The position numbers were made by a program, and so were the translations under genes. Below are positions 1-64,000 of a stretch of DNA of 64,000 bases, piece by piece. Below the pieces are notes generated by a model. The model ran no database searches. It was given only the letters and a program-made list of their open reading frames with translations, and had not been told where the DNA came from. Source of the stretch: Planotetraspora silvatica (GTDB taxonomy: Bacteria; Actinomycetota; Actinomycetes; Streptosporangiales; Streptosporangiaceae); NCBI RefSeq assembly GCF_016863315.1, contig NZ_BOOQ01000010.1, forward strand, positions 62,001-126,000, in the 5' to 3' direction. Each line of letters opens with the position of its first letter. The stretch's first letter is position 1.

Positions 1-296
1 GGATCACGACGATGGCCGTCGTGGACGTGGCGGTCGCTCGCGTGGCACGACACCGCGCGCAGAGCGCGGCGGATCTCAGCGCGCTCGCCGCGGCGGCCCG
101 GGCGGCGTCCGCCTTGGAGGACGGCTGCGCGCGGGCGCGGACGGTGGCGAACGCCAACGGGGCGCGAGTGCACCAGTGCTCGATTTCGGACGGGATCGCC
201 ACCGTCGCGGTCTCCGTGCGTTTCGCGCTCCCGGTCTTCGGCAGTCGTACGGCTGCCGCCGTGGCGAGGGCCGGACCAGTCGACGTGAAGCCGTGA
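1..296 (+). CDS. TadE/Rv3654c-like pilus/secretion-associated protein (5' truncated)
   Basis: The reading frame is open from the window edge, so the true start lies upstream. The visible part contains the ARVARHRAQSAADLSALAAA segment, typical of the small helicase/secretion-neighbourhood TadE-like proteins that close actinobacterial tad (Flp pilus) clusters. These proteins have one N-terminal membrane segment, which here is cut off, followed by a short extracytoplasmic domain; two cysteines (in DGCARA and HQCSI) could pair. The position beside an Fn3 protein and a DEAH helicase matches the known end of such clusters in actinomycetes. The start shown is the window edge, not a codon. Confidence 0.7.
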   Translation, partial: ITTMAVVDVAVARVARHRAQSAADLSALAAAARAASALEDGCARARTVANANGARVHQCSISDGIATVAVSVRFALPVFGSRTAAAVARAGPVDVKP

Positions 297-487
297 GCGG
301 CCCGATGATCCTGCTACGGGGAGGTTTACCGGGATATGTGACCGTGGATGTTCGTCGCAAAAGAATCACGACTTCTTGGACGCGGTGTCTAAGAGTGGAC
401 GACTGGCTAAGGTTTCGGATACTCCCGGTCATCCTGAAGATTCTTCGGGATCGGGTCCCAGGCCGGTTCTTGGCGGAAGGATGGGTC

Positions 488-1996
488 GTGACCGCGCTTC
501 GCAGCCTGGCCGTGGCGGCGGGAGTCGTGCCGCTCGCGACGGTATCCGTTCTGATGGTCGGCGTCGCTCCCGCGAGCGCGGCACCCAGCGGCATCACCTC
601 TCCATCGGCTGGAGAGGTCATCAAGACCTCGGGTCCGGTGACGATCTCGGCCAAGACCGGTCTTCTGCAGTTGAGCATGGGCCTCTACGTCGAGGGACCG
701 TCCGTACCCCGGCGGAGGGTCGCCCAGGGCGGTCTCAATCAGACGATCAAGGGCTCGTTCGATCCCGGGGCCGTTCCGAACGGGGTCTTCACGGTGTCTC
801 TCCGCGGAGAGATCACGGCGAAGACCTACAAGACGTCCACGTTCACGGTCAGCAGGCCTCCGGCCGCGCCCTCTGCCGTCAACGCCGTGCTCACGGGCAC
901 ATCGAACGTGGTCGTCACGTGGGCCAAGGGGTCCGAACCCGACCTGCGGTCCTACACGGTCTCCAGCACGACGGCGGCGAAGTCGGGCGCCCTTCCACTG
1001 GCCACGGCGTGCTCGGGCTCGTCCTGCCGTGCGAGTCTCACGGTTCCCGCGGGGGCGGCGGGTCAGCGGGTCGGGTTCTCCGTGAAGGCGGTGCGTTCCG
1101 ACGGCTCGGGCGGCACCATCGCGTCGGGCGGATCCGCGGTCTCCTATCTGAACATGCCGGCCGCGGCACAGCCGACTCCGACCGCGACGGCATCGGTGGT
1201 GACGTCGCCCTCCGCGACGTCACCACCCGCGACGTCGTCCGTCCCGACTCGGGGCTCGACGGCCGCGACCGGATCGCAGTCGGTCCAGCGACTGACCGGG
1301 GACACCTCGAAGGCCGGTCTCACTCTTCCCGACCTGCCCGATGCGGACGCGACCCCACCGGAGGTCGCTCCTCCAGGTTCCATGGCGGGCGAACCCGCCC
1401 TGGAGCCGTCCGGTTCGCTGCTCAGCGGACCCGGTTACGGCATCCTGCTCGCTCTGGTCGGCGCGGCGCTGCTCCTGGGCGCCCACGTGCGCGGCCGGTT
1501 GAAGCGCCGCAAGGGCATCTACGCGCCTGCGGGTGCCGGAGCCGTGGCGGCGGTGCCGATCGGCACCGCCGCCGGCGTGGCCCGGCCTGCAGGGGCGGGC
1601 AGCCGCATCTGGACGGGCGGGGTGCGTGCCGCCGCTCCGGGTTCTGCCGGTGGCGGGACGGGCGTTCCCGCCCTGGCACCGGCGGCCACGCGGCATCATC
1701 CGGGACTGGCGCCGACGATTTCGGGAATCTCCGCGACCACCACGTGGGGGCTGGTCAGGGGCACCGCCACCACGATCGCCAGGCGCCCCTCCATCGTGCT
1801 CGTCAGCGGGGCGCGAAGGTCGCAACCCGCGCTGGTGGCCTCCCCCGTGCCCGCGGACGTCGATCGAACCGGCCCCCTCGAGCAGGTTCCGGCGGAAGGC
1901 TCGGCCGACCGGGGGAGGTTCGACCGACCGGCAGAGGGCGAATGGATCGGGGACGATGACGACCCCTACACCGGACGGCGCCGCAGGGAACCGTGA
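488..1996 (+). CDS. Secreted/membrane-anchored fibronectin type III-like protein
   Basis: A protein of about 502 aa with an N-terminal signal peptide (VTALRSLAVAAGVVPLATV, cleavage near ASAAPS). It continues with a beta-rich region and an Fn3-like domain (about residues 120-210, around VTWAKGSEPDLRSYTV), then a Thr/Ser/Pro/Ala-rich linker. One transmembrane segment (YGILLALVGAALLLGA) is followed by basic residues and a Gly/Ala-rich, probably cytoplasmic tail. GTG 488 is chosen because GGAAGG ends 7 nt upstream and the signal peptide starts there; an in-frame extension back to 176 has no signal and odd composition. Function is unknown; extracellular adhesion or protein binding is inferred. It converges on the helicase gene with a 25-nt gap. 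Confidence 0.7.
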   Translation: MTALRSLAVAAGVVPLATVSVLMVGVAPASAAPSGITSPSAGEVIKTSGPVTISAKTGLLQLSMGLYVEGPSVPRRRVAQGGLNQTIKGSFDPGAVPNGVFTVSLRGEITAKTYKTSTFTVSRPPAAPSAVNAVLTGTSNVVVTWAKGSEPDLRSYTVSSTTAAKSGALPLATACSGSSCRASLTVPAGAAGQRVGFSVKAVRSDGSGGTIASGGSAVSYLNMPAAAQPTPTATASVVTSPSATSPPATSSVPTRGSTAATGSQSVQRLTGDTSKAGLTLPDLPDADATPPEVAPPGSMAGEPALEPSGSLLSGPGYGILLALVGAALLLGAHVRGRLKRRKGIYAPAGAGAVAAVPIGTAAGVARPAGAGSRIWTGGVRAAAPGSAGGGTGVPALAPAATRHHPGLAPTISGISATTTWGLVRGTATTIARRPSIVLVSGARRSQPALVASPVPADVDRTGPLEQVPAEGSADRGRFDRPAEGEWIGDDDDPYTGRRRREP

Positions 1997-2021
1997 GCGG
2001 GTGCCGGGGCCGGCGAGCCGA

Positions 2022-4730
2022 TCAGGAGCCCAACAGCACGCCGAGGAGGCGGAGCGCGCCCGCCTTGTCGAGAGGCTCGTTGCCGTTACCGCACTTGGGT
2101 GACTGGATGCAGGACGGACAGCCCCTCTCGCACTCGCAGGAGGAGATCGCCTCACGGGTGGCGGAGAGCCAGTCGGCCGCTTTGGCGTACCCACGCTCGG
2201 CGAACCCCGCACCACCCTCATGACCGTCGTACACGAATACGGTGAGCAATCCCGTGTCGGGGTGGAGTTCTGTCGAGACCCCGCCGATGTCCCAGCGGTC
2301 GCATGTGGCGAACAGCGGGAGCAGGCCGATCGAGGCATGCTCGGCCGCGTGGGCCGCGCCGCCCAGATCGACCGGTTTGCCGTCCGGGTCCGACGTCAGC
2401 GGGATGAGAGCGGCGGAGGGCAGAGTCCACCACACCGCGCGCGTGCACAATGTCCGGGCCGGTAGGTCGAGGGGTTCCTCACCGAGCATCTCGCCGGTCT
2501 GGTGGCGGCGCTTGAGATAGGAGACCACCTGATGGGTGACCTCCACGGAACCGAAATGCAGCTCCCCGGGACCGAAATCCTGCGACCGCAGCGACTCCAT
2601 CACACGGATGTCCGTCACGTCCCTGGCGAAGGTCGAATAGTCGGGCTCGGCTGTGGAGACCAGGGCGACTCCGGCGTCGAGTTCCAGCTCCTCGACCACG
2701 AACGTCTCGCCTTGATGCAGGTAGACCGCCCCGGTGTGGACGGTGGTGTGCGCCGACGACTCGTCGACCGTGCCCAGGAGCCGCCCGGTGCCGGACTCGA
2801 CCACCTGGATGGGGCTCCCGCCTGACCCTCTGATGTCCGCAAGGTCGGCGGCCCGGTTTCGGCTCGTCCAAAACCATCCCGTCGTACGCCGGCGCAGCAG
2901 TCCGCGGGCGACCAGATCGTCCAGCACGTCCTGGGCGGCCGGGCCGAAGATCTCGAGGTCGGCCTCGGTGATCGGGATCTCCGAGGCCGCTGCGCAGAGA
3001 TGGGGCGCCAGCACGTACGGATTGTCCGGATCGAGAACGATGGCTTCCACCGGGCGGCCGAACAGCGCCTCCGGATGGTGGACCAGATAGGTGTCCAGAG
3101 GATCGTCGCGCGCGATCAGCACGGCCAGCGCGTCCTGACCCGCGCGCCCGGCCCGGCCCGCCTGCTGCCAGAGGGAGGCGCGGGTGCCCGGCCATCCGGC
3201 GATGAGGACGGCGTCGAGGCCGGACACGTCCACGCCGAGTTCCAGCGCGTTGGTCGTCGCCAGGCCGACCAGGGCTCCCGAACGCAGGGCCTTCTCGAGT
3301 ACACGCCTGTCCTCGGCCAGGTAGCCCGCTCGATAGGCCGCCACCCGGTCCGCCAGCCGGCCCGAGCGCGGGCCGTCGAGAACGCCGGGGCCCTCCTCGG
3401 ATTCGGATGCCCGGCTCGTGAGCGTCTCCCCACGCGGCCCGCCGCCGCCCACGGTCGCCGGTCCTCCCAGGCCCGGTCCCGCCAGGCGCGGTCCTCCCAG
3501 GCCCGGTCCCGCCAGGCCCGGTCCCGCCAGGCCCGGTCCTGCTAGGCCCGGTCCTGCTAGGCGTGGTCCTCCCAGATCCGGTCCGTACGGCAGGGCCGGC
3601 TCCTCGAGTTCCTCGCCAGGCGCCAGTGCCGGCTCTTCGAACTCCCCGGCCCGTCGCACCGTCGGCTCTGCCGGGTCCTGGCCGTACGGCGGAGCCGATC
3701 CCACGAGATCGCCGAACGGCGGGGCGAGTCCTTCGCCCGTCTCGATCTCCTCCAGGTTGCGCCTCGCGGCGAGGGCGACCGTTTCCGCCGCGCGCCGAGA
3801 TCGGACGAACGCCAGTGTGCGGACGTCCTCGATCACGAGATCCGACAGCAGGTCGGCCGCTTCGGCGGTCGCCGTCCGCCGGACGGGGGCGCCGCCCTCG
3901 CCCCGCAGATCGGTCAGAGGAGGCTCCCACAGGGCGAAGGTGGTCGAACCCCGAGGGGAGGCGTCCGTCGTCACCTCGGCCATCTCAAGGCCTGTCAGGC
4001 GCATTCCCGCGAGAGCGGGCTCGCTCGCGGTCGCCGAGGCCAGCAGGAACACGGGCTGAGAGCCGTATTTGGCGGAGACCCGGCGCAGCCGGCGCAGGAT
4101 CTGGGCGACGTGGGAGCCGAAGACGCCCCGATAGCCGTGGCACTCGTCCACCACGACCAACCGCAGCCGCCGCCAGAAGGACGACCACGACGCGTGCCGG
4201 GGCAGGATCGACCGGTGCAACATATCCGGATTTGTCAGGACATAGTTGGCGTGCTGGCGGACCCACTGACGCTCTTCGGTGGGGGTGTCGCCGTCGAAGG
4301 TGGCCGCGCGCACCTGGGCCAGCCGCAAACCCCTGACGGTCCTGAGCTGGTCGGCGGCCAGTGCCTTGGTCGGGGTGAGGTAGAGCACGGTGCCGCCGGA
4401 GAAGATCTCCGTCACCGCCGGAACCAGGTAGGCCAGGGATTTTCCCGAGGCCGTTCCTGTGGCGATGATCACGTTTCGGCCACGGTGAACATGCTCGGCG
4501 GCCTCGAACTGGTGCTGCCAGAGGCCGGGGACGCCCTGGTTCACCAAGCGCGTAACGAGCAGTTCAGGAGCCCAATCCGGCCAACGGACTTGACCCGCCT
4601 GACGTGCTGGAACATGCTCCACATGGGTGACACGCCGCTGGCGTGCTGGAACAGCGAGCAGGCGGCCGAGAAGGGGGCCTGATCGTTCCGAGGGAGAAGT
4701 AAACGGAGTCACTGGTTTCCAGTTTGCCAT
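2022..4730 (-). CDS. DEAD/DEAH-box helicase with C-terminal DUF1998 (MrfA/YprA, Rv3649 type)
   Basis: An ATP-dependent nucleic-acid helicase of about 902 aa. It shows the Q-motif region (WQHQFEA), Walker A (ATGTASGKS, about residue 90), the DEAH-box variant DECH, and RecA2 motifs ending in QQAGRAGRAGQ. The C-terminal DUF1998 region has a four-cysteine cluster (CECERGCPSC) plus a further CGNGN, the probable metal site of the family. Bacillus MrfA of this family acts in mitomycin-type DNA repair; the same role here is inferred. An insertion of roughly 110 residues between RecA2 motifs holds eight tandem pentapeptides (DNA 3461-3580), which is unusual. ATG 4730 is preferred because the preceding 38 codons are non-conserved; no strong Shine-Dalgarno is visible, so the start is uncertain. 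Confidence 0.88.
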   Translation of the reverse strand: MANWKPVTPFTSPSERSGPLLGRLLAVPARQRRVTHVEHVPARQAGQVRWPDWAPELLVTRLVNQGVPGLWQHQFEAAEHVHRGRNVIIATGTASGKSLAYLVPAVTEIFSGGTVLYLTPTKALAADQLRTVRGLRLAQVRAATFDGDTPTEERQWVRQHANYVLTNPDMLHRSILPRHASWSSFWRRLRLVVVDECHGYRGVFGSHVAQILRRLRRVSAKYGSQPVFLLASATASEPALAGMRLTGLEMAEVTTDASPRGSTTFALWEPPLTDLRGEGGAPVRRTATAEAADLLSDLVIEDVRTLAFVRSRRAAETVALAARRNLEEIETGEGLAPPFGDLVGSAPPYGQDPAEPTVRRAGEFEEPALAPGEELEEPALPYGPDLGGPRLAGPGLAGPGLAGPGLAGPGLGGPRLAGPGLGGPATVGGGGPRGETLTSRASESEEGPGVLDGPRSGRLADRVAAYRAGYLAEDRRVLEKALRSGALVGLATTNALELGVDVSGLDAVLIAGWPGTRASLWQQAGRAGRAGQDALAVLIARDDPLDTYLVHHPEALFGRPVEAIVLDPDNPYVLAPHLCAAASEIPITEADLEIFGPAAQDVLDDLVARGLLRRRTTGWFWTSRNRAADLADIRGSGGSPIQVVESGTGRLLGTVDESSAHTTVHTGAVYLHQGETFVVEELELDAGVALVSTAEPDYSTFARDVTDIRVMESLRSQDFGPGELHFGSVEVTHQVVSYLKRRHQTGEMLGEEPLDLPARTLCTRAVWWTLPSAALIPLTSDPDGKPVDLGGAAHAAEHASIGLLPLFATCDRWDIGGVSTELHPDTGLLTVFVYDGHEGGAGFAERGYAKAADWLSATREAISSCECERGCPSCIQSPKCGNGNEPLDKAGALRLLGVLLGS
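3461..3580 (-). repeat. 8 x 15-bp tandem repeat inside the helicase gene
   Basis: Eight consecutive 15-bp units with consensus GTCCYSCCAGGCCCG on the + strand run without gaps. On the coding (minus) strand each unit encodes a Gly-Pro-Gly/Arg-Leu-Ala/Gly pentapeptide. The unit length is a multiple of three, so copy-number change keeps the reading frame. The repeat sits in an acidic/proline-rich linker between two conserved parts of the RecA2 lobe. Confidence 0.9.
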
Positions 4731-4877
4731 CTGCGGGGAGAGTCGCCCGGAGTCGTGATTTCGTATAGACACGGAGTCGGAGCGTGGTTGAATGCCGCGC
4801 GTCAGGGTCATGGTTCTGGGGCTACCAGGATGCACGACTCGCATCGAGACCTACGCAAGTAAGGCGCTGGAGGATCT

Positions 4878-5228
4878 GTGGATCTGAAGTTGGACCACCA
4901 TTCCGAGGACAGTCTCACCATCGTCGATGTCGAGGGTGAGATCGATGTCTACACCGCGCCCAGACTGCGTGAGCTGCTGATCGACCTGGTCAACAAGGGC
5001 AACTTCCACCTTCTCGTGAACATGGAGAAGGTGGACTTCCTCGACTCGACCGGCCTTGGTGTGCTGGTCGGCGGGCTCAAGCGGGTCCGGGCGCACGACG
5101 GTTCACTCGAACTCGTCTGCACGCAGGAGCGCATTCTGAAGATCTTCCGGATCACCGGTCTCACGAAGGTCTTCGGCATCTACGCCTCGGTGGAAGAGGC
5201 CAAGGAAGCCCACGGCCGGGACAAGTGA
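4878..5228 (+). CDS. bldG: Anti-anti-sigma factor BldG (STAS domain)
   Basis: A 116-aa single STAS domain. The phosphorylation motif [11 protein letters not shown] carries Ser57, the residue phosphorylated in Streptomyces BldG. In partner switching the unphosphorylated protein sequesters anti-sigma factors, which controls development and antibiotic production. GTG 4878 has GGAGG ending 5-6 nt upstream. The gene is followed 16 nt later by an anti-sigma gene and then by hppA, the same order as the bldG locus of Streptomyces coelicolor. The call rests on sequence length, the STAS motif and synteny. Confidence 0.95.
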
Positions 5229-5244
5229 CGGCCGAGGAGCCAAC

Positions 5245-5676
5245 ATGGCCACCGTCGAGTTGACGTTCAGCGCATTGCCGGCCCACGTGCGCACGGCGCG
5301 ACTGGTCGCGACGGCCATCGCCCGGCGCACCGGGGTGGCGGAGGCGATCCTGGACGAGGTCCGCCTCGCGGTCGGAGAGGCGTGCTCGCGGGCGGTGGAG
5401 GCGCATCGCCTTCACTGCCCGGGTGAGCCTGTCCGCATCGAGTTGCGCGATGACGCGGGCCGGTTCGAGGTGACCGTCACCGACGCCGCCCCGAGCGAGG
5501 AGCCCAAGCCGTACGTCCTGGACGTCGACGGCGCTTCCATGCCCGATGAGATGGCGGAGCTGGGTGTCGCGGTCATCGCGGGGCTCGCCGACGACGTCGA
5601 AGTGGTGCCGAGCCCCAAAGGCATGCGGATCAGGATGAGCTGGCCCGCGTCGGCCGACGGGATCGCCGCGATCTGA
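5245..5676 (+). CDS. apgA: ApgA/RsbW-like anti-sigma factor, degenerate HATPase fold
   Basis: A 143-aa RsbW/SpoIIAB-type protein, co-directional with bldG and separated from it by 16 nt (Shine-Dalgarno GAGGAG just before ATG 5245), so co-transcription is likely. It is the expected partner inhibited by unphosphorylated BldG. The helix EVRLAVGEACSRAV aligns with the N-box helix of RsbW kinases, but the usual catalytic/Mg-binding Asn is replaced (SRAV instead of TNAV). No clear DxGxG G1 box is visible after TVTDAAP. Kinase activity may therefore be weak or absent, and it may bind BldG without phosphorylating it. A strong hairpin follows at 5691-5712. Confidence 0.85.
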   Translation: MATVELTFSALPAHVRTARLVATAIARRTGVAEAILDEVRLAVGEACSRAVEAHRLHCPGEPVRIELRDDAGRFEVTVTDAAPSEEPKPYVLDVDGASMPDEMAELGVAVIAGLADDVEVVPSPKGMRIRMSWPASADGIAAI

Positions 5677-5690
5677 CTGGGAGCGGGTGT

Positions 5691-5712
5691 CCGCCCCCGG
5701 GAGCGGGGGCGG
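5691..5712 (+). terminator. Hairpin after bldG-apgA
   Basis: Arms 5691-5698 (CCGCCCCC) and 5705-5712 (GGGGGCGG) form a perfect 8-bp GC stem with a 6-nt loop, 14 nt after the stop codon. CTTTCC follows. It is likely the factor-independent end of the bldG-apgA transcript. Confidence 0.6.
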
Positions 5713-6426
5713 CTTTCCGCGCGCCTCCGTCGATCTCTGCGAGGGCCGCTTCGCATCCTGCACCATGAACTCGGCCGTTCCGCCGCCGCGACCTGCGGGC
5801 TCGGCCATCCGGTCGACCCGCCTCATCCGGGGTGACGCATCCCCAAGGCCGTCCCACCCCGGCGATCGTCTCCTCCAGGTTGCGCATCCCCACAGGCCGT
5901 CCCCCCGGGAGGCTGCTTTCCGGTGGAGGCCTCCTCCACCCGAAGTGCAGCGAACGTTCCCCCGTGAGGCCTCGTATCCCGTGGCTCGCACACCCCTGGG
6001 CGGCCGCCGCCTGGCGTCGTACCGGACTGCCCGGATAACGGCCTGCCGGTAATCGGACCGCGTCATTCCTGGTGACAGTGTGGCGAACGTCCATTGCTGA
6101 GCACATTAAGGGCATCTGAAATATCGCATTTAAGGCCCGCCGTAACAGGAGTGACGCGCGAGGCTTGCATCCTGACTTACCTGGTCAAAAGGACCACCGG
6201 GCGGGGCAAAACTTGCGCCATTACTGGACGTGGTCCTAATTACCGAGGCGAGAGGCCTTCATATCCGCGGCGTCGCTGCGTAGACTCCCGGCACCGGCCA
6301 AGGTATTGCGGATGCAACCGGAAGCGGCACTTGCCAATCACCCGGAAGTGCGCCGCTAGGACCGGCAGGTACACCGTCAGCAGCGCCCTCCGGGCAGAAT
6401 CCAACCCGTCTGGCCGAGGAGGACGG
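5713..6426. other. 714-bp intergenic region before hppA
   Basis: I see no supportable gene here. The ORFs in this stretch are Arg/Pro-rich or overlap other frames. It holds a near-duplicate of about 18 bp (GCATCCCCAAGGCCGTCCC near 5837 and a one-base-longer copy near 5883). From about 6100 the sequence is markedly more AT-rich than its surroundings, consistent with a promoter/leader. TTCATA (6258-6263), a 17-bp spacer and TAGACT (6281-6286) make a plausible hppA promoter with a leader of about 135 nt. No RNA family is recognised. Confidence 0.4.
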
Positions 6427-8766
6427 ATGTCTGCCTATCTAGCCGCTGGCGAAGGCACAGCGGTGGCACTTAGCGGTTCCCATCTCACACTCGTGGTCGT
6501 TGTCGCGGCGGTGGCCCTTTTGGCCCTCGCCGTCGCCGGCGGTCTGGTGCGAGAGGTGCTCGCCGCAGGTCAGGGCACCGAACGCATGCAGAACATCGCG
6601 CATGCCGTACAGCAAGGTGCCGCCGCATATCTCACACGGCAGTTCCGGACACTCGCCGTGTTCGTTGTCCTCATTCCTTTCCTACTGTTCCTGTTGCCTG
6701 CGGATTCGACCAGTGTGGCCGTCGGCCGTTCGGTCTTCTTCGTGATCGGCGCGGTGTTCTCCGCGCTCACGGGCTTCATCGGCATGTGGCTGGCGGTTCG
6801 CGGAAACGTCCGCGTTGCGGCGGCGGCCCGTGAGTCCGGTGAGAAGCTCGCGATGCGCATCGCATTCCGCACCGGCGGCGTGGCGGGCATGTTCACCGTC
6901 GGTCTCGGTCTGCTCGGTGCGGCCGTCGTCGTGATCATCTACAAGAGCGACGCTCCGAGCGTGCTCGAAGGCTTCGGTTTCGGCGCCGCGCTGCTCGCGA
7001 TGTTCATGCGTGTCGGCGGAGGCATCTTCACCAAGGCGGCGGACGTCGGCGCCGACCTGGTCGGCAAGGTCGAGCAGGGCATTCCCGAGGACGACCCGCG
7101 CAACGCGGCGACCATCGCCGACAACGTGGGCGACAACGTCGGCGACTGCGCCGGCATGGCGGCCGACCTGTTCGAGTCGTACGCCGTCATGCTGGTCGCC
7201 AGCCTGATCCTCGGCAAGGCGGCCTTCGGCACCGAGGGTCTGGTCTTCCCGCTGATCGTCCCGATGATCGGCGTCATCACCGCCATCATCGGCATCTTCA
7301 CCACCCGGCCGCGCTCCGGCGACCGTTCGGGCATGTCGGCCATCAACCGCGGCTTCTTCATCTCGGCCGGGATCTCCGCCGTCCTCGTCGCGGTGGCCGC
7401 GTTCGTGTACCTGCCGTCGAGCTTCTCCGGGCTCAGCGGGGTCAGCCCGGCGATCGCGGGGCTCAGCTCCGACCCGCGCCTGATCGCGATCGGCGCGGTG
7501 CTCATCGGCCTCGTCCTCGCCAGCGCCATCCAGGTCCTCACGGGCTACTTCACCGAGACCAACCGCCGCCCGGTGAGGGACATCGGCAAGAGCTCGCTCA
7601 CGGGACCGGCGACCGTGATCCTGGCCGGCATCTCGGTCGGCCTGGAGTCCGCCGTCTACTCGGCGCTGCTGATCGGCGGCGCGGTGTACGGCGCGTTCCT
7701 GCTCGGCTTCGGCAACGTGACCATAGCGCTGTTCGCCGTCGCCCTGGCGGGCACGGGGCTGCTGACCACGGTCGGCGTCATCGTCTCCATGGACACCTTC
7801 GGGCCGGTCTCGGACAACGCCCAGGGGATCGCGGAGATGTCCGGCGACGTCGAGGGGGAGGGCGCCCAGGTGCTCACCTCTCTGGACGCCGTGGGCAACA
7901 CCACGAAGGCCATCACCAAGGGCATCGCGATCGCGACGGCCGTGCTCGCCGCGACCGCGCTGTTCGGCTCGTTCCGGACGGCGGTCGAAGGGCAGCTGGC
8001 GACGGCGACGCAGGGCGTCAAGGACGCGCTGGGCTCGTTCGCCAGCTTCAACCTGTCCATCGACTCGCCGAACGTCCTCGTCGGTCTGATCATCGGCGCG
8101 GCCGTGGTGTTCCTGTTCTCAGGACTGGCCATCGCCGCGGTCGGACGCGCCGCCGGCCGGGTCGTCTACGAGGTCCGCGAGCAGTTCCGCACCAAGCCGG
8201 GGATCATGGACGGCACCGAGCTGCCCGACTACGGCCGTGTGGTGGACATCTGCACCCGTGACTCGCTGCGGGAGCTGGCCACGCCCGGTCTGCTCGCGGT
8301 CCTGACGCCGATCGCGGTCGGCTTCGCCTTCGGCTACGCGCCGTTGGGGGCCTACCTGGCCGGCGCGATCGCGGCGGGCACCCTGATGGCGGTCTTCCTG
8401 GCCAACTCCGGTGGTGCCTGGGACAACGCCAAGAAGTTGGTCGAGGACGGCCACCACGGCGGCAAGGGTTCACCGGCCCACGAGGCCACGATCATCGGCG
8501 ACACCGTCGGCGACCCGTTCAAGGACACCGCGGGCCCGGCCATCAACCCGCTGATCAAGGTCATGAACCTGGTCGCCCTCCTGATCGCCCCGGCGGTCGT
8601 CACCTACGCCGACAACGTGGCGATCCGCGTCGGGGTGACGGTCCTCGCCGTGGGGGTCGTCGTGGGCGCGGTCGTCGTGTCCAAGCGGCGGTCGATCAGC
8701 ATCGCCTCCTCGGACGACAACGACAACGACCATGAGGAGCGTGCCCCGGAGACCGTCGGAAGCTGA
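6427..8766 (+). CDS. hppA: K+-insensitive pyrophosphate-energised proton pump (H+-PPase)
   Basis: A 779-aa multi-pass membrane pyrophosphatase that couples PPi hydrolysis to proton export. The substrate-binding loops are intact: the DVGADLVGKVEQGIPEDDPR region, then DNVGDNVGDCAGMAADLFE, and a second acidic loop GDTVGDPFKDTAGPAINPL. The GNTTKA motif carries Lys where K+-dependent enzymes have Ala, which is diagnostic of the K+-independent H+-pumping class. ATG 6427 is chosen for the GAGGAGGA Shine-Dalgarno at 6416-6423 and for length; the frame extends upstream but without family similarity. The C-terminus is acidic. hppA follows bldG in Streptomyces as well. Confidence 0.96.
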   Translation: MSAYLAAGEGTAVALSGSHLTLVVVVAAVALLALAVAGGLVREVLAAGQGTERMQNIAHAVQQGAAAYLTRQFRTLAVFVVLIPFLLFLLPADSTSVAVGRSVFFVIGAVFSALTGFIGMWLAVRGNVRVAAAARESGEKLAMRIAFRTGGVAGMFTVGLGLLGAAVVVIIYKSDAPSVLEGFGFGAALLAMFMRVGGGIFTKAADVGADLVGKVEQGIPEDDPRNAATIADNVGDNVGDCAGMAADLFESYAVMLVASLILGKAAFGTEGLVFPLIVPMIGVITAIIGIFTTRPRSGDRSGMSAINRGFFISAGISAVLVAVAAFVYLPSSFSGLSGVSPAIAGLSSDPRLIAIGAVLIGLVLASAIQVLTGYFTETNRRPVRDIGKSSLTGPATVILAGISVGLESAVYSALLIGGAVYGAFLLGFGNVTIALFAVALAGTGLLTTVGVIVSMDTFGPVSDNAQGIAEMSGDVEGEGAQVLTSLDAVGNTTKAITKGIAIATAVLAATALFGSFRTAVEGQLATATQGVKDALGSFASFNLSIDSPNVLVGLIIGAAVVFLFSGLAIAAVGRAAGRVVYEVREQFRTKPGIMDGTELPDYGRVVDICTRDSLRELATPGLLAVLTPIAVGFAFGYAPLGAYLAGAIAAGTLMAVFLANSGGAWDNAKKLVEDGHHGGKGSPAHEATIIGDTVGDPFKDTAGPAINPLIKVMNLVALLIAPAVVTYADNVAIRVGVTVLAVGVVVGAVVVSKRRSISIASSDDNDNDHEERAPETVGS

Positions 8767-8791
8767 ATTCCGCCGGCGAAGGTCGATTGAC

Positions 8792-8825
8792 GAGAGGGTC
8801 CCCCATGACCATGGGGGACCCTCTC
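8792..8825 (+). terminator. Perfect 15-bp hairpin after hppA
   Basis: Arms 8792-8806 and 8811-8825 are perfectly complementary over 15 bp around a 4-nt loop (GACC). It starts 26 nt after the hppA stop and ends 18 nt before the small membrane-peptide gene. No U-tract follows, which is common for actinobacterial terminators. Confidence 0.75.
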
Positions 8826-8843
8826 TCCATACACTGGGCTGTT

Positions 8844-8945
8844 ATGGACGAACCCTCCGGAGGCCGGGGTCTGGCACTGGTTCTGCTGGCCATGCTGGTG
8901 ATGTTCGCTGTGATCGTCGGCCTCGCCGTATGGGCTGCGGGATGA
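8844..8945 (+). CDS. 33-aa single-span membrane peptide coupled to sixA
   Basis: ATG 8844 opens a 33-codon frame ending at TGA 8943-8945. The peptide has a short polar N-terminus (MDEPSGGRG) and one hydrophobic helix (LALVLLAMLVMFAVIVGLAV). Its stop overlaps the sixA ATG as ATGA, typical of translational coupling, and it lies directly after the hppA terminator, so it would be the first cistron of the sixA transcript. No family is recognised. The hydrophobic pattern and coupling support a real gene, but it could be a leader peptide. Confidence 0.5.
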   Translation: MDEPSGGRGLALVLLAMLVMFAVIVGLAVWAAG

Positions 8946-9418
8946 CGTCCCAGGGCGTCGCCGTGAAGACGCTCATCGTGGTGAGACACGCCAAGGCCGA
9001 GCACGTCGCCGGGCTGGCCGACCGGGAGCGCGGGCTCACGGCGCGGGGGGAGCGCAACGCCCGGGAAGCGGGCGATCTGATCCGGCCGCTCGAACCGGCG
9101 CTCATCGTGTCCTCCCCGGCCGTCCGCACCCGCCGCACGGCCGAACTGCTCGGCCTGGACGCGCCCATCGAGCTCGACGGCGGGATCTACGAGGCCTACC
9201 CCGACGAGCTGCTCGAACTGCTCCGCCGTACGGACCCGGAGGTGGACACCCTCGTGCTCGTGGGGCACAACCCCGGAGTCCACGAGCTCGTCCTGAGTCT
9301 GACCGGCACGCAAGACGATCGTTTCCCCCCAGGAGCCTTCGCCGTGATCGAGCTCGCGGCGCCCTGGGAGGAGGTCGTCCCCCGGACGGGACGCCTGGTC
9401 CGCACGCACCATCCCTGA
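8942..9418 (+). CDS. sixA: SixA-type phosphohistidine phosphatase
   Basis: A 158-aa histidine-phosphatase superfamily protein. The catalytic RHAKAE motif carries His16, and the second conserved His lies in LVGHNPGVHEL. E. coli SixA dephosphorylates phosphohistidine in HPt/NPr proteins; the target here is unknown. The ATG at 8942 overlaps the preceding 33-aa frame (ATGA). An in-frame GTG at 8963 gives the more usual MKTLIVVRHAK N-terminus and is an equally possible start. Confidence 0.85.
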   Translation: MTSQGVAVKTLIVVRHAKAEHVAGLADRERGLTARGERNAREAGDLIRPLEPALIVSSPAVRTRRTAELLGLDAPIELDGGIYEAYPDELLELLRRTDPEVDTLVLVGHNPGVHELVLSLTGTQDDRFPPGAFAVIELAAPWEEVVPRTGRLVRTHHP

Positions 9419-9436
9419 TCCCGGCGGGAGGACGAC

Positions 9437-11587
9437 CTGCGCCTACTGCTCGTCAACACCGTCCGAGCGCTGAGACCCGCGGATCCCCGGCTCGCGCTCG
9501 GCTTCGGGTTGACCGGGGCCGCCTCCCTGGTGATCCCTCTGCTCGCCGGCATCGTCACCGGGCACCTGATCGGCGGCGCCACCGTCGGGCTGGGCGCGTG
9601 GCTGGTGGCCAGCAGAGCCCTCCTCGATCCGGCGCGGGTGAGCAGGACGTTCATGCTCGGCGTGGTGGTGTCGCTCGCGGTGGGCACCGTCCTCGGCATC
9701 GTCATCTCGGGTGAGAGCTGGCTGATCGTGCCCGCCGCCTCGGCGCTCGGCGGGCTCGGCGTGCTGGTGCGGCCCATCGGCATCACGCCCGCGCTCACCT
9801 TCCTGCTCACGGCGGCCAACCCGCTGCCCATCGACCCCCTCGCGCACACGGGCCTGCAACTGCTCGGCGGGCTGCTCGCCAGCGCGCTGCTCACCCTTCC
9901 CTGGCCGTGGCGGCGGACCCGCCCGCTGGCCCTGCTGCTGTCCCAGACGGCCGAGGCGGTGGCCGACCTGGTGGAGGCCGCCGCCGATCCGCAGCGCGAC
10001 TCCCACGAATGGGACGTTCTCCGCCGCAAGGCAGGCGACTCGCTCGTCGAGGCGCTGATGGCCTATGTTCGCCACCGGTGGCAACGCCGATCACGGGACG
10101 CCGAGAAGGTGGCCGTGGCGCTCCGGCGGGTGTTCTACGAGGCGGTGGCCTTGCACGGCATGTACGTCGCGGTCCATGGGCGGGCCCCGGCCGCCGCGGA
10201 AAGGGCCGGTGCCGGCGACCTGACGCACTCCCTGGCCCAGGCCCTGCGCTCCTTCATCGGAGAAGGCCCCGCCACGACCGAGGACCCGCTTCCCGCCTAT
10301 GAGGCCCGGGTGAACGAGGTGCGCGCGGACCGCCCGCACGAGGAACGGGAACTGCTGGTCCTGGTCCTGTTGCGGCAGATCGGGCACTGCGCCGAGCGTA
10401 TCGGGCAGGCCCTGACGAAGGCGGGGGGCGCCGCGCGGGCGCTCCATGCCACCCGCAACGTGCTCCCCACCCTCACGGCACGGCCCAAGACGCCTCCGGA
10501 GCTCCGCCTGTCGTTCGCCTTCGACAATCCCCGGGTCAGGCACGCGTTGCGCGTCCTGCTCGGTACGGCGTTCGCCTCCACGATCATCGTGCTGTTCAAG
10601 CCGCCCCACCCGCACTGGCTGGTGATCGCCGTCCTCGTGACGGTTCAGCCGACGTACGGCGAGACGCGTGCCAGGGTGTGGGCGCGTATCGGAGGCAGCA
10701 CGGTGGGCGGGCTCGTCACAGTGGCGATCCTCCATTTCGACCCCGGCTACTGGTGGCTCGGACTGCTGATCGGTGTGTCAGCGGCGCTCGCCTTCGGCAT
10801 GGCGTCGGTCCATCAGGCCTACTGGTCGACGTTCATGACCATGTGCGTGCTGCTGCTCATCGACTTCCAGCTGCCGGCGGGCACCGGGGTCGTGGAGTCG
10901 CGGATCCTGCTGACCATCCTCGGCGGGCTCATCGCCGTGGCCTGCACACGCCTGTTGTGGCCCCGCGGGGAGACCGTCAGGCTCGCCGACCGGGTCGCCC
11001 GGATGTTGACGACCCATGCCGGAGCCGCCCGCACACTTGCGGGGGTGGCCCGGGGGAAGTCGTCCGTGGAGAAGGCGGAGGCCAAGATCAAGCAGTCCGA
11101 GCAGGACGCGGACGCGGTGGCCCTGTCCCTGGACTACATCGCGCACGAGCCCGGTGGGACGGTACCCCACGCCGTCGAAGAGGCCGTGGAGGCCGCTCAG
11201 CGGGTGCGGGACGATCTGATATCCGTCACCTCGGTCCTACGGGACGAGCCGGGCGATCCGGGCCATTTGCCCGAGGTGCTCGAGACGGTCGCGCGGCGGC
11301 TGGAGACGACGGCGCAAGCCGTACAGGCCGGTGAGCCGTTCGAGTTCACGGGTGACGTGGACTGCGAGCTGGCGGTGGTGGCCGCTTCGGTGGGGCGCCT
11401 CGCGGGGCGGCGTCTCGCGGAGCTGGACGCCGACCCGCGCGACACGCGTACGGAGGTGCGGCGGGCCCTCATCCGCACGGCCGTGGTCGACCAGGCCCTC
11501 CGGTCCCTGAGCGTGGACACCGTCCGCCTGTGCGACGCCGCCACGTCCGCCTTCGCCTACGCGACGCCCGAGGCGGAGGCCGCCTGA
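9437..11587 (+). CDS. FUSC-family inner-membrane transporter-like protein, probable CTG start
   Basis: A protein of about 716 aa with two clusters of hydrophobic helices. The first covers roughly residues 20-140; the second (residues 370-500) contains the FUSC signature around PPHPHWLVIAVLVTVQPTYGETRARVWARI. They are separated and followed by helical cytoplasmic regions. FUSC proteins are linked to aromatic-acid efflux (AaeB) or envelope transport; the substrate here is unknown. The first ATG/GTG/TTG in frame is TTG 9509, inside the first hydrophobic segment. CTG 9437 has GGGAGG 5 nt upstream and restores a normal basic N-terminus (RLLLVNTVRALRPADP), so it is preferred. It ends 3 nt from serB, convergent. 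Confidence 0.8.
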   Translation: MRLLLVNTVRALRPADPRLALGFGLTGAASLVIPLLAGIVTGHLIGGATVGLGAWLVASRALLDPARVSRTFMLGVVVSLAVGTVLGIVISGESWLIVPAASALGGLGVLVRPIGITPALTFLLTAANPLPIDPLAHTGLQLLGGLLASALLTLPWPWRRTRPLALLLSQTAEAVADLVEAAADPQRDSHEWDVLRRKAGDSLVEALMAYVRHRWQRRSRDAEKVAVALRRVFYEAVALHGMYVAVHGRAPAAAERAGAGDLTHSLAQALRSFIGEGPATTEDPLPAYEARVNEVRADRPHEERELLVLVLLRQIGHCAERIGQALTKAGGAARALHATRNVLPTLTARPKTPPELRLSFAFDNPRVRHALRVLLGTAFASTIIVLFKPPHPHWLVIAVLVTVQPTYGETRARVWARIGGSTVGGLVTVAILHFDPGYWWLGLLIGVSAALAFGMASVHQAYWSTFMTMCVLLLIDFQLPAGTGVVESRILLTILGGLIAVACTRLLWPRGETVRLADRVARMLTTHAGAARTLAGVARGKSSVEKAEAKIKQSEQDADAVALSLDYIAHEPGGTVPHAVEEAVEAAQRVRDDLISVTSVLRDEPGDPGHLPEVLETVARRLETTAQAVQAGEPFEFTGDVDCELAVVAASVGRLAGRRLAELDADPRDTRTEVRRALIRTAVVDQALRSLSVDTVRLCDAATSAFAYATPEAEAA

Positions 11588-11590
11588 AAT

Positions 11591-12814
11591 TCAGTCCCAG
11601 CGGGAGACCATGCCGTCCTCGGCGTCGGCTGCCTCCACCTCGTCGCGGGAGATCCCGAGGAGGTAGAGGATCGAGTCCAGGTAGGGCACGTTGAGCGCGG
11701 TGTCGGCGGCCTGCCGTACGACCGGCTTGGCGTTGAAGGCGATGCCGAGGCCGGCGGCGGCGAGCATGTCGAGATCGTTGGCGCCGTCGCCGACCGCCAC
11801 GGTCTGGCTGAGGGGCACGCCCGCCTGGGCGGCGAAGCGCTCCAGCGCACGCGCCTTCCCCGGCCGGTCGACGATCTCGCCGATCACCCTGCCCGTGAGC
11901 CTGCCGTCCACGACCTCCAGCGTGTTCGCGGCCGAGTAGTCGATGCCCAGATCGGCGACCAGGGCGTCGGTGATCTGGGTGAAGCCGCCGCTGACGATGG
12001 CGAAGCGGTAGTCGAGGCGCTTGAGCGTCCGGACCAGTGTGCGCGCCCCGGGCGTGAGGACGACCTCCTTGACGACCTTCTCGAAGATCTGCTCGGACAG
12101 CCCTTCGAGCAACGCCACGCGCCTGACCAGCGACTCGGCGAAGTCGAGCTCGCCCTGCATGGCCTGCTCGGTGACGCGCGCGACCTCGTCGAGGCAGCCC
12201 GCGTGCCGGGCGAGCAACTCGATGACCTCGCCCTGGATCAGGGTGGAGTCGACGTCCATGACGATGAGCCGCTTGGCCCGGCGGCTGAGGCCGCTGCGCT
12301 GGACGGCCACGTCGACCTTCTGCAGCGCCGCCTCGGCGGCGAGTTCCGCCCGCATGGCCTGCGGATCGGCGCCGGAGACCGCCATCTCGATGCATGTGAC
12401 GGGGTAGGTGGACAACCGTTCGATGCGGTCGATGTTGGCCCCGCTGGCCGCGACCCTCCCGGCGATGCCGGCCATGGCGGCGGGTAGCAGGGGCGCGCCG
12501 AGAACGGTGACGTGCAGCCGGCCGCGCCGCCGTTTCTCCTGCGACGCCGTGCCGGTCGCGATCTCCAGGTCCATGTCGAGATCGGCGGCCACCTGCTCGA
12601 CGGCGGTCCAGAGCCCGCCGATCGTGCCGCCGGTGCCCGTGGGCGGGCCGCCGGCGTAGGCGACCAGGACGCCGAGCGTCAGACGTCCGCGGATGACGAC
12701 CTGTTCGACGTCGGCGACGGTCACGGGAAACCCGGCCAGGACGGTGAAAAGGCGAGAGGTGACGCCTGGGCGATCCGGACCGGTAAGCGTGATCAGGAGC
12801 GTGCGCTGGTTCAC
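11591..12814 (-). CDS. serB: Phosphoserine phosphatase SerB with N-terminal ACT domains
   Basis: A 407-aa enzyme for the last step of L-serine synthesis. The N-terminal half (residues 1-170) begins with an ACT domain (LLITLTGPDRPGVTSRLF), probably the serine-sensing part, with a second ACT-like stretch. The HAD phosphatase domain has the nucleophile motif IVMDVDSTLI (Asp187/Asp189) and the late motif VGDGANDLDML. GTG 12814 is preceded by TAACCT with an 8-nt gap, consistent with a leaderless transcript. Confidence 0.93.
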   Translation of the reverse strand: MNQRTLLITLTGPDRPGVTSRLFTVLAGFPVTVADVEQVVIRGRLTLGVLVAYAGGPPTGTGGTIGGLWTAVEQVAADLDMDLEIATGTASQEKRRRGRLHVTVLGAPLLPAAMAGIAGRVAASGANIDRIERLSTYPVTCIEMAVSGADPQAMRAELAAEAALQKVDVAVQRSGLSRRAKRLIVMDVDSTLIQGEVIELLARHAGCLDEVARVTEQAMQGELDFAESLVRRVALLEGLSEQIFEKVVKEVVLTPGARTLVRTLKRLDYRFAIVSGGFTQITDALVADLGIDYSAANTLEVVDGRLTGRVIGEIVDRPGKARALERFAAQAGVPLSQTVAVGDGANDLDMLAAAGLGIAFNAKPVVRQAADTALNVPYLDSILYLLGISRDEVEAADAEDGMVSRWD

Positions 12815-12912
12815 GTTGTTTGAGGTTACTGGGCGAAGCCTCCTTACTGTGCACGAGGTTCACCATGCGGACGCCTCACTGCCGCACGTGTGAGAGATCA
12901 CAGTCATTTCCG

Positions 12913-12924
12913 CATGACGTCATG
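12913..12924. promoter_or_regulatory. 12-bp perfect palindrome upstream of olsB
   Basis: CATGACGTCATG is a perfect 12-bp palindrome placed 30 nt upstream of the olsB start and about 100 nt from the serB start. It could be a regulator site for the lipid genes. No known actinobacterial consensus is assigned. Confidence 0.3.
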
Positions 12925-12954
12925 GTCACGGAGACCTTGAGGAAGGACGCGCCC

Positions 12955-13671
12955 ATGACGATCTCCCTTGACACCGGTCGTTACACCGTCGGGCTCGCAG
13001 AGAGCGCCGCCGATGTCAGAGCCGCCCAGCGACTGCGGTATGAGGTGTTCGCCCAGGAGATGGGCGCCGTCCTCGACTCCCCGGTGAGCGGGCTCGACGT
13101 CGACGGATTCGACGCGTACTGCGACCACCTGCTGGTCCGCGAGGGTGACACCGTCGTGGGGACCTACCGGCTTCTGCCGCCGGGACGTTCGGACCGGCTG
13201 TACTCGGACGCCGAGTTCGATCTCAGCCGGCTCGCGGGCATCCGGAACAACCTCGTCGAGGTGGGCCGCACGTGCGTGCATCCGGACCACCGCGCGGGTG
13301 CGGTCGTCGGCCTCATGTGGGCGGGGATCGCCAACTACATGGTGAACGGCGGGTACGGCTACCTGACCGGATGTTGCTCGGTTCCGCTCGACGACGGCGG
13401 CGCGGTCGCCGGCGGCGTCGTCGACCGGGTGCCGCTCGGCCCGGAGGAGTACCGCGTCACGCCCCGTAAGCCGTGGACGAGCACCGGGGCGCCCCTGCCG
13501 GACCGGTTCGTGCTGCCGTCCCTGCTGCGCGGCTACATGCGCCTCGGCTCCTGGGTCTGCGGGGCTCCCGCTCACGACCCCGACTTCCGCAGCGCGGACT
13601 TCCTCGTCCTGCTGTCGATGGCCAACGTCGACATGCGCTACCTGCGGCACTTCCTGGGAGACATGTTGTGA
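12955..13671 (+). CDS. olsB: Probable L-ornithine N-alpha-acyltransferase (OlsB-like GNAT)
   Basis: A 238-aa acyl-ACP-dependent N-acyltransferase of the hemolysin/OlsB type. The N-terminal part AAQRLRYEVFAQEMGA is the hallmark of this group. LVEVGRTCVHPDHR and the GGYGYLTGCCSVPL region follow the OlsB pattern, with PLP/HLGPEE-like text (PLGPEEYRV) after it. OlsB makes lyso-ornithine lipid from ornithine and 3-hydroxyacyl-ACP. ATG 12955 has GAGGAAGGA upstream. The GTGA overlap with the next gene, an O-acyltransferase, gives the two-gene set for ornithine lipids. Substrate is inferred from family and pairing. Confidence 0.75.
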   Translation: MTISLDTGRYTVGLAESAADVRAAQRLRYEVFAQEMGAVLDSPVSGLDVDGFDAYCDHLLVREGDTVVGTYRLLPPGRSDRLYSDAEFDLSRLAGIRNNLVEVGRTCVHPDHRAGAVVGLMWAGIANYMVNGGYGYLTGCCSVPLDDGGAVAGGVVDRVPLGPEEYRVTPRKPWTSTGAPLPDRFVLPSLLRGYMRLGSWVCGAPAHDPDFRSADFLVLLSMANVDMRYLRHFLGDML

Positions 13672-14570
13672 GCACGATCATCCATCTGCCGGTGACCACG
13701 TCACCGTGGTTCCCCGTCTCCCCGTGCATGCCGGCCGAGTGCATGGAGGAGCCTCTCGCGATGGCGGGGCCCCTTCGGCGTGCCGCCCGGGTCCTGGGCG
13801 CTCTGGCCGTCGTCGTCTCGGGCATCCCGCTCGCCTTCGTGGCCCGCCTGAGCAGTACGGCGCAGCGCAAGCGGTTCACCATGATGTGGTCGCGGATGTT
13901 GATCAGGGCGCTGGGGATCAAGATCGAGGCCCGGCGGGGATTCGCCTTCGTCGGCGGCTCCCTGGAGGCCCGTGCCGTACCCGAGGGGGAGGGCGGGACG
14001 CTCCTCGTCGGCAACCACATCTCCTGGCTCGACCCGATCGTGGTCGCCGCCATCACCCCCTGCCGGCTGCTCGCGAAGAGCGAGATCGCCGAGTGGCCGG
14101 TGATCCGGACCCTCGCGACGGGCGGCGGTGCGCTGTTCATCGACAGGAACCGCCTGTCCGCCCTGCCCAAGGCGATCGACGACGTCGCCGCCGCCCTGCG
14201 GGACGGGGACACAGTGGTCGCCTTCCCCGAGGGGACCACCTGGTGTGGTCGCGAGATGGGCCCGTTCCGGCCGGCCGTGTTCCAGGCCGCCATCGACGCG
14301 GGCGTGCCCGTCCGGCCGATGGCGCTGCGGTTCCGGCAGGGTGAGGAGTTGTCGACCGGGCCGTCGTACGTGGGCGACGACTCGCTCGTGGCGTCCATCA
14401 TGCGGGTCGTCGCCATCAGGGATCTGGTTGCCGAGGTCACCTTCTTCCCCGGCGTGCAGGTGCCCCGCGGCGGAGATCCGCGCCGTGCTCGGAAGACTCT
14501 CGCGAGGATCGCCGAGGCCCAGGTCCGCGCGGGCGTCGTGGAGACGCACCGGCAGCCGGTGGCCGCGTAG
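13668..14570 (+). CDS. olsA: PlsC-type 1-acyl acyltransferase, probably OlsA
   Basis: A 300-aa PlsC-family O-acyltransferase with an N-terminal membrane segment (VLGALAVVVSGIPLAFVA). Motif I is NHISWLD (His and Asp of HX4D), motif II-like FIDRN, and motif III FPEGTTW. It starts at GTG 13668, whose GTGA overlaps the stop of the OlsB-like gene, so the two are translationally coupled. In ornithine-lipid synthesis OlsA adds the second acyl chain to lyso-ornithine lipid. Phosphatidic-acid synthesis is an alternative, but the coupling favours OlsA. Confidence 0.75.
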   Translation: MSTIIHLPVTTSPWFPVSPCMPAECMEEPLAMAGPLRRAARVLGALAVVVSGIPLAFVARLSSTAQRKRFTMMWSRMLIRALGIKIEARRGFAFVGGSLEARAVPEGEGGTLLVGNHISWLDPIVVAAITPCRLLAKSEIAEWPVIRTLATGGGALFIDRNRLSALPKAIDDVAAALRDGDTVVAFPEGTTWCGREMGPFRPAVFQAAIDAGVPVRPMALRFRQGEELSTGPSYVGDDSLVASIMRVVAIRDLVAEVTFFPGVQVPRGGDPRRARKTLARIAEAQVRAGVVETHRQPVAA

Positions 14571-14583
14571 CGTCTCGGGGGGA

Positions 14584-15591
14584 TCAGAGGATCAGGTGGG
14601 TGTCCCCGAACTCGTGCCACAGGTAGCCCTCTTCCAGGGCCGCCGCGTACGAGCGCGAGAGCAGCGGTTCGCCCGCGATCGCCGACAACATCATCAGATG
14701 GCTCGACCGCGGCTCGTGCAGGCCGGTGATCAGGCCGTCGACCGCCCGGACGCCCCCGGCCGGGGTCACGATGTGTGACGTCCAGCCGTCGGCCGCCCGG
14801 ACGGGGCCGTCCAGCGCGGCGGATTCCAGCGCTCTGACGACGGTGGTCCCGACGGCGACGACCCGACCGCCGGTCTCCCGCGTGAGACGCACCAGGTCCG
14901 CCGTCCGTCGCGGGACGGAGAACCACTCGGGGTAGGGCGGTTCGTCCTTCTCCGGCGAGGCCACGCCCGTATGGAGGGTGATGGGCGCGACGGCGATCCC
15001 CCGGGAGACGAGGCCCGCCACCAGTTCGGCCGTGAACGGCCGGCCCGCGCTCGGCATCTCCGCGCTGCCCGGCTCCACGGCGAACACCGTCTGGTAGTCC
15101 GAGAGCGGCCAGTCCCGCCTGACGTAGGAGTAGCGGATGGGCACGCCGTGCTCGCGCAGGTACGCCGGGACGTCGCGATCGAGAGTGGCCCGCCACAGTC
15201 GCGGCGTCTGCCGTGCGACCAGCCGCAGGGTGGCGCCGCCGGGAAGCGGCAGCCATTCCCCGGGAGCCCCGCCGGAGTAGGGCTCGGTGGAAGCGGCCGT
15301 CAGGCGCCGGAGTTCGACCAGCCAGTCACCGGACGGCGACGTGCCGGAGAAGTGGACGGCGAGCCGGTCGAGCCGCACGGCCGCGGCCAGGGTCGCGGAG
15401 TTGTTGACCACGAGCAGATCACCGGGGGAGAGGATCGCCGGCAGGTCCGCGAAGGTGTGATGGGTGATCTCCCCGGTGTCGCGGCGGGAGACGAGCAGCC
15501 GCACCTCGTCCCGCCGCAGGCCCCGCGCCTCCGGTGGCTCGTGTGCCTCCCGGACGGGCGGAAGGGCGAAATCGACGCCTCCTGGATTCAT
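14584..15591 (-). CDS. QueA-like S-adenosylmethionine:tRNA ribosyltransferase-isomerase family protein
   Basis: A 335-aa member of the QueA family, recognised by GDLLVVNNSATLAAAVRL, ITLHTGVAS (QueA: TLHVGAGTF), RVVAVGTTVVRALES and VDGLITGLHEPRSSHLMMLSAIAG. QueA transfers the ribosyl part of SAM to preQ1-tRNA to form epoxyqueuosine. Several family positions are changed (NNSAT for NDTRV, LHEPRSSHL for FHLPKSTL), so it is a divergent paralogue and its substrate is uncertain. No other queuosine gene is in the window. ATG 15591 overlaps the upstream SDR stop as ATGA, showing coupling to that gene. Confidence 0.75.
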   Translation of the reverse strand: MNPGGVDFALPPVREAHEPPEARGLRRDEVRLLVSRRDTGEITHHTFADLPAILSPGDLLVVNNSATLAAAVRLDRLAVHFSGTSPSGDWLVELRRLTAASTEPYSGGAPGEWLPLPGGATLRLVARQTPRLWRATLDRDVPAYLREHGVPIRYSYVRRDWPLSDYQTVFAVEPGSAEMPSAGRPFTAELVAGLVSRGIAVAPITLHTGVASPEKDEPPYPEWFSVPRRTADLVRLTRETGGRVVAVGTTVVRALESAALDGPVRAADGWTSHIVTPAGGVRAVDGLITGLHEPRSSHLMMLSAIAGEPLLSRSYAAALEEGYLWHEFGDTHLIL

Positions 15592-16271
15592 TCGCGTGCT
15601 CCTGTCGCGATGGCGAGCGCCTCGCGCGTGAAGCGGCCGCTCTGGGGACGGATCGTGACGAGCCGGGTCAGCGCGGAGGCGACCGCGTCGGGGGAGGGAG
15701 CCGAGGCGGCCTCCCCGGGGCCGACGGCGTCGGCGAGCATGCGGGTGTTCATCTCGCCCGGATCGACCCACCAGACCGCGAGATCCCGCTCCTCGGCGGC
15801 GAGCACGTGGGACAACTGGTCGAGGGCCGCCTTCGTGGCGCCGTAGCCGCCCCAGCCCTCGTAGGCCTCGACGGCGGCGTCCGAGGAGATGCCGAGCACC
15901 GCCCCCTTCCGCTTTCGCAGGGCGGGCAGCGTCGCCTGCACCAGAGCTAGAGGGGCGATCACGTTGGTCTCCAGGAGCCGGCGGAGCGCGGCGAGCGGGA
16001 GGCCCGCGAGCGGGGGCAGGGGGACCGGTCCGAGGTCACTGGCATTGTTGACCAGCAGGTCCAGCTCCGGCGCGGCTTCCGCGAGCCTGGCGACGTGCGC
16101 GGGGTCGGTGACGTCCCCGGCGATCGCCTCGGCGTTGAGGTCGAAGGCCGCGGAGAACAGGTCCTCCTCGCCTCTCGCGGTGAGGAGCAGGGACCAGCCG
16201 TCGTCGGCGAGAGCCTTGGCGAGGGCCAGTCCCAGCCCTCGGGAGGCCCCGGTGATGAGTGCCTTCTTCAT
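15588..16271 (-). CDS. Short-chain dehydrogenase/reductase
   Basis: A 227-aa classical SDR with the nucleotide-binding motif TGASRGLG, the NNAS motif, and the catalytic Ser of GISSD followed by YGATK (Tyr-x3-Lys). It would use NAD(P)H; the substrate is unknown. The start is preceded by TAGCGT with a 6-nt gap, a leaderless arrangement. It is the first gene of a two-gene unit with the QueA-like gene, sharing an ATGA overlap. Confidence 0.85.
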   Translation of the reverse strand: MKKALITGASRGLGLALAKALADDGWSLLLTARGEEDLFSAAFDLNAEAIAGDVTDPAHVARLAEAAPELDLLVNNASDLGPVPLPPLAGLPLAALRRLLETNVIAPLALVQATLPALRKRKGAVLGISSDAAVEAYEGWGGYGATKAALDQLSHVLAAEERDLAVWWVDPGEMNTRMLADAVGPGEAASAPSPDAVASALTRLVTIRPQSGRFTREALAIATGARE

Positions 16272-16381
16272 GGGCTCACGCTAAGAAGAGAGCGCGGGCC
16301 GTACATCGGGCCGTGGACCGGGCCCCGGGTCGGCAGTTCGGCCTAGGGCCGACGGCTGAGGCCCGCCGCCGTTCCACCGCC

Positions 16382-16387
16382 TAGGGT
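16382..16387 (+). promoter_or_regulatory. -10 hexamer TAGGGT for the histidine kinase gene
   Basis: TAGGGT lies exactly 7 nt upstream of GTG 16395, so transcription would begin at the start codon. This favours GTG 16395 over GTG 16386, which falls inside the hexamer. No good -35 is obvious. Confidence 0.45.
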
Positions 16388-16394
16388 GAAGTCC

Positions 16395-17531
16395 GTGTCG
16401 GAGGAAACGAGCGAGCCCGGTCGTGACGCCGTGCTGCACGCCGTCAGCTCGGCCGTGCTGGCCGTCACCCGGCATCTGTCCGTCCGTGAGGTGCTCCAGG
16501 TCATCGTGCGGTCGGCGGCGCGACTTCTCGACGCCCGCTATGCGGCGCTGGGAGTGCCGGACGATCAGGGCGCGTTCGCCGAGTTCGTCGCCGAAGGCAT
16601 CACGGACGAGCAGTGGGAGGCCATCGGCCCGACGCCGCGGCAACACGGCATGCTCGGGGCGATGCTCCGCGAGGGCACGCCCGTCCGGCTCGCCGACATC
16701 CGCAGGGACCCCCGGTTCGAGTGGTGGCCGCGGGCCCACCCCGTTCTCAAGGACTTCCTCGGCGTGCCGATCCAGGACGGCGAAGAGGTGCTGGGGATCA
16801 TCTTCCTGTCCAACAAGAAGACGCCCGGAGGGTTCACCGAGGCGGACGAGGACCTGCTCACGATGTTCGCCGCCCACGCCGCGATCGCTCTCACGAACGC
16901 CCGCCTGTACGAACGCGGCAGGGAGCTGACGGTCGTCGAGGAGCGGACGCGGATGGCCCGCGACCTCCACGACTCCGTCAGCCAGAAGCTGTTCTCGCTC
17001 CGTCTCACGGCGAGGGCGGCCGCGTCGCTGATGCGGTCCGACCCCGAGCGCGCCGCGAGGGAGATCGATCAGGTGGAGCGGATGGCCGGGGAGGCGCTGG
17101 CCGAGTTGCGCGCGGTGATCGTCGAACTCCGCCCGGCCGAGCTGGCTCGGCACGGGCTCGTCGAGACCCTCCGCAAGCACGCCGACCTGCTCGATCGCCT
17201 GCATCCCTCCTCGGTCACGTTCACCTTCGACGGTGACCCGCCCGGCGACCTGCCGGCGCTGGCCGAGATCGCCGTCTTCCGGGTCGCGCAGGAGGCGTTG
17301 CACAACGCTCTGCGGCACGCCTGCGCCCCCAATGTCGCCGTACGGGTCTCGCACGACCCGCCGAGGCTGGTGCTCGAGGTGAGCGACGACGGGATGGGGT
17401 TCGACGAGGCCGGCGGGCGCGGGCTGGGCCTCGCCTCGATGAACGACCGGGCCGAGGCCGCGGGCGGGTCGCTCACGGTGGTCTCACGGCCGGGCCACGG
17501 CACGATGATCCGTTTGGAGGTTCCCGCATGA
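16395..17531 (+). CDS. GAF-domain sensor histidine kinase (NarL/HisKA_3 class)
   Basis: A soluble 378-aa kinase. The N-terminal half (about residues 10-165) is a GAF domain (LDARYAALGVPD to FLGVPIQDGEEVLGIIFLSNK). HisKA_3 follows, with the autophosphorylation motif MARDLHDSVSQKL (His about 192). The HATPase_c domain has QEALHNALRHA (N-box) and DDGMGFD/GRGLGLASM (G boxes). There is no membrane segment, so it senses a cytoplasmic signal; DevS-like redox or gas sensing is possible but not shown. Its stop overlaps the response-regulator start (ATGA). Confidence 0.92.
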   Translation: MSEETSEPGRDAVLHAVSSAVLAVTRHLSVREVLQVIVRSAARLLDARYAALGVPDDQGAFAEFVAEGITDEQWEAIGPTPRQHGMLGAMLREGTPVRLADIRRDPRFEWWPRAHPVLKDFLGVPIQDGEEVLGIIFLSNKKTPGGFTEADEDLLTMFAAHAAIALTNARLYERGRELTVVEERTRMARDLHDSVSQKLFSLRLTARAAASLMRSDPERAAREIDQVERMAGEALAELRAVIVELRPAELARHGLVETLRKHADLLDRLHPSSVTFTFDGDPPGDLPALAEIAVFRVAQEALHNALRHACAPNVAVRVSHDPPRLVLEVSDDGMGFDEAGGRGLGLASMNDRAEAAGGSLTVVSRPGHGTMIRLEVPA

Positions 17532-18145
17532 TCCGGGTGCTGATCGCCGACGACCATCCCGTCGTACGGCAGGGCCTGCGCACGTTCCTGGACGTCCAGG
17601 ACGATCTGACCGTGATCGGCGAGGCCGCCGACGGCGAGGAGGCGGTGGCGCTGGCCGAGTCCCTCACGCCCGACGTGCTGCTGCTCGACCTCAGGATGCC
17701 CGTCCTCGACGGGCTCGGGGCGCTCGGCCGGTTGGAGGGCCTCGGTGTGCGGGTGATCGTCCTGACGTCGGTGAGCGACCCCGTCGACGTGGCCCCGGCG
17801 ATGCGGGCGGGCGCCGCGGGCTTCCTCTACAAGGACGTCGACCCGGCCGCGCTGGTCCAGGCCATCAGGGCCGTCCACGGCGGCCAGGTCCTGCTGGCCC
17901 CGGACGCCGCCGTCGCCATGCTGACCGGGCCGGGCCCCGCGCCGGACGCCACGGCCGTCCTGACGGAGCGGGAACTCGAGGTGCTGCGGCTGATCGCGAC
18001 CGGCTGTTCCAACCGGGAGATCGCCCGTGAGCTCCTCGTGGCCGAGAAGACCGTGAAGACCCACGTGTCCAACGTCCTGATGAAGCTCGGTGTCCAGGAC
18101 AGGACCCAGGCCGCCCTCTACGCCGTCAGGCACGGCCTCGCGTGA
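17528..18145 (+). CDS. NarL/FixJ-family response regulator
   Basis: A 205-aa two-domain regulator. The receiver domain has the acidic pocket IADDHP, the phospho-acceptor Asp54 in LLLDLRMP and the conserved Lys in FLYKDVD. The C-terminal LuxR-type HTH reads LTERELEVLRLIATGCSNREIA and KTVKTHVSNVLMKL. It is translationally coupled to the upstream GAF kinase, its cognate partner. Targets are unknown. It converges with the next gene, with 4 nt between stops. Confidence 0.95.
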   Translation: MIRVLIADDHPVVRQGLRTFLDVQDDLTVIGEAADGEEAVALAESLTPDVLLLDLRMPVLDGLGALGRLEGLGVRVIVLTSVSDPVDVAPAMRAGAAGFLYKDVDPAALVQAIRAVHGGQVLLAPDAAVAMLTGPGPAPDATAVLTERELEVLRLIATGCSNREIARELLVAEKTVKTHVSNVLMKLGVQDRTQAALYAVRHGLA

Positions 18146-18149
18146 CCGG

Positions 18150-18881
18150 CTAGATCTGCGGCTGGCCGGACTCGACGATGGCGTGATGGGCGGCCACACG
18201 GGCCCGCCGTACGGCTCTGTCGAGGTCGCGGAGGGCCTCGCCGCGCGTCGCGAGCTGCCCCGACGTGAGGCCGCGCTCGTCGGCCAGGCGCAGGGCGAGG
18301 GCGAGCCGTGCGGCGAGGGCGCCGACGCGGTGCGCCCGGCCGGGATACCCGGGGGCGAGGGCGTCGTCGACCGTGTCGAGCGCGGGGAATCCCTGGGCCG
18401 GCCCCTCGACGCCGAGCAGCGCCTCGGTGGCCGCCCGCATCGCCGCCGACAACACCTGCTCGGCCTCGGCGAGTGAGGGGAGGCTCGGCACGGCGGTCGA
18501 GGCCTCGCACGCGGTCCAGAGGATGCCCTGATAGGACGATCCCCTTCTGTCGTCGGCGGGCACGAGACCGAGGCAGCGCCCCGGCAGGACGGCCACCGCG
18601 GCCTGGCCGGCGTCGATGGCGGCGCCGTTGAACGCGGGGGGTCCTGTCAGCCCGAGGGGATCGCCGGGGATCGGGAGGGCCAGCCGGAACGAGCTGAGCC
18701 CTTCGATCCGCTGGTCCACGAGAAAGGCGCGGAGCGTTGTCTCGCCCGCTTCGGTTGCCACCACTTGGGGGCCCGCCGCCCGCTCGACGCGGTCGACGGC
18801 CTCGTCGAGGCCGACGTGCCCGGCCAGCCAGGCGTTGCCCCACGAGACGAGGGTGGCGGAGATCGGTGAATCGATGCGCAC
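18150..18881 (-). CDS. Conserved actinobacterial hypothetical protein
   Basis: A 243-aa protein, Ala/Leu/Arg-rich, without signal peptide or membrane segment. It looks like a globular cytoplasmic protein with a helical C-terminal third. I do not recognise a domain. GTG 18881 is preferred to GTG 18890 because TATCGT lies exactly 7 nt upstream of it (leaderless pattern). It is divergent from the ABC ATPase gene, with a short intergenic region of about 60 bp. Confidence 0.6.
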   Translation of the reverse strand: MRIDSPISATLVSWGNAWLAGHVGLDEAVDRVERAAGPQVVATEAGETTLRAFLVDQRIEGLSSFRLALPIPGDPLGLTGPPAFNGAAIDAGQAAVAVLPGRCLGLVPADDRRGSSYQGILWTACEASTAVPSLPSLAEAEQVLSAAMRAATEALLGVEGPAQGFPALDTVDDALAPGYPGRAHRVGALAARLALALRLADERGLTSGQLATRGEALRDLDRAVRRARVAAHHAIVESGQPQI

Positions 18882-18944
18882 CCGATCCACGATAAGTGTT
18901 CGGGCCTGTCATAGTTGGTGGAGCATTCACGGGAGGGGGACCAC

Positions 18945-19733
18945 ATGGGCGGTCAGGTGCTTCGGTTTCAAGACGTGGCCGTCCGCAGGGACGGCGCGGC
19001 GCTGCTGCGCGGCATCGACTGGACCGTGCGCGAGGACGAGCGCTGGGTGATCATCGGCCCCAACGGCGCGGGCAAGACCACGCTGCTCCAGGTGGCGGGC
19101 GCGCTGATGTATCCCACCGAGGGCGCGGTGGACGTTCTCGGCGAACGGCTCGGCCAGGTGGACGTCTTCGAACTGCGGACGAGGATCGGCCTGGCCAGCT
19201 CCGCGCTCGCCGAGCGGGTGCCGCCGGACGAGAAGGTCATCGACCTCGTGCTCACGGCCTCCTACGCCATCCTCGGGCGGTGGACGGAGGAGTACGACTC
19301 CCACGACGTGACCCGCGCGGTCGAGCTCATCGACCAGCTCGGTTGCGCCCACCTGATCCGCCGGCGCTTCTCGACCCTCTCCGAGGGGGAACGCAAGCGT
19401 GTCCAGATCGCCAGGGCCCTGATGCCCGACCCCGAGTTACTGCTCCTGGACGAGCCCGCCGCCGGGCTCGACGTGGCCGGCAGGGAGGACCTCGTACGCC
19501 GCCTCGGCACGCTGGCCCAGGACTCCAAGGCCCCCACGATGGTCCTGGTCACCCACCATGTCGAGGAGATCCCCGCCGGGTTCACCCACGCGATGTTGCT
19601 CCGCCACGGCTCCGCGGTCGCCCAGGGCCCGATCGAGTCGGTGATGACCTCCGACAACCTCTCCCACACGTTCGGCGTGCCCCTGGCGCTCGACCGGAGC
19701 GCGACTGGGCGCTGGTACGCCCGGCCGTACTGA
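18945..19733 (+). CDS. Stand-alone ABC transporter ATP-binding protein
   Basis: A 262-aa ATPase with Walker A GPNGAGKTTL, a signature of the form LSEGERKRVQIARAL, Walker B LLLLDEPAAGLD and the switch VTHHVEEI. It is similar to the YlmA/Rv-type solo ATPases (molybdate/iron-type nucleotide-binding subunits). No permease is adjacent, so it may serve a distant permease or a non-transport role. ATG 18945 has a strong GGGAGGGGG upstream. Confidence 0.85.
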   Translation: MGGQVLRFQDVAVRRDGAALLRGIDWTVREDERWVIIGPNGAGKTTLLQVAGALMYPTEGAVDVLGERLGQVDVFELRTRIGLASSALAERVPPDEKVIDLVLTASYAILGRWTEEYDSHDVTRAVELIDQLGCAHLIRRRFSTLSEGERKRVQIARALMPDPELLLLDEPAAGLDVAGREDLVRRLGTLAQDSKAPTMVLVTHHVEEIPAGFTHAMLLRHGSAVAQGPIESVMTSDNLSHTFGVPLALDRSATGRWYARPY

Positions 19734-19791
19734 GATCCCCAACTCTCCGACATCAACGCTTAATCCGCGCGTAAAGCCGAAACGGCATATC

Positions 19792-19817
19792 CTCCAGTCA
19801 GGGTTCACAGACTGGAG
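19792..19817 (+). promoter_or_regulatory. 8-bp inverted repeat covering the band-7 ribosome-binding site
   Basis: CTCCAGTC (19792-19799) and GACTGGAG (19810-19817) are perfectly complementary around a 10-nt loop. The right arm contains GGAG, the likely Shine-Dalgarno of the gene starting at 19824. TATCCT at 19788-19793 could be a -10, in which case the repeat would be an operator rather than an RNA hairpin. Confidence 0.4.
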
Positions 19818-19823
19818 TGTCGG

Positions 19824-20768
19824 ATGGGTCAGCTCATCGCCGCCGTAGTCGTGGTGGCCGTCGTGGGATTCGCCCTGGCCCGGACGATCCGGATCGTTCC
19901 CCAGGCCACCGCCTGCATCGTGGAACGTTTCGGTCGTTACCACCGCACTCTCCACGCCGGTCTCAACATCGTGGTGCCGTTCATCGACCGGATCAAGGTC
20001 GAGGTCGATCTGCGCGAGCAGGTCGTCACGTTCCCGCCCCAGCCGGTGATCACCTCGGACAACCTGGTCGTCTCGATCGACACGGTCATCTACTTCCAGG
20101 TCACCGACCCGAAGGCGGCGACCTACGAGATCGCCAGCTTCATCGTCGCCGTCGAGCAGCTGACCGTGACGACCCTGCGCAACGTGGTCGGCGGCATGGA
20201 CCTGGAGCGCACGCTGACCTCACGCGAGGAGATCAACACCGAGTTGCGGGGAGTGCTGGACGACGCCACCGGCAAATGGGGCATCCGGGTCAACCGCGTG
20301 GAGCTCAAGGCCATCGACCCGCCCGCCTCGATCCAGGACTCGATGGAGAAGCAGATGCGGGCCGACCGCGACAAGCGGGCCGCGATCCTCGCCGCCGAGG
20401 GGCAGAAACAGTCCGCCATCCTCACCGCGCAGGGTCAGCGGGAGTCGGCCGTGCTCAAGGCCAAGGGCGAGGCGGAGGCCGTCGTGCTCCGCGCCCAGGC
20501 CGACGCGGAGGCCCAGGCCATGCGGGCCAAGGGCCAGGCCGACGCCATCTCGATGGTCTTCCGCGCCATCCACGAGGGCAAGCCCGATCAGCGGTTGCTG
20601 GCCTACCAGTACCTTCAGACGCTTCCCGAGATCGCCAAGGGCGACGCCAACAAGGTCTGGATCGTCCCCTCGGAGATGAACAAGGTCCTCGAGAACCTCG
20701 GCGGCCTGTTCTCCGCGCCGAAGGAGCAGTCGCACACCGACCAGAACGGTTCGACCCCCACCCCCTGA
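19824..20768 (+). CDS. SPFH/band-7 (stomatin/prohibitin-like) membrane protein
   Basis: A 314-aa protein with one N-terminal membrane helix (LIAAVVVVAVVGFALA) and a complete SPFH domain starting at IVPQATACIVERFGRYHRTL. An Ala/Glu/Gln-rich coiled-coil with QSAILTAQGQRES-type repeats follows, then a short polar tail. Such proteins form oligomeric membrane microdomain scaffolds and often influence membrane protease activity. The usual NfeD partner is not adjacent. An inverted repeat covers its ribosome-binding site. Confidence 0.92.
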   Translation: MGQLIAAVVVVAVVGFALARTIRIVPQATACIVERFGRYHRTLHAGLNIVVPFIDRIKVEVDLREQVVTFPPQPVITSDNLVVSIDTVIYFQVTDPKAATYEIASFIVAVEQLTVTTLRNVVGGMDLERTLTSREEINTELRGVLDDATGKWGIRVNRVELKAIDPPASIQDSMEKQMRADRDKRAAILAAEGQKQSAILTAQGQRESAVLKAKGEAEAVVLRAQADAEAQAMRAKGQADAISMVFRAIHEGKPDQRLLAYQYLQTLPEIAKGDANKVWIVPSEMNKVLENLGGLFSAPKEQSHTDQNGSTPTP

Positions 20769-20848
20769 ACGGTGATCAGGGGGCGCTCGCGGTCCCGTAC
20801 GGCCCGCCGCCTACGATCAGGCGTTAGCCGTACGAGGGAGTAGCACTT

Positions 20849-21595
20849 TTGACGCCGTTGGACGCCGCCGCCGTGTTCGCGGCCGGCATTGGAGCCGGTG
20901 CGATCAACGCAGTGGTGGGGTCGGGGTCACTCATCACCTTTCCGACACTGCTGGCCGTGGGGATCCCGCCCATCGTGGCCAACGTGTCCAACAACATCGG
21001 GCTGGTCCCCGGCGGCATCACCGGCGTGCTGGGCTACCGCGCCGAGTTGAGCGGCCAGCGGGGCCGGCTGCTCCGGCTCGCGATCGCCTCCGTGCTGGGC
21101 TCGCTGGCCGGCGGAATCCTGCTCCTCACGTTGCCGGAGGGCGCCTTCCCGGTGATCGTGACCGTACTCATCGCGGTGGCCTGCGTGCTGGTGCTCCTCC
21201 AGCCGAAGCTGAGCCGGTGGCTGACCGGCCGGCGGGCGCATCCCCACGGCGGGCCCTGGTTGTGGCTGGGCGTCCTGCTGGCGGGCGTCTACGGGGGCTA
21301 TTTCGGGGCGGCCCAGGGGATTGTGCTGATCGGCCTGCTCGGGGTGTTCCTCGACGAGCACCTGCAACGGATCAACGCCGCCAAGAATCTGTTGTCCCTG
21401 CTGGTCAACAGCACGGCCGCGGTGCTGTTCATTCTGGTGGCGGACGTGGACTGGATCGTCGTACTGCTGGTGGCGGTCGGCTCGGCCGTGGGCGGGTTCT
21501 TCGGCGCCCGCGTGGGCCGCAGGCTTCCCCCGGCCCTTCTCCGCGGTTTCATCGTCTGTGTCGGAGTCGCGGCGATAGTGAAGCTGGTGTCGTAA
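20849..21595 (+). CDS. TauE/SafE-family sulfite/anion exporter permease
   Basis: A 248-aa integral membrane protein with about eight hydrophobic segments. The family hallmarks are AINAVVGSGSLITFPTLL at the N-terminus, NVSNNIGLVPG, and the internal second half GGYFGAAQGIVLIGLLG. It is presumed to move sulfur-containing anions or related organic anions. The start is TTG 20849, preceded by GGGAG. The small gene at 21602 follows after 6 nt and probably shares its transcript. Confidence 0.88.
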   Translation: MTPLDAAAVFAAGIGAGAINAVVGSGSLITFPTLLAVGIPPIVANVSNNIGLVPGGITGVLGYRAELSGQRGRLLRLAIASVLGSLAGGILLLTLPEGAFPVIVTVLIAVACVLVLLQPKLSRWLTGRRAHPHGGPWLWLGVLLAGVYGGYFGAAQGIVLIGLLGVFLDEHLQRINAAKNLLSLLVNSTAAVLFILVADVDWIVVLLVAVGSAVGGFFGARVGRRLPPALLRGFIVCVGVAAIVKLVS

Positions 21596-21601
21596 AAGGG
21601 T

Positions 21602-21847
21602 ATGTACGCCCTTATGAAGGGCGACTGGGTGGAGATCGTCATTGATGCGGGGGGAACTCCGCGTACCTACGAGGTGATCGCGACGAGGGCGGGCCGTCGC
21701 GTCGAGATCAGCACGGGCCGGGGCATCGTCGAGGTCAGCGAGGTGACCAGGACGGGCACGCAGGTACGCACGGCCCGGTTCATGTCCTCGAGGATCCTCG
21801 CCCTGGTCGAGCACCCCGCGGACGGTCCGAAACCCGACGAACTCTGA
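21602..21847 (+). CDS. Small conserved hypothetical protein (81 aa)
   Basis: An 81-aa protein with a compact beta-rich pattern (GDWVEIVIDAGGTPRTYEVIATRAGRRVEIS). It has no signal or membrane segment. It may start at ATG 21602 (AAAGGG upstream) or ATG 21614. It probably forms a unit with the TauE permease 6 nt upstream. I do not recognise a named domain. Confidence 0.55.
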   Translation: MYALMKGDWVEIVIDAGGTPRTYEVIATRAGRRVEISTGRGIVEVSEVTRTGTQVRTARFMSSRILALVEHPADGPKPDEL

Positions 21848-21872
21848 GCACCGGGTCGCGGCGCGGGTGCGT

Positions 21873-22787
21873 TCAGTCGGCGGGACGGACCTGAACGACG
21901 CCGTCCTGCCGTAACCGCGTCCTGAACGCGGGCTGCTTCGCGGTCGCCGGGCCGTGCACGACCGAGCCGTCCGAGATGCGGAAGACGCTGCTGTGCCAGG
22001 GGCACACGATGCAGGGGTCGCCGTCCTCGACGGTGACGCGCCCCTGGTGGAGCGGCCCCGCGAGGTGGGAGCAGCCGTCCGCGAGCACGCTCACGCCGTC
22101 GCCCAGGCGGAGCACGAACAACTCGATGTAGCCGAGGCGCCTTCTGACCGGACGCCCGTTGGGCAGGTCCTTGAGCGAACAGAGATCGTGCCAGCCGAGC
22201 GGCACCAGGTGGCTGACCGACTCGGCGTGGTTCGCCCCTGCGGCCTGGCGGTAGGCCATGTGACCGCCGAGATAGGCGCCCACGGAGACGGCGCCGAGGC
22301 CGGTGAACGCCAGCGCCCGGCCGGTCCGCTCGCGGCCCGCCATCCGCATCAGCAGCGAGCCGGTGTACAGACCGGTGGCGGTGACATTCATGATCGCGTG
22401 AACGAAGCCCACCCGTTGCTGTTCCCGGTGCAACGTCGACCAGTCGGCCAGGCCGGCGGTCGCCGTGGGCAGGGCCATGCCGACGCCGGTCGCGATCAGG
22501 GTCCGCGACGCCCGCGGGTCCGACCTGGTGACGTCGAGAACCGCCGACGCGATCCAGCATCCCGCGCTCACCATCGCCATCGCGGGATGCAGCGGGTGTC
22601 CCAGGGGAACCCCGTGCAGGACGTCCCTGAGCCTGCTCGGGCCCAGTCTGCGGCGTATGGCCTTGGACAGCGCGTTGACCGGCCGATCCATGGCGGTCGT
22701 CCGTTCCAGCCCGTCGAGGAGGTTCGGCGATGGGACAATTCGTGGCAGCCGGCCCGTCCGTCGCGGCCTTGTCGTCTTCTCCATCAT
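21873..22787 (-). CDS. DUF2231 membrane protein fused to a Rieske [2Fe-2S] domain
   Basis: A protein of about 304 aa. The N-terminal half (residues 35-165) is a DUF2231 region with several hydrophobic helices (PLGHPLHPAM, GLADW). The C-terminal half is a Rieske domain: the ligands are CSH and CPWH in CSHLAGPLHQGR and CIVCPWHSSVFRI, so both Cys and both His are present. It is a putative membrane-bound electron-transfer protein with unknown partner. Two adjacent ATGs (22787, 22784) follow AAGGGGG; either may be used. Confidence 0.85.
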   Translation of the reverse strand: MMEKTTRPRRTGRLPRIVPSPNLLDGLERTTAMDRPVNALSKAIRRRLGPSRLRDVLHGVPLGHPLHPAMAMVSAGCWIASAVLDVTRSDPRASRTLIATGVGMALPTATAGLADWSTLHREQQRVGFVHAIMNVTATGLYTGSLLMRMAGRERTGRALAFTGLGAVSVGAYLGGHMAYRQAAGANHAESVSHLVPLGWHDLCSLKDLPNGRPVRRRLGYIELFVLRLGDGVSVLADGCSHLAGPLHQGRVTVEDGDPCIVCPWHSSVFRISDGSVVHGPATAKQPAFRTRLRQDGVVQVRPAD

Positions 22788-22925
22788 TCGCCCCCTTAAC
22801 ACGGAGCACGTACCCGCCCGCCACGGCCATGAACATGGGGCGGCACGCCGGAACGGACCCTCAGCAGGGCCTCAGTGGGGCCGCGACGGGGTCGTTCGTG
22901 GGGTATTCGTGAGGGTGGCGGAGTC

Positions 22926-23525
22926 TCAGGGGGCGAGGTGGCCGTTGGCCACCGACGACTCGATCAGCCGGGCCGCGAACTCACCCAGAGCCGGCGAACC
23001 CTCCGTGATGATCTGCACCTTCTCCAGCACCTGGCGGGCGGTCACCTTGTTCAGAGCCCAGGACCCGCCCTCGTTGTGGTGATTGGCCAGGATGGGCGCG
23101 AGCCGGTCGAGCGCCTTGGCGAAGCGCGCCTCACTTGTGCGGCGCTCCTCGAACTCGTCCCAGAGGGCCCGCATCCGCCTGCACTGGTCCTCGGGGAGCA
23201 TTCCGAAGATCCGGTCGGCCGCCGCCTGCTCCAGTGCGGCCTGGCCTTCGACCGCCACGGTGTCGTAAATGTAGGTGTCCCCCGCGTCGATCTCCACGAT
23301 GTCGTGCACCAGCAACATGGCGACGACCTTGTCGAGATCGGTTCCCGGCGGGGCGTGCTCGGCCATGACCATGGCCATCATGCCGAGATGCCAGGAATGC
23401 TCGGCGTCGTTCTCCCGCCGTGAGCCGTCGATCAGCGTGTTCCGGCGGATGATGCGCTTGAGCTTGTCGATCTCCATGGCGAAGGTGATCTGGGCGTCCA
23501 GCCGTTCCTGGAGAGCGATCGTCAC
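22926..23525 (-). CDS. HD-domain phosphohydrolase (YfbR/HDDC2 family)
   Basis: A 199-aa HD protein. Metal ligands are visible in DAEHSWH (first His pair), LLVHDIVEIDAGD (HD plus Asp) and a later Asp in ALDRLAPI. The family includes 5'-deoxynucleotidases acting on dNMPs, so a nucleotide-pool role is likely. GTG 23525 has TAGGCT exactly 7 nt upstream, a leaderless pattern. Confidence 0.85.
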   Translation of the reverse strand: MTIALQERLDAQITFAMEIDKLKRIIRRNTLIDGSRRENDAEHSWHLGMMAMVMAEHAPPGTDLDKVVAMLLVHDIVEIDAGDTYIYDTVAVEGQAALEQAAADRIFGMLPEDQCRRMRALWDEFEERRTSEARFAKALDRLAPILANHHNEGGSWALNKVTARQVLEKVQIITEGSPALGEFAARLIESSVANGHLAP

Positions 23526-23707
23526 TCTCGAAAGCCTAACGCCCTGTGATCACCGCTCGCCCGCTTCTCCGGCGATTGCTCGTATCGGGGACGGCTCAGG
23601 GAGCGACGATCACGACCGGACGGCGTTTCCGGAAAGGGGATCCACGACCGTCTCGTCCATGAGGGTGTCGGCGCCGACCCCGGCGTTCCCGGCCGTGACG
23701 GGCTGGA

Positions 23708-23745
23708 GGGAAGCCCTAGAACCGAATGAAATTCTAGGGCTTCCC
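23708..23745 (-). terminator. Perfect 14-bp inverted repeat
   Basis: GGGAAGCCCTAGAA (23708-23721) and TTCTAGGGCTTCCC (23732-23745) pair perfectly around a 10-nt loop. It lies about 70 nt beyond the stop of the minus-strand gene at 23814, so it likely ends that transcript. The 23526-23813 region otherwise shows no gene. Confidence 0.6.
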
Positions 23746-23813
23746 CGCGCCCTGACGCCCCCGCGGTGCGTCTGGGCGCGTCCGTGGGGCCCGCGGGCGC
23801 GGGCACGCCCCCG

Positions 23814-24020
23814 TCACGCGGTGAAGGCGCGGCCGACTTCCTCGAGTTCGCGCACGAGATCGAACCGCGGATCGCGGTAGTGCCGGGCGCCGAAGCCGGT
23901 CCGGTTGACCGTCCAGCGAAGTTCGTACGCCCAGTCGTCCTGGTCGGCGCAGAGCGCTCGATCCGCCATGTTCATGTGGGTCTTGATTAGTAATAACCAA
24001 TTGGTACCGTGGGGATGCAT
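23814..24020 (-). CDS. Small hypothetical protein (68 aa) in the XRE/DUF397 locus
   Basis: A 68-aa frame starting at ATG 24020 with a strong AAGGAG Shine-Dalgarno at good spacing. It is a charged, aromatic-rich, probably cytoplasmic protein (DQDDWAYELRWTVNRTGFG, RHYRDPRFDLVRELEE). No domain is recognised. It is divergent from the XRE regulator and may belong to its regulon. The frame stays open upstream, but that part is not supported as coding. Its leader contains two mutually exclusive hairpins (24100-24125). Confidence 0.55.
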   Translation of the reverse strand: MHPHGTNWLLLIKTHMNMADRALCADQDDWAYELRWTVNRTGFGARHYRDPRFDLVRELEEVGRAFTA

Positions 24021-24099
24021 GGAGACTCCTTTTCGGGTGGCTTCGAGATGGAGTTCTCGTTTCTGCTCGCCGGGTCGGCAGGTGGCAGCCTTTCGGCCC

Positions 24100-24125
24100 G
24101 GCTTTAACAAAGCCCGCGAACGGGC
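24100..24125 (-). promoter_or_regulatory. Overlapping alternative hairpins in the leader of the 68-aa gene
   Basis: On the minus strand GCCCG-TTCG-CGGGC (24125-24112) is followed by TTTGTT, a small terminator-like structure. GGCTTT-GTT-AAAGCC (24114-24100) overlaps its right arm, so the two stems exclude each other. This geometry resembles an attenuator, 80-105 nt before the 68-aa gene. Confidence 0.3.
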
Positions 24126-24414
24126 ATGTCGCGATGCGAGCGACCTGGTCGCCGTCGCTAGGCACGTGATGATTCCCGGTGGCCGGACGCCTCCCCGTCG
24201 TCGCGATATCCGCGAAGGGCGACACCGTCGTCGGATACGGGTGTTGCCCATGTGAAGGAAGCGGTCCGCCGAGCCGTTCGCCGCATTTTCATCGGCGCCT
24301 CCCCGAAATTCCGGGAACCCCTCCCGCATCGATCGTGACCCAGGAGGGATATCGCTGCAATACTTGGCGAAAGGAAACTTGCAAGGATCTTTTAGGCGTG
24401 CGGTGCATGTGTCG

Positions 24415-24427
24415 GTGCAATTTGCAC
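24415..24427. promoter_or_regulatory. Palindrome GTGCAA-T-TTGCAC next to a -10
   Basis: A perfect 6+1+6 palindrome directly precedes TATGCT (24428-24433), a plausible -10 for the XRE gene. It would be an operator for autoregulation by the XRE protein. Confidence 0.35.
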
Positions 24428-24491
24428 TATGCTCCGCGAAGCGGCCCGACGAAGGCGCGCGCCCGCTTGGCGTGACCAAGGAGGTCGGCGG

Positions 24492-25349
24492 GTGCCGGAT
24501 CATGGCAGTCCCACCGTTCGCCGGCGAAGGCTCGGTCAGGAGCTTCGCCGGCTGAGAGAGCGCGCCGAGTTCACCGGCGACCAGGTCGCCGCGCAGCTGG
24601 GCTGGTCGGCGGCGAAGGTGAGCCGGATCGAGACGGCCAGAACCTCGCCGCGCGAGGGCGACATCGAGGCCCTGCTATCGATCTACGTGGTAGATTCGCG
24701 CCAGCGCCATGAGCTGCTTGCCCTGCACCGGGATGCGACCCGAAAGGGCTGGTGGGAGGAGTATCGGGACTCTCTGCCGAAGGAATACACCACTTTCCTG
24801 GGGCTGGAGGCCGAAGCCACGGCGGCACGAGACTGGGAACCCCAGGTGGTGCCGGGCCTGTTCCAGACGGAGACATACGTCCGAGCCATGATGGAAAGCG
24901 GACAGCGGAGCACTCTCGAAGCGCCAGGTGGGGTCCGGAGCCGGATCGAGGTCCGGATGGCCAGGCAAGAGTCCGTCCTTCGCACCCAGAGTCCGGTGAA
25001 CCTCTCCGTCGTGATCGAGGAGTCCGTGCTGCTGCGTCGTTTCGGGGACGACGAAGTGATGAGCGAGCAACTCGGACGGCTGATCGAAGTCTCGGAACTC
25101 CCCAACGTCCAGTTGAGGATCCTCCCTCTGGATGCCGAGCATCCGATCAACACGGGAGCCTTCAGTCATCTCAAGGTGCCCGAATTCCATGACGTGGTGT
25201 ATCTGGAGGCGCTCCTCGGCGGACGCCTGGTCGAGGACGAGGCCGTCGTGTACCGCTACGAGGTCGCTTTCGATTACCTGGAAAGCAAGGCATTGGACGT
25301 CGAGGCTTCTCGGAAATGCGTAGAAAAACGTCTTAGCCACTGGCGATGA
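24492..25349 (+). CDS. XRE-family regulator with DUF5753 (WhiJ-like)
   Basis: A 285-aa protein. The N-terminal HTH_31/XRE domain reads LGQELRRLRERAEFTGDQVAAQ and WSAAKVSRIE (residues 10-65). A DUF5753 domain follows (GLEAEATAARDWEPQVVPGLFQTE to the C-terminus). Such WhiJ-like regulators are typically paired with a DUF397 protein, as here 62 nt downstream, and influence sporulation and secondary metabolism in Streptomyces. GTG 24492 has AAGGAGG upstream; the longer frame to 24429 lacks a ribosome-binding site. Confidence 0.9.
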   Translation: MPDHGSPTVRRRRLGQELRRLRERAEFTGDQVAAQLGWSAAKVSRIETARTSPREGDIEALLSIYVVDSRQRHELLALHRDATRKGWWEEYRDSLPKEYTTFLGLEAEATAARDWEPQVVPGLFQTETYVRAMMESGQRSTLEAPGGVRSRIEVRMARQESVLRTQSPVNLSVVIEESVLLRRFGDDEVMSEQLGRLIEVSELPNVQLRILPLDAEHPINTGAFSHLKVPEFHDVVYLEALLGGRLVEDEAVVYRYEVAFDYLESKALDVEASRKCVEKRLSHWR

Positions 25350-25410
25350 GCCATCCTGAGCCGCCTCGGAAGCCCCGACGAGGGATCACCCCGGGGGGAG
25401 AGACCAATAA

Positions 25411-25617
25411 ATGAACTCTACGGATCTGCCGGGCGCTGCCTGGTGGAAGAGCACTCGCAGTGCCAACAACTGCGCCTGCGTTGAAATAGCCGTTTTGTCG
25501 GACGGCCAGGTCGGCGTTCGTGACAGTAAGAACCAGGAGGGTCCCGTCCTCGTTTTCACCCCGGTGGAATGGGACGCCTTCATCGGTGGAGTCAAGGACG
25601 GCGAGTTCGACATCTAG
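25411..25617 (+). CDS. DUF397 protein, partner of the XRE regulator
   Basis: A 68-aa DUF397 protein with the signature AAWWKSTRSANNCACVEIA, followed by VGVRDSKN and the FTPVEWDAFIGGVKDGEF end. These small proteins are encoded beside XRE/DUF5753 regulators and are thought to bind and modulate them. ATG 25411 has GGGGGAG upstream. The stop codon lies inside a short 13-bp tandem repeat. Confidence 0.9.
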   Translation: MNSTDLPGAAWWKSTRSANNCACVEIAVLSDGQVGVRDSKNQEGPVLVFTPVEWDAFIGGVKDGEFDI

Positions 25618-25646
25618 GTTCGGCATCTAGGTTCGGCATCTAGGTG
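25606..25646 (+). repeat. 13-bp tandem repeat across the DUF397 stop codon
   Basis: The unit CATCTAGGTTCGG occurs at 25611-25623 and 25624-25636, followed by a partial third copy (CATCTAGGT). The first TAG is the DUF397 stop, and each further copy carries another TAG. It probably arose by replication slippage. Confidence 0.8.
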
Positions 25647-25699
25647 AGCCGCCGCTCGACGTCCTGAGAATGCGGCGGATCACCACGCGTGCGACACGC

Positions 25700-25741
25700 G
25701 CGTGCGGCTTGCGCCCAAGGAGACAGGCACAAGCCGCACGC
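25700..25741. terminator. 12-bp hairpin between DUF397 and katA
   Basis: GCGTGCGGCTTG (25700-25711) pairs perfectly with CAAGCCGCACGC (25730-25741), with an 18-nt loop. It lies between convergent genes and can serve both. Confidence 0.55.
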
Positions 25742-25757
25742 TGTGAGGGGACGGGGG

Positions 25758-27206
25758 TCAGGCGAGACCCAGACCCTGGGCGACGCCCTGGCCGAGGTCC
25801 TTGTGCACGTTGGTCCAGTAGTCGACCACGCGCTTCCGCATGTCGCCCGTGACCTCGGGAGCCGAGGCATGGCCGACGATGTTGCTCACCAGGTGGGCCC
25901 GGTCGGTGTCCGACAGGACGTTCTCCCACAGGGCGCGCGGCTGAACGAAGTCGTCGTCCTCCGCATGCTTCACGTACGCGCTGCGGATGATCTCGCCGGC
26001 GACCTGGTAGCTTTCGCCCGCGAAGATCGACGGGTCGGCGGCCGGGCCACCGACGGAGTTCGGCGCGTACACCGGGTCGCTCGAGTTGCTGAAACGCATC
26101 GAGCCGTCCTTGTTGTAGCTGTGGACGGGCGACTTCGGCGCGTTGACGGGCAACTGCAGGTAGTTGGTCCCGATGCGGTAGCGGTGGGCGTCCGGGTAGG
26201 AGAACAGCCGGCCCTGGAGCATCTTGTCCGGGGAGGGGCCGATGCCGGGGACGAGGTTGGCCGGCTCGAAGCCTGCCTGCTCGACCTCGGCGAAGTAGTT
26301 CTCCGGGTTCCGGTTGAGCGTGAACTTGCCGATCGTGATCTCGGGATAGTCGCTGTGCGGCCACACCTTGGTCAGGTCGAACGGGTTGAAGCGGTAGTCC
26401 GCCGCGGCCTCGAACGGCATGATCTGCACGTTCACCGTCCAGGACGGGTGGTCGCCGTTCTTGATCGCGGTGTGCAGGTCGCGGATGTGGTGGTCGGCGT
26501 CCTGCGCGACCAGCGCGCCCGCCTCGGCGGCGGTGAAGTTCTCGATGCCCTGATCGGTCTTGAAGTGGTACTTCACCCAGAACTTCTCGCCGGCGGCGTT
26601 GTACCAGAGGAACGTGTGCGAGCCGAAACCGTGCATGTGCCGCCAGCTCTTCGGCGTGCCGCGGTCGGTCATCAGGAAGGTGACCTGGTGCGCCGACTCC
26701 GGCGAAAGCGTCCAGAAGTCCCACTGCATGTTGTTGTCACGCAGGTGGGTGTCCGCGCGGCGCTTCTGGCTGTGGATGAAGTCGGAGAACTTCGAGGGGT
26801 CGCGGATGAAGAAGATCGGCGTGTTGTTGCCGACGATGTCGTAGTTGCCCTCTTCGGTGTAGAACTTGATCGCGAATCCGCGCGGGTCACGGGCGGTGTC
26901 CGCACTGCCGAGCTCGCCCGCCACCGTGGAGAAGCGCAGGAAGAGGTCGGTCTCCTTGCCCTTCTGGAAGAGGTCGGCCTTGGTGAACTGGCTGACGTCC
27001 TCGGTGATCTGCAGGATGCCGTGGGCGCCGCCGCCCTTGGCGTGCACGACCCGCTCGGGCACGCGTTCACGGTTGAACTGGGCCATCTTCTGAATGACGT
27101 AGTGGTCCTGCATCAGCAGGGGCCCGTTGGGGCCGACGGACAGCGAGAACTCGTCGCTGGGAGCGGGGATCCCTGCGTCTGTGGTGGTCATCGGCCTGTC
27201 GGTCAT
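25758..27206 (-). CDS. katA: Monofunctional haem catalase KatA
   Basis: A 482-aa small-subunit catalase decomposing H2O2. The catalytic His region is RERVPERVVHAKGGGAHG, the conserved Asn lies in the FYTEEGNYDIVGNNTP stretch, and the proximal haem Tyr is in GRLFSYPDAHRYRIG. ATG 27206 follows GGAGGG. The gene lies 56 bp downstream of a Fur-family gene in the same direction, the furA-katA arrangement known from Streptomyces in which the regulator represses both genes. A hairpin at 25700-25741 follows. Confidence 0.96.
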   Translation of the reverse strand: MTDRPMTTTDAGIPAPSDEFSLSVGPNGPLLMQDHYVIQKMAQFNRERVPERVVHAKGGGAHGILQITEDVSQFTKADLFQKGKETDLFLRFSTVAGELGSADTARDPRGFAIKFYTEEGNYDIVGNNTPIFFIRDPSKFSDFIHSQKRRADTHLRDNNMQWDFWTLSPESAHQVTFLMTDRGTPKSWRHMHGFGSHTFLWYNAAGEKFWVKYHFKTDQGIENFTAAEAGALVAQDADHHIRDLHTAIKNGDHPSWTVNVQIMPFEAAADYRFNPFDLTKVWPHSDYPEITIGKFTLNRNPENYFAEVEQAGFEPANLVPGIGPSPDKMLQGRLFSYPDAHRYRIGTNYLQLPVNAPKSPVHSYNKDGSMRFSNSSDPVYAPNSVGGPAADPSIFAGESYQVAGEIIRSAYVKHAEDDDFVQPRALWENVLSDTDRAHLVSNIVGHASAPEVTGDMRKRVVDYWTNVHKDLGQGVAQGLGLA

Positions 27207-27262
27207 GGGGTTCCCTCCGAGATTTGCTCTTCAAAAGATGTGGATCCAGACGCGAGCCGGCC

Positions 27263-27697
27263 TTAAACGGGGCCCGCGACTTCGGCGGTGACGCTGCGGC
27301 AGCCGGGACAGATCCCCCAGTAGATGACGTCCGCCTCGTCGACCAGGAAGCCGGCGTTGGACACGGGTTCCAGGCAGGGGGCGTGCCCGACGGCACAGTC
27401 GACGTCTGTGACCCTTCCGCACTCGCGGCAGACGAGGTGGTGGTGGTTGTCGCCCACCCTGGCCTCGTAGCGAGTGGGGCTTCCCGCGGGCTCGATGCGG
27501 CGGAGCAGTCCGCCGCGCTGGAGCGCGTTCAGTGAGTCGTAGACGGCTTGCAGGGAGACCTGGCCGACGCGATCGCAGACACCCCGGTGGATGGTCTCCA
27601 CGTCGAGATGGTCGCCGTTCCTCACGGTCTGCAAGATGGCAAGCCGGGCTGCGGTTACCCGCAGTCCCGCCTGGCGAAGTCGGATGGCGTCCCCCAC
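27263..27697 (-). CDS. furA: Fur-family repressor of the catalase gene (FurA/CatR)
   Basis: A 144-aa Fur-family regulator. The winged helix contains LRQAGLRVTAARLAIL and the recognition region VSLQAVYDSLNAL. The metal-binding segment HHHLVCRECGRVTDVDC has one CxxC pair, and a second CPGC lies at the C-terminus, so a structural Zn site is likely. GTG 27697 is chosen because TAGCGT lies exactly 7 nt upstream with TTGAAT 18 bp before it. The longer frame (27706) starts inside that -10. It likely senses peroxide or metal and autoregulates through the palindrome at 27723-27733. Confidence 0.9.
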   Translation of the reverse strand: MGDAIRLRQAGLRVTAARLAILQTVRNGDHLDVETIHRGVCDRVGQVSLQAVYDSLNALQRGGLLRRIEPAGSPTRYEARVGDNHHHLVCRECGRVTDVDCAVGHAPCLEPVSNAGFLVDEADVIYWGICPGCRSVTAEVAGPV

Positions 27698-27704
27698 ACC
27701 CATC

Positions 27705-27734
27705 ACGCTAGCTCACTAAAGCTGAATTATTCAA
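27705..27734 (-). promoter_or_regulatory. furA-katA promoter
   Basis: On the minus strand TTGAAT (27734-27729), an 18-bp spacer and TAGCGT (27710-27705) form a good promoter. The +1 would fall at or next to GTG 27697, giving a leaderless furA mRNA. Confidence 0.65.
27723..27733. promoter_or_regulatory. Probable FurA operator TGAATTATTCA
   Basis: A perfect 5+1+5 AT-rich palindrome in very GC-rich DNA overlaps the -35 of furA. Its position is suited to repression by FurA. Identity as a Fur-type box is inferred from location and AT-rich dyad form. Confidence 0.55.
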
Positions 27735-27813
27735 GTAAAGGAACTCTCCCAGTCTTCCTGGCGAAACCTTTGCACAGCGACTCTGTCGGGCAGAGGTGGC
27801 ATGCTCTGGAGTC

Positions 27814-28887
27814 GTGAGACGACGAGCCCTCCTCCCCGTCCTCCTCCTTCTTTTCGTCGCCGCATGCTCGGCAGCGGAAGGCCAGCCGGTGCCCAGCCCG
27901 GTGGAACAGGAGGCGAGCGCCAGCCCTTCTAAGCCGCCGCCTGCCAAGCCGGTGCGCCGGCCGTACACGATCTCCTTCGCCGGGGACGTGCATTTCGAGG
28001 GCGTGCTCCGCGGCCGCCTCGACAGCAATCCGCGTACGGCCCTCGGCCCGATCGCGAGCGTGCTGAGCAAGGCCGACCTCACCGCGCTCAACCTGGAGAC
28101 GGCCATCACCACCGGTGGGACGCCCGCCCCGGGCAAGCAATACACCTTCCGGGCGCCTGCCTCGGCCTTCACGGCCCTGAAGGCGGCCGGGGTCGACGTG
28201 GTCACGATGGCCAACAACCACGGCATGGACTACATGGAGAGCGGCCTGCGGGACACGCTCGGCGCGATCAAGCAGAGCAAGTTCCCCGTGGTCGGCATCG
28301 GCAAGGACGAGGCGGCGGCCTACCGTCCGTACCGGGTCACCGTCAAGGGGAACCGGGTGTCCCTGATCGGTGCGACGCAGGTCCTCGACGACGAGTTCGT
28401 CCAGGCATGGACGGCCACCGCGGGCAAGGGAGGCCTCGCGTCGGCGAAGAACGAGCCGCGTCTGGTCCAGGCCGTACGGCAGGCCCGGAAGAACTCCGAC
28501 ACCGTGATCGTTTTCCTGCACTGGGGCACGGAACTCGCCGCCTGCCCCACCTCCGTCCAGCGGTCCCTGGCGGACGAGCTCCAGGCGGCGGGCGCCGACG
28601 TCATCGTCGGCAGCCATGCGCACGTCCTGCTCGGCGGCGGCTATCACGACGGCGCCTACGTGCATTACGGCCTGGGCAATTTCGCGTTCTACAACTCCGG
28701 TCCCGAGACCGGCAAGACGGGCGTGCTGACGTTGACGATCAACGGCAGGAAGGTCCTCAAGGACCAGTGGACCCCCGCGCGGATCAGCGGCGGCATCCCC
28801 ATCCCGGAGACCGGAGCGGCCAAGCAACGGGGCATCGCGAACTACCGGAACCTGCGCGGCTGTGCGGGTCTCGACGCCAGACCATGA
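27814..28887 (+). CDS. CapA-family lipoprotein (poly-gamma-glutamate synthesis-like)
   Basis: A 357-aa lipoprotein with a basic start, hydrophobic segment and lipobox (LLFVAAC). A Ser/Pro-rich linker follows, then a CapA metallophosphatase-like domain: ISFAGDVHFEG, NLETAITTGG, TMANNHGMDY, FLHWGTEL, VGSHAHVL and YGLGNFAFY. The metal-site Asp, Asn and His residues are all present. CapA is needed for poly-gamma-glutamate export in Bacillus, but stand-alone actinobacterial copies have unknown substrates. GTG 27814 is chosen for the signal peptide; an in-frame GTG at 27796 is possible. Confidence 0.85.
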   Translation: MRRRALLPVLLLLFVAACSAAEGQPVPSPVEQEASASPSKPPPAKPVRRPYTISFAGDVHFEGVLRGRLDSNPRTALGPIASVLSKADLTALNLETAITTGGTPAPGKQYTFRAPASAFTALKAAGVDVVTMANNHGMDYMESGLRDTLGAIKQSKFPVVGIGKDEAAAYRPYRVTVKGNRVSLIGATQVLDDEFVQAWTATAGKGGLASAKNEPRLVQAVRQARKNSDTVIVFLHWGTELAACPTSVQRSLADELQAAGADVIVGSHAHVLLGGGYHDGAYVHYGLGNFAFYNSGPETGKTGVLTLTINGRKVLKDQWTPARISGGIPIPETGAAKQRGIANYRNLRGCAGLDARP

Positions 28888-28962
28888 GGGAACGTCACGG
28901 CATTTCCATGCGACTCATGAGTAAGACCTGACCTCGGCGGCATCCGCGTGCAAGATGGGTAT

Positions 28963-29649
28963 GTGTCCAGCCAGCGCGTACAGGATGTGGAACGTTCTTC
29001 TGTCGGTGGGCAGGAGCCGTCGGTCCCCGCCGGACCCCTGCGCCGGCGTCCGTCGCAACGCAGGAGCGCCCGCAGGGTCGAACGGATGCTCGACGCCTGT
29101 GCCGAGTTGCTGGACGAGGGCGGATACGAGGCGCTCTCGACCACCCGGGTCGCCGAGCGCGCCGGTGTCGCGATCGGATCCGTCTACCAGTTCTTCCCGG
29201 ACAAGCGGGCCCTGAGCCAGGCGCTGACCCGGAGGAACCTCGAGTTGTTCGTGACCAGGGTCGGCCGCCGCTTCATCACCGACGACTACAGCGGTTGGTG
29301 GGAGGCGGTGGACGCGATCATTGACGAGTACGTCGATCTCCACCGAACGGTCCCCGGGTTCCGCTCGCTTCACTTCGGCGACGTCGAGGGGCTCGACGTG
29401 CCCGACTCGGTGGCGGACAACAACACTGTGATAGCCGGGCGCCTGCGTGCGCTGCTGCTGGAGGAGTTCGGGCTGCTGGACAGCGAAGATGTGGACCGTG
29501 CCATCCTCGTGGCCGCCGAGGCGGGTGACGCCGTGCTCAAGCTCGCCTTCCGGCACGACCCCTCGGGGGCGCCGGAGATCGTCACCGAGGCGAGACACCT
29601 CGTCCGCGGTTACCTCTCGCGCCAGTTGCGATCGTCCCAGCCGGAATGA
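28963..29649 (+). CDS. TetR-family transcriptional regulator
   Basis: A 228-aa regulator with an N-terminal TetR HTH (RVERMLDACAELLDEGGYEAL, TTRVAERAGVAIGSVYQFF) after a 40-residue basic leader. A helical ligand-binding domain follows. CTGACC (28928-28933), a 17-bp spacer and CAAGAT (28951-28956) stand 6 nt before GTG 28963, supporting this start; GTG 28948 is the alternative. Its last 40 bp overlap the convergent secreted-protein gene. Target genes are unknown. Confidence 0.88.
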   Translation: MSSQRVQDVERSSVGGQEPSVPAGPLRRRPSQRRSARRVERMLDACAELLDEGGYEALSTTRVAERAGVAIGSVYQFFPDKRALSQALTRRNLELFVTRVGRRFITDDYSGWWEAVDAIIDEYVDLHRTVPGFRSLHFGDVEGLDVPDSVADNNTVIAGRLRALLLEEFGLLDSEDVDRAILVAAEAGDAVLKLAFRHDPSGAPEIVTEARHLVRGYLSRQLRSSQPE

Positions 29650-30068
29650 TCGTGGGGCCACTCGCGGGGCGCCCTGACGCTCCGCTCGAAGCGGAACGGC
29701 TGGTGGGCCAGCTCGCGAGGCCAGGGGGAGACCGCCGGGCGTGCGATGTTCGGCACCTCCAGCGAACTCCATATCGAGGGCGGCACCGCTTCCATGTAGG
29801 CCGAGTTGTGCCAGGGTCTGACATGCGTGTGCCGGGGGACCTGCAGTTCCCGCATGTTGTCGTCCGAGGACGTCCCGGGACCGCATGGCACGGCCGCGGC
29901 GGGCTCGACGTTCAACTCGACCATGCGGAGCTGGGACTGGAGCCGCGCGAGTTCCTTGCGCGCCTGGTCGAGCGCCTCGAACTGCGCGGTCACATAGCCG
30001 GCGATACCGGGAACGACTGCGGACAGCACTGCGGCGGAAGCAAGAGTCACCATCACCCGCTTGGACAT
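29610..30068 (-). CDS. Secreted hypothetical protein with short coiled coil
   Basis: A 152-aa protein with a signal-anchor/signal peptide (MSKRVMVTLASAAVLSAVVPG) and a heptad-like helix (FEALDQARKELARLQSQLRM). The Trp/Pro/His-rich C-terminal half includes one Cys near CGPGTSSDDN. No family is recognised. Its 3' end overlaps the convergent TetR gene by 40 bp, so the two mRNAs would be complementary there. Confidence 0.55.
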   Translation of the reverse strand: MSKRVMVTLASAAVLSAVVPGIAGYVTAQFEALDQARKELARLQSQLRMVELNVEPAAAVPCGPGTSSDDNMRELQVPRHTHVRPWHNSAYMEAVPPSIWSSLEVPNIARPAVSPWPRELAHQPFRFERSVRAPREWPHDHSGWDDRNWRER

Positions 30069-30230
30069 GACCTGTCAGCCCTCCGCCAGCTCCGATTAGC
30101 ACAGCGCGGGCAATATGCCCGGTCAGCTGTACTGAGACACGATTCGTGTGCGAACGTGTACTAATCGTTGCTTCGTGAATGCCTGCCGTTGTCCCTGCAA
30201 AGACGGGCCGAGATCGGTAGCCTCGGCTCT

Positions 30231-30767
30231 GTGGCACATGTGACGCATGAGCAGCTGGATCGACTGCTCGAACAGGCGCTCCTGCTCGATGACCACGGTG
30301 CCCTCGCATCTCAACTCGATGCGCTGGCCCAGGGCTACGAGTCCGGCGAGGTGTCGAGGGCGGCGATTCTCGTGCTGGCCGCGGAGGAGTGGCGGCAGGC
30401 GGGTCAGCCCGTGACCGCTCTCGAGCGGTTCCAGAGCGCGGTCGACGACGGCGGCGAGGTGCTGATCGATCCCCGGTCGGGCATCGCCGACACGCTCTTC
30501 GAGCTAGAACGGTCCGACGAGGCGCGGGACGTCATCGCGGACATCAAGGCCGGGCCGTGGAATCCCGCCACGGCGCTCACCGTCGCCGAGACGCTGGTCG
30601 CGTACGGAGATCTGCAGGGCGCCCACGAGTGGGCGACCGAAGGGGTCGGCGCCTGCGCGTCGGGCTCCACCATGCGGGAGGTGCTGCTGCGCACCCGCTA
30701 CCGCATCCGGGTCGACCTGGGACTGCCTGAGGACGATCTCGACGCGTTGCTCGACGTCACCCGCTGA
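30231..30767 (+). CDS. TPR-like helical-repeat protein
   Basis: A 178-aa protein made of antiparallel helix pairs with TPR-like spacing (LAAEEWRQAGQPVTALERFQ, DTLFELERSDEARDVIADI, ETLVAYGDLQGAHEWATEG). It has no signal peptide and is probably a cytoplasmic protein-binding scaffold. GTG 30231 is preferred because TAGCCT (30218-30223) lies 7 nt upstream; the longer frame to 30168 lacks a ribosome-binding site. A terminator pair follows at 30798-30858. Confidence 0.7.
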   Translation: MAHVTHEQLDRLLEQALLLDDHGALASQLDALAQGYESGEVSRAAILVLAAEEWRQAGQPVTALERFQSAVDDGGEVLIDPRSGIADTLFELERSDEARDVIADIKAGPWNPATALTVAETLVAYGDLQGAHEWATEGVGACASGSTMREVLLRTRYRIRVDLGLPEDDLDALLDVTR

Positions 30768-30797
30768 GCCGGTGCGGGCTGAAGGACGGCGATGAAA

Positions 30798-30824
30798 AAG
30801 GGGCCGCGCGGCATACGGCCCCTT
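30798..30824 (+). terminator. Terminator hairpin after the TPR gene
   Basis: AAGGGGCCG (30798-30806) and CGGCCCCTT (30816-30824) form a perfect 9-bp stem with a 9-nt loop, 30 nt after the stop. The left arm is preceded by an A-tract, so it also reads as a U-tailed terminator on the minus strand. Confidence 0.7.
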
Positions 30825-30827
30825 CCG

Positions 30828-30858
30828 TCCCGGCCGGTACGAAGTCGTACGGCCGGGA
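30828..30858 (-). terminator. Second hairpin, 3' of the secreted-protein gene
   Basis: TCCCGGCC (30828-30835) pairs with GGCCGGGA (30851-30858), with an inner 6-bp GTACGA/TCGTAC stem and a one-base bulge. It lies just beyond the stop of the minus-strand gene at 30878. Confidence 0.6.
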
Positions 30859-30877
30859 TCGTCCTCAGTCCTTCTGC

Positions 30878-32074
30878 TCAGGGCAGGATCGTGCTGTCGG
30901 TCGCGTTGTTCGCGAGCCTGGTCACCGAGTGCGTGTCCGCGGCCTTGGCCAGAGCGGGAGCGGTGAGGTCGTTCGGTACGGCGCCGTTCGGGTGTGCCGG
31001 CGCCTTCGGGTGCACCACGCCGGTCCGTGTGTTGGCGCCTTCCGCGGACCGGGTCTTGGCGTCCGCGTTGTGGCTCCGGTGGCCCTGTGCACCACGTCCC
31101 TGATCAGCCTGCTTGGCCTTGGTTCCAGCGGCCTCCTGGGTGCCGGAGTTCGGGTGAGCCGGACGGCCTGGGCCGGCGGGCGTCACCGCGTTCTGTCCGC
31201 CGTGCTGCTTGTCCCCCGGCTGGACGACGGCCGACGGCACCTTGTGGTGGGGACGGCCGTGGGGATGAGCCGGAAGGAACTCGGCGCCCGAACGGGATGA
31301 CGACTTGTCGTTCTTTCCACGTCCCGCCGCGGCCGAGTTCCGGCCCTTGGGGTTGTGCTCGTTCCCGGCCTTCGCCGCCGCCGGAGTGCACGCCTGGCGC
31401 ATCACGCCCGGCCGTGCCGGAGCGATGGCCATGAGGGGAACCATGGGAACCGTCGTCGACGGCTGGGCCGCCTCAGCCGCGGAGGAGGCCCCCGTCGCGG
31501 CCTGCTTGGCCACGGACTGTGCCGCGTCCACCGCCGGAGCCGGGTTCGGCATCTCGGCGGGCACTGCCTTGGACACGGCCTGAGGCGCCATCTGCGCTCC
31601 CGCCGGAGCCGCCTTCTTGGCGTTCGGCAGCGCGGGCAGCACCGTCGACGCGTCGGGCGCGGGGGCCGGAAGCGTCCTCGGGCGGCCTGCGGCGGACTTG
31701 CCCGGGGCGCCCTGAGCACCCTGCGCCGCGCCGCCCTTGGCCGCGCCGCCCTTGGGTGCACCGCCCTTGGGTGTGTCGCCCTTGGGTATGCCGCCCTGCG
31801 CCGTGCCGCCCGTGGTCGTGGTGGCCGGCCGTCCGGGCATGGAGGGCAACCCGTGCGCGGCTGCGGCCCCGGCGGTGTCGGCGATGCTGAGCACTCCGCT
31901 CGGCGGAGTGAGAGTGTTCAGGTTCGCCGGCGAGTTCTGGTTATGCGGCTTGCAGGCGTCGGTCATGGTCGTGCCGTCCGCCATCGCGTGACCGGTCGCG
32001 AGCCAGCTCACCCCAGCGGTGACCGCCGCCAGAACGACGCACCGCCCCCGCATACTTCGTGATGTCCTGGACAT
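30878..32074 (-). CDS. Secreted low-complexity Ala/Pro/Gly/Lys-rich protein
   Basis: A 398-aa protein with a signal peptide (VVLAAVTAGVSWLATGHAMA) and almost no predicted globular domain. It contains tandem PKGG/AKGG motifs (about residues 95-115), Ala/Pro stretches, and a His/Asn/Gly-rich C-terminal half with NPKGRN and HPHGRPHHK. There are two Cys (in ACKPH and QACTP). No family is recognised; a disordered, basic, envelope- or spore-surface-associated protein is inferred. GGGGGA precedes ATG 32074. Codon use follows the local GC-rich pattern, so the frame is convincing despite low complexity. Confidence 0.65.
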   Translation of the reverse strand: MSRTSRSMRGRCVVLAAVTAGVSWLATGHAMADGTTMTDACKPHNQNSPANLNTLTPPSGVLSIADTAGAAAAHGLPSMPGRPATTTTGGTAQGGIPKGDTPKGGAPKGGAAKGGAAQGAQGAPGKSAAGRPRTLPAPAPDASTVLPALPNAKKAAPAGAQMAPQAVSKAVPAEMPNPAPAVDAAQSVAKQAATGASSAAEAAQPSTTVPMVPLMAIAPARPGVMRQACTPAAAKAGNEHNPKGRNSAAAGRGKNDKSSSRSGAEFLPAHPHGRPHHKVPSAVVQPGDKQHGGQNAVTPAGPGRPAHPNSGTQEAAGTKAKQADQGRGAQGHRSHNADAKTRSAEGANTRTGVVHPKAPAHPNGAVPNDLTAPALAKAADTHSVTRLANNATDSTILP

Positions 32075-32171
32075 CCACGTCCCCCTGGTTGCTTACGGTA
32101 TTCCGACGAACGCCGAACGTAGCAGCGAGGGAAAACACGGGGGTCGGCTTGCCTCAATGGTGGCGAAGACC

Positions 32172-34757
<2,586 letters not shown>

Positions 34758-34785
34758 ATGTGTTCGATGCCCTCGCTTCGGAAGA

Positions 34786-35133
34786 TCAGGCAGGAGGCAG
34801 TTCGTAGCGGATCAGAGCCCGCATCATGGCCAGCTCTCCCCGGAGCCGGGACACCTCGTCGCGCAGGCGCATGGTCTCGGTTTCGAGTTCGAGGATGCGC
34901 TTGATGCCGGCCAGGTTGATGCCGTCTTCCTGGGAGAGCCTCTGGACCTCGCGCAGCAGCACGATGTCCCTCGTGGAGTAGAGCCGTCCGCGCCCCGCCG
35001 AGCGGCCCGGGCTCACGAGCCCGAGCCGGTCGTACTGGCGCAGGGTCTGCGGATGCAACCCCGACAGCTGGGCGGCCACTGAGATCACATAGACCGGAGT
35101 GTCGTCGGACAGATTGAAGAAGTTCGCATCCAT
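34786..35133 (-). CDS. hspR: Heat-shock repressor HspR (MerR family)
   Basis: A 115-aa MerR-type repressor. The HTH reads [25 protein letters not shown] with the wing [10 protein letters not shown], then a coiled coil ([20 protein letters not shown]). HspR binds HAIR inverted repeats and uses DnaK as co-repressor. Two matching HAIR elements are present upstream of dnaK (38949-38969 and 39002-39022), so autoregulation is expected. It starts 4 nt after dnaJ. Confidence 0.95.
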
Positions 35134-35137
35134 CGGC

Positions 35138-36325
35138 TCACTCGCTTCTGGACTGCTTGATCAACTCTTCACGGAGGTCGGCGCCCTCCGTCGCGTTCCG
35201 GAACTCCTCGAGCGCCGCGCGGGCCTTGTCGTCGAGGTCCTGCGGCACCGCCACCTGGACGGTGACCAGCAGGTCGCCCTTGGTGCCGTCCTTGCGGGCC
35301 GCTCCACGGCCGCGGACGCGGAACGTGCGGCCGTTGGGCGTGCCCTCCGGGATACGGAGAGTGACCGGCATGCCGCGAAGGGTCGGAACCTTGATCTCGG
35401 CTCCGAGCGCGGCCTCCGGGAAGGTGACGGGCACATTGATCGTGAGGTTCTCTCCGCTGCGCCCGAAGACGGCGTGCGGCTTCACGTGGACCTGCACGTA
35501 GAGGTCGCCCGCGGGGCCGCCGTTCTCGCCCGGCGCGCCCTTTCCCTTGAGCCGGATCCGCTGGGCGTCCCCGACGCCCGCGGGGATGCGGGCCTGGATG
35601 GTGCGGGTGCTCTTGCCGCGCCCGCTTCCCTCGCAGACCGGGCAGGGGTCGTCGACCAGAAGCCCCCGGCCGCGGCAGTCGCGGCAGGGCTCGGAGAAGG
35701 CGAAGTTGCCGAGGTTGCGGCTGGCCGCCCCGGTGCCCTCACACGTGGGGCACACCCGGGGGGTGGTGCCCGCCTTGGCTCCGGTTCCGCCGCACGCCGT
35801 GCAGGCCGACGAACTGGTCAGCCTGAGGGACACCGTCGTGCCGTCGACCGCCTCGCTGAAGGAGAGGGTGACCTCCGACTCGATGTCCTGGCCGCGGCGG
35901 GGGCGCTGCGTGGCCGTACGCGTGGCGCCGCCGCCACGGTTGAACAGGCCGCCGAACAGGTCGCCCAGCCGGTCGCCGGCGCCCGGCTGCTGGCCCTGAC
36001 CGGAGCCGCTGCCGGAGAACAGGTCGCCGAAGTCGAAGTTGAAGCCGCCCCGCTGGCCGCCCGCGCCCGTGTAACCGCCGACGCCCGAGCCGAACAGGGT
36101 GCGGGCCTCGTCGTACTCCTTGCGCCGCTTGGTGTCGGACAGGACGTCGTAGGCCTCGGAGACCTCCTTGAACTTCTCCTCGGTCTGGGTGTCGCCCTGG
36201 TTGGCGTCGGGGTGGTATTTGCGGGCGAGCTTCCGGTAGGCCTTCTTGATGTCCTCGCCGGTCGCGCTCTTGGGCACACCAAGGACGGCGTAGTAGTCCT
36301 TCTCCAAGTAGTCCTTGGTGCTCAT
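35138..36325 (-). CDS. dnaJ: Chaperone DnaJ
   Basis: A 395-aa type I Hsp40. The J-domain (residues 8-75) has the HPD motif (KYHPDANQ). A Gly/Phe-rich linker is followed by four zinc motifs ([32 protein letters not shown]) and the C-terminal client-binding domains. It stimulates DnaK ATPase. It follows grpE after an 80-bp gap that contains a perfect 13-bp hairpin. Confidence 0.97.
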
Positions 36326-36363
36326 CTATCGCTTCCTTCGTACGAAAAGGGAAATCACTGGTC

Positions 36364-36395
36364 GCCTCTCCCGATCTTGCCCGATCGGGAGAGGC
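36364..36395 (-). terminator. Intra-operon hairpin between grpE and dnaJ
   Basis: GCCTCTCCCGATC (36364-36376) and GATCGGGAGAGGC (36383-36395) are perfectly complementary over 13 bp with a 6-nt loop. It lies 11 nt past the grpE stop. It may cause partial termination or protect/process the mRNA, separating dnaK-grpE from dnaJ-hspR-clpB. Confidence 0.6.
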
Positions 36396-36405
36396 TTCCG
36401 GTTGT

Positions 36406-38997
<2,592 letters not shown>

Positions 38998-39001
38998 ACG
39001 T

Positions 39002-39022
39002 CTTGAGTCTAGGAGGCTCAAC
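39002..39022. promoter_or_regulatory. HAIR operator 1 (HspR site)
   Basis: CTTGAGT-N7-GCTCAAC matches the HAIR consensus at 12 of 14 arm positions and sits immediately upstream of the dnaK -35. Confidence 0.8.
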
Positions 39023-39076
39023 CCGGCCACGCGCGGAATTCTTCCCGATCCAGGCAAGGATTCATCAAGACCCCCA

Positions 39077-39105
39077 CTGCCTGTACGGCGGGGCCGTACA
39101 GGCAG
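39077..39105 (-). terminator. 13-bp hairpin after the lipoprotein gene
   Basis: Arms 39077-39089 and 39093-39105 pair perfectly over 13 bp with a GGG loop. It lies 26 nt beyond the stop of the minus-strand lipoprotein gene and upstream of the dnaK promoter region, which it would insulate. Confidence 0.7.
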
Positions 39106-39130
39106 GTCGGAGGAGGTTTCGGGAACGGCG

Positions 39131-39559
39131 TCAGCGGGCGCCGTCGACCACCTTGCGGTCTCCGAGAGGGGCGGGGAGCCGGACCCGCGTCTGCTTCTGG
39201 ATCGCGATCTCGATGCACATCGCGTCAGGCTGGCGCCGGTCGTGGCCTTCCCAGAGCGTGACCGTGACCGTGTCGGCGGTCTCCGCCACCTCGACCCGGT
39301 CGAGCACGTTGCACGGTTCGACGCCCGACCACCAGACGACGTTCAGCGCGGTGCCGTCGTCCGTGGGCTTCGCGCTGATCCAGGGGACCTTGCGCGGATT
39401 GATCGTGTTGCCCACGGGCGTGACCGTGGACGGCGAGGGCGTCGCACCGCCGGAGTTCGCGGGAACGCCGACCGGCTGTCCCGGCGAGGCCGACGACGAC
39501 GGCGTCTCTCCGCAGGCCACCGCCATGAACACGAGTGCCACGAGCCAGAGCTTTCCCAT
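39131..39559 (-). CDS. Small lipoprotein of unknown function
   Basis: A 142-aa lipoprotein with signal and lipobox (LVALVFMAVAC), a Ser/Pro/Gly-rich linker and a C-terminal domain of about 85 residues with two Cys (EPCNVLD, AMCIEI) that could form a disulphide. The segment VEVAETADTVTVTLWEG suggests a beta-sandwich. No family is recognised. It is divergent from the ABC-2 exporter genes. Confidence 0.7.
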   Translation of the reverse strand: MGKLWLVALVFMAVACGETPSSSASPGQPVGVPANSGGATPSPSTVTPVGNTINPRKVPWISAKPTDDGTALNVVWWSGVEPCNVLDRVEVAETADTVTVTLWEGHDRRQPDAMCIEIAIQKQTRVRLPAPLGDRKVVDGAR

Positions 39560-39618
39560 ACCCCGACAACGGATGAGCGGCCGCCCGCGTTCACCCGGAG
39601 GACCGACCTGCCCGGCTG

Positions 39619-39647
39619 TTGACGGTCGGCGGGTGAAGCCTTAATTT
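39619..39647 (+). promoter_or_regulatory. Promoter of the ABC-2 exporter operon
   Basis: TTGACG (39619-39624), a 17-bp spacer and TAATTT (39642-39647) lie 6 nt before ATG 39654. The spacing predicts a leaderless mRNA. Confidence 0.65.
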
Positions 39648-39653
39648 CAACGC

Positions 39654-40382
39654 ATGATGAATTTATCGGAGCCCGCGATCGCCGTACGGGACCTGAGGGT
39701 CGAGCGCGGCGGCGTCGAGGTCCTGCACGGGCTCACCTTCGAGGTGCCGCGCGGCCAGGTGACAGGGCTGCTCGGCCCCAGCGGTTGCGGGAAGACCACG
39801 TTGATGCGCGCGATCGTGGGCGTGCAGATCGTGACCGGGGGAGAGGTCGCCGTGCTCGGCAGGCCCGCCGGTGACCCCTCCCTCAGGCGCATGATCGGCT
39901 ACTCGACCCAGAACCCGGCCGTCTACCGGGACCTGTCGGTGGTGGAGAACCTCCGCTACTTCGCGGCCGTGCTGAACGCGCCGAAATCGGACGTGGACCG
40001 GGTTATCGAGGAGGTCGGCCTGTCCAGCGTCGCCGGCCAGCTCGGCGGAACACTCTCCGGCGGCCAGCTCAACCGGGCCAGCCTCGCCGTGGCGCTGCTC
40101 GGCTGCCCCGAACTCGTCGTGCTCGACGAGCCGACCGTCGGGCTCGACCCCGTCCTGCGCCAGGAGTTGTGGCGGCTGTTCCAGAGCCTGGCGGACCGCG
40201 GCGTGACACTCATCGTCTCCAGCCACGTGATGGACGAGGCCGCCCGGTGCCAGCGGCTCATCGTGATGCGCGAGGGGGAGATCCTCGCCGACGACACCCC
40301 ACACGAGCTGCGCGAGCACACGCGCACGACGGATCTGGAAGAGGCGTTCCTGCGGCTCATCGAGGAGAGGACGGCGGCATGA
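39654..40382 (+). CDS. ABC-2 exporter ATP-binding protein
   Basis: A 242-aa ATPase with Walker A GPSGCGKTTL, signature LSGGQLNRASLAVALLG, Walker B LVVLDEPTVGLDP and the switch His in IVSSHVMDE. It is of the NatA/DrrA type. Its stop overlaps the permease ATG (ATGA). It starts a two-gene exporter operon whose substrate (drug, lipid or peptide) is not evident. Confidence 0.93.
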   Translation: MMNLSEPAIAVRDLRVERGGVEVLHGLTFEVPRGQVTGLLGPSGCGKTTLMRAIVGVQIVTGGEVAVLGRPAGDPSLRRMIGYSTQNPAVYRDLSVVENLRYFAAVLNAPKSDVDRVIEEVGLSSVAGQLGGTLSGGQLNRASLAVALLGCPELVVLDEPTVGLDPVLRQELWRLFQSLADRGVTLIVSSHVMDEAARCQRLIVMREGEILADDTPHELREHTRTTDLEEAFLRLIEERTAA

Positions 40383-41113
40383 ACCTCGCGATCACCCTTG
40401 CCACGGCGCGGCGGATCCTGACCCAGCTGCGCCACGATCACCGCACGGTCGCGCTGATGGCGCTGGTGCCCACACTCGTGATCATCCTGCTCTACTACGT
40501 GATCGACGATCAGCGCTCCTTCGGCGCGTGGGCGCCGATCCTGCTGTGCGTCTTCCCCTTCCTCGTGATGTTCCTGGTCACCTCCATCGCCACCCTGAGG
40601 GAACGGACGTCCGGCACGCTGGAGCGGCTGATGGCCACGCCGCTGGGCAAGCTCGACCTGCTCCTCGGGTACGGCATCGCGTTCGGCCTGATGGCCTGCG
40701 CCCAGGTGGCCATCGCGCTGGCCGTCTCGCTGACGTGGCTCGGGTTCGACCTGGCCGGGCCGTTGTGGTCGCTGGTCGTGATCGCGCTGCTCAACGCCCT
40801 GCTGGGCACGGCGCTCGGGCTGTTCTGCAGCGCCTTCGCCCGCAGTGAGTTCCAGGCCGTGCAGTTCATGCCGGTGGTCATGATCCCCCAGCTCCTGCTC
40901 GGCGGGATCCTGGTCCCGCGCGACCAAATGGCCACCGTCCTGGAGTGGATCTCCAACGTCCTGCCGATGTCGTACGCCATCGAGGGGATGAAGGACGTCG
41001 TCATCGGCGGTGAGCTGGGTGGCGAGTTCTGGCGTGACGTGGCGGTCGTGGCGGGCTCGGCCCTGCTCGCCCTCGTCCTCGGCGCCGCCACTCTCCGCCG
41101 CCGAACCCCCTGA
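40379..41113 (+). CDS. ABC-2 type permease
   Basis: A 244-aa permease with six hydrophobic segments. The family motif TLRERTSGTLERLMATPL comes after the second helix, and an EFQAVQFMPVVMIPQLLLGGI segment follows. It is coupled to the ATPase by an ATGA overlap. Together they form a DrrAB-like exporter. The longer frame starting at 40169 overlaps the ATPase and is not used. Confidence 0.93.
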   Translation: MNLAITLATARRILTQLRHDHRTVALMALVPTLVIILLYYVIDDQRSFGAWAPILLCVFPFLVMFLVTSIATLRERTSGTLERLMATPLGKLDLLLGYGIAFGLMACAQVAIALAVSLTWLGFDLAGPLWSLVVIALLNALLGTALGLFCSAFARSEFQAVQFMPVVMIPQLLLGGILVPRDQMATVLEWISNVLPMSYAIEGMKDVVIGGELGGEFWRDVAVVAGSALLALVLGAATLRRRTP

Positions 41114-41127
41114 CCCCCCAATTGGGC

Positions 41128-41247
41128 CGTGATCATGCGCAGGTTCGTGGCCGTACCGCATGACCTGCGCGAACGCCCGGCGTGATCATGCACAGATTCG
41201 CGCCCATGCCGTACGACAAGGGCATTCTCGGGTCGTGATCATGCACG
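41128..41247 (-). repeat. Left 53-bp phased repeat array (three cores)
   Basis: Read on the minus strand, the core TGYGCA-TGATCACG occurs at 41128-41141, 41181-41194 and, with one change, at 41234-41247, exactly 53 bp apart. Two full 53-bp units (41136-41188, 41189-41241) align without gaps to the four units of the right array. It lies between the converging ends of the ABC permease gene and proC. 53 bp is not a multiple of three and no ORF is supported. Confidence 0.85.
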
Positions 41248-41290
41248 AGGGGTCATGAGGCCCAGTCGGTCGCGAGAGCCGTACGAGATT

Positions 41291-42085
41291 TCAGCCGGAG
41301 GCGAGCTGGCGACTGCGGTCGCGAGCCGCCTCGATGGCGTCGAGGAACGCGGCGCGCACCTTGTGACGCTCAAGCTCGGCGATGGCGGCGATCGTCGTGC
41401 CTCCGGGAGAGGTCACCGCCTCGCGGAGGATCACCGGGTGCTCGCCGGAGTCGCGGAGCATGATCGCGGCGCCGACGATCGACTGGGTGACCATGTCGAG
41501 CGCGGCCGCGCGGGGCATGCCCAGCAGGATGCCGGCGTCGACCATGGCCTCCACCAGGTAGAAGAAGTACGCGGGGCCGCTGCCGGAAAGCGCGGTCGCG
41601 GCGTCCTGCTGCGACTCGGGAATCCGCAGCACCTTGCCGACCGGGGAGAGCAGGTCCTCGGCTCGCTTGAGGTGGGCCTCCGACGCGTGTTCACCGGCGG
41701 AGATGACGCTCATGGCCTCGTCGACCAGAACGGGCGTGTTGGACATGACCCTGACGACGGGCACCTCGCCGCCGAGCCTCGCCTCGACGAAGCCGGTCGT
41801 GACGCCCGCCGCCACCGAGATGATCAGGCTGCCTGCAGCGAGGTGGGGAGCGATCTCTGCGAGCAGGCTCGCCATGTCCTGCGGTTTGACCGCGAGGATG
41901 ATGGTTTCGGCGCTCTTGGCCGCCTCGGCGTTGTCGGTCACCCGCACGCCGTACCGCTCGCGCAGGGCCTCGGCGCGTTCCGGGCGCCGGGCGGTCGCCG
42001 TGATCTCGTGCGGCCGGAGGCCGGCCCGCACCAGTCCGGACAGGAGGGCCTCGCCCATCTTGCCTGTTCCGAGAATCGCGATCAT
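41291..42085 (-). CDS. proC: Pyrroline-5-carboxylate reductase ProC
   Basis: A 264-aa enzyme for the last step of proline synthesis (P5C + NAD(P)H to proline). The Rossmann motif is IAILGTGKMGEALLSG, with NTPVLV in the middle. The C-terminal signature includes ALSGSGPAYFFYLVEAMVDAG and LREAVTSPGGTT. The last two genes of the minus-strand block, MFS then proC, are 45 bp apart, but proC has its own GAGGA ribosome-binding site. Phased repeat arrays flank this block. Confidence 0.95.
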   Translation of the reverse strand: MIAILGTGKMGEALLSGLVRAGLRPHEITATARRPERAEALRERYGVRVTDNAEAAKSAETIILAVKPQDMASLLAEIAPHLAAGSLIISVAAGVTTGFVEARLGGEVPVVRVMSNTPVLVDEAMSVISAGEHASEAHLKRAEDLLSPVGKVLRIPESQQDAATALSGSGPAYFFYLVEAMVDAGILLGMPRAAALDMVTQSIVGAAIMLRDSGEHPVILREAVTSPGGTTIAAIAELERHKVRAAFLDAIEAARDRSRQLASG

Positions 42086-42130
42086 GGCATCGTCCTCACC
42101 GCTAGAACCCGGTTGGCAGCCTACCGACGC

Positions 42131-43390
42131 TCATGCCCTGCGAAGGTTCCGGATCGCGGGCACGCTCAGCAGGACGACGACGCCGGCGAGTCCCACGCCG
42201 AAACCGAACAGGAGCACGTGATCGGCTCCGACCCGTTCGGAGACGGGGCCGGAGAGCGCCTGGCCGATCGGCATGCTGAGGACCGAGCCCCCGACCTCGT
42301 AGGCCGTCACCCGGTTGAGGACGTCCGGGGCGACCTTGGTCTGGATGCTGGTGGCCCACATCACCGACCAGAAGGCCCATGCCGCCCCGCTGAGGGCGAA
42401 CCCGGCCGCCATCACACCGGCGGGCATCCGGGTGGCGATGACCAGTGGCTCCAGGAAGAACGCGATCATCACGACCGCTCCGGTGGCAAGCGGCCGGGCC
42501 GGTCTGACGTACATCGCGACCATGCCGCCGAGGATGGTCCCCGCGCCGACGGCCGACATCATCCAGCCGTAGGCCGACCTGCCCAGATCTTCGGTGACCA
42601 GCGCCGCTCCGAGGGGCACGAGCGGGCCGAAGACCACCACGCCGTAGACGGCCCAGACGAGGATGACCGCCCACATCCATGTCCGGGAGCGGAACTCGTC
42701 CCAGCCCTCACGCAGGTTCCTGAGCATCGACGAGCCCGCGGCGATCGACGCCACCGGGCGGACGTTCAGCGACAGGATGCAGACGGCGCTCACCGCGAAG
42801 GTGCCGGCGTTGACGCCGTAGACGACGCCGGCGCCGCCGAAGACCACCAGAATTCCGGAAAGCGCGGGTCCGAACAGTTGGGCGATGGCGTCGGCGACCC
42901 GCAGGGTGGCGTTCGCCCGCTGCACATCTCGGGAGATCTGCGGCACCATGCTGGCCACGCCCGGCTGGAACATCGCGGCGGCGGCGCCGCTCAGCGCCGA
43001 GAGCACGATGAGCAGGACGAGTGAGGGCCTGCCGGTCAGGAAGCTGATCGCGATGACGGACTGCGTGACGACTCGCACCAGGTCGGCGCCGATCATCATG
43101 CGCCGGGCGGTGAACCGGTCGGCGAAGACTCCGCCGAACAGGATGAGGGTGCCCATGGGCGCCATCCACGCGGCGAGGACGAATCCGACACCGGTGGGCC
43201 CGTATCCGGCTCCCAGCACGCCCAGCGAGACGGCCACGGGCAACATCGCGTCGCCGAGGATGGAGATGGCCCGGCCGACGAAGTAGAGCGCGAAGTCCCT
43301 CGTCCACAAGGGGGGCCGCTGTTCTTTCTCGACAGCCTGTACGGCCTGCGCCACTTCGCCCCCTGATGTCCGATCCGCCGCGGACATCAT
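42131..43390 (-). CDS. MFS transporter (MFS_3/enterobactin-exporter-like)
   Basis: A 419-aa protein with about 12 hydrophobic segments. It has the MFS_3 features FALYFVGRAISILGDAMLPVA at the first helix and a motif A-like stretch GGVFADRFTARRMMIGADL in loop 2-3. It is probably a drug or metabolite efflux pump driven by the proton gradient; substrate unknown. The upstream region (43391-43742) is largely occupied by the right 53-bp repeat array. Confidence 0.9.
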   Translation of the reverse strand: MMSAADRTSGGEVAQAVQAVEKEQRPPLWTRDFALYFVGRAISILGDAMLPVAVSLGVLGAGYGPTGVGFVLAAWMAPMGTLILFGGVFADRFTARRMMIGADLVRVVTQSVIAISFLTGRPSLVLLIVLSALSGAAAAMFQPGVASMVPQISRDVQRANATLRVADAIAQLFGPALSGILVVFGGAGVVYGVNAGTFAVSAVCILSLNVRPVASIAAGSSMLRNLREGWDEFRSRTWMWAVILVWAVYGVVVFGPLVPLGAALVTEDLGRSAYGWMMSAVGAGTILGGMVAMYVRPARPLATGAVVMIAFFLEPLVIATRMPAGVMAAGFALSGAAWAFWSVMWATSIQTKVAPDVLNRVTAYEVGGSVLSMPIGQALSGPVSERVGADHVLLFGFGVGLAGVVVLLSVPAIRNLRRA

Positions 43391-43420
43391 GCCAGATTGG
43401 AAAGTTTCCTAATCAAAGGG

Positions 43421-43693
43421 TTTTCCCTGAGTGGTGATCACGCGGCGGCCGTTCGCGTGGCGAACCGATTGCGTGATCACGCGAGGTGTTCACGCTGTTC
43501 GTAGTGCGTGAAGCAGAATTTGCGCACGATCACGTCAAGCGTTCGCGCTGGTCGCGCTGGGTGAAACAGAATTTGCGCATGATCACGACCGGTGTTTTCC
43601 CTGGCGGGACGGCAAGATTCCGAAAGTGTGCATGATCACGGGCGGGGTTTGCGCTGGTCGGACGGCCTGATCACGAAGGTGTGCATGATCACG
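43421..43693 (+). repeat. Right 53-bp phased repeat array (four full cores plus partial copies)
   Basis: The core TGYGCA-YGATCACG occurs at 43521, 43574, 43627 and 43680, exactly 53 bp apart. A core lacking two bases at 43470-43481 keeps the TGATCACG half in phase. Four gap-free 53-bp units occupy 43474-43685. A second conserved block, GTTYGCGCTGGTC, lies 14 bp into the units. Extra TGATCAC halves at 43435 and 43668 are out of phase. The array fills the divergent region between the MFS gene and the MacAB-like operon. Confidence 0.88.
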
Positions 43694-43742
43694 CGGGTGG
43701 TAAAAAGGGGGGGTTGTTGACCATCCGTTTACGATTGATCGA

Positions 43743-45131
43743 GTGACGCCACGTCGCGGAATTCCTCCGCTTCTCGCCGTTCTCCTGATCTCCGGGTGCT
43801 CGTCCCCGGACACCCCCGCGGTTCAGGTCGCACAGGTCACCCGCGCGCCGGTCAGCGAGGTCGTCGAGGCCCCCGCGACGGTCGGCGCGCGCGCGACGGC
43901 GGCGCTGACCACCCCCGCGTCCGGCACGATCTCCAAGCTCTACGTGCAGGACGGCGACACCGTCAAGAAGGGTCAGATCCTCGCGAGGATCAGCTCGCCG
44001 CAGGCGAAGGACCAGCTCGACCAGGCACGAAAGGCCGACAAGCAGGCCTCCCGGCCCGTCTCGGCGCGAGGCGTGTCCACGTCGGTACGGCTCCCGCCGC
44101 TGAAGGTGCCGGGAAGCCTCGACGCCCGGGTCGCGCGCGACTTCGCCAGAGCCAGGAAGGCGGCGGCGAAGGTCGAGGACCGGGCGATCAGAGCGCAACT
44201 CCTGGCCGCCATCGACGCGGCGCAGACCCAGCACAAGGCCCAGCGGCAGGCGCTCGACCAGGTGGTCAGCGGCCTCAACCGGTCGGTCGGCCAGGCGGTC
44301 GCGCAGGTGAGCGGCCAGCTCGGCGCGGGGCTCAGCGGCCTCACGGCGTCCATGTCGTCCCTTCAGGCGGCCTCGCGGTCGCAGACCAAGGCGGCGGTGA
44401 AGGCGGCCAGGCGAACCGTCGACGGGCTGGTCATCAAGGCGCCCTTCGGCGGAGTGATCACGCTGGGCGGCGCCTCCTCGGGAGGCGGCGCGGGGGACCT
44501 GAGCGGCCTCCTCGGGCAACTTCCCGCCGGTCTGGCCGGCCAGGCGGGCGCGGCCGCCCCCGCCTCGAGCGGACGCTCAGGCGGGGTCGTCGCGACCGGC
44601 GTCCCGGTGGCGGCGGGGGACACGATCGTGACGGTCACCGACGTCTCGGCGCTCGTCCTGTCCGCCGACGTGGATGAGACCGACGTCCTGCTGGTCCAGA
44701 AGGGGACGCCCGCGGAGGCCGAATTCGACGCGGTGACCGGCGGCACCTACACCGCCACGGTGACGGGTGTCGGGGTCACTCCGAAGGAGGGGACCACAGG
44801 CGGGGTCAGCTACCCCGTGCGCCTGCGACTCGGCGACGGCGTCTACGACGACCAGAGCCCCGCTCCGGCGCCCAAGCCCGGGATGAGCGCGGTGGTGCGT
44901 CTGACCGTACGGCAGGCTCCCGACGCGATAGCCGTACCGGCCTCGGCGATCGTGACGAGCGGCAGGGAGTCGATCGTCTGGGCGGTGCGCGGCGGCAAGG
45001 CCGAGCGCCGGGTCGTCAAGCTGGGGGCCCAGGGCGACGCCACCGTTCAGGTCGTCAGCGGGGTGGCGCCCGGCGAACAGGTGGTCGTCAAAGGCGCGGA
45101 CACCGTCAGGCAGGCGCAGACCCTCCCATGA
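43743..45131 (+). CDS. MacA/HlyD-like periplasmic adaptor lipoprotein
   Basis: A 462-aa efflux adaptor with a lipobox (LLAVLLISGC). It has a split biotinyl-lipoyl domain (ATAALTTPASGTISKLYVQDGDTVKKGQILARI and the matching half VIKAPFGGVITLGG), between which lies a helical hairpin (residues 95-215). A beta-barrel and a membrane-proximal domain follow. TACGAT ends 7 nt before GTG 43743, a leaderless pattern. It is coupled to the downstream ATPase by ATGA. In an actinomycete without an outer-membrane TolC it probably couples the ABC unit to the cell envelope. Confidence 0.9.
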   Translation: MTPRRGIPPLLAVLLISGCSSPDTPAVQVAQVTRAPVSEVVEAPATVGARATAALTTPASGTISKLYVQDGDTVKKGQILARISSPQAKDQLDQARKADKQASRPVSARGVSTSVRLPPLKVPGSLDARVARDFARARKAAAKVEDRAIRAQLLAAIDAAQTQHKAQRQALDQVVSGLNRSVGQAVAQVSGQLGAGLSGLTASMSSLQAASRSQTKAAVKAARRTVDGLVIKAPFGGVITLGGASSGGGAGDLSGLLGQLPAGLAGQAGAAAPASSGRSGGVVATGVPVAAGDTIVTVTDVSALVLSADVDETDVLLVQKGTPAEAEFDAVTGGTYTATVTGVGVTPKEGTTGGVSYPVRLRLGDGVYDDQSPAPAPKPGMSAVVRLTVRQAPDAIAVPASAIVTSGRESIVWAVRGGKAERRVVKLGAQGDATVQVVSGVAPGEQVVVKGADTVRQAQTLP

Positions 45132-45880
45132 CGACGCAACCCCCCATGACGTCGCCCACGGCGTTCGAGGCGATCGGGCTGACCAGGTCCTACGATCTCG
45201 AAGGCGTGTCCGTGGACGCCTTGCGCGGCGTGGACCTGCGCATCGAGCAGGGCGAGTTCGTGGCTCTCCTCGGGCCGTCCGGCTCAGGCAAGTCCACGCT
45301 CATGCACCTGCTGGGCTGCCTCGACCGGCCGACGTCGGGCATCCTGCGGGTAGGCGGGGTCGACGTCGCGACCCTCGACGACACCCGCCTGGCCGAGTTG
45401 CGCAACCAGACCATCGGCTTCGTCTTCCAGTCCTTCCATCTGCTCGCCCGGACTCCTGCGCTCGACAACGTGGCACTGCCTCTCGTCTACCGGGGCGTCA
45501 CGAGATCGGAGCGGCGCGCCCGGGCCGAGGCGGCGCTGAAGGCCGTGGGGCTCGGGCACCGGATGGGCCACCGGCCCTCCCAGATGTCCGGCGGCGAGCA
45601 GCAGAGGGTCGCCATCGCCCGTGCCCTGGTGGGCGATCCTCAGGTCGTCCTGGCCGACGAGCCGACCGGCAACCTCGACACGCGCAACGGCGAAGAGGTG
45701 ATGAACCTCCTCGAACGCCTCAACGCCGACAGCGGAGTGGCCGTCGTCCTGGTCACGCACGAGCCGGACGTCGCGGCCCGCGCCCGCCGGCAGATCCATG
45801 TCCGCGACGGTCTCATCGAACTGGACTCGCGATCCCGTACGGCACCGGCCGGCGAGACGACCGAGGGGGGGGCGGGATGA
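45128..45880 (+). CDS. MacB-type ABC transporter ATP-binding protein
   Basis: A 250-aa LolD/MacB-class ATPase with Walker A GPSGSGKSTLMHLLGCLD, signature MSGGEQQRVAIARAL, Walker B VVLADEPTGNLDT and switch VTHEPDVA. ATGA overlaps join it to both the adaptor gene before and the permease gene after it, giving a tight three-gene operon. Confidence 0.95.
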   Translation: MTTQPPMTSPTAFEAIGLTRSYDLEGVSVDALRGVDLRIEQGEFVALLGPSGSGKSTLMHLLGCLDRPTSGILRVGGVDVATLDDTRLAELRNQTIGFVFQSFHLLARTPALDNVALPLVYRGVTRSERRARAEAALKAVGLGHRMGHRPSQMSGGEQQRVAIARALVGDPQVVLADEPTGNLDTRNGEEVMNLLERLNADSGVAVVLVTHEPDVAARARRQIHVRDGLIELDSRSRTAPAGETTEGGAG

Positions 45881-47061
45881 GGACGGCGGAGGCGCTGCGG
45901 ATGGCGCTGGAGGCCCTGCGGGTCAACCGGCTGCGCAGCACGCTGACCATGCTCGGTGTGATCATCGGCGTCCTGGCGGTCGTGATCCTCGTCGCCATCG
46001 GAACCGGAGCCAAGAACGCGGTCGAGAAGGAGATCGCCGGGCTCGGCAGCAACATCATTCTCGTCGTCCCCGGACAGGTCGGCCTGGGAGCCGCCCCGAC
46101 GCAGAGCCGTCTCGACCTGACGGACGTGGCCTACGTCCGGCGCGTCGTCGGAGACCCGTCGAAGGTCACGGTGGCCGTCAACTCGGGCGAGTCGGTACGG
46201 GTGGGGCGTAACGAGGTGTTCGCCACGCTCACCGGGACCGACGAGAACATGCAGAACATCTTCGACCGGCCCTTGCGCCGTGGCCGCTACATGACCGCGA
46301 CCGACGTCGACACCCGCCGCCGGGTGACCGTTCTGGGTTCGGAGGTCGCGGGGAAGCTGTTCGGTGACGTCGACCCCATCGGGCGTCAGGCGACGATCGC
46401 GGGCGTCCGGTTCCGGGTGATCGGGGTCTACGAGTCCGTCGGCTCCACCTTCGGCGTCGCGCGGGACCAGGAGGTGCACGTCCCGGTCACCACCGCCCAG
46501 CGGCTCATCGGACTGCCGCGGATCAACGGCATCGCGGTCGGCGCGTCCGGTCCCGACGAGATCGAGTCGCTCCAGCACAAGGTCGTGGCGGCCCTGGACG
46601 CCCGTTATCCGGACGAGAAGTTCTCCGCCGTGACCCAGACGCAGCTTCTGGGGACCATCGGCACGGTCCTCAGCATGCTGACCGGGGTCCTGGCCGCCAT
46701 CGCCGGGATCTCGCTGCTGGTCGGAGGAGTGGGAGTCTCCAACATCATGCTCGTCAGCGTGCGGGAGCGGACCAAGGAGATCGGCCTGCGCAAGGCTCTG
46801 GGCGCCCGCCAGCGTGACGTTCTGTGGCAGTTCCTGATCGAGGCCGTGCTGCTCACGACGATCGGCGGGTTGATCGGCATCCTTCTCGGCGTCGGCGGCG
46901 CCCTGCTGATCCAGGCGCTCTCACCGGTTCCCGCCGCGATCACCTGGTGGTCGATCGCCCTCGCTTTCGGCGTCTCCGTCGGTGTCGGGGTGTTCTTCGG
47001 GGTCGCCCCCGCCCGGCGGGCAGGCCGGCTGGACCCCGTGGTCGCCCTCCGCTCCGAGTGA
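45877..47061 (+). CDS. MacB/FtsX-type ABC permease
   Basis: A 394-aa permease with one N-terminal helix (LTMLGVIIGVLAVVILVAIG), a large extracytoplasmic MacB_PCD domain (residues 50-240) and three C-terminal helices of the FtsX domain. These include the motif EIGLRKALGARQRDVLWQFL. It completes the MacAB-like exporter; antibiotic, peptide or lipid substrates are typical of the family. Confidence 0.95.
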   Translation: MRTAEALRMALEALRVNRLRSTLTMLGVIIGVLAVVILVAIGTGAKNAVEKEIAGLGSNIILVVPGQVGLGAAPTQSRLDLTDVAYVRRVVGDPSKVTVAVNSGESVRVGRNEVFATLTGTDENMQNIFDRPLRRGRYMTATDVDTRRRVTVLGSEVAGKLFGDVDPIGRQATIAGVRFRVIGVYESVGSTFGVARDQEVHVPVTTAQRLIGLPRINGIAVGASGPDEIESLQHKVVAALDARYPDEKFSAVTQTQLLGTIGTVLSMLTGVLAAIAGISLLVGGVGVSNIMLVSVRERTKEIGLRKALGARQRDVLWQFLIEAVLLTTIGGLIGILLGVGGALLIQALSPVPAAITWWSIALAFGVSVGVGVFFGVAPARRAGRLDPVVALRSE

Positions 47062-47105
47062 TCCGCATGAGGTCCGGCGGACCTTCGTGCGGTAGCGTCG
47101 CGGGC

Positions 47106-48269
47106 ATGAGTCAGGCGGTGCGGGTCGTCTGGGACGACGCTCTGATTTCCTATGACTTCGGGCCAGGTCATCCTCTTGCGCCCGTACGGGTCGAGCTGAC
47201 GATGGCGCTCGCCCGCAGCCTCGGAGTGCTCGACGGCGTCGAGATCACCGGCTGCGCCCCCGCGACCGACGACGAGCTCGCGCTCGTTCACCATCGCGAC
47301 TACATCGACGGGGTCAAGGGGGTCTCCGGCACCGGTCGCCCGAACCTCCGCTGGGGTCTCGGGACCCCGGACAACCCGGCGTTCGCCGGGGTGCACGAGG
47401 CCTCGGCCCTGGTCGCCGGAGCCACCCTGGAGGCCGCCAGAGCCGTCTGGACCGGCGGGGCCGAGCACGCCCTCAACGTGGCAGGAGGGCTCCACCATGC
47501 GATGCCCTTCACCGCGAGCGGCTTCTGCGTCTACAACGACCCGGCGATCGCCATCGCGTGGCTGCTCTCCCAGGGCGCCACGAGGGTCGCGTACGTCGAC
47601 GTGGACGTCCATCACGGCGACGGCGTCCAGGCGGTCTTCTACGACGATCCGCGCGTGTTGACGATCAGCCTCCACGAGAGTCCCACCACGCTCTTCCCGG
47701 GGACGGGCTTCCCCCGGGAGACGGGCGCGGACGGCACCTCCGTCAACGTCGCCCTGCCCGCCGGGTGCGGCGACGCGGGCTGGTTGCGCGCCTTCCACGC
47801 CGTCGTCCCTCCGCTTCTGCGCGAATTCGCTCCTGAGGTCCTGGTGACCCAGCAGGGCTGCGACAGTCACGCGCTCGACCCTCTCGCCCATCTCATGCTG
47901 AGCCTCGACGGGCAGCGCACGGCCTACGCGGAGCTGCACCGGCTGGCGCACGAGACCGCCGGAGGGCGCTGGATCGCCACCGGGGGCGGAGGCTACGAGC
48001 TGGTGCAGGTGGTGCCGCGGGCCTGGACCCACCTCATCGCCGAGGCGGCGGGTTCACCCGTCGATCCCGGGACCCCCACACCGCAGGGCTGGCGGGACAT
48101 GGTGAAGGAGCGGACCGGGGAGACGGCGCCGCTGACCATGACGGACGGCCGCCACCCCGAATACCAGGACATCGCGCGGGGATACGATCCAGCTGATGCC
48201 ATCGACAGGGCGATCCTCGCGTGCAGGAACGCCGTGTTCCCCCTCCACGGACTCGATCCGATGCCGTAG
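47106..48269 (+). CDS. acuC: AcuC-type histone-deacetylase family protein
   Basis: A 387-aa class I HDAC-fold deacetylase. Zn and active-site motifs are visible: GGLHHAMPFTASGFCVYND, YVDVDVHHGDGVQ, ISLHES, and GGGGYELVQVVPRAW near the C-terminus. AcuC deacetylates acetyl-CoA synthetase in Bacillus, so control of acetate metabolism by lysine deacetylation is likely. ATG 47106 is preceded by TAGCGT with a 7-nt gap; the frame upstream overlaps the permease gene and is not used. Confidence 0.92.
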   Translation: MSQAVRVVWDDALISYDFGPGHPLAPVRVELTMALARSLGVLDGVEITGCAPATDDELALVHHRDYIDGVKGVSGTGRPNLRWGLGTPDNPAFAGVHEASALVAGATLEAARAVWTGGAEHALNVAGGLHHAMPFTASGFCVYNDPAIAIAWLLSQGATRVAYVDVDVHHGDGVQAVFYDDPRVLTISLHESPTTLFPGTGFPRETGADGTSVNVALPAGCGDAGWLRAFHAVVPPLLREFAPEVLVTQQGCDSHALDPLAHLMLSLDGQRTAYAELHRLAHETAGGRWIATGGGGYELVQVVPRAWTHLIAEAAGSPVDPGTPTPQGWRDMVKERTGETAPLTMTDGRHPEYQDIARGYDPADAIDRAILACRNAVFPLHGLDPMP

Positions 48270-48331
48270 CTCGACGGCCGGATCCGAGACCCCGCCGGAA
48301 TCATGACGACACCAGGAGTGCTGTACCGATT

Positions 48332-49132
48332 GTGACCCGTCAGCCCGCCTCCCCTCCTCCTCCCACCCGCGCCGAGCTCAGCGATCATCTGGTCCGGACG
48401 CGCATCGCGGGCGAGGTCGCGACCAGCCGCGAGAACAACCTCGATCATTACCGCTCGCTGGCGCTGCGTGACCCGCACTACATGTTCGGGCTCACGCTGT
48501 CCGGTGAATGGACGTTCGCCGACATCCTCGAGCTCATGGCCAAGAAGACGGGCGTGGTCGCCGACCCCCGTCATCGCGAGGGTCAGGACACCATCGATCC
48601 GGAACGGACGATCGACGCCGTGGAGGAGATGGGCGATCGCATCGCGGCGGTGCTCCGCCGCGGCGGAGCCCGGGTCATCGTCGCCACCGGGCACCCGACC
48701 GGCCTGCTGACCGTCCATCTGGCCCTGGCCCGGTTCGTCGTCGCCCACGGAGCGACGCTGCTGGTTCCCGCCGAGGGGTGGAGCTACACGTACGGCGGGC
48801 TCGGCAGGCGCAGGAGGATCCGTTATCTCGACGGCGTGGCCATGCTCGACGACCGGGGCAACCTGGTCCACACGCACGATCCGCACCCCATGCGCGCGAT
48901 GCTGGCGGAGGAGCGCCCCGACTTCGTGATCGCCGACCACGGCTGGGCGGGCGCGGCGGGAGAGGCCGGCATCGAGACGGTCGGATTCGCCGACTGCAAC
49001 GACCCCGCCCTCTTCGTCGGAGAGGCCGAGGACAAGATCGCGGTGGCCGTGCCGCTCGACGACAACGTGTTGCCGCGCTATTACAGTCCGCTCACGGCCT
49101 ACCTTCTGGAACGGATCACTCAGGGGTTGTGA
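48332..49132 (+). CDS. Conserved actinobacterial protein (often annotated phosphatase)
   Basis: A 266-aa soluble protein conserved next to this developmental block in actinomycetes. Visible features are SRENNLDHYRSLALRDPHYMFG, VIVATGHPTGLLTVHLALARF and DFVIADHGWAGAAGE, suggesting a nucleotide- or sugar-binding Rossmann-like fold with Asp/His-rich loops. A phosphatase role is only by common annotation. GTG 48332 is chosen; AGGAG lies about 14 nt upstream, rather far. A small terminator-like hairpin follows at 49154-49176. Confidence 0.7.
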   Translation: MTRQPASPPPPTRAELSDHLVRTRIAGEVATSRENNLDHYRSLALRDPHYMFGLTLSGEWTFADILELMAKKTGVVADPRHREGQDTIDPERTIDAVEEMGDRIAAVLRRGGARVIVATGHPTGLLTVHLALARFVVAHGATLLVPAEGWSYTYGGLGRRRRIRYLDGVAMLDDRGNLVHTHDPHPMRAMLAEERPDFVIADHGWAGAAGEAGIETVGFADCNDPALFVGEAEDKIAVAVPLDDNVLPRYYSPLTAYLLERITQGL

Positions 49133-49153
49133 CCCCAATCCGGACATCCCATT

Positions 49154-49176
49154 CGGGCATTTCGCGCCCGCTTTTC
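49154..49176 (+). terminator. Short hairpin plus T-rich tail
   Basis: CGGGC (49154-49158), a 7-nt loop and GCCCG (49166-49170) are followed by CTTTTCC, 22 nt after the stop of the preceding gene. The rest of 49177-49441 shows no gene and is a probable promoter region for the excisionase-like regulator. Confidence 0.45.
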
Positions 49177-49441
49177 CACCAGAGTGTCCACCGTTTGCCA
49201 ACTTTTTTGTGATCCTGGGCGACTCTAATGTGAGGGAAGTTGGTCCGTTCCAAGGTTGAGGCGAAGGGCACGACCCGGCTGCTGCCAGCGATTTCTCGGT
49301 TTTGACGGCATAAGACTCCGGTGGCTGATGAAATGGGGGGTTTGCCTACATGGAGTCCGGACTTACGCTGACAGCAGTACACGTGCGTGAGCGAAGGCAC
49401 CAGTGGGGATAACCCGGAAACACGTGCGGAAGAGGCGTCCG

Positions 49442-49645
49442 ATGGGTGCAGGCGAAAGACCTCTCAGCGAGGTGAAGTTTCTGACGGTCGCAGAAGTTGC
49501 CACCGTCATGCGGGTGTCCAAGATGACGGTGTATCGGCTCGTGCACTCGGGCGAGTTGCCGGCCATCAGGGTCGGCCGATCTTTCCGAGTGCCTGAGCAG
49601 GCCGTCCACGACTACTTGAGGGACGCGTTCATCGAGGCTGGATGA
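49442..49645 (+). CDS. Excisionase-family/BldC-like HTH regulator (BdtA-type)
   Basis: A 67-aa MerR-like HTH_17 protein, FLTVAEVATVMRVSKMTVYRL then HSGELPAIRVGRSFRVP. It is much more similar to the small excisionase-like gene that lies upstream of the bldN region in Streptomyces (bdtA-type) than to BldC itself. It probably binds DNA as a filament-forming developmental regulator, by analogy with BldC. ATG 49442 has GGAAGAGG upstream; an in-frame GTG at 49403 is possible. Confidence 0.85.
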   Translation: MGAGERPLSEVKFLTVAEVATVMRVSKMTVYRLVHSGELPAIRVGRSFRVPEQAVHDYLRDAFIEAG

Positions 49646-49803
49646 GGCGCCCGGCGGCCGAGACCGTCGCTCCGAGGAGCGCACGGTTCGACGCAGGCCA
49701 CGCGGGACCCCCTTGAGGGGCGATCTACCATGGATCGCCGGTAGGCTGTTGAGCCGGTGTGCGTTCGCGCGCCGGTCTGACACCACCTTCACCTGGGGGT
49801 CCC

Positions 49804-49902
49804 GTGGGCTCTGTGATCAAGAAGCGCCGTAAGCGCATGGCCAAGAAGAAGCACCGCAAGCTGCTCAAGAAGACTCGCATTCAGCGGCGTAACAAGAAGT
49901 AG
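49804..49902 (+). CDS. Ribosomal protein bS22 (AURKAIP1/COX24 family), 32 aa
   Basis: GTG 49804 to TAG 49902 encodes 32 residues, nearly half of them Lys/Arg. The conserved core is [19 protein letters not shown] followed by RIQRRNKK. This is the tiny extra small-subunit protein found in actinobacteria. GGGGG precedes the start. The gene is too short for usual length cut-offs. It stands between the excisionase-like and epimerase genes, as in Streptomyces. Confidence 0.92.
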
Positions 49903-49972
49903 TCGAGACGGAGCGCGCACCGGTCCCGAGGGACCGGGCCACCGTTGAAATGCCCCATACTGCGAGGCGACG

Positions 49973-50995
49973 TTGACCCACACCGTGCTCGTCACCGGGG
50001 TCTCTCGTCATATCGGCGCCCGAGTGGCCAGTGCTCTCGCGGCGGATCCGGGGATCGGGCGGGTCATCGGTGTGGACACGGTGCCGCCGTCCTCTCTCAC
50101 ACGTGACGGCGGAGCATTGCTCGGCCGTACCGAATTCGTCCGGATCGACCTGCGGACCCCCGACATCGCCCAGGTCATCTCGGCGGAGGACGTCGACACC
50201 GTCGTGCACATGAGCCTGGTCAGCGAGCCCGCCAAGAGCCGCTCGGCCATGATGGAGCACAACGTCATCGGCACCATGCAGTTGCTGGCCGCCTGCCAGC
50301 GATCCGCGATGGTGCGCCGGGTGGTGGTCCGTTCGACCACGGCGGTGTACGGCTCCTCGCCGCATGCCCCGGCCGTGTTCACCGAGGACACCGAGCCCGT
50401 CGACGTGCCGCACAGCGGCTACGCCAAGGACGCCATAGAGATCGAAGGCTACGTCCGCGGGTTCGCCCGACGGCGGTCCGACGTGGTGACCTCGACTCTG
50501 AGGTTCGCCAACCTCATGGGACCGCGCGTCGACTCGCCCCTCACCAGGTACTTCTCGCAGCCGGTGTTGCCGACCGTCTTCGGCTTCGATCCCCGGCTGC
50601 AGTTCGTGCACGAGGACGACGTGGTCGAGGTGATGTGCCGGATGGCGGTCGAGGACCGTCCCGGCGTCTTCAATGTGTCCGGCGACGGGGTTCTGCTGCT
50701 GTCCCAGTGCGTCCGGCGGTCCGGCCGGACGGGACTGCCGGTCCCGTCCCCCGCCTTCGGCGTCCTCGGGATGCTGGCGCGGACCACCGGCCTGGTCGAC
50801 TTCTCTCCGGAGCAACTCGCGCTGATGAGCCACGGCCGGGTCGTCGACACCACCCGGCTGGCCGCCACGCTCGCCTGGAGGCCCAAGTTCACTACGGCTG
50901 CCGCGTTCGACGACTTCTTACAGTCGCGCGGCACGGGTGCGGACAGGACGGCCGCCCTGGTCGACTGGCTGTCCGGCCTGGCGACGAGGCGGTGA
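49973..50995 (+). CDS. NAD-dependent epimerase/dehydratase family protein
   Basis: A 340-aa extended SDR. The start has the glycine motif VTGVSRHIGARVA, in which the usual GxxGxxG is altered (GVSRHIG). STTAVYGS and YAKDAIEIEGYV resemble the catalytic region. It is a sugar-nucleotide or lipid epimerase-like protein of unknown substrate, conserved here with an acyltransferase; its stop overlaps that GTG (GTGA). The start is TTG 49973 after GAGG. Confidence 0.88.
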   Translation: MTHTVLVTGVSRHIGARVASALAADPGIGRVIGVDTVPPSSLTRDGGALLGRTEFVRIDLRTPDIAQVISAEDVDTVVHMSLVSEPAKSRSAMMEHNVIGTMQLLAACQRSAMVRRVVVRSTTAVYGSSPHAPAVFTEDTEPVDVPHSGYAKDAIEIEGYVRGFARRRSDVVTSTLRFANLMGPRVDSPLTRYFSQPVLPTVFGFDPRLQFVHEDDVVEVMCRMAVEDRPGVFNVSGDGVLLLSQCVRRSGRTGLPVPSPAFGVLGMLARTTGLVDFSPEQLALMSHGRVVDTTRLAATLAWRPKFTTAAAFDDFLQSRGTGADRTAALVDWLSGLATRR

Positions 50996-51948
50996 GCGAG
51001 ATTCCTGCTTCCGAGACGTCCTCCGAGGAGGGCGCACGGATCATCCCCATTTCCGCGGTCCGTGGGACGCCCCCACCCGGCCCGTCGGACGCCACAGGCC
51101 CTGCGGGATCGGTGGACGAACGGCTCGCCGAACTGCTCGCCCTCCTCCGGCGCAGGATCGCCGGGGACTACGAGGTCGACGAGTTCGGCTTCGATCCCGA
51201 GCTCAACGACAAGGTCCTGCTCGAGCTGATCCGGCCGCTCTACCGGCACTGGTTCCGGGTGGAGACGCTCGGCGTGGACAACGTCCCCGCCGAGACCGGC
51301 GCCCTGGTGGTGGCCAACCATTCGGGCACGCTTCCCATGGACGCACTGATGATGCAGGTGGCGCTGCACGATGAGGCGCACCGGGCGGTCCGGCTGCTCG
51401 GCGCCGACCTGGTCTACCAACTGCCGGTCCTCGGCCACCTGTCCCGCAAGACGGGACACACCCTGGCCTCCCGTGAGGACGCCGACAGGCTGCTGCGCAA
51501 GGGCGAGCTCGTCGGGGTCTTCCCCGAGGGCTTCAAGGGCGTGGGCAAGCCCTTCTCGGAGCGCTACAAGCTTCAGCGGTTCGGCCGCGGCGGCTTCGTG
51601 ACCTCGGCCGTCCGCGCCGGCACGCCGATCGTTCCCTGTGCCATCGTCGGCGCCGAGGAGATCTACCCCAAGATCGGCGACTTCTCCACGCTGGCCAGAT
51701 TGCTCGGCCTGCCGTACCTGCCGATCACGCCGTTCTTCCCCTGGCTGGGCCCGCTGGGCCTGATCCCGCTGCCGTCCAAGTGGCTGATCGAGTTCGGTGA
51801 GCCCATCCGCACCGACCAGTTCGACCCTGAGGACGCCGACGACCCCATGCTGGTCTTCAACCTGACCGACCAGGTCCGTGAGGCGATCCAGCAGCAACTC
51901 GACGCGCTGCGCCTGCGGCGTGGCCCCGCCTTCCCGCCGTTCTTCTGA
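50992..51948 (+). CDS. Lysophospholipid acyltransferase family protein
   Basis: A 318-aa PlsC-like acyltransferase with an N-terminal disordered stretch (residues 1-45). Motif I is NHSGTLPMD (HX4D), FPEGFKGVGKP is motif III and VPCAIVGAEEIYP is motif IV. It is cytoplasmic or membrane-peripheral and probably acylates a glycerol- or glycolipid. It is translationally coupled to the epimerase gene, suggesting a shared lipid-modification pathway. Confidence 0.88.
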   Translation: MSEIPASETSSEEGARIIPISAVRGTPPPGPSDATGPAGSVDERLAELLALLRRRIAGDYEVDEFGFDPELNDKVLLELIRPLYRHWFRVETLGVDNVPAETGALVVANHSGTLPMDALMMQVALHDEAHRAVRLLGADLVYQLPVLGHLSRKTGHTLASREDADRLLRKGELVGVFPEGFKGVGKPFSERYKLQRFGRGGFVTSAVRAGTPIVPCAIVGAEEIYPKIGDFSTLARLLGLPYLPITPFFPWLGPLGLIPLPSKWLIEFGEPIRTDQFDPEDADDPMLVFNLTDQVREAIQQQLDALRLRRGPAFPPFF

Positions 51949-51958
51949 CCGGGTCTCG

Positions 51959-52825
51959 CTAGCTCGAGCGGTAGTGCCGGCGCAGCGCGATGCCCGCGGC
52001 GACGCCGCCGGCGATGGCGCCCGCCGTCGCCGCGATCGGCAGGCCGATCATCGTGGCCTTCCGCCCGGTACGGAAATCGCGGATCTGCCAATTCTGGTCC
52101 CTGGCGTACTCGCGCAACTCGCTGTCGGGGTTGATCGCGTAGGCGTGGCCGACGAGCGACAACATGGGCAGGTCGTTGGCCGAGTCGCTGTAGGCCGAGC
52201 AGCGTGACAGGTCGAGCCCCTCGCGCCGGGCCAGCGCCCGGACGGCCTCGGCCTTGGCAGGCCCGTGGAGGAGGTCGCCGACGAGCCTGCCGGTGTAGGC
52301 GCCCTCCGCGGTCTCCGCGACCGTCCCGAGCGCTCCGGTCAACCCCAGACGCTGCGCGATCACCCGGGCCAGCTCGACCGGCGTCGCGGTGACCAGCCAC
52401 ACCCGCTGGCCCGCGTCCAGGTGGGCCTGGGCCAGTGCCCGGGTGCCCGCCCACACGCGGTCGGCCATGACCTCGTCGTAGATCTCCTCGCCGAGCCGTA
52501 CGACGTCGTCGACCTTGAGGCCGGCCACGAAGGCCAGGGCCATCTCCTTGGCCCGGGCGATGTGCTCGGGGTTCTCGTTGCCTCTGACGCGGAACCAGGC
52601 CTGGCCGGCGGCGAATCTCATGAGGTCGCTCGTGGTGAACAGGCCGCGCGAGGCCAGGCCCCGCGCGAAGTGGTAGATCGAGGCGCCGCGCATCATCGTG
52701 TTGTCGACGTCGAAGAAGGCCGCCGCGGTGGGATCCGGGATCACCGCCGGCGCCGAGACCGCCGCGGCCGCCGCCACTTCACCCGCGATCTCTGCCGCTT
52801 CCCGCCGTCGCAATAGCCGCCTCAT
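51959..52825 (-). CDS. HAD-IB family phosphatase with C-terminal membrane segment
   Basis: A 288-aa SerB-like HAD phosphatase: motif [14 protein letters not shown], motif II LVTATP, motif III around GPAKAEAV, and motif [14 protein letters not shown]. The hydrophobic C-terminal segment ([21 protein letters not shown]) probably anchors it. Lysophosphatidate or phospholipid-type substrates are possible given the adjacent acyltransferase, an inference. TAAGCT lies 8 nt before ATG 52825. Confidence 0.88.
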
Positions 52826-52890
52826 GGCACATCAGCTTAACCGTCCCGGGTTGCCCCGAATGGGAGCAGCCGCGGACGGCACATGACGTG

Positions 52891-53574
52891 TCAACGGCCG
52901 GGAACCGTGAACATGTCAATATATTTCAGATACTTATTCGCTTTCTTGCGATTTGCGGCATCGAGCTTCGGAAGTAGTGACTCGACGGCTTCGCGCTGCT
53001 CTCTCGCGAAGCGCCCTGCCTCGGTGCTCGCGGCCTTCCCGTGCCGTTCGACCCGGCCCAGCGCGGCCCTGGTCGTGGACTCCATGTCCTCAAGGGTCCG
53101 TTCGATGAGCTCGTCCCGGCTCGGGTCCGGTGTCGAGTAGGCCGCCAGGGACGCGGTCTCGGCCGCCCTGAGGCGCGCGGCGCCCATCTCCCGATGGGCC
53201 CGCTCCTCGCCGGACGCCATGGACAGCAGCGTCGACTCCGCGGCCCGCTTGAGCGGGTAGAGCGGCTCGCCGGGGACGGAGTGGTAGGTCCGGATGCCCG
53301 TGCCGTACATGCCGATCAGCAGCACCGCGAACACGAGGGCCGGGCGGAACCGCGCGAACAGCGATCGGCGGCGCACCTTCGGCCGTTCCGCGGGCGGTTC
53401 CGATGCGGGCACCCGTTCCGCGGCGTGGGTCCGCAGGAGCTCGTCGCGCAGGCCGGCGCGGAACTCGGGGCTCGGGCCGCTGAGGAAGCCGCTGAGCTCC
53501 GAGAGGCGCGCGACGACCTGGCCGCCGCGTGTCGTCCGTCCGCGCAGCCGGCGCGAGGCTCGCCAGCAGCTCAT
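52891..53574 (-). CDS. rsbN: Transmembrane anti-sigma factor RsbN-like (DUF5667)
   Basis: A protein of about 227 aa. The cytoplasmic N-terminal region (RLSELSGFLSGPSPEFRAGLRDELL) resembles the sigma-binding part of RsbN. One membrane helix follows (PALVFAVLLIGMYGTGI), then an extracytoplasmic DUF5667 domain (YPLKRAAESTLLSMASGEERA). In Streptomyces RsbN holds sigma-BldN inactive. It lies directly downstream of bldN. ATG 53574 has GGGAG at good spacing; ATG 53592 is the alternative. Confidence 0.85.
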   Translation of the reverse strand: MSCWRASRRLRGRTTRGGQVVARLSELSGFLSGPSPEFRAGLRDELLRTHAAERVPASEPPAERPKVRRRSLFARFRPALVFAVLLIGMYGTGIRTYHSVPGEPLYPLKRAAESTLLSMASGEERAHREMGAARLRAAETASLAAYSTPDPSRDELIERTLEDMESTTRAALGRVERHGKAASTEAGRFAREQREAVESLLPKLDAANRKKANKYLKYIDMFTVPGR

Positions 53575-53658
53575 GAGTAATGCTCCCGCCATCCCCCGTT
53601 TGATCCACCCCTGCCACATGCCCAACGACGGGACGGGGCGCAGGTTACGGCAGGTGCG

Positions 53659-54300
53659 CTAACCGAGATCCTTCGGTAGTGACCGGGCGAGCGCCTTGAT
53701 CGCCCGAAATTGCAGGGCCTTGATCGCACCGCTCTTCTTGCCCATCGCCACAGCCGTCTCGGCCAGTGACATCCCATGGAGGAAGCGAAAGATCACACAG
53801 GCCTGCTGCTCGGGCACGAGTTGCTTGATCGCCTGCATCACCCGCTCGTTCACCATGTTCGTGACGACGGCGTTCTCCGGGATGTGCGGTCCGTCCAGCG
53901 GCCGGTCGAAGACCTCGGCGGTGGTGACCTCGAGGCGGTTGCGGCCCGACTTGAAATGGTCGGCCACGAGGTTGCGGGCGATGGTGACCAGCCACGCACC
54001 GAAGTCCCTGCCCTGCCAGGTGAAGTCCGAGATGCTCCGCAGGGCGCGCAGGAACGTCTCGCTGGTGAGATCCTCCGTCTGCGCGTGCGTGCCGACCCGG
54101 AAGTAGATGTAGCGGTACACCAACTCCAGGTAACGGTCGTAGAGCACGCCGAACGCCTCGGTGTCCCCGGTTTTGGCGCGCAGGACCAGCTCTCGCATCT
54201 CCTCGTCCTCGCCTGCGGCGGGGTCGATGGAGCGCGCAGGAGGCGATGCTCCGCGGGCGGCTGGAGGGGCCAGCCCGGCCAACGGCCACGTGTTCGGCAT
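53659..54300 (-). CDS. bldN: ECF sigma factor BldN
   Basis: A 213-aa ECF sigma factor. Region 2 reads AFGVLYDRYLELVYRYIYFRVG and LTSETFLRALR; region 4 reads LVPEQQACVIFRFLHGMSLAETAVAMGKKSGAIKALQFRAIKAL. In Streptomyces BldN directs the chaplin and rodlin genes for aerial growth. The N-terminal extension is only about 55 residues, shorter than the S. coelicolor pro-sequence. ATG 54300 is supported by AAGGGA upstream and by a promoter at 54341-54369 that covers the earlier possible starts. Confidence 0.92.
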   Translation of the reverse strand: MPNTWPLAGLAPPAARGASPPARSIDPAAGEDEEMRELVLRAKTGDTEAFGVLYDRYLELVYRYIYFRVGTHAQTEDLTSETFLRALRSISDFTWQGRDFGAWLVTIARNLVADHFKSGRNRLEVTTAEVFDRPLDGPHIPENAVVTNMVNERVMQAIKQLVPEQQACVIFRFLHGMSLAETAVAMGKKSGAIKALQFRAIKALARSLPKDLG

Positions 54301-54340
54301 CCGGTGTCCCTTGGGGGAAGGGGAGTCCGCGTGCTCGAAC

Positions 54341-54369
54341 ACTCTAGAAATCATCGGCAAATAACACAA
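54341..54369 (-). promoter_or_regulatory. bldN promoter
   Basis: On the minus strand TTGTGT (54369-54364), a 17-bp spacer and TAGAGT (54346-54341) lie about 41 nt before ATG 54300, giving a leader of about 35 nt with AAGGGA as ribosome-binding site. Confidence 0.6.
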
Positions 54370-54468
54370 TCCGTCTGAGCGCCGCAGTCACCATACGTGA
54401 CGGAACTTGTTCCCTGATCGGGGTGGTCCGGGGGTGTTTGTGGGGATCCGGCTACCCGTCAGGCGGCA

Positions 54469-55989
54469 ATGTCCGGCAGCATGGGTTCCACCATGGGAGT
54501 CCTTGTCGCTTTCTTAGCCCTCGCCGGCGCCCTGACCGCCGGGATGACCACAGCTGTCCTGATCGGGCGCCTCCGCGAGGAGCCGACGGGTTGGCTGATC
54601 GCCTGGAGCGTCGCCGCGGGCGCGCTGACCCTGTCACTCGGGACCATCGGGATCGGCCATCTCGCGGGCTTCGGGGCCGGGACCTTCCGGATATCGCAGA
54701 TCACGGGGTCCTTACTGGCTCCGCTCTGGCTGGCGGTCGGCGTGTTGCAGCTCCTGGCGGACAAGGGGTCCTCCCGCTTCGGCGGGTGGTTGATCGGCTC
54801 GGCGCTGACGGTCGTCGGCGCGGTCATCATGCTGCTCGACCCGATATCGGGAGCCTTCTCCAAGGAGCTTCCCGACGCCGGAGCGCACTGGGACATCTGG
54901 CCGGAGTATCTGCTCCACGGAGTCCACGGCCTCGTGATCGTCATGTTGGTGATCTCCCTGGCCGTCTCGCTGCTGAGCTGGCGTGACGGTGACGACTTCG
55001 ACATCGACAACATGCAGGCCACAGTCGTGCTGGCCCCCGCGGGCCTGCTGCTGTCGGCGGCGCTGGAGCTGGGCCTGCCCGCCATCCTCGTGGTGGTCCT
55101 CATGGCGGTCACCGCCGGAGGCATGTGGTACGCCGTGGCCAGGCCGCTCGCGCCGTACGAGGACGACGACGAGGACGAGGACGACGAGCCCGACGAGTGG
55201 ACGGGGCGCTCCCGGCGCGCCGCCGACCGTCGCGAGCCTCAGGTCGCCGCCCCGTCGCCTGTCCCGCCTCTTCCGCCGGCGCCCCGGCGATCGGGTCTCG
55301 GCGATCTCGTCGCCGAGTACCAGGCGAAGGAGGAGGCCGAGCTCGACTTCGCGAACCGCATGCAATCGGCGGACGGCTTCGGCCCCCGCGCGCGGCCGGA
55401 CGACTTCGCGGGCCCGGCGACCGGGCAGCTCATCATGCCCGACCCGTACGGCCAGCCCCGCCAGGCCGACTTCGGTGTCCCGGCTCCCGGCGCCCCGCCG
55501 GTCGATCCCCACGACATGCCCGCCACCGGCATCATGTTGCCCGTCGTGGACAGCCCGGCGTTCCCTGCGGCCGCCGCGGCGGCATTCGGCTCGGCCTTCG
55601 GCGCGGCGTCCGGTCAAGGCGTGTCCGCGTCGCGCCAGGACGGCTCGGTCAAGCCCGCGGCCGGCATCTACGGCATCCTCACCGTGTTCACCCTGATGGA
55701 CGGCTCAGGCGAGGCCTTCGACAAGCTGGCGGAGGAGACCGTCGAGGCCGTCCTGCGGAACGAGCCCGACACGCTGATCTTCATCTGCCACGCCGTCAAG
55801 TCGGCGCCGCTCCAGCGCATCGTCTACGAGCTCTACCGCGACGAGGTGGGCTTCTCCGAGCACCAGCGCCAGCCGCACATGGAGCGCTTCGCCACCGAGC
55901 GGCAGCCGCTTGTCCTGGCGACCAACGTCATCGAGCTCACTGTGAACGCCGCCAAGGTGGTGCCCCTCCCCGCCGCCTACCGCGTCTGA
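54469..55989 (+). CDS. Multi-spanning membrane protein with C-terminal ABM-like domain
   Basis: A 506-aa protein. The first 225 residues contain about seven hydrophobic helices. A very acidic, Pro/Ala-rich linker follows (about 230-400, beginning YEDDDEDEDDEPDEW). The last 95 residues (AGIYGILTVFTLMDGSGEAFDKLAEETVEAV to the end, with PHMERFATERQPLVL) look like an antibiotic-biosynthesis-monooxygenase/dimeric alpha-beta barrel fold. This fold includes haem-degrading IsdG enzymes, but catalytic residues cannot be assigned. It lies between bldN and the rex-hem operon; a sensory or haem-related role is speculative. Confidence 0.7.
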   Translation: MSGSMGSTMGVLVAFLALAGALTAGMTTAVLIGRLREEPTGWLIAWSVAAGALTLSLGTIGIGHLAGFGAGTFRISQITGSLLAPLWLAVGVLQLLADKGSSRFGGWLIGSALTVVGAVIMLLDPISGAFSKELPDAGAHWDIWPEYLLHGVHGLVIVMLVISLAVSLLSWRDGDDFDIDNMQATVVLAPAGLLLSAALELGLPAILVVVLMAVTAGGMWYAVARPLAPYEDDDEDEDDEPDEWTGRSRRAADRREPQVAAPSPVPPLPPAPRRSGLGDLVAEYQAKEEAELDFANRMQSADGFGPRARPDDFAGPATGQLIMPDPYGQPRQADFGVPAPGAPPVDPHDMPATGIMLPVVDSPAFPAAAAAAFGSAFGAASGQGVSASRQDGSVKPAAGIYGILTVFTLMDGSGEAFDKLAEETVEAVLRNEPDTLIFICHAVKSAPLQRIVYELYRDEVGFSEHQRQPHMERFATERQPLVLATNVIELTVNAAKVVPLPAAYRV

Positions 55990-56002
55990 TCGCGCTCGCT
56001 CC

Positions 56003-56031
56003 GCTTTGCCTCGCCGGAGGCGAGGCAAAGC
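56003..56031. terminator. Bidirectional 13-bp hairpin
   Basis: GCTTTGCCTCGCC (56003-56015) and GGCGAGGCAAAGC (56019-56031) pair perfectly with a GGA loop. It sits between convergent genes and overlaps the first base of the glutaredoxin-like stop codon. Confidence 0.75.
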
Positions 56032-56279
56032 TAAACGTGCAAGGCGGCGCGGAGGCGGGTCTCGTTCACGCGCCAGTAATCATGCTGGACGCCGTCGACG
56101 AGGACGACCGGGATCATCTCCCCGTATTCCGCCAGGTCCTCGGGGGACGCGGTGATGTCCCTCTCCTCCCATTCCACACTGAGATCACGCGCCACTCGTT
56201 CCACGACCGCGCGGGCGTCGTCGCACAGGTGGCAGCCGGGTTTGCCGAGCAGGGTGATCCGGTGATCCTGAGGGGACAT
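56031..56279 (-). CDS. Glutaredoxin-like protein (DUF836)
   Basis: An 82-aa thioredoxin-fold protein with the redox motif CHLC in LLGKPGCHLCDDA and the cis-Pro in MIPVVLVDG. It is a small cytoplasmic thiol oxidoreductase. It is divergent from rex and faces the membrane-ABM gene. TATCCT stands 6 nt before ATG 56279, a leaderless pattern. Confidence 0.88.
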   Translation of the reverse strand: MSPQDHRITLLGKPGCHLCDDARAVVERVARDLSVEWEERDITASPEDLAEYGEMIPVVLVDGVQHDYWRVNETRLRAALHV

Positions 56280-56355
56280 GGCCCCAGGATATGCCGGTCC
56301 ACGCGGGTCGGATTCGCTACCGGGCCGCTGTCCTGGGACAGTTAACGGACGCTCA

Positions 56356-56377
56356 CTTTGTGCGTAGCTTCACAAAG
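56356..56377. promoter_or_regulatory. Rex operator (ROP) upstream of rex-hem
   Basis: CTTTGTG-N8-CACAAAG is a perfect 7+8+7 dyad matching the Rex site pattern TTGTGAA-N-TTCACAA, with TTCACAA present on one side. TTGTGC (56358-56363), 18 bp and TAATGT (56382-56387) give a promoter whose -35 lies inside the operator. This predicts NADH/NAD+-dependent autoregulation of rex and the hem genes. Confidence 0.85.
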
Positions 56378-56459
56378 GCACTAATGTGATGTTCATCCGT
56401 CGCATCCGCTCGTGCGGCCGGGGACGCACCGGCCGTCCGTCCCCCTGGAGCACCGGCAC

Positions 56460-57188
56460 GTGACACGCCGTATTCCGCAAGCACGCGATCGTGGCATTCC
56501 CGACGCGACCGTCGCGAGACTGCCGCTCTATCTGCGTGCCCTCAACGGGCTGTCCGAGCGCGGAACTCCGACGGTGAGTTCGGAGGACCTGGCGATGGCC
56601 GCGGGGGTGAACTCCGCGAAGCTCCGCAAGGACCTGTCCCACCTCGGCTCGTACGGCACGCGTGGCGTCGGTTACGACGTCCAATACTTGATCTACCAGA
56701 TCTCACGTGAGCTTGGTCTCACCCAGGATTGGGCCGTCGCCATCGTCGGAGTCGGTAACCTCGGTCGGGCCCTCGCCAACTACGGCGGGTTCGCATCCAG
56801 GGGATTTCGCATCGCGGGCCTCCTGGACGCCGATCCCGCAGTGGTCGGCGACCGGATCGCCGGTCTCGTCGTGGAGCACACCGACGAACTGGAGTCCGTG
56901 ATCGCCGGCCGCGCGGTGTCGATCGTGGTGATCGCCACGCCGGCGACCGCGGCGCAACATGTCTGCGATCGGGTCACGGAGGCGGGTGTCACGAGTATTT
57001 TGAACTTCGCGCCTGTCGTGCTGAATGTGCCTGAGGGCGTAGATGTCCGTAAAGTCGATTTATCTATCGAGCTGCAGATCCTTGCGTTCCACGAGCAGCG
57101 CAAGGCCAATGGAGGGCCCATCATGGCCGAGGAGTGGCCAGGCGGGGTTGAACAAGTGAATGAGCGATCGATCGGAGCGAGCTCATGA
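56460..57188 (+). CDS. rex: Redox-sensing transcriptional repressor Rex
   Basis: A 242-aa repressor. The N-terminal winged helix (ARDRGIPDATVARLPLYLRA, VNSAKLRKDLSHLGSYGTRGVG) is followed by a Rossmann domain (VAIVGVGNLGRALANYGGF) that binds NAD(H), and a C-terminal domain-swap helix. High NADH releases it from DNA. GTG 56460 has GGAG 9 nt upstream. It begins the rex-hemA-hemC-hemD-hemB operon by an ATGA overlap with hemA, as in Streptomyces. Confidence 0.96.
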   Translation: MTRRIPQARDRGIPDATVARLPLYLRALNGLSERGTPTVSSEDLAMAAGVNSAKLRKDLSHLGSYGTRGVGYDVQYLIYQISRELGLTQDWAVAIVGVGNLGRALANYGGFASRGFRIAGLLDADPAVVGDRIAGLVVEHTDELESVIAGRAVSIVVIATPATAAQHVCDRVTEAGVTSILNFAPVVLNVPEGVDVRKVDLSIELQILAFHEQRKANGGPIMAEEWPGGVEQVNERSIGASS

Positions 57189-58543
57189 GCCTCCTCGTCG
57201 TCGGGCTGAGCCATCGGTCCGCTCCCGTGGCGCTTCTTGAGCGCGTCACGGTCAGCGGCGATGCGCTCGAAAAGCTCCTGCACGGCGTCAGCCAGAGCGA
57301 GCACGTGGCCGAGGCCCTGGTGGTCTCCACCTGCAACCGGGTCGAGGTCTACGCCGACGTCGATCGATTCCACGGTGGTGTGACCGCCATCAGCGATCTG
57401 CTGAGCGCGCACTCCGGCATGCCTCAGGAGCAGCTCGGCAGGCACCTCTACGTGCACTACGAGGACCGGGCGGTCCAGCATCTGTTCAACGTGACCTGCG
57501 GGCTCGACTCGATGGTGGTCGGCGAGGGGCAGATCCTCGGGCAGTTCCGCTCCGCCCTGCGGCTCGCGCAGAACCAGGGCACGGCGGGGTCCTCGCTCAA
57601 CGAGCTCGCGCAGCACGCTCTGCGCGTCGGCAAGCGCGCGCACACCGACACCGACATCGACCGGGCCGGCGCGTCGCTGGTGGGAGTCGGCCTGACCCTG
57701 GCCGAGCGGGTGATCGGCCCGATCGCCGGCAGGCGGGCCCTGGTCGTCGGCGCCGGTTCGATGAGCGCCCTGTCCGCCGCAACGCTGTCCCGCGCCGGCG
57801 TGACGGACATCGTCATCGCCAACCGCACGCACGCCCGTGCCGTACGGCTGGCTGAGACGGTCGGCGGGAGGGCCGCCCACCTGGCGGATCTTCCCGCGGA
57901 GCTCGCCCAGGCCGATCTGGTGATCTCCTGTGTCGGGGCCGGCTCCCGCGCGGTCACGGCGGAGATGGTCATGGCCGCGATGGAGACACGCGAGCCCGGC
58001 GGGCTCTTCCTCCTCGACCTCGCGCTCCCGCACGACATCGACCCGGGCGTGCGCGCCATCCCCGGCGTGACGCTCGTCGACCTGGAGTCGATGCAGCAGG
58101 CCGGTCTGGGAGAGGGCACCGGTGACGGCGGTCATGCCGAGGCGATCACCGCGGTCAAGCGGATCATCGCCGAGGAGGTCACGGCCTACCTCGACTCCGA
58201 GCGGGCCGCCAAGGTGACCCCGACGGTGGTCGCGCTGCGGAGCAAGGCCGCGCAGGTGGTCGAGGCGGAGATCGGCCGGCTGATGTCGCGGCTGCCGACC
58301 TTGGACGCGCGAATGCGCGACGAGGTCACCCAGACCGTCAGGAGGGTCGTCGACAAGCTGCTCCACGAGCCCACGGTGCGGGTGAAGCAGCTGGCCACCT
58401 CGCCTGGGGGCGATCACTACGCCGAGGCGCTCCGCGAGCTGTTCGACCTCGATCCGAAGGCGCCCGACGCCGTCTCCGGCATCGAGCTCGCCACTCTCGA
58501 GGCCGACCGCCGCGAATCCGATGGCAGGGGAGCCGAGCAGTGA
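57185..58543 (+). CDS. hemA: Glutamyl-tRNA reductase HemA
   Basis: A 452-aa enzyme for the first committed step of tetrapyrrole synthesis (glutamyl-tRNA to glutamate-1-semialdehyde). It shows LSHRSAPVALLERV, the catalytic Cys in VVSTCNRVEVYADV, the NADPH domain VVGAGSMSALSAATL and a C-terminal dimerisation domain (VRRVVDKLLHEPTVRVKQLA). It overlaps rex (ATGA) and hemC (GTGA), so Rex control extends to it. Confidence 0.97.
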   Translation: MSLLVVGLSHRSAPVALLERVTVSGDALEKLLHGVSQSEHVAEALVVSTCNRVEVYADVDRFHGGVTAISDLLSAHSGMPQEQLGRHLYVHYEDRAVQHLFNVTCGLDSMVVGEGQILGQFRSALRLAQNQGTAGSSLNELAQHALRVGKRAHTDTDIDRAGASLVGVGLTLAERVIGPIAGRRALVVGAGSMSALSAATLSRAGVTDIVIANRTHARAVRLAETVGGRAAHLADLPAELAQADLVISCVGAGSRAVTAEMVMAAMETREPGGLFLLDLALPHDIDPGVRAIPGVTLVDLESMQQAGLGEGTGDGGHAEAITAVKRIIAEEVTAYLDSERAAKVTPTVVALRSKAAQVVEAEIGRLMSRLPTLDARMRDEVTQTVRRVVDKLLHEPTVRVKQLATSPGGDHYAEALRELFDLDPKAPDAVSGIELATLEADRRESDGRGAEQ

Positions 58544-59451
58544 GCGCCGCCCTGCGTCTCGGGACGCGCAAGAGCCTGATGGCGACCACGCAGTCGCAGT
58601 CCGTCGCCGACCGGCTGACCGGCCTGACGGGCCGGGAGGTGGAACTGGTCGGCATCACCACCTTCGGGGACGTCACCAAGGCCCAGCTGACCCAGCTCGG
58701 CGGCACCGGCGTCTTCGTCAGCGAGTTGCGTGCCAAGCTGGCCGAGGGTGCGATCGACTTCGCGGTCCACTCGCTGAAGGATCTCCCCACGACGCCCGAC
58801 GAGCAGATCGTGATCGCGGCCATCCTGCCCCGCGACGACCCGCGTGACGCGCTGGTCAGCAACGCCAAGCTGGCGGACCTGCCGCCGGGGGCGCGGATCG
58901 GCACCGGTTCGCCGCGTCGCGTGGCCCAGCTCCGCTCGCTCCGGCCGGACCTCGACTACCAGCCCATTCGCGGCAACGCGGACACGCGCATCGGGAAGAT
59001 AGCCTCGGGTGAGTTCGACGGTGTCGTGCTCGCCGCCGCCGGCCTGGAAAGGATCGGGCGCGACAGGGAGATCTCGGAGATCTTCGATGTCGATGCCATG
59101 GTCCCGGCCCCCGGGCAGGGCGCCCTCGCCGTCGAGTGCCTGGCCTCCCGCACAGACCTGATCGAGTTGCTCGGCGCCCTCGACGACCCGCGTACGCGGG
59201 CCGCCGTGACGGCCGAGCGCTCGGTCCTCGCAGCCCTCGAGGCCGGTTGCGCGGCACCAGTAGGTGCTTTCGCGTCCGGTGACGGGCACATTCTCAATCT
59301 GACCGCAGTCGTCGTCGCCGCCGACGGCGCGCGGTCGGTGCGCAAGTCCGCCTCCGGACCTCCTCCGGCGGCCATGGACCTCGGCCGTGATCTCGCGGCC
59401 GCCATGATCGCTGAAGGGGCCGATACGTTGATGGGGGAGCAGACCCATTGA
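58540..59451 (+). CDS. hemC: Porphobilinogen deaminase (hydroxymethylbilane synthase) HemC
   Basis: A 303-aa enzyme that joins four porphobilinogens. Key features are LGTRKSLMATTQSQ at the N-terminus, HSLKDLPT, the Arg-rich RIGTGSPRRVAQL and the dipyrromethane-cofactor Cys in ALEAGCAAPVGAFA. It is coupled to hemA (GTGA) and to hemD (TTGA). Confidence 0.97.
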   Translation: MSAALRLGTRKSLMATTQSQSVADRLTGLTGREVELVGITTFGDVTKAQLTQLGGTGVFVSELRAKLAEGAIDFAVHSLKDLPTTPDEQIVIAAILPRDDPRDALVSNAKLADLPPGARIGTGSPRRVAQLRSLRPDLDYQPIRGNADTRIGKIASGEFDGVVLAAAGLERIGRDREISEIFDVDAMVPAPGQGALAVECLASRTDLIELLGALDDPRTRAAVTAERSVLAALEAGCAAPVGAFASGDGHILNLTAVVVAADGARSVRKSASGPPPAAMDLGRDLAAAMIAEGADTLMGEQTH

Positions 59452-61037
59452 GCTCCGCGAACCGCAGTCCGCAGGCCCGTTCCGGGTTCGTCGCCTTCGT
59501 GGGCGCCGGACCGGGTGACGCGAACCTGCTCACATTGCGCGGCGCCGACCTGCTGGGCAGGGCCGACGTCGTCGTTCTCGATCAGGAGGCGTACGGCTCG
59601 CTGCTGCGCCATTGCCGCGCGGGCGTGGAGGTCATGGACATCTCCCCGGACGCCGCGGAGAACTCGGTCTCGCTGAGGACGATCCAGCACGCGAAGGCAG
59701 GGCGGACCGTGGTCCGGCTGTGCCCGGGAGACCCGTCGTTCTTCTCCTCGGTCGGTGACGAGGTCGCGGCGTGCGCCAAGGCGGACATCGAGTTCGAGAT
59801 CGTTCCAGGCGTGCCGCCCGCCACGGCGGTGCTGACCTACGCGGGCATCCCGCCGGCGCCGGGTGTTCCCGAGTTCCGCGTCGTGGACGCGGCACAGGTC
59901 GACGACTGGGCGCCGCACGCCGCCTGCACGGGCACCCTGGTCATCTACAACGGGGTCACGGACGCCGTACCGATCGGCAAGGCCCTGATCGCGGGAGGAA
60001 AGCCGGACTCGACCCCGGTCGCGGTCACCAGCGACGGAACGACGACCGAGCAGTACACGGTCGTGTCGTCGCTCGGCCGCCTCGGCCCTGATCTCAAGCA
60101 CGCGGGCATGACCGAGCCGGCGGTGATCGTCGTGGGTGACGTCGTCGCCGCGCGCGACAAGTTGTCGTGGTTCGAGACCAAGGCGCTCTTCGGCTGGCGG
60201 GTGCTCGTCCCGCGTACCAAGGAGCAGGCGGAGGGCCTCTCGGAGCAACTGCGGTCGTACGGCGCGGTGCCGGAGGAGGTCCCGACCATCTCGGTGGAGC
60301 CGCCGCGCACCCCGCAGCAGATGGACCGGGCGATCAAGGGCCTGGTCACGGGCCGCTACGAGTGGGTGGCCTTCACCAGCGCGAACGCGGTCAAGGCCGT
60401 CCGGGAGAAGTTCGAGGAGTACGGCCTGGACGCCCGGGCCTTCGCCGGGCTGAAGGTCGCCGCCGTGGGCGACCCCACCGCCCAGGCCCTCGTGGAGTTC
60501 GGCGTGAAACCCGACCTCATGCCCACGGGCGAGCAGTCGTCGGAGGGGCTGCTGGCGGAGTGGCCTCCGTACGACTCGATGCTGGACCCGATCAACCGCG
60601 TCCTGCTGCCCAGGGCCGACATCGCGACCGAGACGCTGGTCGCCGGGCTCACCGAGCTCGGCTGGGAGTGCGACGACGTCACGGCGTACCGGACGGTCCG
60701 CGCCGCGCCCCCGCCCGCGCCCATCCGTGAGGCGATCAAGGGCGGCGGTTTCGACGCGGTGCTGTTCACCTCGTCCTCGACGGTGCGGAACCTGGTGGGC
60801 ATCGCGGGCAAGCCGCACAACGTCACGGTCATCGCCGTGATCGGCCCGCAGACCGCCAAGACGGCCGAGGAGTTCGGCCTGCGCGTGGACGTGATGGCGG
60901 ACAAACCATCGGCTTCCGCTCTGGCGGCCGCCCTCGCGGACTATGGTGCCAAGCAGCGGCACGCGGCGATCTCCGCGGGCGAGGTGCCTCGCAGGCCCTC
61001 CCAGACTCGCAGGGGCGCCCGGCGTCGTGTGAAGTGA
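59448..61037 (+). CDS. hemD: Fused uroporphyrinogen-III methyltransferase-like/uroporphyrinogen-III synthase
   Basis: A 529-aa fusion. Residues 12-255 resemble SUMT/CobA ([52 protein letters not shown]). Residues 258-505 are HemD ([44 protein letters not shown]). The SUMT substrate motif, normally close to LKGGDPFVFGRG, reads [14 protein letters not shown], so methyltransferase activity is doubtful. HemD closes hydroxymethylbilane to uroporphyrinogen III. The C-terminal tail is Arg-rich. The start is TTG 59448, overlapping the hemC stop. Confidence 0.93.
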
Positions 61038-61132
61038 GTGAGCGGGATGACGCGCCCGGATCGGATGCGTTGAACCGCATGAGGGCCTCGACGTCGTCGT
61101 GGGGCCTTCCGAACCCGAGCGGAGAGTCCACA

Positions 61133-62155
61133 GTGAACGCGCGTTCCCGTAATCTCCCGCCGGCGACTGACCTGGCTCAGTTCCCGGTGGCCCGGCCACG
61201 CCGGCTGCGCCGTACGGCACCGCTCCGCCGAATGGTCGCGGGGACGCGGCTGGATCCGGCCGAGCTGATCCTGCCGTTGTTCGTCAAGGAGGGCATCGAC
61301 GAGCCGCAGCCCGTGAGGTCGATGCCAGGTGTGTTCCAGCACACCCGCGACTCGCTCCGCAAGGCCGTCCACGAGGCGGCGGAGGCCGGGGTGGGCGGCG
61401 TCATCCTGTTCGGCGTGCCGGTCCACAAGGACGCCAGAGGCTCGGCCGCGGACGATCCCGAGGGCATCGTCCAGGTCGCGCTGCGCGATCTCGCGGCGGA
61501 CATGGGCGACCAACTGGTCCTGATGACCGACACCTGCCTGGACGAGTACACCGACCACGGCCACTGTGGCCTGCTCACCGCGGCGGGCGAGGTGGACAAC
61601 GACGCCACCCTGGAGCGGTACGCCTCGGCCGCGGTCGCGCAGGCGGCCGCCGGATCGCAGGTGATCGCGCCGAGCGGCATGATGGACGGGCAGGTCGGAG
61701 CCATCCGCGCGGCGCTGGACGCCGAGGGCTTCGCCGAGATCCCGATCCTGGCCTACTCCGCGAAGTACGCCTCCGGTTTCTACGGGCCCTTCCGCGACGC
61801 CGCCGAGTGCGCGCCGCAGTTCGGCGACCGCAACGCCTACCAGCAGGACCCGGCCGGGCCGATCGGCGAGGCGTTGCGAGAGGTGCGGCTCGACCTCGCC
61901 GAGGGCGCGGACGCCGTGATGGTCAAGCCGGCCCTGGCCTACCTGGACATCCTGAGCCAGGTGCGCGCGATGGTGGAGGTGCCGGTCGCGGCCTACCAGG
62001 TGAGCGGCGAGTACGCCATGGTCGAGGCGGCGGCCGCCAACGGCTGGATCGACCGGGAACGGATCATCATGGAGTCGCTCATCGCCATCCGGCGGGCCGG
62101 AGCCGACCTGATCTTGACCTACTGGGCCACAGAAGTCGCCCGCACACTATCCTGA
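61133..62155 (+). CDS. hemB: Porphobilinogen synthase (delta-aminolevulinate dehydratase) HemB
   Basis: A 340-aa enzyme condensing two 5-aminolevulinate. Active-site lysines are in [17 protein letters not shown] and [12 protein letters not shown]. The metal-site stretch is [14 protein letters not shown]: the first and last of the three Zn cysteines are present and the middle one is Asp. GTG 61133 has GGAGAG 6 nt upstream and gives a normal-length protein. GTG 61034, which overlaps the hemD stop (GTGA), would add 33 unconserved residues and is the alternative. Confidence 0.94.
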
Positions 62156-62238
62156 CCGTCCATCACGGGGGGTCGCCCTACACCGGTGTGGGGCGACAGG
62201 GCATTATCGGGAGCACGTTCCTTGTGGGGAGGGGCACC

Positions 62239-62883
62239 ATGGTGGGGGTACCGCTGGCTCGTCGCACGAAACGGCGTGCGCACCGAGCGCCGCGGAAGAT
62301 CACATCGGTGCTCGAATACGCCCAACTCGGCTGGCCCGTTTGCATGGGCGCCTATCCGCTCGACGAGGGCGGCCGTGCCTGTTCCTGCGACCGCATCGGA
62401 TGTCCCGAGCCAGGCATGCACCCGCTGTCGCCTGCCTGGCAGATGCAGGCCACGACGGACACCGCGCTCCTGACCCGGTGGTGGGAGCTGGAACCCCAAA
62501 CCAACGTGATTCTTCCCACAGGCAGGGTGTTCGACGTCTTCGACGTACCGGCGGCGGCAGGCCTGCCCGCCCTCGCCGCGATGGACGCAGCAGGCTTCGA
62601 GACCGGCCCGGTCGCCGCCAACGGCGACCGGGTTCTTTTTTTCGTCGCCACCCGTGGCGCCCCCGACGACGAGGACGAATGGTGGTCCTGCCACCTCGAC
62701 GCCGATCCTGAGACCATCGACAACACGCCGGGCCTGCGCTGGCACTGTCGTGACAGCTACGTCCTCGCGCCGTCGTCGACGTTGCCCACCGGAGAGGCGG
62801 TGACCTGGATCAGGCCTCCTGACGGGCGGCCGCTGCCCGATCCGCTCCGCGTCCTCGACCTGCTGGCCGACGCTCTCGAGTGA
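62239..62883 (+). CDS. Bifunctional DNA primase/polymerase (prim-pol) N-terminal-like protein
   Basis: A 214-aa protein related to the prim-pol N-terminal domain seen in actinobacterial single-domain proteins. The pattern is [49 protein letters not shown], then [15 protein letters not shown]. The usual catalytic DxD appears as FDVFDVP, and a Cys/His group ([11 protein letters not shown]) may bind zinc. There is no helicase domain. It stands between hemB and hemL by conserved order, and its function is unknown. ATG 62239 has GGGGAGGGG upstream. Confidence 0.8.
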
Positions 62884-62926
62884 TCCGGTACGGCCGCCGG
62901 CGGCCCCGGCCCCTAATCTGGGGGAC

Positions 62927-64000
62927 GTGACTCGAACGCAATCCTCCGAGGCCCTGTTCGCCCGCGCGCGTGAGGTCGTCCCCGGCGGCGTGAACTCGCC
63001 GGTGCGCGCCTTCGGCGCCGTCGGCGGCACTCCCCGGTTCATGGCCGCAGGTCAGGGACCGTACATCACCGACGTGGACGGCAACCGCTATGTCGACCTC
63101 GTGTGCTCCTGGGGCCCGATGATCCTCGGGCACCGGCATCCCGCCGTCGTGGAGGCCGTGGAGGAGGCGTTGTCGCGGGGGTTCTCCTACGGCACCGCCA
63201 CCGAGGGCGAGGTCCTGCTGGCCGAGGAGATCGTCTCCAGGATCGAGCCGGTGGAGAAGGTCCGCCTGGTCAGCTCGGGCACCGAGGCCACGATGTCGGC
63301 CGTACGGCTCGCGCGGGGCTTCACCGGACGATCGAAGATCATCAAGTTCGCCGGCTGCTACCACGGGCACGTGGACGCGCTGCTCGCCTCGGCGGGCTCC
63401 GGAGTGGTCACCTTCGGCCTGCCCGACACCCCGGGAGTGACCGGAGCGTCGGCGGCCGACACGATCGTCCTGCCGTACAACTCGGTGGAGGCCGTGGAGG
63501 AGGCGTTCCGGGCATTCGAGATCGCCTGTGTGATCACCGAGGCCTGCCCGGCGAACATGGGCGTGGTACCGCCGGCGGAGGGGTTCAACCGGCGCCTGCG
63601 CGAGTTGTGCACAGAGAACGGCGCCCTGCTCATCATGGACGAGGTCCTGACGGGGTTCCGGGTCTCCGCGGAGGGCTGGTACGGCATCGACCCCGTCGAG
63701 GCCGACCTGATGACCTTCGGGAAGGTGATGGGCGGCGGTCTGCCCGCGGCGGCCTTCGGCGGCCGGGCCGACGTGATGGCCGCTCTCGCGCCCGAGGGGC
63801 CCGTCTACCAGGCCGGGACGTTGTCGGGCAATCCGCTCGCCTGCGCCGCCGGGCTGGCCACGCTGCAGGCCTGTGACGAGGACGTGTACGACCGGGTGGA
63901 CGCCTCCGCCCTGGTGATCGGCCGGGCCGCGTCCGACGCGCTGGCCGCGGCGGGCGTCCCCCACCGGCTCCAGCGGGCGGGCAACCTGTTCTCGATCTTC
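62927..64000 (+). CDS. hemL: Glutamate-1-semialdehyde 2,1-aminomutase HemL (3' truncated)
   Basis: The frame is open to the window end (358 codons of about 430). It is a PLP enzyme converting glutamate-1-semialdehyde to 5-aminolevulinate. Features are [62 protein letters not shown] and the PLP Lys in [18 protein letters not shown], then [22 protein letters not shown] (62914-62919) is exactly 7 nt before GTG 62927, a leaderless promoter of its own outside the Rex operon. It completes the C5 pathway with hemA and hemB. Confidence 0.96.

Follow-up and report, generated by a model that had tools for sequence, protein, structure and literature searches.

MITEs are short non-autonomous elements bounded by inverted repeats. 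Mycobacterial interspersed repetitive units (MIRU), also from an actinobacterium, are tandemly repeated, intergenic and about 50 bp long, and their core can supply a stop codon. DNA uptake sequences have a core of about 10 bp in about 1000 copies, with inverted pairs and lineage variants, and are common inside genes as well. REPINs, REP doublets and BIMEs are dispersed, extragenic, hairpin-forming inverted doublets of high copy number (PMC3116915, PMC3733652). According to the portions of these two papers used here, REPs have a lineage-specific sequence with a constant outer tag and tend to lie close to 3' ends and in the gaps of convergent genes. The tags are given as GTAG or CGTC (PMC3733652, in part), and Actinobacteria are not among the phyla for which these portions name tagged REPs (PMC3116915, PMC3733652).

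Here we analysed a window of 64,000 nucleotides, which is the whole stretch of DNA under study. It contains a short tandem array, the left array, between an ABC permease gene and proC. It represents a large family of dispersed intergenic repeats, found in some actinomycetes, of which it is a single copy. The repeat family has apparently not been described before. No description of it was found among the listed matches of the open-access literature searched, and Rfam gave no match at the gathering threshold.

Comparison with known repeat systems

The arrays were similar to REPINs and BIMEs in their high copy number (998 cores in the genome of the window, G000), in their constant tag and in their extragenic place, as 270/273 sampled array cores were outside genes predicted by a codon-usage finder built for this analysis. 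Inverted doublets were also present: neighbouring arrays less than 700 bp apart were inward-facing in 46/46 cases, a congeneric genome (G003) had a minimal hairpin, and inverted pairs were found in 7/296 genomes of the class, of which G366 added a further family. However, the tag was GTGATCATGCA and not GTAG or CGTC, the unit consensus began with CGTGATCATGCAC, and the copies were expanded into direct 53-bp arrays. PF01797 (Y1_Tnp), which represents Y1 transposases including RAYTs, had no match in G000-G003, G062, G054, G186, G325 and G384. It matched in G004, G086 and 7/12 array-poor genomes. REP/RAYT was rejected as the driver because PF01797 was absent from 9/11 array-bearing genomes, including G000. 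Two of the features that define REPs are missing from the repeat family: the tag and the RAYT partner.

MITEs shared terminal inverted repeats and dispersed copies of the kind seen in G062, but no clear target-site duplication was seen at proC and no parent transposon among the genes between facing arrays, and the arrays had fixed loci and conserved cores. Compared by description only, MIRU were alike in the tandem intergenic form, the length of about 50 bp and the core as a stop codon, and the arrays differed by inward pairs on both strands, about 1000 cores and a fixed core with variable linkers. DNA uptake sequences were alike in core size, copy number, inverted pairs and lineage variants. 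In contrast to them, the array cores were rare in genes (3/273) and phased.

The two arrays of the window

Exact cores GTGATCATGC were located on the + strand at 41129..41138, 41182..41191 and 41235..41244, with spacings of 53 and 53 bp. The third was the last core, where the unit consensus ended. The preliminary description had reported three cores with an exact 53-bp period at 41128, 41181 and 41234, and this was confirmed, although those positions are the C preceding each core. A C-rich tract (41114..41128, +) came before the first core, as was found genome-wide at -16 to -5 before first cores. The array was preceded by an ABC-2 type permease gene (40379..41113, +; Pfam ABC2_membrane) and faced on its other side by the convergent proC (41291..42085, -; Pfam P5CR_dimer). 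The setting between the 3' ends of these two genes had been described correctly. There was no inverted partner of the left array within its own gap. TGATCA occurred 28 times in the window, compared to 8.65 in shuffles. Other tandem repeats, with a 15-bp period and unrelated to the TGATCA arrays, were located at 3458-3584 and 31730-31820.

The right array (43471..43692, -) was in a divergent-gene gap and had five cores at 53 bp, three exact with 5' ends at 43692, 43639 and 43586, and two variant at 43533 (GTGATCGTGC) and 43480 (GTGATCACGC). An MFS transporter gene (42131..43390, -; Pfam MFS_1 and gene call), whose start was uncertain (43354 or 43390), lay between the arrays together with proC. 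Beyond the right array was a HlyD/CusB-type membrane-fusion gene (43743..45131, +; Pfam HlyD_D23). Near the inner end of the array, two GTGATCACGC sites were seen on the + strand (43434-43443 and 43473-43482), and the second of them made the palindrome CGTGATCACG together with the - core at 43480. An additional TGATCA was located at 43668-43673, 18 bp inside the first right unit.

The left units had been said to align gap-free with the right array read on the minus strand. This was borne out by the alignment of 41128-41244 with 43577-43693, which ran over 117 nt without a gap and was 72% complementary. Pairwise alignment of the units then answered whether only TGATCA was common. The linkers of the two left and four right units, with the core excluded, shared 183/328 letters. 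Shuffled linkers shared 87.1 ± 12.2 letters, and 0/20000 shuffles reached 183, indicating that the likeness extends far beyond the palindrome.

Unit structure and gene context

The genome (8.66 Mb, 117 contigs) had 498 exact cores on the + strand and 500 on the - strand, and the reversed pattern gave 0 matches in the same genome. There were 661 adjacent core pairs. An array consisted of n cores and n-1 linkers, with the C-rich tract alone before the first core and, after the last one, conservation ending at about position 10. The consensus of 203 internal units was CGTGATCATGCAC, then TTCG, then YGACCWGS. The next core was at 53 bp in 198 cases and at 52 bp in 24, a share inflated by the choice of L189-L208 mostly for 52-bp pairs already seen there; other distances were single except for 18 bp (6 cases) and 35 bp (5 cases). 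Extra cores at these thirds of 53 thus recurred genome-wide. Three to five cores were found in 80/86 arrays, a set that includes orthologous loci and is not independent.

Arrays were present in 16/122 convergent, 7/122 divergent and 23/470 tandem gaps. The mapping of orientation proposed in the preliminary description therefore gave a convergent excess over tandem gaps (p 0.003), but the difference from divergent gaps was not significant (p 0.08). A rule tied to convergent genes did not hold, because divergent gaps carried arrays too, including the right array of the window. The gene behind the first core was co-directional in 52/86 arrays, and in 8/52 of these the core supplied the TGA stop.

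The 46 close inward-facing pairs (G000 23/23, G001 5/5, G062 18/18) include orthologous loci and are not independent. At distances of 700-4000 bp, six neighbours were inward and two outward in G000, and two were inward, four outward and four parallel in G062. Facing arrays also bracketed one or two genes, such as proC and the MFS gene here. An ABC ATPase-like gene, recognised by translation, was bracketed in the same way, and likewise in genus g59. The idea that facing arrays invert the gene cassette they enclose was rejected, as the flanks were collinear at the ABC ATPase shared with G062. A transposase between facing arrays was also rejected, as the translations looked ordinary by eye; the family search covered proC and the MFS gene only.

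Origin and turnover of the arrays

Five congeneric genomes were compared at the permease/proC gap. In G000 and G002, whose proC genes are 98% identical, the left array was directly behind the permease stop, with one further unit on the 5' side in G002. The same gap was about 25, 25 and 19 bp in G001, G003 and G004, with no array. These filled and empty sites showed that the left array was inserted after the ABC permease stop, specifically in the lineage of G000 and G002. The insertion was about 153 bp (41114..41266, +), beginning behind the stop and ending near 41266, an approximate right edge. No clear target-site duplication was seen at the proC insertion. In a set of 80 named relatives, drawn from Streptosporangiaceae and allied groups such as Actinomadura, none had an array at proC and two had one isolated core there. 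Cores at the place of the right array were also found in G001, G002 and G003, and none were seen in G004, where the stretch compared may be too short. The right array is older than the left array.

In G000 and G001, whose DNA is about 90% identical, 17/20 arrays had the same place and orientation, and array loci in shared stretches were found again in another genus in 3/4 cases. For 13/14 G000 loci, at least one near-match core was found in G003, with much shorter arrays there; two of these 13 rest on one core. The core strings, for which two mismatches were allowed and which include some opposite-strand chance matches, were '++-' in G003 and '+++++++-----' in G000 at one shared locus, and '+-' and '+-+++-----' at another. 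The '+-' form is a hairpin-like inverted pair, the smallest seen. The comparisons showed that the length of an array at a shared locus varies in whole 53-bp units. At G000:C2:346755-346924 (in L165), the array was inverted relative to G001 and G003 with the flanks direct.

The cores and linkers changed at different rates. In 22 orthologous unit pairs, 1/198 letters differed at core positions 0-8, 10/286 in the 13-nt core and 69/572 in the linkers. The spacing was 53 in both genomes in 18/22 pairs, and no exact next core was found in 4. The pairs came from three overlapping, non-independent comparisons (7, 9 and 6). As an ortholog could not be recognised for most units, these 22 overlapping pairs are the basis of the core rate.

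Close relationships among the units of G000 were mostly local. At 81% identity or more, 16/17 unit pairs were within one locus. Pairs at 74-81% were mostly between different loci and exceeded column shuffles: 46 between-locus pairs were at 74% or more, compared to about 21 pairs overall in the shuffles (maximum 39). This excess indicated that the loci retain some old relation to one another. Same-rank units of facing arms were at 74% or more in 11/57 pairs, and units of different loci in 0.24% of 5791 pairs (p 2.4e-4). The pattern fits local tandem duplication together with exchange between arms. In L191 (9409-10207), the facing arrays around one small gene had a unit in common whose linkers were 98% identical, which looks like a recent exchange.

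In G062, seven copies of one whole element were present in both orientations with unrelated flanks. Their edges either coincided with the outer cores or lay no more than about 35 bp away, and terminal inverted repeats were present. Spread to new sites therefore does occur.

Distribution and lineage variants

The tandem pattern was found in 22/297 genomes of the window's family, including all five of the genus, with a single match in 7/22. Elsewhere in the family, adjacent pairs numbered 529 in G062, 193 in G086, 117 in G054 (period 41-43 bp) and 116 in G186. In the class, 13/394 genomes matched, and the five that were single matches outside the family are probably chance. In G325, G384, G323, G443 and G531 the core was followed by other extensions, and its spacing was irregular for the most part. 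Within the genus, G004 had a different dialect: the RCR continuation was present in just 90 of 1158 GTGATCATGC, and four of six cores examined read GTGATCATGCAGAA. Other families and G004 carried the core with different extensions, and spacing was irregular outside the window's family. The core is therefore constant across lineages, each lineage has its own extension, and only some lineages show strict phasing. In stretches from other families (L317, L319, L323 and L324), the core was shared with other extensions and C-rich flanks, and L324 had a 22-bp head-to-tail array of the core. A phage origin was rejected, as five viral stretches with the tandem pattern had unrelated flanks. A plasmid origin was also rejected, as no plasmid match to the left array was found.

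A candidate binding protein

The part of PMC5839063 considered here lists 44 boxes from DNA fragments gel-shifted by S. coelicolor ArgR, the fragments having been selected using an earlier ArgR model. One of the 44 in Table 1 is CTCTCCGTGATCATGCACCC, near SCO5864, which contains CGTGATCATGCAC and is given with no differential transcription (PMC5839063, same part). The lead to ArgR came from a string search with GTGATCATGCA and is therefore no blind test. In an ARG-box model built from 36 boxes with CTCTCCGTGATCATGCACCC left out, this box scored 11.5 bits, and the training boxes averaged 10.6. The 84 array cores of the G000 stretch scored 8.4 ± 3.2 bits, in one register only, and 8.4 bits was reached by 0.05% of random genomic 20-mers. 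The fit of the array cores was below that of the training boxes and concerned mainly one half of the box. For the best ArgR site per unit, 17.7% of shuffles reached the real mean, in a comparison that is uninformative because its windows cut the register. The ArgR protein motif had 0 matches in the 3.75 Mb examined, which is only part of any genome.

The likeness to S. coelicolor ArgR thus consists of the box with CGTGATCATGCAC and the fit of the array cores to the box model. In contrast, ARG boxes in the source as used here are single or contiguous 20-nt pairs near promoters, and the cores here form 53-bp arrays in hundreds of intergenic gaps. ArgR or a relative may be named as the first candidate binder of the core, an assignment that we regard as tentative and less likely than not.

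Discussion

We consider it somewhat probable that the arrays are mobile repeats of a REPIN/BIME-like kind, in which the core serves as a putative protein site under selection. The basic form would be an inverted pair with repeats of about 20 bp, having the tag GTGATCATGCA at the outer edge and a lineage-specific extension. In this genus, copies would have grown to arrays with a 53-bp period, most of which have 3-5 cores. The core may be bound by a predicted DNA-binding protein acting on duplex DNA. The spacing, which is near five helical turns, would suit several protein copies on one DNA face, and selection on the protein contact would keep the core unchanged. That the core is frozen while the linkers drift points to such selection, and its constancy amid turnover suggests recognition by a candidate DNA-binding protein. 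Seeding of new copies is probably not by a RAYT-type transposase.

The arrays might instead be purely selfish MITE/REPIN-like DNA, with the core as a terminal repeat for a transposase, the arrays as by-products of duplication and no host function. The insertion at proC, the seven whole-element copies in unrelated G062 flanks, the hairpin-like inverted pairs with lineage-specific extensions and the patchy spread (22/297 family genomes, seven of them single-match, and 13/394 class genomes) agree with this, and the between-locus likeness of units gives it more room. However, the core was nearly fixed in old orthologous units with drifted linkers, and array positions were kept between species and partly between genera. 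In addition, close unit relatives in G000 were mostly within one locus, and no transposase was found with the arrays. We therefore regard pure selfishness as unlikely, and a role in insulation or chromosome organisation as somewhat likelier than it. Chromosome organisation is a possible role of the arrays.

The preliminary description had also suggested a termination-related element. As a 3'-end element, the arrays or inverted pairs would stop or process transcripts from both sides, and the convergent bias, the short distance from stop codons to first cores, the TGA within the core and the long hairpins formed by single inverted pairs in other genomes are in its favour. Against it, arrays were present in divergent gaps, and the left array lacked an inverted partner. 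No terminator-like site (a G+C-rich stem followed by a T run) was found in the left or right array, and RNA folds of the left array were only slightly better than those of shuffled sequences (z -1.29 and -0.33). A hairpin within each unit, pairing GCACAGGT with ACCTGCGC, was rejected, as the pairing was at expectation in 203 units, a comparison to which the conserved columns leave little power. Termination was thus unsupported in the window, and we consider it quite improbable as the explanation of the arrays. The single inverted pairs of other genomes may possibly have such a role.

The argument made earlier against a simple promoter operator was upheld, because the array belongs to a genome-wide intergenic repeat and entered one lineage by insertion just after a stop codon. 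An operator array through which an ordinary transcription factor controls adjacent genes is very improbable, since the palindromic TGATCA, the phased sites, the arrays upstream of some genes and the likeness to ArgR boxes are set against hundreds of arrays, 16/46 array-bearing gaps that are convergent, and three congeneric genomes that keep the permease and proC genes without the left array.

The mobile repeat with a selected core can be extended to a fuller proposal, which is speculative and which we hold doubtful as a whole. One candidate binder, ArgR or another protein, would read the fixed tag GTGATCATGCA, with the lineage dialects standing next to it. Inverted pairs would be seeded in intergenic gaps, the helically phased inward arrays grown from them would bound genes throughout the chromosome, and this patchily distributed system would be a RAYT-independent organising or insulating counterpart of REPINs.

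A REPIN-like system of this kind would lack the RAYT transposase that is held responsible for REP spread. If the binder were ArgR, an amino-acid repressor would gain a second, genome-wide role. The arrays would also be a clear case of intergenic DNA that holds place and orientation during linker turnover. Should the core prove to be a protein site used throughout the genome, these genomes would offer a ready probe for its binder, as they have arrays by the hundred, sites that are naturally filled or empty, and almost no divergence in the core.
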